Below are positions 1-32,070 of a DNA stretch of 32,070 bases, one piece after another (within the stretch, counting starts at the first letter, position 1; the number at the start of each line of letters is the position of its first letter). The stretch lies in contig JAJPIS010000075.1 of NCBI GenBank assembly GCA_021324635.1, positions 1 through 32,070 of the forward strand. The letters are read 5' to 3'. Source of the stretch: Gemmatimonadota bacterium (GTDB taxonomy: Bacteria > Gemmatimonadota > Gemmatimonadetes > Gemmatimonadales > Gemmatimonadaceae). Made by a program: the position numbers and the translations under genes. Below the pieces are notes generated by a model. That model did no database searches. It was not told the origin of the DNA and saw only the letters and a list, made by a program, of their open reading frames with translations.

Positions 1-157
1 CCACCACTGCCACATCGTGAACATCGGGGGGAACATCTACCGCATGCGTCAGCACGCCGAGCTCTCGACGGCGCTCCGCCGCGCCGGTGATCCCCGGACC
101 GCCCCGCCACCCCGCACCCGCCGCACTACCGCGGCCCTGGAGGCCACGACGCGCTGA
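1..157 (+). CDS. istB: IstB-like ATP-binding protein (IS21 family), C-terminal end only
   Basis: The window opens inside a reading frame that ends with TGA at 155-157 and starts with residues HHCHIVNIGGNIYRMRQHAE. This matches the C-terminal signature of IstB, the AAA+ ATPase that assists the IstA transposase of IS21-family elements (family pattern: LLDRLxHxxHIxxIRGxSYRxR). Only about 51 residues are visible, so the ATPase core lies to the left of the window. The usual Arg of the IRG triplet reads Gly here (NIGGN). The Arg/Thr/Pro-rich tail after the motif is not conserved. The frame is followed closely by repeats resembling an IS21 terminus. Moderately sure of the family; whether the element is still active cannot be judged from this fragment. 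Confidence 0.68.
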   Translation, partial: HHCHIVNIGGNIYRMRQHAELSTALRRAGDPRTAPPPRTRRTTAALEATTR

Positions 158-180
158 CGGGCTCGTCCCGTCACCCGAGT

Positions 181-228
181 GTGCAATCTCGGCCGGTGAA
201 AACGTGCACTTACAACCGGTGTTGACAA
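181..228. repeat. Probable right terminus of the IS21-like element
   Basis: Downstream of the istB stop are two copies of CCGGTG (194-199 and 217-222) 23 bp apart, within a stretch beginning TGTGCAATCTCGG and ending at TGTTGACA (221-228). IS21-family ends characteristically carry several short terminal repeats, and the elements end in CA. The left end is outside the window, so inverted-repeat pairing and the target duplication cannot be checked. The TTGACA at 223-228 could also act as an outward -35 box. This is inferred from repeat layout and position. Confidence 0.45.
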
Positions 229-572
229 TAGGCTCACCTCGTGCGACGAGCGCCGTTGGCCGATCAGGGGCGTGTCTTCGATTTGGAGAGAACTCTCGCC
301 ATGTGGATACGACATCCGGCCGTCGAGCGCCGCTGGAGCGCTACCGCCCGCGCAGTTCCCCCCCGGGTATCGACCATAAGTACCCGACGACGCGGCGAGC
401 TGTGACGTAGGCGCTCGCATGGATCTCCGGTCGGCGCCGCTGCACAAAGTGTCACCGCCTGCGCCGTGGGAATCACCATACATGGTGTTCGATGCGCTCC
501 GGTCGCGCCCGATGTCACGCTCGGGCCGTTCAGTCGATACTTGGACATCGAACAGACCACATGCCCTGATCG
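229..572. other. Gene-free stretch between IS end and trbB remnant
   Basis: No reading frame here has a convincing start, codon bias or recognisable motif. The open frames on both strands look like accidental frames in G/C-rich DNA. A remnant of a gene upstream of trbB is possible but was not recognised. Confidence 0.4.
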
Positions 573-1160
573 ATGTCTCTTCTCACCTCGACTCTCATTT
601 CCGCATCCCGCGTTGACGATCGCTACGCCGATGTCATGGCTCGTCACTTGGGGCCCGCCGTCGTCCACGCGCTCGGCGATCCCAATGTCACCGAGATCTA
701 TCGAAATCCTCAGGACGGCTATCTGCGCTGTGACACTCGCTCGGGCGGCCGAGTCTGCGTGGACGCGGTGTTGGACGCCGACCGATGCGAGAAGTGTCTC
801 AACGCGGTCGCGGCGAGCCAAAAGGTAACCCTCGGGATTGATATTGCACGGATCCAAGCGGAACTCCCTGAGCGACTCTTTGGCGGGAGCCGCCTCCAAG
901 GGTTTGTCCCGCCCGCGTCCGCCGGGCCTGCGTTCAACATTCGGAAGCGCGCGCTCGTGATCCATACGCTCGACGCTTACGTCGAGGCGCGGGTGATGAC
1001 GGCGGACGGGCGGACCGTGCTCGCGCAGGCTGTGGATGCCCACTGGCATATCCTGATTGCGGGCGGGACCAACACGGGCACGACCACGCTCGCGAGTGCC
1101 GTACTCCGCGAGATCACGGATCGGTGCCCGGCCGAGCGGATCGTGGTTCTCGAGGCGTAA
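573..1160 (+). pseudogene. trbB: Truncated TrbB-type conjugal transfer ATPase with destroyed Walker A
   Basis: The 195-residue frame matches the N-terminal and central part of TrbB, the VirB11-family secretion ATPase of conjugative type IV systems. It shows the N-terminal domain (HLGPAVVHALGDPNVTEIYR), the linker FNIRKRALVIHTLDAYVEA and then the P-loop region. In place of the canonical GGTGSGKTT the sequence reads GGTNTGTTT, so the nucleotide-binding Lys is Thr. The frame stops right after RIVVLE, where the family continues with EDTxELQ and the Walker B/His-box half. Full-length homologues are roughly 310-350 residues. The 3' half is missing and a different gene fragment begins at once on the opposite strand. 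No other tra/trb genes are visible. Both truncation and the P-loop change argue for a non-functional relic of an integrative or conjugative element. Confidence 0.8.
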
Positions 1161-1397
1161 GCGGTGACTGAAACGCCAGGGCCGCCGAGCAGAATGAACA
1201 GGGGATCGGGTGCCGTGGGGAGTCCAGTCGCGATCAGTCGCACCACCTTGAGACGCAACTGTCGTCCGTTCGGCGCAGCCCGGTTTTTCTGGCACTGGCA
1301 GCGCACCGCACTGAATCCGACCGTCGACAGCTGGGACGTGACAGGGCTTGAGGACGAGCGATTGCACCAGAGCGACGACGCGAGCTATCGAGAGCAT
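1161..1397 (-). pseudogene. Frameshifted N-terminal fragment of a TAP-type alpha/beta hydrolase
   Basis: Read on the minus strand from an ATG at 1397, one frame gives a short hydrophobic start followed by PCHVPAVDGRIQCGALPVPE. A different frame then continues with NRAAPNGRQLRLKVVRLIATG and PDPLFILLGGPGVSVTA. Joined, they reproduce the N-terminal hallmark of secreted alpha/beta hydrolases of the tripeptidyl/prolyl aminopeptidase type (CGxLxVPENRAxPxGRxIxLxVxxLxA, then PDPLFxLxGGPG with the oxyanion-hole segment). The frame changes at a T5 run at 1284-1288 (A5 on the coding strand): one A fewer would restore the frame. Homology ends at about 1161, where antisense trbB begins, so the nucleophile, acid and His parts are absent. 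Clearly a dead fragment, created by the same rearrangement that truncated trbB or by a neighbouring one. Confidence 0.72.
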
Positions 1398-1586
1398 CCG
1401 AGCACTATGCTTTGGGCGACATGTGTCAGTCTTGTATGGTCACTTCTCCTTGTACGCGCAAATGTCGCGGACGATACAGCATTGCCCCCGCTGGTGCCAT
1501 TCTGCAGTCTGACGGTGCTATCGTAGCAACCCTGACGCTATCTGCGGTTTCTAACCCTCACTACGTCTCCTACCCATTCCGTCATC

Positions 1587-2462
1587 ATGCATGGTTCGTC
1601 CCTACTCGTCGTTGCCGCGTGCCTCTCTCTATGTGCACCGCCGAAACTTGTTGCACAGTCGCCCCGTTGGCTGACGCTCCCCGAGCCGCCCGCGATGCCG
1701 CGACCCGACATGGTAGTTTTCGTGCCGGTGGCAGGCCGTGCGCGTCTCTATGCTGCCGTCTACCACCGTTCGAACGCCACGCCGGTGGTCCTGCTCCACA
1801 GTGGACTACTGACCTCCGACGTGTGGGCGTCCGAGGTCATGCGGCTCGCGCCATCTCATGAAGTCATCGTCATGGATATCCGAGGGCATGGCCGGAGCAC
1901 GCTCGGGTCCCTGCCGTTGTCGTACACGTTGCTGGCGGCGGACGCGCTGACGGTTCTTGACTCGTTTCACGTCTCCAAGGTCGCCGTCGTGGGCTGGAGC
2001 GATGGGGGTATCACGGGACTGCTGCTCGCTATCAATCATCCGAGTCGCATCGCCGCACTTGTCACATATGGCGCGCACTTCGACCACTCGGGTGATGTCA
2101 CGACAAAGCCTGACAGTCAGACGGTCGCTTTCAACAACCGCTATGAGGCCTTGGGTGCGGCGGAGTACCGGCGCCCTTCTCCGACACCCGGCAATTGCCG
2201 GACATTCGAGGCGGCGCTTGGCCAGTTGTACACCCACGAGCCCGCGATCGCGCCGGCGGCGCTACGCTCGATTCGCGTGCCGACGACGGTCGTCGCCGGC
2301 GATCACGATGAGTGCGTGCTTCGCTCGCACAGTGAGCGTTTGGCGGCGCTCATCCCGGGCGCACGGTTACTGATCCTGCCGGATGTGAGCCAAGAAGAGC
2401 CGCTCCAGGACCCGGTCGGCTGTGACCGCGTCGTGGAACGATGTCTGAATGACCATGCGTAA
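1587..2462 (+). CDS. Secreted alpha/beta hydrolase lacking the usual catalytic histidine
   Basis: A 291-residue alpha/beta-hydrolase-fold protein with an N-terminal signal peptide (hydrophobic core about residues 4-16, AQ cleavage-like site near 24). The oxyanion region VVLLHSG is at 67-73, strand plus turn VMDIRGHGRS at 95-104, the nucleophile elbow GWSDGG at 136-141 (Ser138) and the acid in AGDHDECV (Asp241 most likely). At the place where the family has a catalytic His (GxSHxxPLQDP) this protein reads DVSQEEPLQDP, so Gln269 takes its place. Ser and Asp are kept, so activity is doubtful or relies on another base. The last 14 bp overlap the next gene, suggesting translational coupling. Base composition is less G/C-rich than the right part of the window. 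The substrate cannot be predicted. Confidence 0.82.
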   Translation: MHGSSLLVVAACLSLCAPPKLVAQSPRWLTLPEPPAMPRPDMVVFVPVAGRARLYAAVYHRSNATPVVLLHSGLLTSDVWASEVMRLAPSHEVIVMDIRGHGRSTLGSLPLSYTLLAADALTVLDSFHVSKVAVVGWSDGGITGLLLAINHPSRIAALVTYGAHFDHSGDVTTKPDSQTVAFNNRYEALGAAEYRRPSPTPGNCRTFEAALGQLYTHEPAIAPAALRSIRVPTTVVAGDHDECVLRSHSERLAALIPGARLLILPDVSQEEPLQDPVGCDRVVERCLNDHA

Positions 2463-3927
2463 AGACCGTCGCTGCACGTGGCTGCTACTCGCCACCCTCG
2501 TCACACCGTGCGCGTCGGCCAATGCCCAGTCATCATCGGTGACCCTGCCGGAGACGCCATTGGGTCACCTCGCGAGCGATTGGATTCAGCTGTGTCAGCA
2601 TGCGAATCGGAATCAGGTCGCGCAATGGCTCACGGCGCATCTGTCGGCCGACGGCATGCGTGGCGCCTCAGTGCCATATCGGACGGCCATTCAGATTGAA
2701 GAGTGCACCGGTAACGGCGCAATGCAGGTGGCCCGCGTTCGTGAATCGACCACCCAGAGGATGCAGGTGGAACTGGTAGGCGCGAAATCGGGCTCGTGGG
2801 TCTTACTGGACCTGGAAGCGAACGACGTTGGACAATTGGACCATGTCTCGGCGAGTCCCACGGTGCCGCCGGAGTCGGCGATGCCGCGGGACTTGAGTGA
2901 CTCGGCGCTTGGGAAGGACGTACGTGCGCTCGTTGCACGTATCGGAGCCGCGGGGTTGTTCTCCGGTATCGTCACAGTGGCCCGCGATACCCACGTGATC
3001 GTGCAGGCCACCACCGGGTACGCGAACCATTCGCGTCAGACGCCGATTACGGGATCCACGCAGTTCACTTTGGGCTCGCTGGGCAAGATGTTCACCGCCG
3101 CGTCGATCGGCCAACTCGTCGATCAAGGCAAGATCTCGTTCGGCGATCCGGTCGGCAAATTCTTCCCCGACTATCCGAACGCCCTAGTGCGCGATCAGGT
3201 GACGGTCGGAATGCTGCTGTCGCACACGGGAGGGCTCGGCGACTTCCTCGCCCGGCGGACGCCGGAGATGATGAAGAACGGCGTGGCGCGGGCCGCCGAA
3301 TTCTTACCTCTCTACGACCATGATGCACCGCTCTTTACACCTGGGACGCAGTGGGCATACAGCAATGCGGGCCTCGCGCTCGCTGGCGCGATCGTCGAGA
3401 AGGTCTCAGGCGAGGATTATCCAGCGTACATCCGCCAGAACATCTTCGCTCGAGCCAGGATGGCGCACAGCGATCCCAATAACCAACCGCGTGCCTGGTC
3501 GGATCTCGTAACGCCGTACACGAAATTCACGCCTCAGGGTCCGAGTGCCGATTGGACAGAGGCTGCGGCAGACATCGGTAGTCCCGCTGGGGGCGCGATC
3601 TCAACGGCGGATGATCTGGTTCGTTTCGCCGCGGCACTTCGGCACGGGACGTTGGAAACGTCCGCTACATTCGCGGAGATGATCAAACCACGCCATGTGG
3701 TACCCGATCGGGGCCAGTACGGTTATGCCATGGAGATTACCGATGTCTATGGTCGCACAGTGGTCGGGCACGGTGGTGGGTTCTCAGGCGTCAGTACGCA
3801 TCTCTACCTGGTGCTGGGCTCTCCGTATACGATCGTCGTGTTGGCAAATCAAGATCCTCCGGCCGACGGCTATGGCGGGCTCATGACGCTTGCCCTCGTC
3901 GCGGAAAAGGCCAAGCGTGGTCAGTAG
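2449..3927 (+). CDS. Secreted serine hydrolase, beta-lactamase / class C PBP fold
   Basis: A 492-residue protein with a signal peptide (MTMRKDRRC, hydrophobic stretch to about 20, ANAQ cleavage-like site at 24-27). A poorly recognised N-terminal segment (about 30-150) precedes the catalytic domain of the beta-lactamase-like serine hydrolases: SLGK at 210-213 gives the SxxK nucleophile and general base, YSN at 304-306 is the second motif, and HGGG late in the chain replaces the KTG box, as is common in esterase or peptidase members. The start ATG at 2449 overlaps the upstream hydrolase by 14 bp; a second in-frame ATG at 2455 is possible. The family includes D-aminopeptidases, esterases and AmpC-like enzymes, and nothing here argues specifically for antibiotic resistance. 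The overlap implies co-expression with the alpha/beta hydrolase. Confidence 0.88.
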   Translation: MTMRKDRRCTWLLLATLVTPCASANAQSSSVTLPETPLGHLASDWIQLCQHANRNQVAQWLTAHLSADGMRGASVPYRTAIQIEECTGNGAMQVARVRESTTQRMQVELVGAKSGSWVLLDLEANDVGQLDHVSASPTVPPESAMPRDLSDSALGKDVRALVARIGAAGLFSGIVTVARDTHVIVQATTGYANHSRQTPITGSTQFTLGSLGKMFTAASIGQLVDQGKISFGDPVGKFFPDYPNALVRDQVTVGMLLSHTGGLGDFLARRTPEMMKNGVARAAEFLPLYDHDAPLFTPGTQWAYSNAGLALAGAIVEKVSGEDYPAYIRQNIFARARMAHSDPNNQPRAWSDLVTPYTKFTPQGPSADWTEAAADIGSPAGGAISTADDLVRFAAALRHGTLETSATFAEMIKPRHVVPDRGQYGYAMEITDVYGRTVVGHGGGFSGVSTHLYLVLGSPYTIVVLANQDPPADGYGGLMTLALVAEKAKRGQ

Positions 3928-4400
3928 CATTCAGATTCACCGCGAGACCGCGGCAGTTCAGCATCAGGCGAGCTTGGCTCCGACATCGAAGGGAATGAGC
4001 TTTGCGACCGAAGAGGCGCGTGCGGTCTTGGACTTGGACTGCCAGGAGGCGCAACTGCTATCGCGACGATCGCGATCCTGCGACTAGATGCGTCTGAATG
4101 CGTCAGCTAGGTATTCAGGCGCCAAGTTGGGCCGCCCGACTGAGTGGATGGGCATCGCTCGAGCGCACCGTCTATCGTGCCCCGCGATGGCGGGACCTAA
4201 TTCCAACGATAGCGCTGCGGTAGCCAAGATGGGCATGCCAGGGATCGTCGCAGCGTACGATTCGTCTTACTACCTACAGCTGCCTCATGGGCGCGCCTAT
4301 GGATGCCACTTATGAGTTGACACGTGCGGCTGGCCTTCGCTGAACGCTCGAACTGTAGCTTTCCTGAACTCTATACTGTCCCGCGACCAACGGAGCCCAC
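3928..4400. other. Gene-free stretch with one two-level hairpin
   Basis: No convincing coding frame; the short open frames lack ribosome-binding sites and recognisable sequence. The outer arms CTATCGT (4172-4178) and ACGATAG (4206-4212) pair perfectly and enclose an inner stem CCCGC (4181-4185)/GCGGG (4190-4194) with a GATG loop. The base composition is as in the rest of the left island, so this may be decayed coding DNA. Confidence 0.4.
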
Positions 4401-4724
4401 ATGAATCCGGCATTGATGCGCCTTGCCGTTGCAGGGGCAGTACTTGCGGTGTCAAGCCTTGGCCGGCCGCGCGACCGCAGCGCGAGCAATCTACCTCTCG
4501 GAATTGCGCGATCACTTCCTCCGGACGATAGCGCGAGCCTTGTACAGCGAGCGTTGAAGCTAGTCCAAGCGAACGGAAACACCGCTACGCTCCGCGTCGT
4601 GCGCTACTCTAGGTCGGGCAATCTCATTACCGTCGAGTTTGCTCCAGTCGATCGACGGGCATTCGGCGGGGCGGCGGTAGTCCGGATCTCGACTGGGAAG
4701 ATCTGCGTGGAGCAATTCGAGTAA
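4401..4724 (+). CDS. Small secreted protein of unknown function
   Basis: A 107-residue frame with an ATG preceded by CGGAG at about 8 bp spacing. Residues 1-20 form a plausible signal peptide (MNPALMRLAVAGAVLAVSS). The remainder has alternating hydrophobic/polar strands (NTATLRVVRYSRSGNLITVEF; AVVRISTGKICVEQF), suggesting a small beta-rich domain. I do not recognise the family. The opposite-strand frames are poorer in start signals. It closes the lower-GC island and ends about 65 bp before the convergent hydrolase gene. Confidence 0.5.
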   Translation: MNPALMRLAVAGAVLAVSSLGRPRDRSASNLPLGIARSLPPDDSASLVQRALKLVQANGNTATLRVVRYSRSGNLITVEFAPVDRRAFGGAAVVRISTGKICVEQFE

Positions 4725-4788
4725 CACGGGACGCGTGGTCTTCTCTCAGCGTTTTATTCCGGATCCCCACAGCGGCCGTGACGTGCCG

Positions 4789-5742
4789 TCATCGGTGAAC
4801 GGTGTGCATCGCGCTCGTGCGAGCCAGAAAAGCGCGCGTCAACGCCGCGATCGTGTCACCCTGATCTTCGAGCGCGAAGTGGCCGGTGTCGAGCAGGTGC
4901 AGCTCGGCCTTCGGCAGATCGCGCAGGTACGCGCGGGCGCCAGCGGCGGGAAAGATCGCGTCGTTCCGCCCCCAGACGATCAACGTCGGCGGCTGGTACG
5001 TACGAAAGAACGCCTGAAACCGTGGGTAGAGCGCGACGTTGGTCGCGTAGTCGCGAAACAGGTCGAGCATGATCTCGTCGATGCCAGGACGATCGAGCAA
5101 CGCCTGGTCGTGCACCCAGACGCCAGGCTCGACGCGCGTGGAGTCGCGCACGCCATCGAGGTACTGGGATTTCGTGGCCTGCGGCGTGAGCCCGGCGCGG
5201 AGCGCGTTCCGATGCGCCGGGGACCCGTCGGCCCAGTACGCCTTGATCGGCTTCCAGAAGTCGCCGAACCCGTCCTCGTACGCATTGCCATTCTGCACGA
5301 TCAGCGCCGTCACGCGCTCGGGGTGACGAAGGGCGAGCCGGTACCCGACGGGCGCGCCGTAGTCTTGCACGTACAGCGCGTAGCGGGTGGCACCGAGCTG
5401 ACCGAGGAGATCGTCCACCACCTCGGCGTAGTGCGCGAAGGTGTAACGGAACCGCCCGCGGTCAGGCACACCGCTCTGGCCGAAACCGGGATAGTCGGGC
5501 GCGATGACGTGGTATCGGTCCGCGAGCGCCGGAATCAGGTTGCGGAACATCGAGGACGATGTGGGGAACCCGTGCAGCAACACGACCGTCGGGCCGTCGG
5601 CGGGCCCTGCTTCCCGATAGAAGACGTCGACGCCGTCGACGCGAAGCGTGCGATAGTGGACGACCGCGGCCTCGGGACGCCGGACCCCGAGCAGGGCGAG
5701 GCATGCGAGGGCCGCCGGCCAGCGCGCGAAGGAAAGCATCAT
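4789..5742 (-). CDS. Haloalkane dehalogenase / epoxide hydrolase-type alpha/beta hydrolase, exported
   Basis: A 317-residue enzyme whose nucleophile is Asp127 in VQDYGAP, the hallmark of the haloalkane dehalogenase/epoxide hydrolase branch. Also visible are HGFP at 57-60 (oxyanion hole), the DYPGFGQS turn at 83-90, a cap region, an acid in WGRNDAIFP and His in TGHFALED, so the triad is complete. The start was placed at the ATG pair at 5742/5739 because GGGAG lies just upstream at good spacing and residues 4-26 form a signal peptide. A longer frame to 5811 would run through the operator region. It is divergent from the CGNR regulator, which may control it. The substrate (halide versus epoxide versus ester) cannot be told from sequence alone. 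Confidence 0.85.
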
Positions 5743-5754
5743 CGAATCTCCCAA

Positions 5755-5843
5755 GGTAACTAGAGAAACGGCAGTAAGAACGTTACTGGCTCTCGATCTT
5801 AATGGGAGCACGGTAACGTGTCAACCGCCGCATATGAGGTTAC
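5755..5843. promoter_or_regulatory. Divergent promoter/operator region with four spaced GTAAC/GTTAC half-sites
   Basis: Between the divergent hydrolase and CGNR regulator lie GTAAC (5756-5760), GTTAC (5782-5786), GTAAC (5813-5817) and GTTAC (5839-5843). The half-sites alternate in orientation and are spaced 26, 31 and 26 bp, so the array is two copies of one inverted pair offset by 57 bp. The two central sites extend to a perfect inverted repeat ACGTTAC (5780-5786)/GTAACGT (5813-5819). The layout suggests an operator bound by a dimeric regulator, most simply the adjacent CGNR protein. Binding is inferred. Confidence 0.55.
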
Positions 5844-6448
5844 ATTTCCCGAGCATGGAACCGGTTTTCGTCGGCGGCCATCCAGCCATCGATTTTGTCA
5901 ACACCGCGTTCTCACCGCAGGGTGAGCCGGTGGACGTGATTCACGACGGCCGCTCATTCCTCGATTGGCTCGTGCGCGCCGGCCTCCTGACGGAGTCGGC
6001 CTCAACTCGGTTGAGGCGCCGCGTCAGCGCCAAGCGCTTGGACGCGGCCGCCACGGCAGCGCGTGATATGCGAACCTGGGCCAGGTCATGGATCACGCGC
6101 TGGCGTCTCGACCCGGAAGCCGACTATGGCGCCGAGCTCCGCCGCCTGAACACCTATTTGCATCGCGGCGCCTCGTCTCGGGAGGTCATCGCCGAGAATG
6201 GCTGCCTACGCCTCGCCGAGCGCGTTCGACTGGAGAGCGTGGATGACGTGCTGGCCATTGTTGCGACGCGAGTCGCCGCCCTGGTCACCGGCGAAAATCC
6301 GTCGTGCATCAAGTCTTGCGCGGGCTCCAACTGTACCCTCTTATTTCTCGACCGCACGAAGGGTCGCCGCCGCCTCTTTTGCAGCGCCTCGACGTGCGGG
6401 AACCGCGCGAAAGTTGCCGCCTTTCGCGCGCGGCAGGCCGGCCCGTAA
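5834..6448 (+). CDS. CGNR zinc-finger / ABATE-domain transcriptional regulator
   Basis: A 204-residue protein of the two-domain family with an N-terminal ABATE domain (GGHPAIDFVNT at 14-24) and a C-terminal CGNR treble-clef zinc finger. The zinc ligands are Cys162, Cys167, Cys183 and Cys188, the last opening the CGNR motif at 188-191, followed by the basic helix RAKVAAFRARQ. Such proteins are thought to be DNA-binding, stress-responsive regulators and often sit beside the gene they control. An in-frame ATG at 5855 (MEPVFVGGHPAID) is an equally likely start and would keep the last GTTAC half-site out of the coding region. The gene is divergent from the dehalogenase-type hydrolase; regulation of that gene and of itself is inferred. 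Confidence 0.85.
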   Translation: MRLHFPSMEPVFVGGHPAIDFVNTAFSPQGEPVDVIHDGRSFLDWLVRAGLLTESASTRLRRRVSAKRLDAAATAARDMRTWARSWITRWRLDPEADYGAELRRLNTYLHRGASSREVIAENGCLRLAERVRLESVDDVLAIVATRVAALVTGENPSCIKSCAGSNCTLLFLDRTKGRRRLFCSASTCGNRAKVAAFRARQAGP

Positions 6449-6581
6449 GCAGGATCGCTCGGCGGCAGCCCGTCGCCGGTGAATCGATAGGACCGGCGGG
6501 TCCGACGGATGGGATCTCCTGCGCCTTTGGCGTGATCTGTTGGACGTTGTCGCACGGAGTGGGGCGGGCCATAATTGGCGG

Positions 6582-7661
6582 ATGCGGTCCGACAGCGCGC
6601 GCACCCTCCGAGTCGTGGCCCTGGCGACGCTCGCGGCCGGGATCTTCTTCACCGCCGAAGAGGTCTTGGCGGATCTGGCCCGGAGTCGTGGGGCTGACAT
6701 CCCGGGAGATATCTGGAGCGGGGCGCAGACGTGGGGGGCATGGGCGCTGCTCACGCCGGCCGTCGTGGCGGCGCTCCGTCGCTGGCCACTCGATCGGCGC
6801 CCGATCGCGTATCCGCTGGTGGCGCACGCGACCGCGGGGCTCACGCTGGCGGTCGTCCACAACCTGTTCGATACCGCCTTGTTCCGGCTCGAGCTCCACC
6901 TCCGGGGCGCGATGAGCATCCGGGAGGCACTGACGGCGGCTCCCAACCCCGTCGGCTTCGTCTTCAACCTGTTCACGGGACTGGTCTACTACTCGCTCGT
7001 GGTGGGCGGGTACACCACGCTCCGCTACCGAATGAGCGCCGAGACGCTGCGGGCAGAGTTGACCGAGTCCAAGCTCGACACCCTGCGCTCGCAGCTCCGC
7101 CCCCACTTCCTCTTCAATACGCTGAACACCATTTCGGTCTTCGTGGTCAAGAATCCGGAGAAGGCCCAACAGATGCTCCTGCGGCTCTCCTCGCTGCTCC
7201 GGCGGAGCCTCGACGAGGACGCGCACGAGGTACCGCTGCGACAGGAATTGGCGTTCCTCAGCGATTACCTCGACATCCAACTCGGGCGGTTCGGCGACCA
7301 GCTCGCGGTGGGCGTCACGGCGGATCCGGCGGCCCTCGACGCGAGCGTGCCGGTCTTCCTCCTCCAACCGCTCGTCGAGAACGCGATCGAGCACGGCACG
7401 TCGGAGGACAAGCGCACCACGATCGCGGTCCGGGCGACCCGCGACGCCAGCATGCTGCACGTCACGCTCGAAGACGACGGGCCCGGCGTCCTGACCGGCG
7501 CCTCGCCGCGCGAGGGCATCGGGCTTCGCAATACCAGGGCGCGGCTGTATCACCTCTATGGCACGCAGGCCACCGTGACGCTCGGCCCTGCGCAGCGGGA
7601 CGCCGCGTGTCCGGGCACCCGAGTCGAGATCCGGATCCCCTATCGCCCCGCGTCCGCATGA
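6582..7661 (+). CDS. LytS/YehU-type sensor histidine kinase
   Basis: A 359-residue kinase with about four transmembrane segments in the first 145 residues, a short coiled linker, and the His_kinase domain motif LRPHFLFNTLN (phospho-acceptor His175). An HATPase follows, with the N-box VENAIEHG, the DDGPG box and GIGLRNTRARL. There is no separate sensor domain, so the membrane segments probably sense the signal. I chose the ATG at 6582 rather than the TTG at 6540 because it starts immediately before the first hydrophobic segment. The stop overlaps the next start (ATGA at 7658-7661), so kinase and regulator are translationally coupled. Target genes are unknown. Confidence 0.9.
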   Translation: MRSDSARTLRVVALATLAAGIFFTAEEVLADLARSRGADIPGDIWSGAQTWGAWALLTPAVVAALRRWPLDRRPIAYPLVAHATAGLTLAVVHNLFDTALFRLELHLRGAMSIREALTAAPNPVGFVFNLFTGLVYYSLVVGGYTTLRYRMSAETLRAELTESKLDTLRSQLRPHFLFNTLNTISVFVVKNPEKAQQMLLRLSSLLRRSLDEDAHEVPLRQELAFLSDYLDIQLGRFGDQLAVGVTADPAALDASVPVFLLQPLVENAIEHGTSEDKRTTIAVRATRDASMLHVTLEDDGPGVLTGASPREGIGLRNTRARLYHLYGTQATVTLGPAQRDAACPGTRVEIRIPYRPASA

Positions 7662-8479
7662 ACGTGCTGATCGTGGACGACGAGCCGGTCGCACGCGAGG
7701 GACTCCGCCTGCAGCTCGAGCGGCTCCCCGGCGTGGCGTGCGCCGGAGAGTGCGGCGGCCGGGACGCCGCCATCGCGGCGATCGTCGAGCGCCAACCCGA
7801 TGTGGTGCTCCTCGACATCCAGCTCGGCAGGGCCACCGCGTTCGAGATCATCGAGGAGATCGGGGCCGACGCGATGCCGTTGGTCGTCTTCGTCACCGCC
7901 TACGATCGCCACGCGCTCAAGGCGTTCGAGGTACACGCCCTCGACTACGTGCTCAAGCCGGTCGACCCGGTGCGGCTGCGGGAGGCGCTCGAGCGGGCGG
8001 CATCGCTGCTGTCGCTGCGGCGGACGGCGTCGCTCGCCGACCGCCTCGAAGGGCTGCTGGCCGACCGCGGACCGGCGCCGGAGGCGACCACGCTGCCACG
8101 GCCGGAACGATTCGTGGTCCGCAACGGGGACCGCCTGTCGCTGCTCGAAGCCGAGCAGATCGAGTGGTTCGAGAGCGCCGGTAACTACGTGCGGGTCCAC
8201 AGCGGCGGTCGATCGTACATCATGCGCACGACGATGGATCGCGTGGCACAGCGACTCGCCGGGCGCGACGGCTTCGTCCGCGTCCGGCGCTCGGCGATCA
8301 TCAATGTCCGCGCGGTCGCGACGCTCGAGCGCTACGACAAGGGCACGTACGTCGTGCACCTCCGCAGCGGGACCAGCGTCATCTCGAGCCGCTACTACCA
8401 GCCCGGCCTTCGCCGACTGTTGCACCCCGACCGGCACGGCGGGTCGCGGGTCGCCAGCGGCGGGGACCGGTCACAGTGA
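7658..8479 (+). CDS. LytTR-family response regulator
   Basis: A 273-residue partner of the preceding kinase. The receiver domain has the acidic pair DDE at 7-9, phospho-acceptor Asp53 (VVLLDIQLG), FVTAYD and the conserved Lys in YVLKPVD. The C-terminal LytTR DNA-binding domain shows IEWFESAGNYVRVH, a middle RTTMDRV and FVRVRRSAIINVRAV. The ATG overlaps the kinase stop codon. LytTR proteins bind pairs of imperfect repeats upstream of target genes; none was identified here. It is convergent with the pseudo-hydrolase gene, with only about 30 bp between stops and no clear terminator. Confidence 0.92.
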   Translation: MNVLIVDDEPVAREGLRLQLERLPGVACAGECGGRDAAIAAIVERQPDVVLLDIQLGRATAFEIIEEIGADAMPLVVFVTAYDRHALKAFEVHALDYVLKPVDPVRLREALERAASLLSLRRTASLADRLEGLLADRGPAPEATTLPRPERFVVRNGDRLSLLEAEQIEWFESAGNYVRVHSGGRSYIMRTTMDRVAQRLAGRDGFVRVRRSAIINVRAVATLERYDKGTYVVHLRSGTSVISSRYYQPGLRRLLHPDRHGGSRVASGGDRSQ

Positions 8480-8510
8480 AGGTCGGGGGTCGACACGCCC
8501 ATCGACCGCG

Positions 8511-9632
8511 CTACCGACTCTGATCATAGACCTCGCGGATGGCGCTCACGACCGCGTCGGGTCGATCGAATTCCACGTACTCCGAGCTCGCCGGCGTGAA
8601 GATCTGCCTCGAGTTGGAGGAGAGATCCAACCAGCGCGCCTGGGCCAGAGCGATCTGGTGCTCGTACTCGCGGTGCTGTGGGTCGTCCGCGTTTGGCGCC
8701 GGCAAGTGACCCACGCCGTGGTTGCCGGTGGTCAGGACCCGGACCGGACGGGTGCCCAGGAAGCGGCGATGCTGCTGAAGCCAGGTCTCGTCCCACGGCG
8801 TCTGCTCCATCTCCGACACGAACGCGTCGTACATCGCCACCTTGGTCTCGGCCAGGTGGAGCAACGCCGCGTTGAGCTCCGGCGACCACGCGCTCTCCGG
8901 CAGTCCACGAAAGAACTGCTGGGCACAGGTGCGATGCGGTTGGCCCGCGCGCGGGGGCAGGAGCGGGAGCGGCCTGCTGGCGGCGATCGAGTCGCGGCAT
9001 TCGCGGACCCGATCGAGGAACTTGGCCATGCCCCGGTGGTCGGCTTCTCGCAGGGAGTCGGGCTCGACGTCGCTTGCGTCGGCCTCGACGAGCACGAGCC
9101 CGGCCGTCTCCGACGTGTACAGATCGGCAAAGGTGCGCGCCGGGTCACCGCCGAATGCGTTGCCGACCAGGATGAATGGTCCCTGGATCCGGGCCGACCG
9201 GAGCGCGCTGTGGAGCTCGTCGGCAATGCGCACACTCGTCCGCGGCACCGGACCGGCGCCGCTGAACCCGGCACCGGCGCGGTCGTAGCTGCACGCCCGC
9301 GTCCACCGGGCGACCCGCGGCTGGACGACCGCCCACGCCGGCGCCCAGTCCTCCCATCCCGATTCGAAGATGACGGCGGGTGAGCCACTGCCCATGCAGT
9401 ACATGTTGAGCCGCGCGCCATCGGCCGCCGCGACGATCCGCCCGGGCCGCGTGTACCTCGCATCGCCGGGCGCCTCGCGCCGCATCGCGAGCAACAGACA
9501 CCCGCCGAGCGCCGCCGCGCCAAGCCGTACACCGAGGACGCGGCTCGCGGCCGTCGTCGGCACCCGTCGGCGTACGGTGGGCAGCGGCGTCGGTCCTTGC
9601 TGCGTCAGGTCCCCGGTCCGCCTGGTCTGCAC
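8511..9632 (-). CDS. Membrane-anchored alpha/beta-hydrolase-fold protein with lost nucleophile and His (pseudoenzyme)
   Basis: A 373-residue protein from a GTG at 9632 with AGGGAGAG a few bases upstream. A hydrophobic segment at about 32-50 gives a signal anchor. The fold is clear: YCMGSGSPAVIFESG (78-92), CSYDRAGAGFSG (114-125), then the elbow FILVGNAFGGDPAR. Relatives carry GHSFGG here; this protein has Ala159 in place of the nucleophilic Ser and Asn instead of the preceding His. Near the end, where relatives have SGHxxxxDxP, it reads SSEYVEFDRP, so Glu351 replaces the catalytic His. Two triad members are therefore absent although the frame is intact, which argues for a retained non-catalytic or re-purposed role. 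It lies 73 bp downstream of, and probably in an operon with, the SUMF-fold gene. Confidence 0.82.
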   Translation of the reverse strand: MQTRRTGDLTQQGPTPLPTVRRRVPTTAASRVLGVRLGAAALGGCLLLAMRREAPGDARYTRPGRIVAAADGARLNMYCMGSGSPAVIFESGWEDWAPAWAVVQPRVARWTRACSYDRAGAGFSGAGPVPRTSVRIADELHSALRSARIQGPFILVGNAFGGDPARTFADLYTSETAGLVLVEADASDVEPDSLREADHRGMAKFLDRVRECRDSIAASRPLPLLPPRAGQPHRTCAQQFFRGLPESAWSPELNAALLHLAETKVAMYDAFVSEMEQTPWDETWLQQHRRFLGTRPVRVLTTGNHGVGHLPAPNADDPQHREYEHQIALAQARWLDLSSNSRQIFTPASSEYVEFDRPDAVVSAIREVYDQSR

Positions 9633-9705
9633 CGTCTCTCCCTGGTAAGATGAGGAGCAAAGATCCGTGGGATGGCTGTCCACGTGGCCCCGGTGTCGGC
9701 AACCA

Positions 9706-10809
9706 TCAGATCGTCTTGGCCACGCGAAACCCCATGATCCGGTCTCGAAACCCCGGCGGATTGCGCTCGCGCGTCGCCGGTCGTAGCAGCCACGCCGGGT
9801 AGAGCCAACTGCCGCCACGGTCGACGCGCATGCAATCACGCGCGCCCGGCGCCGGCCGCCCGTCCGTCGGTGCGTGGGCGTAGCTCTCGGCGTAGCAGTC
9901 GGCCGTCCACTGCCATACCTCGCCGACCATGTCGAAGAGGCCATAGGTGTTTGCCGGGCGCGATCTCACAGGATGCGTTCGGCCGCCGGCGTTGTCTTTG
10001 AACCAGGCGTAGTCGCGCGCCGCGCTGTCGGACTCTCCCCACCAGAACCGAGTCTCCGTCCCGCTCCGGGCGGCGTACTCCCACTCGGCCTCGCTCGGGA
10101 GCCGATACGGTCCGCCGCTCCGCGTCGCGCCCGGCGTGCGCACCTTGTCGTTGAGCCAGCGCACGTACGCCTGTGCGTCGTACCAGCTCACGCACACGAC
10201 CGGGTCGCGATCGCTCTGCTCGAACCCCGGCCGCCGCCAGCTCAGCGCGGAGTCCAGATCCCACTTGTAGCTGTCACGCCCGCACCCGACCGGGCTCGCG
10301 TGCCCCGTCTCGCGCACGAACGCGGCATACTGTGCGCGCGTCACATCGCTCACGCCCATCGCGAACGACGGGATCGAGACCGCGTGCCGCGGCGCCTCGT
10401 CGGCGACCGCGGCGGCGCTGCCGCCATGGGTCGCCGCCCACGCGCGATCGACCGCCGAGGACCCCATCAGGAAACGGCCGGCGTGCAGGACGGTCATCTC
10501 CGGGCAGTCCCGGCAATCGACGAAGACGCTGCCGGCGGCGGCGACGGGTCGGCGTGGTCGCGCCGAGACGGCGTGACCCGGCGCCTGCCGCTCCCGCGCC
10601 CCGAGCAAGCACGCGGCGAGCGCCGGCGCGCGCAACGGCAATCGCCGGACGCGGGCCGCACTCCGCTGTGGCGAGCCCCGGTATCCGGCACCCGGGTGCC
10701 GACCCATCGTTGCATCCGCCCGGCCGCTGCTGGACTCGACCGACACTTCTTCTCCCGCATGAGGGACAGGGCGAAGGATACGATCGGGCCGGTTCACCGG
10801 ACCATGCAT
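9706..10809 (-). CDS. SUMF1/FGE-fold protein (formylglycine-generating enzyme family) without catalytic cysteines
   Basis: A 367-residue protein starting at an ATG with AGGTGA five bases upstream. A membrane or signal segment (LPLRAPALAACLLGA) lies near residues 57-71. The SUMF domain is well preserved: FLMGSS, DEAPRHAVSIPSF, PVVCVSWYDAQAYVRWL, YRLPSEAEWEYAARSG, NTYGLFDMVGEVWQWTAD, RGGSWLY and MGFRV. True formylglycine-generating enzymes have a copper-binding Cys pair after GGS; here that segment is WLYPAWLLRPATRE and has none, so sulfatase activation is unlikely. Other SUMF members work as structural or EgtB/PvdO-like proteins. No sulfatase gene is near. It is probably co-transcribed with the downstream pseudo-hydrolase. 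Confidence 0.85.
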   Translation of the reverse strand: MHGPVNRPDRILRPVPHAGEEVSVESSSGRADATMGRHPGAGYRGSPQRSAARVRRLPLRAPALAACLLGARERQAPGHAVSARPRRPVAAAGSVFVDCRDCPEMTVLHAGRFLMGSSAVDRAWAATHGGSAAAVADEAPRHAVSIPSFAMGVSDVTRAQYAAFVRETGHASPVGCGRDSYKWDLDSALSWRRPGFEQSDRDPVVCVSWYDAQAYVRWLNDKVRTPGATRSGGPYRLPSEAEWEYAARSGTETRFWWGESDSAARDYAWFKDNAGGRTHPVRSRPANTYGLFDMVGEVWQWTADCYAESYAHAPTDGRPAPGARDCMRVDRGGSWLYPAWLLRPATRERNPPGFRDRIMGFRVAKTI

Positions 10810-11100
10810 CTGGGATCACCTGACGCCGGCCGGTGATTTGTGGTGCGTCGCGCGTGGTTTGCTGCACCGGCGGACAGCCCGGGGACCGCGCCGCCCGCGG
10901 GGACGGCCAGCCGGCACCAACCAGTCGGTACTCACTCGTCGATAGGGCTCGAATGCTGGCTGGCCCGGTCCCCCGTGACACCTCCGGTCGATGTCCGGGG
11001 GAAGCCGCACGCTCCCGATGCGATCGGCCGTCGCCGTCTTTCCAGGCGGCGGCCCGCGTGGTAAATCCCTCCCCGCCACGAGACCCGAGGAATCGCTCGC

Positions 11101-14100
11101 ATGCTGACGCTGCACGGCCCGTTTCCCTTCCTGTCGCGGTTGACGCTCGCGACGGCACTGCTCCTCGGCTGGCGCGCAACGCCGGTCGACGAGAGCCTCC
11201 TCCACGGACTCACCTGGCGGAACATCGGACCGTTCCGCGGGGGCCGCGTGTCGGCCGCGTCCGGCGCCATCGGGACGCCCGGCACGTTCTACGTCGGCAC
11301 CGCGGCCGGCGGCGTGTGGAAGACGACGAGCGCCGGGGAAACCTGGTTCCCGATCTTCGACGCCGAGACGACCGCCGTGTCGGTGGGCGCCATCGCCGTC
11401 GCGCCGTCGAACGCCAATGTCGTGTACGTCGGGATGGGCGATCAGCCGGTCGACGGCCTCCTCGAGCTCAACGAGGGCAATGGCATCTATCGCTCGGCGG
11501 ATGCCGGCAAGACCTGGCGCCACCTGGGGCTCGACGATTCCAAGCGGGTCCCGTCGATCCTCGTCGACCCGCGCGACGAAAATGTCCTGCTCGTGGCCGC
11601 GCTCGGGCCACGGTTCCGCAAGAGCGAGGCGCGCGGCGTCTACCGCAGTACCGACGGCGGTACCACCTGGGCCAGAACGCTCAACCTCGGCGACACGACC
11701 GGCGTCGCCCATCTCGCCATGGCGGAGGACCGCCCGCAGGTCGTGTTCGCGACCACCACCGTCTTCTACGTCCCGCCGCTCCTGCCCACCGGCGCCGACA
11801 CCGCCGCCCCGCCGGGGCCGACCGCACCCACCGGCGGAGGCATCTACCGGTCCGACGATGGCGGCCTGACCTGGCGGGCGCTCACCGGCGGCGGCGTCCC
11901 ACGCATCACCGGCCGCACCTCGATTGCCGTGGCCGCGAACACCAACGCCCAGCGCGTCTACGTCATCACCGACGACGGACTGTTCCGATCCGACGATGGT
12001 GGCACGAGCTGGCGTCAGATGGACGCGGCCGACACGCGCATCCGCAACGGTCAGCGAGGCTACAACTGCGGCGTCTACGTCGATCCCCACGACCCGGACA
12101 TCGTCTACACGTTCAGCACATCGTCGTACAAGTCCACCGACGGCGGCGCGACCTTCACCGGCTTCCGTGGCGCGCCGGGCGGCGACGACGCCCAGACCGG
12201 ATGGATCGACCCCACCGACGGTCGACGCATCCTCCTGGGCTACGACCAGGGGGCGATCGTATCACTCGACGGCGGCGCCACGTGGAGCTCGTGGTACAAC
12301 CAGAGCACCGAGCAGGTGTACCACATCTCGGCCGACAACAGCTTCCCCTACTGGGTGTACGCGACCCAGCAGGACGCCGGCGCGGTGCGCACCCGGGCCC
12401 GGGGCGACCTGGGGGAGATCACACCGCTCGACTGGAGCCCCGTGAACGGCTGGGAGTGGGGGACGATCGTGCCCGACCCCCTCGATGCCAACATGGTGTA
12501 CGCGAGCGGCATCGGATTGAACAGGATCAGCATGCCGAGCGGCCAGTGGATCTCCGTGACCCCGGCCGCCGACCCGGCGCTGCATCTCCGGAGCTCGCTG
12601 TCCGCGCCGATCGTCTGGGCCCCCTGGGACCACCACGAGCTCCTGGCCGGCTACCAGTATCTGATGACGACCGTCGACGGCGGCGCACACTGGCGTCGGA
12701 TCAGTCCCGATCTCACCTACCCACCGGGGGTGGCGCCGCCCCCCGATACGGCCACTCCGCCCAAGAAGGCGCCGCCGCCCGGCACGATCGAGTCGATCGC
12801 GCCATCGCCCGTGGCGCGGGGCACCATCTGGGTCGGTACGACGAACGGGCTCATCAAGCTGACGCGGGACGCCGGCCGCACGTGGAGCGACGTCTCGATC
12901 CCCAACACTCCGTACCCGACGCGCGCGATGATCGAGAAGGTCGAGGCATCGCCCTTCGATCCGGCGGCGGCGTACGCGGTGGTGGATCTCATGCGTGCGG
13001 GCGACTACGCGCCCCACATCTATCGCACTCGCGATGCCGGGAAGCACTGGGAGGCCATCACCACCGGACTCCCGACCGGCGAGCCCGGGGGGAGCTTCGC
13101 GCACGTCGTGCGGGCCGACCCGAAACGGGCGGGGCTCCTCTTCGCCGGGACGGCGAGCGGGATCTTCGTGTCCTTCGATGACGGCGACCGGTGGCAGTCG
13201 CTCGCGCTCAACCTGCCGAGGACCGCGTGCCGCGACATCACGTTCGCCGGCAACGACCTCGTGGTCGGCACCTTCGGCCGCGGCATCTGGGTCCTGGACG
13301 ACTACGTGGTCCTGCGGCAGATGACGAACGACGTGACGCATGAGGCCGTGCACCTCTTCGCGCCCGCACCGACCGTGCGCGTGCGCCGCAACGTCAACTA
13401 CGACACGCCGTTTCCTCCCGAGGTGCCGCACGCGCTCGACCCGCCCCCCGGCGTCCTGATCGATTACTGGCTGAGCGCGCGGCCGACGGCCGAGGTGACG
13501 CTCGACGTGCTCGACTCCGCCGGACGGACGGTCCGACACCTGTCGAGTGTGCCGCAGCCGCCGGTGCCGGAGGCGGCTCGGCCGCCACATCCGAACTTCT
13601 GGGTCGCCCCGCCATTTCGGCTCCCGACGGAGGCGGGAGGGAACCGCACGAACTGGGACCTCCGTGCCGACCCGCCGCCCGCGTTCGTGCACACGTTCGA
13701 GATCAATGCCAATCCCGGGCTGACGCCCGCGTCGCCCGTGGGTGCCCTGGTCGCCCCGGGCACGTACACGCTCAGGCTCACGGTCGATGGCCGGAGCGCC
13801 ACCGCCCGGGTCACCGTGACCAATGACCCACGCTCGCCGGCGACCACGTCCGACGTCCGCGCCCAGGTCGCGTTGCAGCGAGCACTCGCGGGCGCGATGC
13901 GAACCGCGTACGAGGCGTACCAGCAGGCGGCCGTGATCCGCGCCAGACTCGACTCGCTCGGGCCGCGAGACTCGGCGTCGCCGTCAGCGAAGGCGCTCGC
14001 GGCCTTCCGCGCGCGCCTGGACAGTGTGGCGGGCACCGCGCCCACGACCCGGTTCAACGTCGGCCGCCCCGGGCGGCTCCCGACCGACCTCGCGTCGCTC

Positions 14101-14382
14101 CACGGACGCTTCGAGGACCAGTTCATGGCACAGGAGAACGGCGACCTGGCACCGACCGCGGCGATGCGCCGCGCCTTCGCGGGCGCCTGCCGGGACCTCG
14201 CCGCCACGCTCGCACGCTGGCGTGACCTCGAGCGGCGGCCGATGCCAGGGCTCGAGGCCACGGTGACGAGGGACGGCCACGACACGCTGACGGCTGCCCC
14301 ACCGCTGACGGCCACATCCTGCGAGGGCGTCGCGCCGCCGCCCGCGGTGCCGGCTGTCACGCGGCCCGACGGCCGGTCCTGA
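11101..14382 (+). CDS. Secreted Asp-box (sortilin/BNR-like) beta-propeller protein
   Basis: A 1093-residue protein with a signal peptide (about residues 1-24) and GAGGA-like ribosome-binding bases eight upstream of the ATG. From about 30 to 740 it carries about eleven Asp-box repeats (S-x-D-x-G-x-T-W), such as STDGGTTW, SDDGGLTW, SLDGGATW and TRDAGRTW, characteristic of sortilin/VPS10-like and BNR propellers, ending in TFGRGIWVLDDY. After this come two beta-rich segments resembling FlgD-type Ig domains (TLDVLDSAGRTV; GTYTLRLTVDGRSA) and a helical C-terminal tail rich in Ala, Arg and Asp. Proteins of this architecture are common in Gemmatimonadota and Acidobacteriota; their ligands or substrates are not established. 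Predicted periplasmic or extracellular. A short hairpin follows the stop. Confidence 0.9.
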   Translation: MLTLHGPFPFLSRLTLATALLLGWRATPVDESLLHGLTWRNIGPFRGGRVSAASGAIGTPGTFYVGTAAGGVWKTTSAGETWFPIFDAETTAVSVGAIAVAPSNANVVYVGMGDQPVDGLLELNEGNGIYRSADAGKTWRHLGLDDSKRVPSILVDPRDENVLLVAALGPRFRKSEARGVYRSTDGGTTWARTLNLGDTTGVAHLAMAEDRPQVVFATTTVFYVPPLLPTGADTAAPPGPTAPTGGGIYRSDDGGLTWRALTGGGVPRITGRTSIAVAANTNAQRVYVITDDGLFRSDDGGTSWRQMDAADTRIRNGQRGYNCGVYVDPHDPDIVYTFSTSSYKSTDGGATFTGFRGAPGGDDAQTGWIDPTDGRRILLGYDQGAIVSLDGGATWSSWYNQSTEQVYHISADNSFPYWVYATQQDAGAVRTRARGDLGEITPLDWSPVNGWEWGTIVPDPLDANMVYASGIGLNRISMPSGQWISVTPAADPALHLRSSLSAPIVWAPWDHHELLAGYQYLMTTVDGGAHWRRISPDLTYPPGVAPPPDTATPPKKAPPPGTIESIAPSPVARGTIWVGTTNGLIKLTRDAGRTWSDVSIPNTPYPTRAMIEKVEASPFDPAAAYAVVDLMRAGDYAPHIYRTRDAGKHWEAITTGLPTGEPGGSFAHVVRADPKRAGLLFAGTASGIFVSFDDGDRWQSLALNLPRTACRDITFAGNDLVVGTFGRGIWVLDDYVVLRQMTNDVTHEAVHLFAPAPTVRVRRNVNYDTPFPPEVPHALDPPPGVLIDYWLSARPTAEVTLDVLDSAGRTVRHLSSVPQPPVPEAARPPHPNFWVAPPFRLPTEAGGNRTNWDLRADPPPAFVHTFEINANPGLTPASPVGALVAPGTYTLRLTVDGRSATARVTVTNDPRSPATTSDVRAQVALQRALAGAMRTAYEAYQQAAVIRARLDSLGPRDSASPSAKALAAFRARLDSVAGTAPTTRFNVGRPGRLPTDLASLHGRFEDQFMAQENGDLAPTAAMRRAFAGACRDLAATLARWRDLERRPMPGLEATVTRDGHDTLTAAPPLTATSCEGVAPPPAVPAVTRPDGRS

Positions 14383-14402
14383 CCGCCAGCGCGTGCTGGC
14401 GG
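14383..14402 (+). terminator. Hairpin directly after the Asp-box gene
   Basis: CCGCCAGC (14383-14390) and GCTGGCGG (14395-14402) pair perfectly around a GCGT loop, starting on the base after the stop codon. There is no T-run, as in many high-GC terminators. Confidence 0.5.
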
Positions 14403-14573
14403 CTCGGCTCGCCCCGCGGAAATCGCGGCCGGTCGGCGCCCGCCGGGCACCTCGGGTGCCACTCGGCGCTCAACTTGCGTGCACGGAGGCGAGCGCTCGC
14501 GGAGCTCCTTTCGGAGGACGGACATCTACAAGGGATGTCCACGGCAGGCGCGGACGACGACGGAGGTGGTGCC

Positions 14574-15170
14574 ATGCTAACGGTTCGGCTCGCAACATGG
14601 GCGACGATCGCAGCCCTCGCGGCACCTGTAGCGCTTTCGGCTCAAGCGACTCAGGTGACCGTTTGCAAGGATGGCGCGACGGTCACCGCGACTGGCCGCG
14701 GCGCCTGCTCGCACCACAACGGCGTTGATCGGGCGGCCACGACTGCACGGAACGCGACTGCGCCCGCCGCCAGTCAGAGCGCCACGACCGGCGCGACGAC
14801 GACGGTCACCTGCAAGGATGGGACGACGTCGAGCGCGACTGGCCGGGGCGCGTGCTCGCGCCATGGCGGCGTCGCGACGTCCGGGGCGACGGGCGAAGTC
14901 TCCTCGCCTCAACCGGGCGCGGCCTCGGCCCAACCGAGCGCGGCCTCTGCCCAACCGAGCGCCTCCGCCCAACCGAGCGCCGCCTCGACCCAGGCGACAG
15001 CGGCACCGACCGCACGCTCGACCGAGACGACGGCGCGGTCGACCTCGCACGAGGATAACAACCCGACGGGCGCGATCGCGAAGTGCAAGGACGGCCTGTA
15101 CTCCCACAGCGCGCACCGGCAGGGCGCATGTTCCCGCCACGGCGGAGTCGCCCAGTGGATGGGGCAGTGA
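14574..15170 (+). CDS. Secreted protein with three DUF3761 repeats joined by Ala/Ser/Pro/Gln linkers
   Basis: A 198-residue protein; the ATG at 14574 has GGAGGT six bases upstream and begins a signal peptide ending at LSAQ (about 24). Three copies of a short cysteine-containing module follow: residues 31-51 (Cys31/Cys45), 80-100 (Cys80/Cys94) and 171-192 (Cys171/Cys186). Each has the pattern CKDG...G.GACSxHxGV typical of DUF3761, where a single copy is usual. The linker at about 111-140 contains repeated AQPSA units and the next about 30 residues are Thr/Ala/Arg-rich. Each Cys pair may form a disulfide in the periplasm. Function unknown. The gene ends at a strong bidirectional hairpin. Confidence 0.83.
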   Translation: MLTVRLATWATIAALAAPVALSAQATQVTVCKDGATVTATGRGACSHHNGVDRAATTARNATAPAASQSATTGATTTVTCKDGTTSSATGRGACSRHGGVATSGATGEVSSPQPGAASAQPSAASAQPSASAQPSAASTQATAAPTARSTETTARSTSHEDNNPTGAIAKCKDGLYSHSAHRQGACSRHGGVAQWMGQ

Positions 15171-15176
15171 GGAGCC

Positions 15177-15206
15177 AGCGCGCCGGCCGCGAGCGGCCGG
15201 CGCGCT
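15177..15206. terminator. Strong bidirectional GC hairpin between convergent genes
   Basis: AGCGCGCCGGCCG (15177-15189) and CGGCCGGCGCGCT (15194-15206) form a perfect 13-bp stem with a four-base CGAG loop, placed between the stop of the DUF3761 gene and the stop of the DUF937 gene. No T-tract on either side. Confidence 0.7.
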
Positions 15207-15215
15207 AAAGGCGCC

Positions 15216-15743
15216 CTAGAGCTTTCGCTCCACCAGGCCAAGCAGTCCGCCGGGTCCCGCCTGCTGGGCCGCGTTCTGGCCTTGCAGCAGCGCTCCAGCC
15301 AAGCCGCCGGGCTGGATTTGCCCCTGACTTCGGTGGCGGGCGAGCACCGCCAGCGCCACCGGCGCCAGGGCCATGAGCAGCCTCTTCGTCTGGTCCGGTG
15401 CCAGGCCGCTCGTCTGCGCCACCTGACTCTGCACCTGCTCCTGTCGGTCGCCTAACACCCGGCTCAGGAGGCCGCCGCCGGTCGCCGGCACGTCCGCGGG
15501 CCCGCGGCCGCCGAGGAGTGAGCCAATGTTGCCGAGGAGCCCCGCGTGCTGCTCGGCTGCCTGCGCCAGCACGGTCTCACCGCCCGGCTGCTGAGCCGTC
15601 TGGGCCATGGCACCGAGCATGGCCGGGACCGCTGCGGCGACGGCGCTCTGCGTCATCTGATGGTCGGCGCCGATGTTGGCGCTCAGTTGCTGAACCGCGT
15701 TGCCACTCAATTCCTGCCGGAGCGAGTCGAGTAGTCCTGGCAT
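15216..15743 (-). CDS. DUF937 (YidB-like) protein
   Basis: A 175-residue protein starting MPGLLDSLRQELSGNAVQQL at an ATG with GGGGAGG four bases upstream. It is Gln/Ala/Gly/Leu-rich throughout, with IGADHQMTQSAVAAAVPAML near 24-43, an internal GLLGNIGSLLGG and a helix APDQTKRLLMALAPVALAVL, matching DUF937 proteins related to E. coli YidB. The cellular role of the family is not settled. The long upstream extension of the open frame has no support. It is convergent with the DUF3761 gene and divergent from the serine-hydrolase lipoprotein. Confidence 0.82.
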   Translation of the reverse strand: MPGLLDSLRQELSGNAVQQLSANIGADHQMTQSAVAAAVPAMLGAMAQTAQQPGGETVLAQAAEQHAGLLGNIGSLLGGRGPADVPATGGGLLSRVLGDRQEQVQSQVAQTSGLAPDQTKRLLMALAPVALAVLARHRSQGQIQPGGLAGALLQGQNAAQQAGPGGLLGLVERKL

Positions 15744-16017
15744 GGGGCCTCCCCGTGGAGCGTTGGCGTCAGCCGTGCTGTCGAGCCGCTCACGATGACG
15801 TGAGCCCTCGGTCGCGCGCGGTGCGCGCAGAACCCCGCCCGACGCGGCCCTGCGGCGCGTGCAAGGGGTATGCCCCGACTCGACCGGCACCCGCGGCAGG
15901 CGCGTCCCGAGCGGCGGCCGGTTCAAACCAGCGGCAGAGCGCAGATGTCGGACACTACGGATGAACGCGCGGGCTGGGTCGGGTGAAGCGACGCACCACT
16001 CGTTGCGACGCGGCGTC

Positions 16018-17589
16018 ATGCGCGGAGCGTGGGTGGCCTGCGGTCTCGTCGTCATGGGCTGCGGACGTTCGGGTGCTGCGCGGACGAGCAGACCGGATTT
16101 CGCGGCGATCCGCGCGGCGATCAGGGACAGCGTCGCGGGTGGGCGAGTGCCGTCGATGGCGGTGGCGGTCGCCCGGGGCGACACGGTGCTCTGGGAGGAA
16201 GCGTTCGGGATGGCGGACCCCGTCCGCCATGCAGCGGCGACGCCGAGCACGATGTACCAGACTGCCTCGGTCACGAAACTCGTGACCGCCTCGGCGCTGG
16301 CCGTGTTGTGGCAGCGCGGGCAGCTGGACGTGCAGCGACCAGTCAACGCGTACCTCGGCTCGGAGCATCTCACGAGCCTAGCCTGGGATCCGGCGGGCGC
16401 CACGGTGTGGCGCGTCGCCACGCAGACGAGCGGGCTCGCGACCTACGATGATTTCTGTGCCGTCCCCGAGCCGTTGTGCCAGGAGGCGATGATCCGCCGC
16501 TACGGGGTGCTCATCTGGCGCCCGGGCGAGCGCTTCGACTACTCCAATCTGGGCTACGGGGTCCTGAGCGAGGTGGTCCGGCACGTCTCGGGCGAGTCCT
16601 TCGGGGACTTCGTGCGGGACAGCATCTTCCGGCCCTTGGGACTGGCGCACTGCACGGCGAGTGTCTCCGGCGCGGCCCTCGCGCCCGGACTCGCGGTGCC
16701 GTACGACACGCATGCCGGTCGGGTCGAGCACCCACGAGTCCGGGCAGCCCAGGGCGCGTCGGCCGTCTGGTGCAGCGCCCACGACCTGCTGCGGTTCGCC
16801 ATGGTCCAGCTGGGCGAGCGCGTGAGCGGCGCGTCGCAAGTGCTCGCCGACTCCGCGATTCGCGCGCTACGGGTCTGGACAGTGCCGGCGGGTGACGGCC
16901 TCCGCTACGGCTTCGGCTGGTGGCACGAACGCCGATCCGGATACGATCTCACCTACGTGGGCGGTGGGACATCCGAGGCGGTCGCGCTGCTCTATACCGT
17001 GCCGGCGCAGCGGATCGCCGTCGTCGTGATGGCCAACACGTATACCCCGCTGGCCTCGGCCGTCGTGGACGATGTGCTCTCGACACTGCTCCCCGGATAC
17101 GGCGCCCCGCACGACGCTGCATCCACCGCCCCGACCGCTCCCCGGAAGGAGTCGCCCGACTCGCGATCGGTGATCGTCGGGTCCTGGCGTGGCGCGGTGT
17201 ACACGGGCGCCGGGTCACGCACGCTCACCCTCTTCAGGGGACGCGGGGATACGATCTGGGTCGCGCTGGCGGGGGCGCCGGCGATACCGCTCATGGAGGC
17301 GAGCGAGCGGGACGGGGAGCTCGCGGGAGCCTTTGCGGGGAACCTGGGGATCGACCGCTCCGACCGGCGGCGCCACTACATGCTTCGACTGGTGCTCGTG
17401 CGGCGGTCACCCGATCGGCTCAACGGCGGCGTCTGGACACGCCCACTTCCCGGCGCCGACGACGATCCGCTGCACACCTACTGGGCGGAGGTGAGGCGCG
17501 AGCGGCGGCCGGGCGCCTCGCCACACCCGGTGTCCGAGTCGGCTCGGCGATGGCGCCCGGAGTCCCGCCGCCCGGCGCCTACGGGATGA
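16018..17589 (+). CDS. Serine-hydrolase lipoprotein, beta-lactamase fold
   Basis: A 523-residue protein starting MRGAWVACGLVVMGCGRSG, a lipoprotein signal with lipobox VMGC and lipidated Cys15. The catalytic domain has SVTK at 84-87 (SxxK), FDYSNLGYG (YxN) and VGGGTSE in place of the KTG box. A C-terminal domain after about 390 (SVIVGSWRGAVYTGAGSRTL onward) is beta-rich, resembling the lipocalin-like tail of similar hydrolases. An upstream ATG at 15961 would add 19 residues but places the Cys later than usual. Probably a periplasmic esterase or peptidase. Its 3' end overlaps the convergent ferritin-like gene by 11 bp. Confidence 0.86.
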   Translation: MRGAWVACGLVVMGCGRSGAARTSRPDFAAIRAAIRDSVAGGRVPSMAVAVARGDTVLWEEAFGMADPVRHAAATPSTMYQTASVTKLVTASALAVLWQRGQLDVQRPVNAYLGSEHLTSLAWDPAGATVWRVATQTSGLATYDDFCAVPEPLCQEAMIRRYGVLIWRPGERFDYSNLGYGVLSEVVRHVSGESFGDFVRDSIFRPLGLAHCTASVSGAALAPGLAVPYDTHAGRVEHPRVRAAQGASAVWCSAHDLLRFAMVQLGERVSGASQVLADSAIRALRVWTVPAGDGLRYGFGWWHERRSGYDLTYVGGGTSEAVALLYTVPAQRIAVVVMANTYTPLASAVVDDVLSTLLPGYGAPHDAASTAPTAPRKESPDSRSVIVGSWRGAVYTGAGSRTLTLFRGRGDTIWVALAGAPAIPLMEASERDGELAGAFAGNLGIDRSDRRRHYMLRLVLVRRSPDRLNGGVWTRPLPGADDDPLHTYWAEVRRERRPGASPHPVSESARRWRPESRRPAPTG

Positions 17590-18409
17590 TGAACGGACTT
17601 GCGATCGCGAGCACCTCGGCCCTGGTCAGCGGCTCGTCGAACGCTTCGGTCGCGTCACCCGTCCGGAAGTGCAGGGCCAGGATGTCGACCCCGCCCTGGA
17701 ACACGTTCTGCTCGCCGGCGTACACCGCCGCCGTACCCGGCACGTCGGTCGTGTTGTCGGTGATCCAGCCGCGGTTGGGGACCAGGTCCTGGAAGTTGCC
17801 GCGCAGCCGACGCACGGCCGACGCATGCCGCGCCTCCACCGCATGGATCTGGAGGGCCGCGGTGAGGATCGGCTTGACGCCCCGGAGGAACGGCGCCTGG
17901 CCCTTGTAGGCCCGGACGCCGGTGTCCTCGAACGCCTGCGAGAGCGCCGTGAACTTGTCGTAGACGAAGAACACGTCGTGAAACGGACCGTTGTGTGCCC
18001 CCTGCGCGCCGGAGAAGTCGAACTCCGGCGTCCGGACGGCCCGGTCGCCCAGCGCCGCCTTCAGGTACGCCACGTGCTCGTTCTCGTGTGACTGGATCGT
18101 CTGAAAGATCGGCGCGTCCTGTGGCGGCACGACATGGTACTGCGGCGACAACGCGTAGTTGTAGAACGTCGACTCGAGATACTCGAGCGTGAGCGCAAAA
18201 TTGAGCACGTCGACGACCTCGTTCGGCAACCCGCCCTGGGCGAAGACGTCAGTCGAGAGCGCGGCCAGCGCGACCGGCACCGAAGCCATGGCGAGGCCGG
18301 CGGCCGTGACCCGACCGACGCTCGCGCCCCGCGCGATCTCCTGGTCGCGACGGACCAGGCGCTCCCCGATCTCTGGATCGAGCGAGCTCAGTAGAGACTG
18401 GTCATTCAT
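17579..18409 (-). CDS. Ferritin-like domain protein (desiccation-related type), copy B
   Basis: A 276-residue protein of the PF13668-type ferritin-like family, as in plant desiccation-related proteins. After a degenerate Tat-like N-terminus (VRRDQEIARG, hydrophobic stretch about 35-50, FAQ cleavage-like site) come NFALTLEYLESTFYN, SHENEHVAYLKAAL and HAVEARHASAVRRLRG, supplying Glu and ExxH residues expected of a four-helix di-metal site. CGGGAG lies upstream of the ATG. It starts 29 bp after the stop of copy A, so the two form an operon. Iron binding and stress protection are suggested by the family only. Confidence 0.86.
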   Translation of the reverse strand: MNDQSLLSSLDPEIGERLVRRDQEIARGASVGRVTAAGLAMASVPVALAALSTDVFAQGGLPNEVVDVLNFALTLEYLESTFYNYALSPQYHVVPPQDAPIFQTIQSHENEHVAYLKAALGDRAVRTPEFDFSGAQGAHNGPFHDVFFVYDKFTALSQAFEDTGVRAYKGQAPFLRGVKPILTAALQIHAVEARHASAVRRLRGNFQDLVPNRGWITDNTTDVPGTAAVYAGEQNVFQGGVDILALHFRTGDATEAFDEPLTRAEVLAIASPFIIP

Positions 18410-18438
18410 GGTGCACTACTCCCGTGGAGAGGATCGAG

Positions 18439-19218
18439 CTACGCCATGGTGGCCGGCACATTGACGAGCGTGATCGTGTTGACGATGAAGGGCCCCGCCA
18501 TCTCGAGGACTGTCGCCGGGCCCAGGGCGCGGTCCCGTCCGTGGCTGTCGATCACATCGCTGCCCGCGAAGGCCGGGGTGCGATCGCCGAAGAGCAGGCC
18601 GCGGATCGCGGCCGCGTGGCGGGCCTCGACCGACACGATCTTGCCGGCCAGGGTCAGATAGCTGGCGCTGGCCAGGAACTGCGCCGCGCCGTTGTAGGCG
18701 GCGACGCCCAGGTCCTCGAACGTGCGCGCCGTCGTCAGCACGCTCGTTCGGTCGCGGAAATTGACCGCGGAAAAGTTCGGCGTGAGCGCCGGAATGGCGT
18801 GCGCGCCCAGGGCCGCCTTGAAGAACGCCGCGTGAATCACCTCGTGCGCCCAGACCTGCCGCAGCACGTTCTGCTCGTGACCGTCCATGTCGGCATCGGG
18901 GAAGGACGTCTTTACTCTCGTGTAGAACGCCGCCTCGAGCTGCTCCAGCGCGTAGGCGTAGTTGAGCACGCCGAGATCGCTGCCGAAGTCGAGCATCACG
19001 GCCGGTGTGCTCGACCGCGCGCCGACGGCGCCGAGCACGTGTGACAGGCTGGGCGCGGTCGACGGATTGTCGCTGCAGCCGGCCAGGAGTCCCGGGACGC
19101 AGAGCGCCGCGCCTCCGATCCCGACGGCCCGCAGGAACTCACGGCGGTTCGCGGCTCGTCTGGCCCCTTCGGGCAGTCCATCACGTCCGATCACTTGACC
19201 CGCTACGTCGGGCGGCAT
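18439..19218 (-). CDS. Ferritin-like domain protein (desiccation-related type), copy A, Tat lipoprotein
   Basis: A 259-residue protein; the ATG at 19218 has GAGAGGG at six-base spacing. NRREFLRAVG (Arg25-Arg26) is a clear twin-arginine signal and LLAGC gives a lipobox with Cys48, so the protein is probably exported folded and lipidated. The ferritin-like helices carry NYAYALEQLEAAFYT, WAHEVIHAAFFKAAL, EDLGVAAYNGAAQF and VSVEARHAAAIRG. First gene of a pair with copy B; divergent from a GntR regulator 227 bp away. A cofactor inserted before export would explain the Tat signal (inference). Confidence 0.88.
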   Translation of the reverse strand: MPPDVAGQVIGRDGLPEGARRAANRREFLRAVGIGGAALCVPGLLAGCSDNPSTAPSLSHVLGAVGARSSTPAVMLDFGSDLGVLNYAYALEQLEAAFYTRVKTSFPDADMDGHEQNVLRQVWAHEVIHAAFFKAALGAHAIPALTPNFSAVNFRDRTSVLTTARTFEDLGVAAYNGAAQFLASASYLTLAGKIVSVEARHAAAIRGLLFGDRTPAFAGSDVIDSHGRDRALGPATVLEMAGPFIVNTITLVNVPATMA

Positions 19219-19445
19219 GCGCGTACCCTCTCGTCGTGACATGGTCCGCCAGTGAGGAGTGCCGAGGCATGCGGGGCTGGCTCCCAGCTGCCCCACGGTC
19301 CGCAAACCGATGAGGGTCGGCGGCGCTGCATGATCCGAGCCAATGTGATCCAGAACGACGTACAGTTGTGCTTCTAGCGCACCGTTGAGCATGTTTCGTG
19401 TACAGACAGGCAGAGTCAGCCGTCGGACGCCTCCGGGAGTCGTGT

Positions 19446-20375
19446 ATGGATGAGAACGCCGCAGCGATCGTCGAGGCGTTGCGGACCCGTGTCCTCCGGG
19501 GACTCGAGACGCGGACGCTCGCGGCTGGCGACCGGCTGCCGAGCGCGCGGGCAGTGGCGCGCGAATTCGGCGTCGACTTCCGCGTCATCCTCGGCGCATA
19601 CCGAGCGCTCGCGGGCGAGCAGCTCGTCACCCTCCGACCACGTGGCGGCATCTACGTGGCCGCCCAGCGCCGCGGCGCGCCGGGCACGCCGCCGCTGCCA
19701 GAGGGATGGATCGTCGACGTGCTCGCCGAGGCCCGCGCGCGGTCCGTCCCGCCGCGCGACTTTCACGAATGGCTCAGGCGATGCACGGAAACGCTTCGCC
19801 TTCGGGCGGTCGTGATCGCGTCTGGAGACGACCAGGCGGCGGGGCTGTGCCGCGAACTGGTCGACGACTTCGGCGTGGCCGCGGAGGGCCGGTCCGGTGA
19901 TCAGCTGTCGCCGGGCGACGAGCCGGACCTGGCGATGCGTCGCGCCGACCTGCTCGTGACGACCAGGCCCCACGCGGACCTCGCTCGACGCCTCGCGGAG
20001 CGACTGCGCACGCCGGTCATCATCATCGACGAGCAGCCGGAAATCCTGAGCAGCGAGTGGGCGCTGCTACTCCGGCAGCCCGTCTACGCCGTCGTCGCGA
20101 CGGATGCGTTCGGCCGCGCGCTCCGCCGGCTCCTCGCCGCTGTGCCCGGTGTCGAGAACCTGCGGATCCTCGTCCTCGGGCGCGACGACCTCACGATGAT
20201 TCCACCGGACGCACCGACGTACGTGACCCACCGCGTCCGCGCCTCACTCGGCGCCGCGAACATTCCGGGTCGCGCCCTGCCGCCGTCCCGAACCATTCGG
20301 TCCGCCTCGGCACGCGCCCTTCTGGCATTCATCGTGCGCGCCAACCTGGCGGCGCGGTCCGCCCGTCATGAGTGA
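19446..20375 (+). CDS. GntR-family transcriptional regulator with atypical C-terminal domain
   Basis: A 309-residue protein. The ATG at 19446 is preceded by CGGGAG; an earlier ATG at 19398 lacks such a site. The N-terminal winged helix is clear (RTLAAGDRLPSARAVAREFG, then FRVILGAYRALAGEQLVTLR and GGIYVA). The remaining about 210 residues do not look like the FCD, UTRA or aminotransferase partners of the common subfamilies. They have alternating strands and helices (LRAVVIASGDDQAAGLC, ADLLVTTRPHADLARRLAE, PVIIIDEQPE, LRILVLGRDDL), recalling a periplasmic-binding-protein-like or receiver-like alpha/beta fold. It is divergent from the ferritin-like pair, which it may regulate. Confidence 0.85.
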   Translation: MDENAAAIVEALRTRVLRGLETRTLAAGDRLPSARAVAREFGVDFRVILGAYRALAGEQLVTLRPRGGIYVAAQRRGAPGTPPLPEGWIVDVLAEARARSVPPRDFHEWLRRCTETLRLRAVVIASGDDQAAGLCRELVDDFGVAAEGRSGDQLSPGDEPDLAMRRADLLVTTRPHADLARRLAERLRTPVIIIDEQPEILSSEWALLLRQPVYAVVATDAFGRALRRLLAAVPGVENLRILVLGRDDLTMIPPDAPTYVTHRVRASLGAANIPGRALPPSRTIRSASARALLAFIVRANLAARSARHE

Positions 20376-20382
20376 CGTCGAC

Positions 20383-20416
20383 CCGACCCGCCGGGCCCGG
20401 CTCGCGGTCGGGTCGG
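20383..20416 (+). terminator. Terminator-like hairpin after the GntR gene
   Basis: CCGACCCG (20383-20390) pairs with CGGGTCGG (20409-20416); the 18-base loop contains the self-complementary CCGGGCCCGG. It lies eight bases after the stop. No T-run. Confidence 0.4.
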
Positions 20417-20498
20417 CTCTCACGCGATGGACCGGCGGCACCCGGTCCCATTGCCACCCGCGCCACCGACCGTGCCGAGATGTCCCCCGAGGTATGTC

Positions 20499-21080
20499 GT
20501 GATCGAGAGATCGCTCGTCTCGCAACCGTCCGACCAGCTCTCGCTGGTCGCCCGCGCTTTCGCCCCCGTGATGGACGACGATGGCCTGTACGACGTGCTC
20601 GCCTATCTCAACCGGCTGACCACGTATCGGTTCACGGGGGTTTATCGCTTCGAACCGGGTTGGGTGGTCTCGGTTGCGCTCTTCGACCGCACGAATCCGC
20701 ACCTCCGCATCGGCGCGGACGTGAAGATGAAGGAGTCGTACTGTTGGCTGACCGGTCTCGGTGGCGACAGCTACGTCATCGAGGACGCGACACGCGATGG
20801 CCGGCTCGCCGGTCACGCCGCGTGCGAGTCGGTGCGGGCGTATGTCGCCGTGGTGCTGCGCGATCGACGGGGGGCGCCCTGGGGGACGCTCTGCCACTTC
20901 GATTTCGAGCCCCGGACCGCGGACCCGGAGGCCAGAGAGTGGCTGGAGGCCGCGCGCCCGCTCATCGAGGAGCTCTTCGTGCGTGACGAGCACGCTCGGT
21001 GGGACCCTGAGGCGTCCTCGGAGCGCCGCTGCGCTCGCGCCGAGAGGCCAGGCGTTCGGACCGTCCCTCCCTCCGCCTAA
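20499..21080 (+). CDS. GAF-domain protein
   Basis: A 193-residue protein starting at GTG 20499 with GAGGT five bases upstream. The upstream extension to 20427 is Pro/Arg-rich and has no ribosome-binding site. The core is GAF-like: LYDVLAYLNRLTTYRFTGVY, then SYCWLTGLGGDSYVIEDATR, SVRAYVAVVLRDRRGAPWG and TLCHFDFEPR. GAF domains bind small ligands or detect redox and light signals; there is no attached output domain, so this is a stand-alone sensor or a free-standing enzyme-like GAF. It follows the GntR gene on the same strand by about 120 bp. Confidence 0.72.
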   Translation: MIERSLVSQPSDQLSLVARAFAPVMDDDGLYDVLAYLNRLTTYRFTGVYRFEPGWVVSVALFDRTNPHLRIGADVKMKESYCWLTGLGGDSYVIEDATRDGRLAGHAACESVRAYVAVVLRDRRGAPWGTLCHFDFEPRTADPEAREWLEAARPLIEELFVRDEHARWDPEASSERRCARAERPGVRTVPPSA

Positions 21081-21195
21081 CCTGCGCGTCGTTCGACACG
21101 GCGCCTGTCCCGGCCGAGGCCGAGCAGCGCTGGGGTCGTGCTGGCGCTTGCCGAAGCGCGGCGATGAGGCGCCGCCGCCCTCCGCGGCGCTCGCG

Positions 21196-21213
21196 GCGGC
21201 CCCCGAGGGCCGC
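21196..21213. terminator. Small perfect hairpin between GAF gene and toxin-antitoxin pair
   Basis: GCGGCCC (21196-21202) and GGGCCGC (21207-21213) pair around a CCGA loop. There is no T-run; it could terminate the GAF transcript or be incidental in G/C-rich DNA. Confidence 0.3.
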
Positions 21214-21269
21214 GGTGGCCCGCACCCGACTTCGTTGACGGCGCCGCGACGGCGAGTCATATTACTGTC

Positions 21270-21500
21270 ATGGCACTCTCTCGGAAGAAGGCCACGACCA
21301 TCGCGCTCGACCCCGCGGATGACCGGCTGCTGACTCGTGCGGCCCGGGAACGCGGCGTGTCCCGCGCCGAGTTCATCCGCCGGCAACTCTCGCTCGCGCT
21401 CGAACAGTACCGTCGGCACCCGATGCCACGCAGCGCAGCCGTCGTCCGCTCGCTGCCGCAACGCGGCGACGAGGGGGAGCTGTTTGGTGGCCGCCGCTAG
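21270..21500 (+). CDS. vapB: Ribbon-helix-helix antitoxin (VapB-like)
   Basis: A 76-residue protein: an N-terminal basic strand TTIALDPADDRLL followed by two helices (TRAARERGVSRAEFIRRQLSLALEQY) has the look of a CopG/MetJ-type ribbon-helix-helix DNA-binding domain. The C-terminal tail (RSLPQRGDEGELFGG) would be the toxin-binding region. It precedes and overlaps a PIN-domain toxin by 14 bp, the standard arrangement, with autorepression by the complex expected for the family. No strong ribosome-binding site is visible before the ATG. Confidence 0.82.
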   Translation: MALSRKKATTIALDPADDRLLTRAARERGVSRAEFIRRQLSLALEQYRRHPMPRSAAVVRSLPQRGDEGELFGGRR

Positions 21501-21930
21501 CCCGGCAGTGATCTGCGACACGGGCGCACTGCTCGACTATCTCGTGGAGGACGCGGCGGATCACAGGGCCTTCCGGGCGGCGATCGACCGCGCGCGTGCG
21601 CGATACGTCCCAGGGTTGGTGTTGGCCGAAGTGGACTATTTCCTTCGTGAGCACCGGCGCGCCATGGACGCACTCATGGACGACCTCGCGAGTGGAGCGT
21701 TCACCTATGCGCCGCCGACGCTGGACGTGCTGGTGCGCGCCATGGCGATCGACGAGCGATACGCGGATCTCGGGCTCGGCCTCGTCGATGCATCGGTCGT
21801 GGCGCTCGCTGAGACCCTCGCGGTGCGGCGCATCGCGACGCGGGATGTCCGGCATTTCGCGGCCGTGAGGCTCGGTGACGGAAGCCCGTTCGAGCTCGTG
21901 GTGCACCCGACCCACCCGGACCGATCGTAG
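21487..21930 (+). CDS. vapC: PIN-domain ribonuclease toxin (VapC-like)
   Basis: A 147-residue PIN-domain protein starting at GTG 21487 (GAGGGGGA lies eight bases upstream), overlapping the antitoxin end. The four acidic active-site residues are present: Asp11 in ICDTGALLDYL, Glu48 in VLAEVDYFL, Asp101 in LGLVDASVVALAE and Asp120 in IATRDVRHF. It should be a Mg-dependent endoribonuclease, as in VapC toxins that cut tRNA or rRNA; the target cannot be predicted. Confidence 0.88.
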   Translation: MAAASPAVICDTGALLDYLVEDAADHRAFRAAIDRARARYVPGLVLAEVDYFLREHRRAMDALMDDLASGAFTYAPPTLDVLVRAMAIDERYADLGLGLVDASVVALAETLAVRRIATRDVRHFAAVRLGDGSPFELVVHPTHPDRS

Positions 21931-22068
21931 TCCGACCCGCGCGACCGAGCGCCGGACGGCACGAACGAGCGCGTGTGCGGCGAGTTCCGCCGAGCAGTCC
22001 ATCCGGTCATCTTCCGAGCTCGCCCCGCGTCGTTCGCCGCTCGTTGCTCGCCCCTCACACCTCGGTCG

Positions 22069-23226
22069 ATGAGCTCTGCCATCTGGCGGATCGCCGGCAC
22101 CGTGTTCGTCGGGATGCTGGGATTCGGCGCCGTCATCCCCATGCTGCCCGTCTACCTCCACGAGGACGCGGGTGCGTCGACCTTCCTCACCGGACTGCTG
22201 ATCGGCGTCTCCTCGGGCTTCGCCCTGCCCGGCCGCCTCGTCGCCGGCCGCATCGCGGACACCCGTGGCCGTCGGGTCACGCTGTTGATCGGCATGGGAT
22301 GTTGCGCCCTGGCCGGGATCCTGTATCTGCCGGCGTTCGGGCTCGGCGCCATGGCCCTTGGCCGGATGCTGCACGGGGTCGGCGAGGGGTTCTTCGTGAC
22401 CGCCACCGTCGCCTGGGTCGTCGACCTCGCGCCGGCCGATCGCCGCGCGCAGGCGCTCGGCCTGCTCTCCTCCGGTCTCTGGGGTGGCCTCTCGATCGGG
22501 CCGGCGGTGGGGCAGGCGCTCGGCAGTGTCCAGCGCGTCGCGCTCCTGCTCACCATCTCGTCGGTCGTCGTCATGATCATCGTCTTCGCGATGCGCGAAG
22601 CGGCGCCGGTGCATCGCTCCGAGCCCTCGCGCTGGTTTCCGCGCCCGGTGATCCTGCCCGGCGTCATGCTCGGGTTGGGCAACGTCGCCTACGCGGCGAT
22701 GGCCGGGTTCCTGATCCTCCTGCTCCGCCACCGCGGCCAGGGCACTGCCTGGGCATTCTCGGTCTTCGCCCTCGCGGTGCTCTTCGGGCGCGTGGCCCTG
22801 GGGTCACTCCCCGATCGCCGGGGCCCGAAACCCAGCTTGTTGGCCGGCTACGCGTGCCTCGCGGTCGGCCTGGCGGCGATCGCCCTCAGCCACAATGGCC
22901 TCATCGATCTCGCCGCCGCCCTGCTCGTCGGCCTGGGGTACTCGCTTCCCTGGCCGGCGCTCGCGTCCGTGGTGGTGGGCCGGGTTCGAGACTCCGAGCG
23001 GGCCGCCGCGCTCGCGGCGCTCAACGCCTTCTACGACCTCTTCGTCGCGGGCAGCTCGGCGGTCGCCGGGGCGGCGGCACAGCACTGGGGGCTGGCGGCG
23101 CCCTTCTGGCTGGCCCTCGGCTGCATTGCTCTCGCCGCGTCGTTGGTGCTGCTGACGAACCTTGGCGCCGCCCCGTTCCGCGTGTCGGGCCAGGCGGTCA
23201 TCGCTCAGGAGCTGTCGCCCGGGTAA
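22069..23226 (+). CDS. Major facilitator superfamily transporter
   Basis: A 385-residue integral membrane protein with about twelve hydrophobic segments. Motif A is visible between helices 2 and 3 (GRLVAGRIADTRGRRVTLLIG) and a weaker copy in the second half (GRVALGSLPDRRGPKPSL). The start ATG at 22069 (MSSAIWRIAGTVF) directly precedes helix 1; the longer open frame upstream has no hydrophobic pattern. The architecture fits a drug/sugar efflux-type MFS, but the substrate is not predictable. A terminator hairpin follows. Confidence 0.88.
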   Translation: MSSAIWRIAGTVFVGMLGFGAVIPMLPVYLHEDAGASTFLTGLLIGVSSGFALPGRLVAGRIADTRGRRVTLLIGMGCCALAGILYLPAFGLGAMALGRMLHGVGEGFFVTATVAWVVDLAPADRRAQALGLLSSGLWGGLSIGPAVGQALGSVQRVALLLTISSVVVMIIVFAMREAAPVHRSEPSRWFPRPVILPGVMLGLGNVAYAAMAGFLILLLRHRGQGTAWAFSVFALAVLFGRVALGSLPDRRGPKPSLLAGYACLAVGLAAIALSHNGLIDLAAALLVGLGYSLPWPALASVVVGRVRDSERAAALAALNAFYDLFVAGSSAVAGAAAQHWGLAAPFWLALGCIALAASLVLLTNLGAAPFRVSGQAVIAQELSPG

Positions 23227-23228
23227 GG

Positions 23229-23256
23229 GTCCACCGCCTCCCGGCGGGCGGTGGAC
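23229..23256 (+). terminator. Hairpin terminator after the MFS gene
   Basis: GTCCACCGCC (23229-23238) and GGCGGTGGAC (23247-23256) form a perfect 10-bp stem with an eight-base loop, two bases after the stop codon. No T-run follows. Confidence 0.65.
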
Positions 23257-23330
23257 AGGCTGGGTGCGGCGCGCGCCGGACATGGTATCGCTCTTGCCCA
23301 TCGCCCCGGTACACTCGGCCGGGGGATCGC

Positions 23331-23540
23331 GTGCGGCTACTGGGCATCCTGCTCGTTGCGTTCGGCATCGTCGTGCTGGCCTACGGCGGTATCAGCTACA
23401 CCAAGAGCCGCCACAGCACGGACATCGGTCCCATTCAGGTGTCGACCGCAAAGAAGGGCTTCATCACGCCAGCGGTCGGTGCCGTCGCAGTCGTCGTCGG
23501 CGTCGTCCTGCTCGTCGCCGGTCGACGCGAGCCGCTCTGA
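23331..23540 (+). CDS. Small two-helix membrane protein
   Basis: A 69-residue protein from GTG 23331, with GGGGGA five bases upstream. Helix 1 is LLGILLVAFGIVVLAYGGI, the loop YTKSRHSTDIGPIQVSTAKK resembles the middle of widespread tiny membrane proteins, and helix 2 is TPAVGAVAVVVGVVLLVAG. Function unknown. A GTG start and its shortness make it easy to miss. The stop codon is followed immediately by the 11-bp tandem repeat. Confidence 0.7.
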   Translation: MRLLGILLVAFGIVVLAYGGISYTKSRHSTDIGPIQVSTAKKGFITPAVGAVAVVVGVVLLVAGRREPL

Positions 23541-23595
23541 GTCGCCTCTGGGTCGCCTCTGGGTCGCGTCTGGGTCGCCTCTGGGTCGCGTCTAG
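23541..23595. repeat. Five tandem 11-bp repeats
   Basis: The unit GTCGCCTCTGG is repeated head to tail at 23541, 23552, 23563, 23574 and 23585. Units 3 and 5 have C to G at position 6, and unit 5 ends AG instead of GG. The array sits between two convergent stop codons, starting one base after the stop of the small membrane gene and ending ten bases before the stop of the next gene. Not coding. Confidence 0.9.
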
Positions 23596-23604
23596 CTCGC
23601 TGCG

Positions 23605-24360
23605 CTACTCCCAGCCCTCGGCCGCGAGGGCCGTGTGGAGCTCGGTCGGGTGCTTCCGCAGGTGCCGCTCGCGGCGGCTCGCGCGGTCGTGCGCCTTGTC
23701 GTACGTGAGACCCTTGGCCATCAGGTTGCGCTCGAACAGCTCGTGGAAGAGCACGTACCCTTTCTCTTCCTCGTGCACGTCGTCGTCGATCCAGACCTCG
23801 CCACGCGGGATGTACTCGTACACGTGCTCGTGGCCGCCCTCCGTGAACTCGATGTCGAACACGCTGCGAACGAGTCGACCCTTCACGATCCAGACCTCGA
23901 CCCCGTTGGAGAGCGCCTTCCAGAGCGACAGGTGGACGCGATCTGGTTTGGGCAAGGATTTGCCCGCGGTGAGCCGGCCAAGATCGTGCGATCGTGCGCG
24001 GAGGCGCTGCTCGGCTCTGTTGGCCGCCTGACGGGCGGCGTCCGCATCCTCCCCGCTCCCGCGCAGCCGCCGCTCGAGCGTCGCGTGGTGCACGTAGAAG
24101 CGCTGCTCATCGGGATCCGTCTCCTGGTCGAGCCAGATCTCGTCCTTCGGGATGCAGGCGAAGGTATAGTGATGGCCGAAGTTGCTGAACTCCTCGTCGA
24201 GGTTCTTGCGGACATAGGCGCCGTCCACAACCCACACGACGACGTCACCTCGTCGGCGCAGACGCTTCACGTACGGTGGGTGGAGCGACCGGTCCGCCCG
24301 GTCGCGGGTGCGGATGGAGGCCCCGCGTCCCTGACGCCGGCGTCGAGATCCCGGGTGCAT
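23605..24360 (-). CDS. Protein of two tandem HExxE-type domains, function unknown
   Basis: A 251-residue protein (ATG at 24360, AGGA four bases upstream) built from two copies of one domain, about 40-121 and 154-235. Matching landmarks are VVWVVDGAYVR / EVWIVKGRLVR, then EF...GH, IPKDEIWLD / IPRGEVWID, and a helix with HATLERRL (92-99) / HELFERNL (206-213), followed by a second helix. Copy 2 keeps HELFE plus AHDRA, which could form a metal-binding, zincin-like site. In copy 1 the Glu of HE is Ala93 and the later His is lost, so copy 1 looks degenerate. Proteins with an HExxE...AHxxA pattern occur in phages and bacteria, but I cannot name the family with certainty. There is no signal peptide, so it is probably cytoplasmic. 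Confidence 0.72.
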   Translation of the reverse strand: MHPGSRRRRQGRGASIRTRDRADRSLHPPYVKRLRRRGDVVVWVVDGAYVRKNLDEEFSNFGHHYTFACIPKDEIWLDQETDPDEQRFYVHHATLERRLRGSGEDADAARQAANRAEQRLRARSHDLGRLTAGKSLPKPDRVHLSLWKALSNGVEVWIVKGRLVRSVFDIEFTEGGHEHVYEYIPRGEVWIDDDVHEEEKGYVLFHELFERNLMAKGLTYDKAHDRASRRERHLRKHPTELHTALAAEGWE

Positions 24361-24483
24361 TCCGCCGTCCTGGAAGGGACGCGACGTGCGAAAGCAAGGG
24401 TCGCGCCGGCCTCTTCCCGGTACGCTGCCGTTCGGTACGGTCCATGCTATCCGGGTGTGGAGTTCCCCATCCGAGAGCGAACC

Positions 24484-24702
24484 GTGCTGGCGAAAATCGG
24501 TGGTGCGGTCCTGGGCGGTGCCGGGTTGTTGGTACTCTACTGCGTCGCGGTCGTGGCGGACATCTACCTCGCGGGGCTGATGGCCCTGGAACACGGCGCG
24601 GAGCCAGGGCGGGCGTTACCTGCGGGGACGCCGGGTGCGCGGAGCGACCTGCCCGCGCGGTCTTACCCGTCCGGATGGCGCGAGGGGCGGCCGGCCGCGT
24701 AG
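24484..24702 (+). CDS. Possible small single-helix membrane protein
   Basis: A 72-residue frame from GTG 24484 with one clear membrane segment (IGGAVLGGAGLLVLYCVAVVADIYLAG, in two parts) followed by a polar Gly/Pro/Arg-rich tail. GTG 24457 would add nine residues. It is divergent from the two-domain HExxE gene and its last 40 bp overlap the convergent gene at 24663. The hydrophobic pattern is the only support. Confidence 0.4.
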   Translation: MLAKIGGAVLGGAGLLVLYCVAVVADIYLAGLMALEHGAEPGRALPAGTPGARSDLPARSYPSGWREGRPAA

Positions 24703-25148
24703 TAGGCGTCGAGCACCACGCGGACGAGGTGATGGAGCGCTGGGTCTCCGTTCAGGGGTCCTGCGCTCTCTGGCCGGTTCGGTCGCTCGCGATACACGTC
24801 GCGCACGGCGACGACGAGACGCTCGGGCGGGACCCCCATCCGCTGGCCATCACGGCCGCAGCGCTCGAGCATGTGGCGAGCGTCCTGGTCGGCGCCGCCG
24901 TAGGCCACGTACCGGTGGATCCCGGCGGAGAGCTCGGCCAGGAGCTCGTCTCGGATCTGCATGCCCGGTACCCGATCGGCAGCGCGAGCGGTCATGCCCG
25001 CACCCCCCGCGAGGATCAGGCCGCGGCTCGGACGCTCCGGCGCGACCTCCCGATCGTCGCATCGGTCGCACCTGTGGCGCGCACACAGCGGCGTCGGCGC
25101 CGCAGCCGTGGCGGCAGCGCCGGTCGGTCGGGCCGCTGCCGCGATCAC
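24663..25148 (-). CDS. Small protein coupled to the spermidine-dehydrogenase-like gene
   Basis: A 161-residue frame from GTG 25148, whose GTGA overlaps the stop of the upstream oxidoreductase by four bases, a typical coupling arrangement. The C-terminal half is helical: IRDELLAELSAGIHRYVAYG, then RCGRDGQRMGVPPERLVVAVRDVY, resembling small proteins with the pattern GxPPERVVVAVK. The first 50 residues (Ala-rich, then CARHRCDRCDD) are less convincing, so an ATG at 24995 with a G-rich site upstream is an alternative start. Function unknown; it may be a partner of the oxidoreductase. Confidence 0.6.
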   Translation of the reverse strand: MIAAAARPTGAAATAAAPTPLCARHRCDRCDDREVAPERPSRGLILAGGAGMTARAADRVPGMQIRDELLAELSAGIHRYVAYGGADQDARHMLERCGRDGQRMGVPPERLVVAVRDVYRERPNRPESAGPLNGDPALHHLVRVVLDAYYAAGRPSRHPDG

Positions 25149-27163
25149 CCGGCGGCGACGCGGCCCAGCATCGCGACGGCCTGCTGCGCCGCGCGGTGCC
25201 CCTCGATGGCGGCGATGTTCCAGTGTTGGTTACCGTTCAGCTCGGAATGGCCGAACGCCATCTGCGCGAGGGGTGTGCGGAGCACGTCGCTCGGTCGCGG
25301 CTTGCCATCCTTGCGGGTGTAGAAGCCCGGGCCCGCGTTGCAGTAGGCGTGGCCCCACCGGTTGGTCACGATCCCCGCGATGTCGCGGGCGGGATCGAAT
25401 CCCGCCTCCGCGAAGAGCGTCACCATCTGCCGACGCACCTGCGTCTCGATCTCGCGGTAGGTCGTGCCGAAGAGCTTTGCCCGCCCGGCCTTTCCCTGGT
25501 CGATGAGCGAGAGCCCGTGCTGGTTGAACGGCACGTAGAACGTGAACAGGTTGGGCTGATCGGGATCGAGCGGCGGCCGGTAGTCGCCGACGTACATGTT
25601 GGGCCGAATGTTGGCCGTGAACCCGAAGCCGCCCCGCCAGGAGCAGGCCGTGTACCCGAGCGAGTACAGGAAGCGCCAGTTGTCCAGCGCCACGTTCACG
25701 GACAGCATCGGCGACCGCGGAAAGTGGTCCATCGCCTCGCGGTACTCGGGCGGGAGGTTCTGTACCGCGTGCTTGGCCGTCCAGCTGGCGCCGGCCCACA
25801 CCACCGTGCGCGCCCGGACGCGGTGGAGCGTGCCGCCGCGCACGTAGGTCACCGTCGCCGGCTTCGCCGCGCTGCCCGGATCCTGGTCGACGCGGATCAC
25901 CATCGCGCCGGCGCGCATCCGGCATGGCGTGTTCGGCCGATCCATGCGATCGAACCGGATCCGGCCGTTGTGGACCTCGGGGAAGGCGGACGAGCCCTCG
26001 ATCACCTCGGGGTTGAGCCACTTCACGATGCAGCGTTGGATGCCATCATTGCCCCCGGGGAACGAGATGACCTGCGGCTCGCGCAGGCGATGGTCGGCGG
26101 CGACGGCCTCGACTTCCCTGTCGACTCCCAGGCCGAGAAATCCCGGCAGCCAGAGCTCGTACGCCGACCAGGCCGACAGGGCGTCGCTGCCAAGCCCGAT
26201 CCCGGACGCCTGGATCGGGTCCACGTACCGGGCGACCTCGGGGTGCAGCTTCCGAACGCCGATGAGCCACTGCTCGTAGGTCATCGAGTCGAGGTAGTGC
26301 TTCAGGCTCTCGGCATCGCCGGCCCAGGGCGTGACGCGCTCCTCGCGCCACCGCAGAAGATCCCGCTTGACGTCCTCCGGCCAGGGCGTGCCCTCGAGCC
26401 GGTGCCCCCACGGATTCCGCACCCAGTGCGGTCGGGGCGTGTCGAAGTAGAACCCGTGATTCTCGAAATCGTCGAACCAGAGCTGATAGACGTAGTTCGA
26501 CTTCGGGAAGATCATCGGCCGGCGGTGCGGACCGAGCTGGCCGAACTCGAACGCGGTCGGTAGTCCGACATCGTGCCACATCGTTGCGAGCCACTCGGGC
26601 TCACCCTTGCCGGGGGGGCCGCCCTCGTTCGACCCTTGGGGCCCAATGAGGCGCTGTCCGCGCACGAGAAACTCGTTCCGCTTGGCCTCCCCGCCGATCA
26701 CCGGATGGTTGTCGAGCAGCAGACAGCTCCGCTCGCGATTGGTCTCCTTGAGGAACGTGTAGGCGGCGACGGTACCGGAGAATCCGCCGCCCACGATCAC
26801 AAGGTCGTAGATCTCGCCCGTATCGACCGCGGTCCCGAGCATCCGATCGTAGGTGCCGTCGCGCAGGCCGTGCGCGGCCGTGACCACGTCCCAGGTGTTC
26901 CCGTTGGAGCGGGCGTAGTCACCGACGCCCGGGTAGCCCGTCCACGGATCCCACGGATCATCGGGATCGCGCGGCAGCGCGAACGGCGATGCCTGGCCGG
27001 GATGGGCCCGACGCGCCGGCGCCGGCGCGCCCAGGAGCGCTGCGCCGGTCCCCAGCGCCACGGCGTTGAGGAAGTCGCGCCGCGTGATGTCGGCGTCCAT
27101 CCCGAGCGCGCGCTCCTCGGGGCTCAGGTCGGGCGCGGGATGCTCCGTGGCATCGTCGCTCAT
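25145..27163 (-). CDS. Tat-exported FAD/NAD(P)-binding oxidoreductase, spermidine-dehydrogenase-like
   Basis: A 672-residue protein. The N-terminus LSPEERALGMDADITRRDFLN carries a twin-arginine signal (Arg28-Arg29) in a context close to bacterial spermidine dehydrogenases (LGM...I(T/S)RRDFLNG). The Rossmann dinucleotide-binding motif is YDLVIVGGGFSGTVAAYTFL (about 118-137), followed by LLLDNHPVIGGEAKRNEF; a long substrate domain follows and the chain ends with NQHWNIAAIEGHRAAQQAV, the FAD-closing region. SpdH-type enzymes oxidise polyamines with a flavin, but the specificity here is inferred from resemblance only. It is followed, with a four-base overlap, by the small gene at 24663, and its 5' side faces the DoxX-like gene divergently. 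Confidence 0.85.
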   Translation of the reverse strand: MSDDATEHPAPDLSPEERALGMDADITRRDFLNAVALGTGAALLGAPAPARRAHPGQASPFALPRDPDDPWDPWTGYPGVGDYARSNGNTWDVVTAAHGLRDGTYDRMLGTAVDTGEIYDLVIVGGGFSGTVAAYTFLKETNRERSCLLLDNHPVIGGEAKRNEFLVRGQRLIGPQGSNEGGPPGKGEPEWLATMWHDVGLPTAFEFGQLGPHRRPMIFPKSNYVYQLWFDDFENHGFYFDTPRPHWVRNPWGHRLEGTPWPEDVKRDLLRWREERVTPWAGDAESLKHYLDSMTYEQWLIGVRKLHPEVARYVDPIQASGIGLGSDALSAWSAYELWLPGFLGLGVDREVEAVAADHRLREPQVISFPGGNDGIQRCIVKWLNPEVIEGSSAFPEVHNGRIRFDRMDRPNTPCRMRAGAMVIRVDQDPGSAAKPATVTYVRGGTLHRVRARTVVWAGASWTAKHAVQNLPPEYREAMDHFPRSPMLSVNVALDNWRFLYSLGYTACSWRGGFGFTANIRPNMYVGDYRPPLDPDQPNLFTFYVPFNQHGLSLIDQGKAGRAKLFGTTYREIETQVRRQMVTLFAEAGFDPARDIAGIVTNRWGHAYCNAGPGFYTRKDGKPRPSDVLRTPLAQMAFGHSELNGNQHWNIAAIEGHRAAQQAVAMLGRVAAG

Positions 27164-27390
27164 CGTCTGCCTCGCTGCTGAATGTCGGCGGACACGGGCT
27201 CGCGGCGGCAGGTGCCGCGACGGGTGCCACGGCGTGGCACCGGGTCTCAGTCGCGATGATACGGCGCGCCTGGCCGGGGGCGCAAGCCGTCCCCGGGTTG
27301 CTCAGCCCGGGGTCGACCGCCATGATTCGCCACCCCTCGCGACCCGGGACCACGGCGGGCCGTGTGACCCCACACGACGGATTTCGATCG

Positions 27391-28185
27391 ATGCGAGTCG
27401 GCGTGTACGTCTACGGGCTGGCGACGGTCGCGGCCGGGATCCTCGATCTCGTATGGGGCGAGTTCGAGGCGGCCCACCAGCCGATCCAGGCGCTGGGGGA
27501 CCACATCCCCGGTCAGACGATCCTGGCGTACGTCGCCGCCATCTGGCTGGTCGCGGGCGGCGCGGCCATCCTCTGGCAGGGGACGGCGCGTGCCGGCGCG
27601 GTCGCCCTCGCCCTCATCTACCTGGCGTTCGCCGCGTTCTGGTTGCCGCGGTTCTCCACCGCACCGCGGGTACTCGGTGCCCGACCCGGCGTCTATCTCG
27701 GCGTGCTGGGGGGCGCCTGCACGCAGTTGATCCTCGTCGCCGCGGCGGTCAGGGTGTCCGTGGCGGCGACGAGCGAGTCGGAGTGGGTGGGACGCGTGGC
27801 GCGCGCCGTGCGGTGGGTGTTCGGGGTCAGCGCCCTCGCCTTCGGCCTCGCGCACTTGACCGGCGTGCGGGACACGGCCGCGATGGTCCCGACGTGGATG
27901 CCCTTGGGCGGGGACTTCTGGGCGGTGCTCACCGGGATCGCGTTCGTGCTTGCCGGCATCGCGATCCTGTCGGGCGTCCTCGACGTCCTGGCGGCCCGGC
28001 TCCTCGCCCTGATGCTGCTGATCTTCAGCGCGGTGGCGCTGGTGCCGCTCATCCTGGCGGCCCCCGGCGACCATGTCGCCTGGGGGAGCAACGCCTACAA
28101 CCTGACCGCCGTCGGCGCGGTGCTGATCTTCGCCGACTCGATCGCCCGCCGCCAGCCGCTCCCCGCCCGCCTTCCCGCTCGCTGA
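27391..28185 (+). CDS. Polytopic membrane protein, DoxX-like
   Basis: A 264-residue protein beginning MRVGVYVYGLATVAAGILDL with about seven to eight hydrophobic segments (GLATVAAGILDLVWG; ILAYVAAIWLVAGGAAIL; GAVALALIYLAFAAFWL; LGGACTQLILVAAAV; WVFGVSALAFGLAHLTGV; ILSGVLDVLAARLLALMLL). The overall look is of DoxX/DUF-type membrane proteins of unknown activity. The start at 27391 was chosen because upstream in-frame sequence is polar. It precedes the DUF1801 gene by 15 bp, likely an operon. Confidence 0.75.
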   Translation: MRVGVYVYGLATVAAGILDLVWGEFEAAHQPIQALGDHIPGQTILAYVAAIWLVAGGAAILWQGTARAGAVALALIYLAFAAFWLPRFSTAPRVLGARPGVYLGVLGGACTQLILVAAAVRVSVAATSESEWVGRVARAVRWVFGVSALAFGLAHLTGVRDTAAMVPTWMPLGGDFWAVLTGIAFVLAGIAILSGVLDVLAARLLALMLLIFSAVALVPLILAAPGDHVAWGSNAYNLTAVGAVLIFADSIARRQPLPARLPAR

Positions 28186-28200
28186 CGCCGCGCGTGTTCG

Positions 28201-28632
28201 ATGCCGACTCGACCGACGACCGCCCTCAGCTCCGTCGATGCGTACATCGCCGCCCAGCCGGCGACGACGCGCGGTGCGCTCGAGCGGGTCCGTCGTGCCA
28301 TCCTCGGCGCCCTGCCCGGAGCCGAGGAGGCGATCTCGTACAGGATGCCCGTCTACAAGGTCGATGGCACCGCCGTGCTCTATTTTGCGGCCTGGGCCCG
28401 CCACTACTCCCTCTACCCGGCGTCGGACCGCCTCGTGGCGGCATTTGGGGACGACCTCGCGGGGTGCGAGATCAGCAAGGGCACGATCCGCTTCCCGCTC
28501 GCCGAGCCGGTCCCGGTGAAGCTGATCGGTCGCATCGCGCGCTTCCGCGCGCGAGAGGTTGCCGAGCGAACGCGCGTCACGCCGACGGCTGCGCGGCCCA
28601 CGCGCACCGCCCGACGCCGACGGACGCGGTAG
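28201..28632 (+). CDS. DUF1801 (YdhG-like) protein
   Basis: A 143-residue protein with SSVDAYIAAQPATTRGALER at the N-terminus, then EEAISYRMPVYKVDGTAVLY and CEISKGTIRFPLAEPVPVKL, which are the standard landmarks of DUF1801 proteins (YdhG/frataxin-like fold). The tail is Arg/Thr-rich and basic, unlike most homologues, and might contact nucleic acid. Family function is uncertain. Co-directional with the membrane protein, 15 bp apart. Confidence 0.85.
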   Translation: MPTRPTTALSSVDAYIAAQPATTRGALERVRRAILGALPGAEEAISYRMPVYKVDGTAVLYFAAWARHYSLYPASDRLVAAFGDDLAGCEISKGTIRFPLAEPVPVKLIGRIARFRAREVAERTRVTPTAARPTRTARRRRTR

Positions 28633-28783
28633 CGCGCCGTCGGCGCCGTCGGCCAAGCTCCGTGCCCGTCCCACGAGCACGCGACACCGTATGCGTGGCG
28701 CGACATCTGCATAACAAGCTCGGCGGTGCCCGAGCCACCTCCGGTTCGTGCGCTGGTCATCCCATTACCGATGTGCCGCAGTC

Positions 28784-30097
28784 ATGAGTCGCAGTCGTGT
28801 GGTATCCAATCGCGTGGCCGCAGCACTCGTCGCGGCCGGCGCATGCTCGGCTCTCGCCTGCGGGAGCAGCTCGGTGGCTCCAAAGCCCACGACCGGCAGT
28901 CTCGCGGTGCTCGTCTCCGCGGCGGCTCAGGGCTCGGGAGCGGTGAGCATCACCGGACCGGGAGGCTATCGGCAGCGGATCACATCCTCCACGACGCTCT
29001 CGACCCTCGCGCCGGGCTCGTACACGATCGCGACGGACACGACACAGCGGCTCCAGGACTCGATCGTCGGCTTTCGTGCCCTCGTCGGGACAGTGAACGG
29101 AATGGGCGCCACCGGCTCGGTGACGGTCACCGCCGGGGACACGGCCAGAGCCGCGGTCGCCTTCGGCGTGCATCGATTCGGCGGGCTCGTCGTCGGCGGC
29201 TCGGACAGCAACGAGGTGCTCGAAGTGATGCCCGGGCAGCTGTCGGCGTCCGGGAGCATCACCCCGGCGGCCGACATCGACTCCGTCGTCGCGCACCCTG
29301 CGGCCGTCGCTCTCGACGGCGGTGGGAACCTGTGGGTGGTCTCCTACGACGGGAACAGCATCGCGATGTTCACGGCGGCGCAGCGGGCCACCGCACGCGG
29401 GCGGGTCGCCCCCGCGGTGCTCATTACCGGGCTGCAACACCCGTGGGGCATCGCGGTCGATGGAAGCGGCACCGTCTGGGTCGCGAACCAATTGAACAAC
29501 ACGGTGGTCGGCTACACGGCGAGCCAGGTGGCGGTGAGCGGCAGCCCAACCCCGACGGTCGTCCTGTCCGATACGACGGTTGCGCAAGCGTACCTGAATA
29601 GCCCGTCAGGCCTCGCATTCGATGCCGCGGGCAACCTCTGGGTCGCGAACAACGGCGGCTTCATCGACGAGATCCCGCGCGCACAGTTGGCGGCGAGCGG
29701 CGCGGTCAAGCCGGCCGTGGTCGATTCCAACCCCATGGTCCAGCCGTCCGCCCTGGCCTTCGACGCGGCCGGGAACCTGTGGGTGACGGGCTACAATCCC
29801 CCGAGCTTCGTGATCGAGTACGCACAGCAACAGCTCGCCACGAGCGAGGTCACGCCGGCGGTGACGCTCACGATGTCGGCCCTCGGCCCGTCGGCGCGCC
29901 TCTGGGGCATCGCCTTCGATCGGCGGGGCTATCTCTGGACGGTCTCCACCCGCGCGCTCGCCGCCTATGCCTTCTCCCCGGCGCAGCTCGCCGCCAGCGG
30001 CTCGCCTACCCCGACCACGACCCTGACGATCACATCGCCCGCCCATGGTACCGGGGCGCAGGGCGTGCTGCTCGATCCGTTCGTGCTGCTCCAGTAG
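28784..30097 (+). CDS. NHL/YVTN-type beta-propeller lipoprotein
   Basis: A 437-residue protein starting MSRSRVVSNRVAAALVAAGA with a lipobox SALAC near residue 26. An N-terminal beta domain (TTGSLAVLVSAAAQGSGAV; TLAPGSYTIAT) resembles a PEGA-like module. From about 140 there are five to six propeller blades of about 50 residues with the signature P-x-G-hydrophobic-A-F-D-A-A-G-N-L-W-V (HPWGIAVDGSGTVWVAN; SPSGLAFDAAGNLWVAN; QPSALAFDAAGNLWVTG), spaced by QLAASGxPTPxxxL stretches. Probably an outer-membrane or periplasmic surface-binding protein; the ligand is unknown. Confidence 0.85.
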   Translation: MSRSRVVSNRVAAALVAAGACSALACGSSSVAPKPTTGSLAVLVSAAAQGSGAVSITGPGGYRQRITSSTTLSTLAPGSYTIATDTTQRLQDSIVGFRALVGTVNGMGATGSVTVTAGDTARAAVAFGVHRFGGLVVGGSDSNEVLEVMPGQLSASGSITPAADIDSVVAHPAAVALDGGGNLWVVSYDGNSIAMFTAAQRATARGRVAPAVLITGLQHPWGIAVDGSGTVWVANQLNNTVVGYTASQVAVSGSPTPTVVLSDTTVAQAYLNSPSGLAFDAAGNLWVANNGGFIDEIPRAQLAASGAVKPAVVDSNPMVQPSALAFDAAGNLWVTGYNPPSFVIEYAQQQLATSEVTPAVTLTMSALGPSARLWGIAFDRRGYLWTVSTRALAAYAFSPAQLAASGSPTPTTTLTITSPAHGTGAQGVLLDPFVLLQ

Positions 30098-30361
30098 CGG
30101 TTGCACGGCCCGGCGCCCGCTGCGCGAAAACGGGGCGGCGCGACCACGCGGTCTCGTGCATCCCCCGTCCGCGATCCTGGCGAGCTGAACCGTTAGGCGG
30201 CCGCCCCACGCCCGAGCGCCACGATTACCCTGGGCGATGCCGGACGTTACATCATGCGTATCGCGGGCCCGTACCATGGCCGGCTGCCGGAAACCGGCGC
30301 CCTCGACACACCGTACGCTCGATGGGCAGATTCACTCCTTCCCTGGGATGAGGACTTCAGT

Positions 30362-32070
30362 ATGCGGTTTGTGATCGTGAGGCGCGCCGCCACGCTGGTG
30401 ACGAGCGCGGGACTGCTGTCCGCCGCGGCGTGCGCCCACTCCGGTCAGTCGTCGGCCGGCGGCGCGCCGGCCCCGGCGGCCTCGATGGCGACGACCCCGC
30501 CGAGCCCCGACCCACGCGTCGGACTCAAAGCCGGGCTGTGGGACGCGGGCCAGGCAGCGTGGAACGTGCGACTGCTCTCCACGACGCGCCCGACCGGCAA
30601 GTTCCTCGGGTCGACGAACTCGGACCTGGCGTTCACGCAGCACTACGTGATCCAGGGAAACTACGACGGATTCCAGATCTGGGACATCGCGAACCCGAGC
30701 CACCCGACCCTGCGGACGGCGTACTACTGCCCCGCCTCGCAGAGTGACGTCTCGGTCTACCACAATCTGCTCTTCGTGTCCGGCGAGGGCACCGAGGGGC
30801 GGCTCGACTGCGGCGGGGGCGGCGTCAAGGACACCGCCAGCCCGGAGCGCCTGCGCGGTATCCGGATCTTCGACATCAGCGATCTCGACCACCCGAAGAA
30901 CGTCGGGAACGTCCAGACGTGCCGCGGCTCGCACACACACACACTTCTCGTCGACCCCAAGGACAAGGACAACGTCTACATCTACGTCTCCGGGTCGGCG
31001 CCGCTCCGGCCGACGTCCGAGCTGCCCGGCTGCGTGAGCACCAACCCGCAGGAAGACCCGAACTCGGCGCTCTTCCGGATCGAGATCATCAAGGTCCCGG
31101 TCGCCCATCCCGAGCAGGCGGCGGTCATCAGCTCGGCCCACATCTTCAACAACCTGGCGCCGGTCGAGGTCCACGGCCTCACTGCCCAGGACCGCGCCCA
31201 TGCCGACTCGGCACGGGCCGCGGGCGCCTTCATGGTCGACATCCCCATCGCCGGGATCGGTCCGATGGTGCTGCCGGACCAGTTCGCGAAGCACCTGCTC
31301 GACAGCCTCGTGACGGCGCGCGGTGGCACCGGCGCGCCGACGGCGGCGGACAGCGCCGCCCTGCGCGCCGCCCTGCCGGAGATGGCCGCCAAGATGATGG
31401 GCGAGCAGGCGGGAGCGCCCAACCAGTACAGCACGACGCGGCAGTGCCACGACATCACCGTGTACCCGGCCGTCGGGCTCGCCGGCGGCGCGTGTGAGGG
31501 GTACGGCATGCTGCTCGACATCAGCAACCCGACGCAGCCCGTTCGGCTCGACGCCGTGTCCGACTCGAACTTCTCGTACTGGCATTCGGCGACCTTCAAC
31601 AACGCCGGCACGAAGCTCCTCTTCTCCGACGAGTGGGGCGGCGGTGGCCAGCCGAAGTGCCGCGCCACCGATCCGCACGACTGGGGCGCGGATGCGATCT
31701 TCTCCATTCAGGATCGGCGGAAGCTGACGTTCCAGGCGTACTACAAGATGCTGGCCCCGCAGACGCCGCAGGAGAACTGCGTCGCGCACAATGGCTCGCT
31801 GATCCCGATCCCCGGTCGCGACGTCATGGTCCAGGCCTGGTACCAGGGCGGCATCTCGATCTTCGACTTCACCGACGCCGCACACCCCAAGGAGATCGCC
31901 TTCTTCGACCGCGGACCGGTCGACGCGACGCGGATGGTTGACGGCGGCGAGTGGTCGGCCTACTGGTACAACGGAGTGATCGTCGGGTCGGAGATCGCCC
32001 GCGGGCTCGACATCTGGGAGCTCACGCCCAGCGGCCTGCTCTCGCAGAACGAGATCAACGCCGCCAAGTC
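30362..32070 (+). CDS. LVIVD-repeat lipoprotein, partial at the window end
   Basis: The reading frame opens at ATG 30362 (GAGGA eight bases upstream) and stays open to the end of the window, at least 569 codons. MRFVIVRRAATLVTSAGLLS is followed by a lipobox-like AAAC, so a lipoprotein is predicted. Repeated segments of the LVIVD type are clear: GFQIWDIANPSHP, GIRIFDISDLDHPKNVGN, GMLLDISNPTQPVRL and GISIFDFTDAAHPKEIAFF, alternating with blades containing THTLLVDPKDKDNVYIYVS and HSATFNNAGTKLLFSDEW. Such propeller-like proteins are exported and of unknown activity. No stop codon lies inside the window. Confidence 0.85.
   Translation, partial: MRFVIVRRAATLVTSAGLLSAAACAHSGQSSAGGAPAPAASMATTPPSPDPRVGLKAGLWDAGQAAWNVRLLSTTRPTGKFLGSTNSDLAFTQHYVIQGNYDGFQIWDIANPSHPTLRTAYYCPASQSDVSVYHNLLFVSGEGTEGRLDCGGGGVKDTASPERLRGIRIFDISDLDHPKNVGNVQTCRGSHTHTLLVDPKDKDNVYIYVSGSAPLRPTSELPGCVSTNPQEDPNSALFRIEIIKVPVAHPEQAAVISSAHIFNNLAPVEVHGLTAQDRAHADSARAAGAFMVDIPIAGIGPMVLPDQFAKHLLDSLVTARGGTGAPTAADSAALRAALPEMAAKMMGEQAGAPNQYSTTRQCHDITVYPAVGLAGGACEGYGMLLDISNPTQPVRLDAVSDSNFSYWHSATFNNAGTKLLFSDEWGGGGQPKCRATDPHDWGADAIFSIQDRRKLTFQAYYKMLAPQTPQENCVAHNGSLIPIPGRDVMVQAWYQGGISIFDFTDAAHPKEIAFFDRGPVDATRMVDGGEWSAYWYNGVIVGSEIARGLDIWELTPSGLLSQNEINAAK

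Follow-up and report, generated by a model that had tools for sequence, protein, structure and literature searches.

The SUMF-hydrolase gene pair

The window, by which we mean the whole stretch of 32,070 nucleotides analysed, carries on its minus strand a gene for a protein of the SUMF/FGE fold and then, after 73 bp, a gene for a protein of the alpha/beta-hydrolase fold. The preliminary description had reported the two genes as co-directional and 73 bp apart, and both were found where it placed them. The features of the locus are as follows.

6540-7661, plus strand: LytS-type histidine kinase (Pfam); context, not part of the pair
7658-8479, plus strand: LytTR response regulator (Pfam), convergent on the hydrolase gene; context
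8511..9632, minus strand: hydrolase-fold gene; alpha/beta-hydrolase fold without Ser-His-Asp triad, 373 aa from GTG 9632
8511-9944, minus strand: full open frame of the hydrolase gene
8580..8585, minus strand: Ser350-Glu351 replacing Gly-His; Glu351 (codon GAG) lies opposite the His of 4uhc
8709..8711, minus strand: Gly308 replacing the catalytic acid, by alignment
9144..9146, minus strand: Asp163, a new carboxylate 4 residues past the elbow Ala
9156..9158, minus strand: Ala159 (codon GCA) within the elbow motif GNAFGGD; aligned with the nucleophilic Ser of 4uhc
9633..9705, minus strand: intergenic gap from SUMF stop to hydrolase GTG, 73 bp
about 9637-9643, minus strand: AGGGAGA, a ribosome-binding-like site by sequence
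9706..10809, minus strand: SUMF/FGE-fold gene, called at 367 aa, with a true start possibly further downstream
9784..9801, minus strand: stretch of the SUMF protein where FGE has its two cysteines; here Tyr337...Leu342, with no Cys

The likely start of the hydrolase gene, read from the sequence, is the GTG at 9630-9632 preceded by AGGGAGA. Hydrophobic N-termini are visible in both proteins, in keeping with the N-terminal membrane or signal segments previously ascribed to them, and the hydrophobic leader and conserved cysteines of the hydrolase-fold protein suggest that it is exported. The two leader regions resemble each other at the protein level (SUMF 10525-10680 and hydrolase 9423-9569, minus strand; 48-51% identity over about 50 residues), with an E value of 3.5e-4 for the whole window genome. 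At the DNA level support for the likeness is weak: it failed the stricter test, where the pair scored 10, a value exceeded in 151 of 177 ORFs, and in a differently framed one it scored 28, equalled by 1 of 500 shuffles. Elsewhere in the window are a tandem pair of ferritin-like (PF13668) genes, at 17579-19392, and two serine beta-lactamase-family (PF00144) genes, at 2449-3927 and 15859-17589 of this 32-kb contig.

Membership of the hydrolase-fold protein in the alpha/beta-hydrolase superfamily is indicated by both profile and fold: it matches PF00561 (Abhydrolase_1) with 30.4 bits against a cut-off of 25.8, and an AlphaFold model made from eleven sequences (pLDDT 71.7, pTM 0.67) finds, among the PDB matches listed, only alpha/beta hydrolases at the top (highest Z 15.9, over 241 residues, rmsd 4.0). 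In the model, whose numbering is the residue number minus 23, the elbow follows strand 130-137 and the Glu follows strand 318-323; a profile of eleven family members set against 4uhc puts Ala opposite the GxSxG serine and Glu opposite the GH histidine. The replacements noticed earlier, of the nucleophilic Ser by Ala159 and of the catalytic His by Glu351, are numbered correctly from GTG 9632, and a third had been missed, that of the catalytic Asp by Gly308, at a position assigned from the alignment. All three hallmarks of a serine hydrolase—nucleophilic Ser, His after strand 8 and acid after strand 7—are absent. These data, with retention of the same Ala and Glu in orthologues, support the view that the window protein is most probably not a serine hydrolase; "alpha/beta hydrolase", the name that Pfam-based annotation would give it, is misleading.

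The SUMF protein matches PF03781 with 195 bits, which assigns it to the SUMF fold. Its C-terminal motif, RGGSWLYPAWLL, is without the two cysteines that FGE has there; Cys is missing at this place from 5/5 members of the subfamily, so that the earlier remark on the lost cysteines stands and the window protein does not have the catalytic pair of an FGE. That the protein is non-catalytic is not thereby shown: the cysteines are equally absent, in alignment, from the best solved relative, PvdO (5hha, E 1.5e-31), which is needed for an oxidation. Membership in the PvdO family proper does not follow, the match to NF051459 (NCBIfam) being 160.9 bits and below the cut-off of 500. PvdO, dihydropyoverdine dehydrogenase, is described as periplasmic and required for oxidation of dihydropyoverdine, and as inactive when purified, other components perhaps being needed (passages of PMC6206403).

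Conservation and descent of the altered site

Hydrolase-fold proteins with the same Ala and Glu were found in 12 distinct genomes including the window's, the family being defined as proteins about 60% or more identical to that of the window, with duplicates removed (L001=G002, L003=G321 etc.); identities range over 60-80%. Ala, Glu, Asp163 and Ser350 are each present in 12/12, and the catalytic-acid position is occupied by Gly in ten, Ala in one and His in one. Orthologues that retain Ser and His, as local decay of the window gene would predict, were thus not seen. In seven close relatives (45-55% identity) these five positions are, in the same order, Ser, His, Tyr, Gly and Asp in every case; the elbow residue is Ser in 8/8 distant relatives, and Ala also in two sister proteins. 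The seven Ser/His proteins share 105 invariant columns, of which eight are altered in all 12 Ala/Glu proteins. The whole triad is among these eight (hypergeometric P 3e-4), and so are the changes of Tyr to Asp163 and of the Gly before His to Ser350. Conservation of the replacements across 12 genomes excludes chance. Sixty-four columns show one and the same residue throughout both groups, and much of the scaffold has therefore been kept, the SGWEDW stretch included.

An initial scan of genome contigs yielded 10 relatives using short query peptides, one of which spans the Ala and may favour Ala proteins; the whole-protein searches that follow are free of this bias. Matches at E <= 1e-45 were found in 4 of 395 Gemmatimonadota genomes, in 12/149 of the phylum of G399 and 2/396 of that of G406, and in three further groups in 1/299, 1/288 and 1/162, each time the centre genome itself. 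The MAGs that carry the Ala/Glu gene are labelled Gemmatimonadota, Eremiobacterota, Acidobacteria, Verrucomicrobia and Proteobacteria. The gene is rare within each group searched. The records behind eight of the 12 bear these labels: Gemmatimonadetes, Gemmatimonadaceae, Eremiobacterota (two), Verrucomicrobia, Proteobacteria, Blastocatellia and Acidobacterium. A plasmid collection gave no match to the hydrolase-fold protein. We also looked in the 12 genomes for a close, active paralogue as a possible target of regulation by the protein, and obtained a single match per genome at E <= 1e-45; at E <= 1e-30 second matches appear in G002 and G403, 35-48% identical and of the Ser type. We found no description of the Ala/Glu family within the literature searched.

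In a tree of 29 sequences (IQ-TREE; the fragment L049 left out) all 14 Ala proteins group as a single clade (99/96) surrounded by Ser/His proteins. Inside it the Ala/Glu proteins, 12 in number, make up a clade of their own (100/98). The simplest account is thus a single loss of Ser that preceded the fixation of Glu. The two other Ala relatives are L066:4774-5775, with Tyr at the 163 position and Gln at the His position, and L067:9487-10482, with Asn and Ile there. They would mark steps that preceded the Ala/Glu clade, and the different residues that they carry suggest that the carboxylates of Asp163 and Glu351 arose after Ser was lost. The Ala is encoded across the 12 genes by GCA, GCG, GCT and GCC and the Glu by GAG and GAA; dN/dS is 0.09-0.19 in seven pairs of Ala/Glu genes, compared with 0.11-0.18 for two pairs among the intact relatives. 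Selection thus keeps the gene with the altered site about as tightly as it does those with the triad. Taxonomic groups are mixed in the gene tree, with G006 apart from the other Gemmatimonadota, and this mixing and the rarity per group lead us to infer that the gene has moved horizontally among soil bacteria.

Association with SUMF proteins and a shared operator

The hydrolase gene adjoins a SUMF gene in two of the 12 genomes, the window's own and G906, of the same phylum as G399 (Eremiobacterota), where a 54% identical SUMF gene lies tail to tail with it. No SUMF gene lies near it at the other ten loci; the flank upstream is shorter than 1 kb in G401, G404 and G405, so adjacency may be under-counted. 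A SUMF protein of the same subfamily (E <= 1e-100) is encoded in 4/12 Ala/Glu genomes (window, G002, G401, G906) and in 1 of 123 others: none of 68 comparison genomes, which were picked by handle order from prior searches and of which 10 include other relatives of the hydrolase, and one (G021) of 55 genomes of the window's family that are without the Ala/Glu hydrolase. Fisher's test gives P 1.8e-4 for this co-occurrence, or 1.6e-3 without the window genome, values to be taken as a guide only, the genomes not being independent. At E <= 1e-40 no SUMF match was obtained in seven of the 12 genomes, and the one in an eighth, G402, is only 45% identical; the SUMF proteins of G957 and G402 were aligned with the rest and, at 41-47% identity to the others, stood outside the subfamily count. 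SUMF identities (55-65%) do not track the hydrolase tree, and an all-against-all comparison of 19 loci with a crude gene caller revealed sporadic sharing of genes only, rather than a conserved neighbourhood.

A regulatory connection is seen in G002, where the hydrolase gene (contig C10) and the SUMF gene (contig C27) are unlinked. Each is preceded, 78-90 bp from its likely start codon, by TTGACA-N8-TACAGATGTAATCGTTC, an element that agrees with the refined 16-base consensus of CopY-family operators, RNYKACANNTGTMRNY, and that we accept as a predicted operator in G002 only. That consensus comes from a study in which BlaI and MecI are among the repressors assigned to this operator, and in which TACANNTGTA alone is reported to be a poor predictor (passages of PMC7253601). 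The 2,363,992 bases of G002 examined (about 56% of 4.2 Mb) contain TACAnnTGTA just twice and the 16-mer just twice, in each case in the promoters of the hydrolase gene and of a SUMF-BlaI-BlaR1 operon. Rarity alone proves little, since composition leads one to expect about 5 copies of TACAnnTGTA in this DNA; the evidence rests on the matching 17 bp, the equal spacing from TTGACA and the location in two promoters. The SUMF gene is followed by those for a BlaI-type repressor (PF03965, 128.5 bits) and an M56 protease of BlaR1 type (PF05569, 194.7 bits), in an operon-like run at L079:9768-12091, and these are the sole BlaI/BlaR1 homologues found in the portion of G002 examined (about 56%). BlaI would be expected to bind both predicted operators. 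In the other genomes, that of the window included, the 350 bp preceding each of the two genes contain no operator of BlaI/CopY type, and the regulatory link is thus lineage-specific.

In G401 the hydrolase and SUMF genes are on different contigs, between which we sought an assembly overlap and found none, and their leaders are alike over about 117 bp. This Verrucomicrobia-labelled MAG has three secreted-protein genes with similar 5'-leader and signal-peptide DNA, at L061:675-780, L061:2340 and L078:9911. The common leader is weak evidence of partnership because of the third gene, which scores 38 against 48 for the hydrolase/SUMF pair. As proof that SUMF and hydrolase are partners, leader likeness is weakened by that gene and by the stricter DNA test in the window.

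The proposal of a conserved gene pair can be kept in part: adjacency in 2/12 genomes, a same-subfamily SUMF protein in 4/12 and the common operator in G002 speak for it, and a close SUMF is absent from 8/12. The association is thus genuine in some hosts without being a requirement, and we would describe the whole, on sequence grounds, as an apparently inactivated alpha/beta-hydrolase subfamily with a lineage-dependent partner. Profiles of the PADLOC collection assigned neither SUMF nor hydrolase to any family (0 families), leaving a part in anti-phage defence unsupported.

Proposed function, rival readings and known systems

At about even probability, we propose that the hydrolase-fold protein is a secreted, serine-less ligand binder, with which a PvdO-like SUMF protein is co-expressed in some hosts. 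The protein, secreted or periplasmic, would descend from an active serine esterase. The triad of that ancestor would have been dismantled once: Ser gave way to Ala first, and later Glu took the place of His and Gly that of Asp. Purifying selection would then have kept the altered pocket, with its Asp163 and Glu351, while the gene spread between soil phyla. The old active-site pocket would now bind, without hydrolysis, a ligand similar in kind to the substrates of the ancestral esterase, and the two carboxylates suggest one that is cationic or rich in hydroxyls. In some hosts the secreted SUMF protein might act on or with the same ligand; by analogy with PvdO, its role could be to modify a small molecule that the hydrolase-fold protein holds or presents. 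In G002 the envelope signalling pair of BlaI/BlaR1 type would switch on both genes. Ligand binding and joint action with SUMF are what we infer from these facts taken together. An earlier suggestion, of two non-catalytic partners forming a binding or sensing pair at the envelope, survives in that the hydrolase-fold protein is retained and is not of the serine type, and is curtailed in that linkage to SUMF is confined to some hosts.

Were the window viewed alone, loss of the triad would fit a dying esterase gene; identical replacements in 12 genomes, under dN/dS of 0.09-0.19, lead us to reject such local decay, to which we attach practically no probability. That the hydrolase-fold protein acts alone, its SUMF neighbour in the window being incidental, would account for the seven genomes devoid of a SUMF match at E <= 1e-40 and the eighth with one of 45%, for adjacency in just 2/12 and for neighbours that otherwise vary between genomes; it sits poorly with co-occurrence of 4/12 against 1/123, with the operator common to both G002 promoters and with adjacency in two arrangements in two phyla, and we judge it unlikely. 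A function as extracytoplasmic input of the neighbouring LytS/LytTR two-component system was hinted at earlier from the convergence of these genes on the pair. Convergence is there in the window, and in 3/12 genomes (window, G321, G403) the distance from the hydrolase gene to a LytTR gene is no more than about 5 kb; in the window (5834-8479) and in its sister G321 (L056:6093-7231) alike, the hydrolase gene has an ABATE/CGNR zinc-finger gene and a LytTR gene converging on it, G321 being without a close SUMF despite this arrangement. Against it, the LytTR gene was not found at the other 9 loci, including that of G002, of the same genus, and its orientation differs in G403: the link is weak, and such a role for the protein most improbable.

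The main rival to ligand binding is acid-base chemistry by Asp163 and Glu351: the protein would still be an enzyme, using them as general acid and base in the old pocket, for example as a lyase, as an isomerase or in hydrolysis without a covalent intermediate. In haloalkane dehalogenase and in soluble epoxide hydrolase, the residue four past the nucleophile forms part of the cavity wall. Both carboxylates are fixed in 12/12 and both appeared after Ser was lost (the sisters having Tyr/Gln and Asn/Ile), and the strict retention of Glu351 fits new catalysis as well as binding. The literature searched, on the other hand, yielded no alpha/beta-hydrolase enzyme with the Ala/Asp/Glu set, and we regard new chemistry as possible yet rather improbable.

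Beyond the ligand-binder proposal we would put forward, tentatively and with more doubt than belief, a horizontally spread extracytoplasmic module, made up of a former esterase with a rebuilt Ala/Asp/Glu pocket and a PvdO-like SUMF protein and controlled in at least one lineage as a two-locus BlaI/BlaR1 regulon; the rebuilt pocket would have a new function, either non-hydrolytic or of a novel acid-base kind. The common operator in G002 offers a handle on the partner and on the conditions of expression. A fold that loses its catalytic residues and yet stays under selection shows how binding proteins or new enzymes originate, and here the path can be read in living relatives, from an intact triad through the loss of Ser to the replacement of His and Asp and the fixation of two carboxylates.

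Comparison with known systems places the family as follows. The esterases and lipases of Abhydrolase_1 (PF00561), such as the Thermogutta esterase 4uhc, have the same fold and strand order, and the same place of the elbow and of the loops that bear the acid and the His; the window protein differs from them in the replacement of Ser, Asp and His, in two new carboxylates and in its N-terminal hydrophobic leader. Nearer to it, at 45-55% identity, are the Ser/His/Asp relatives L068-L072, L046 and L048, from Eremiobacterota and Acidobacteria, which have a similar leader, the same cysteines and an SGWEDW-like stretch, but whose triad is intact and whose genomes contain no close SUMF. Neuroligin and thyroglobulin have lost the catalytic Ser. 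These two and DPP10 are described as animal proteins that use the alpha/beta-hydrolase fold without hydrolysis, for binding or modulation (PMC5943944 and PMC4350108); they belong to other families, whereas the window protein is bacterial and has a fixed Ala/Asp/Glu set. The G002 arrangement resembles BlaI/MecI/CopY systems with M56 proteases of BlaR1 type in the PF03965 and PF05569 genes that follow SUMF and in the operator, and departs from them in its predicted targets, which are SUMF and a serine-less hydrolase-fold protein in a single genome.
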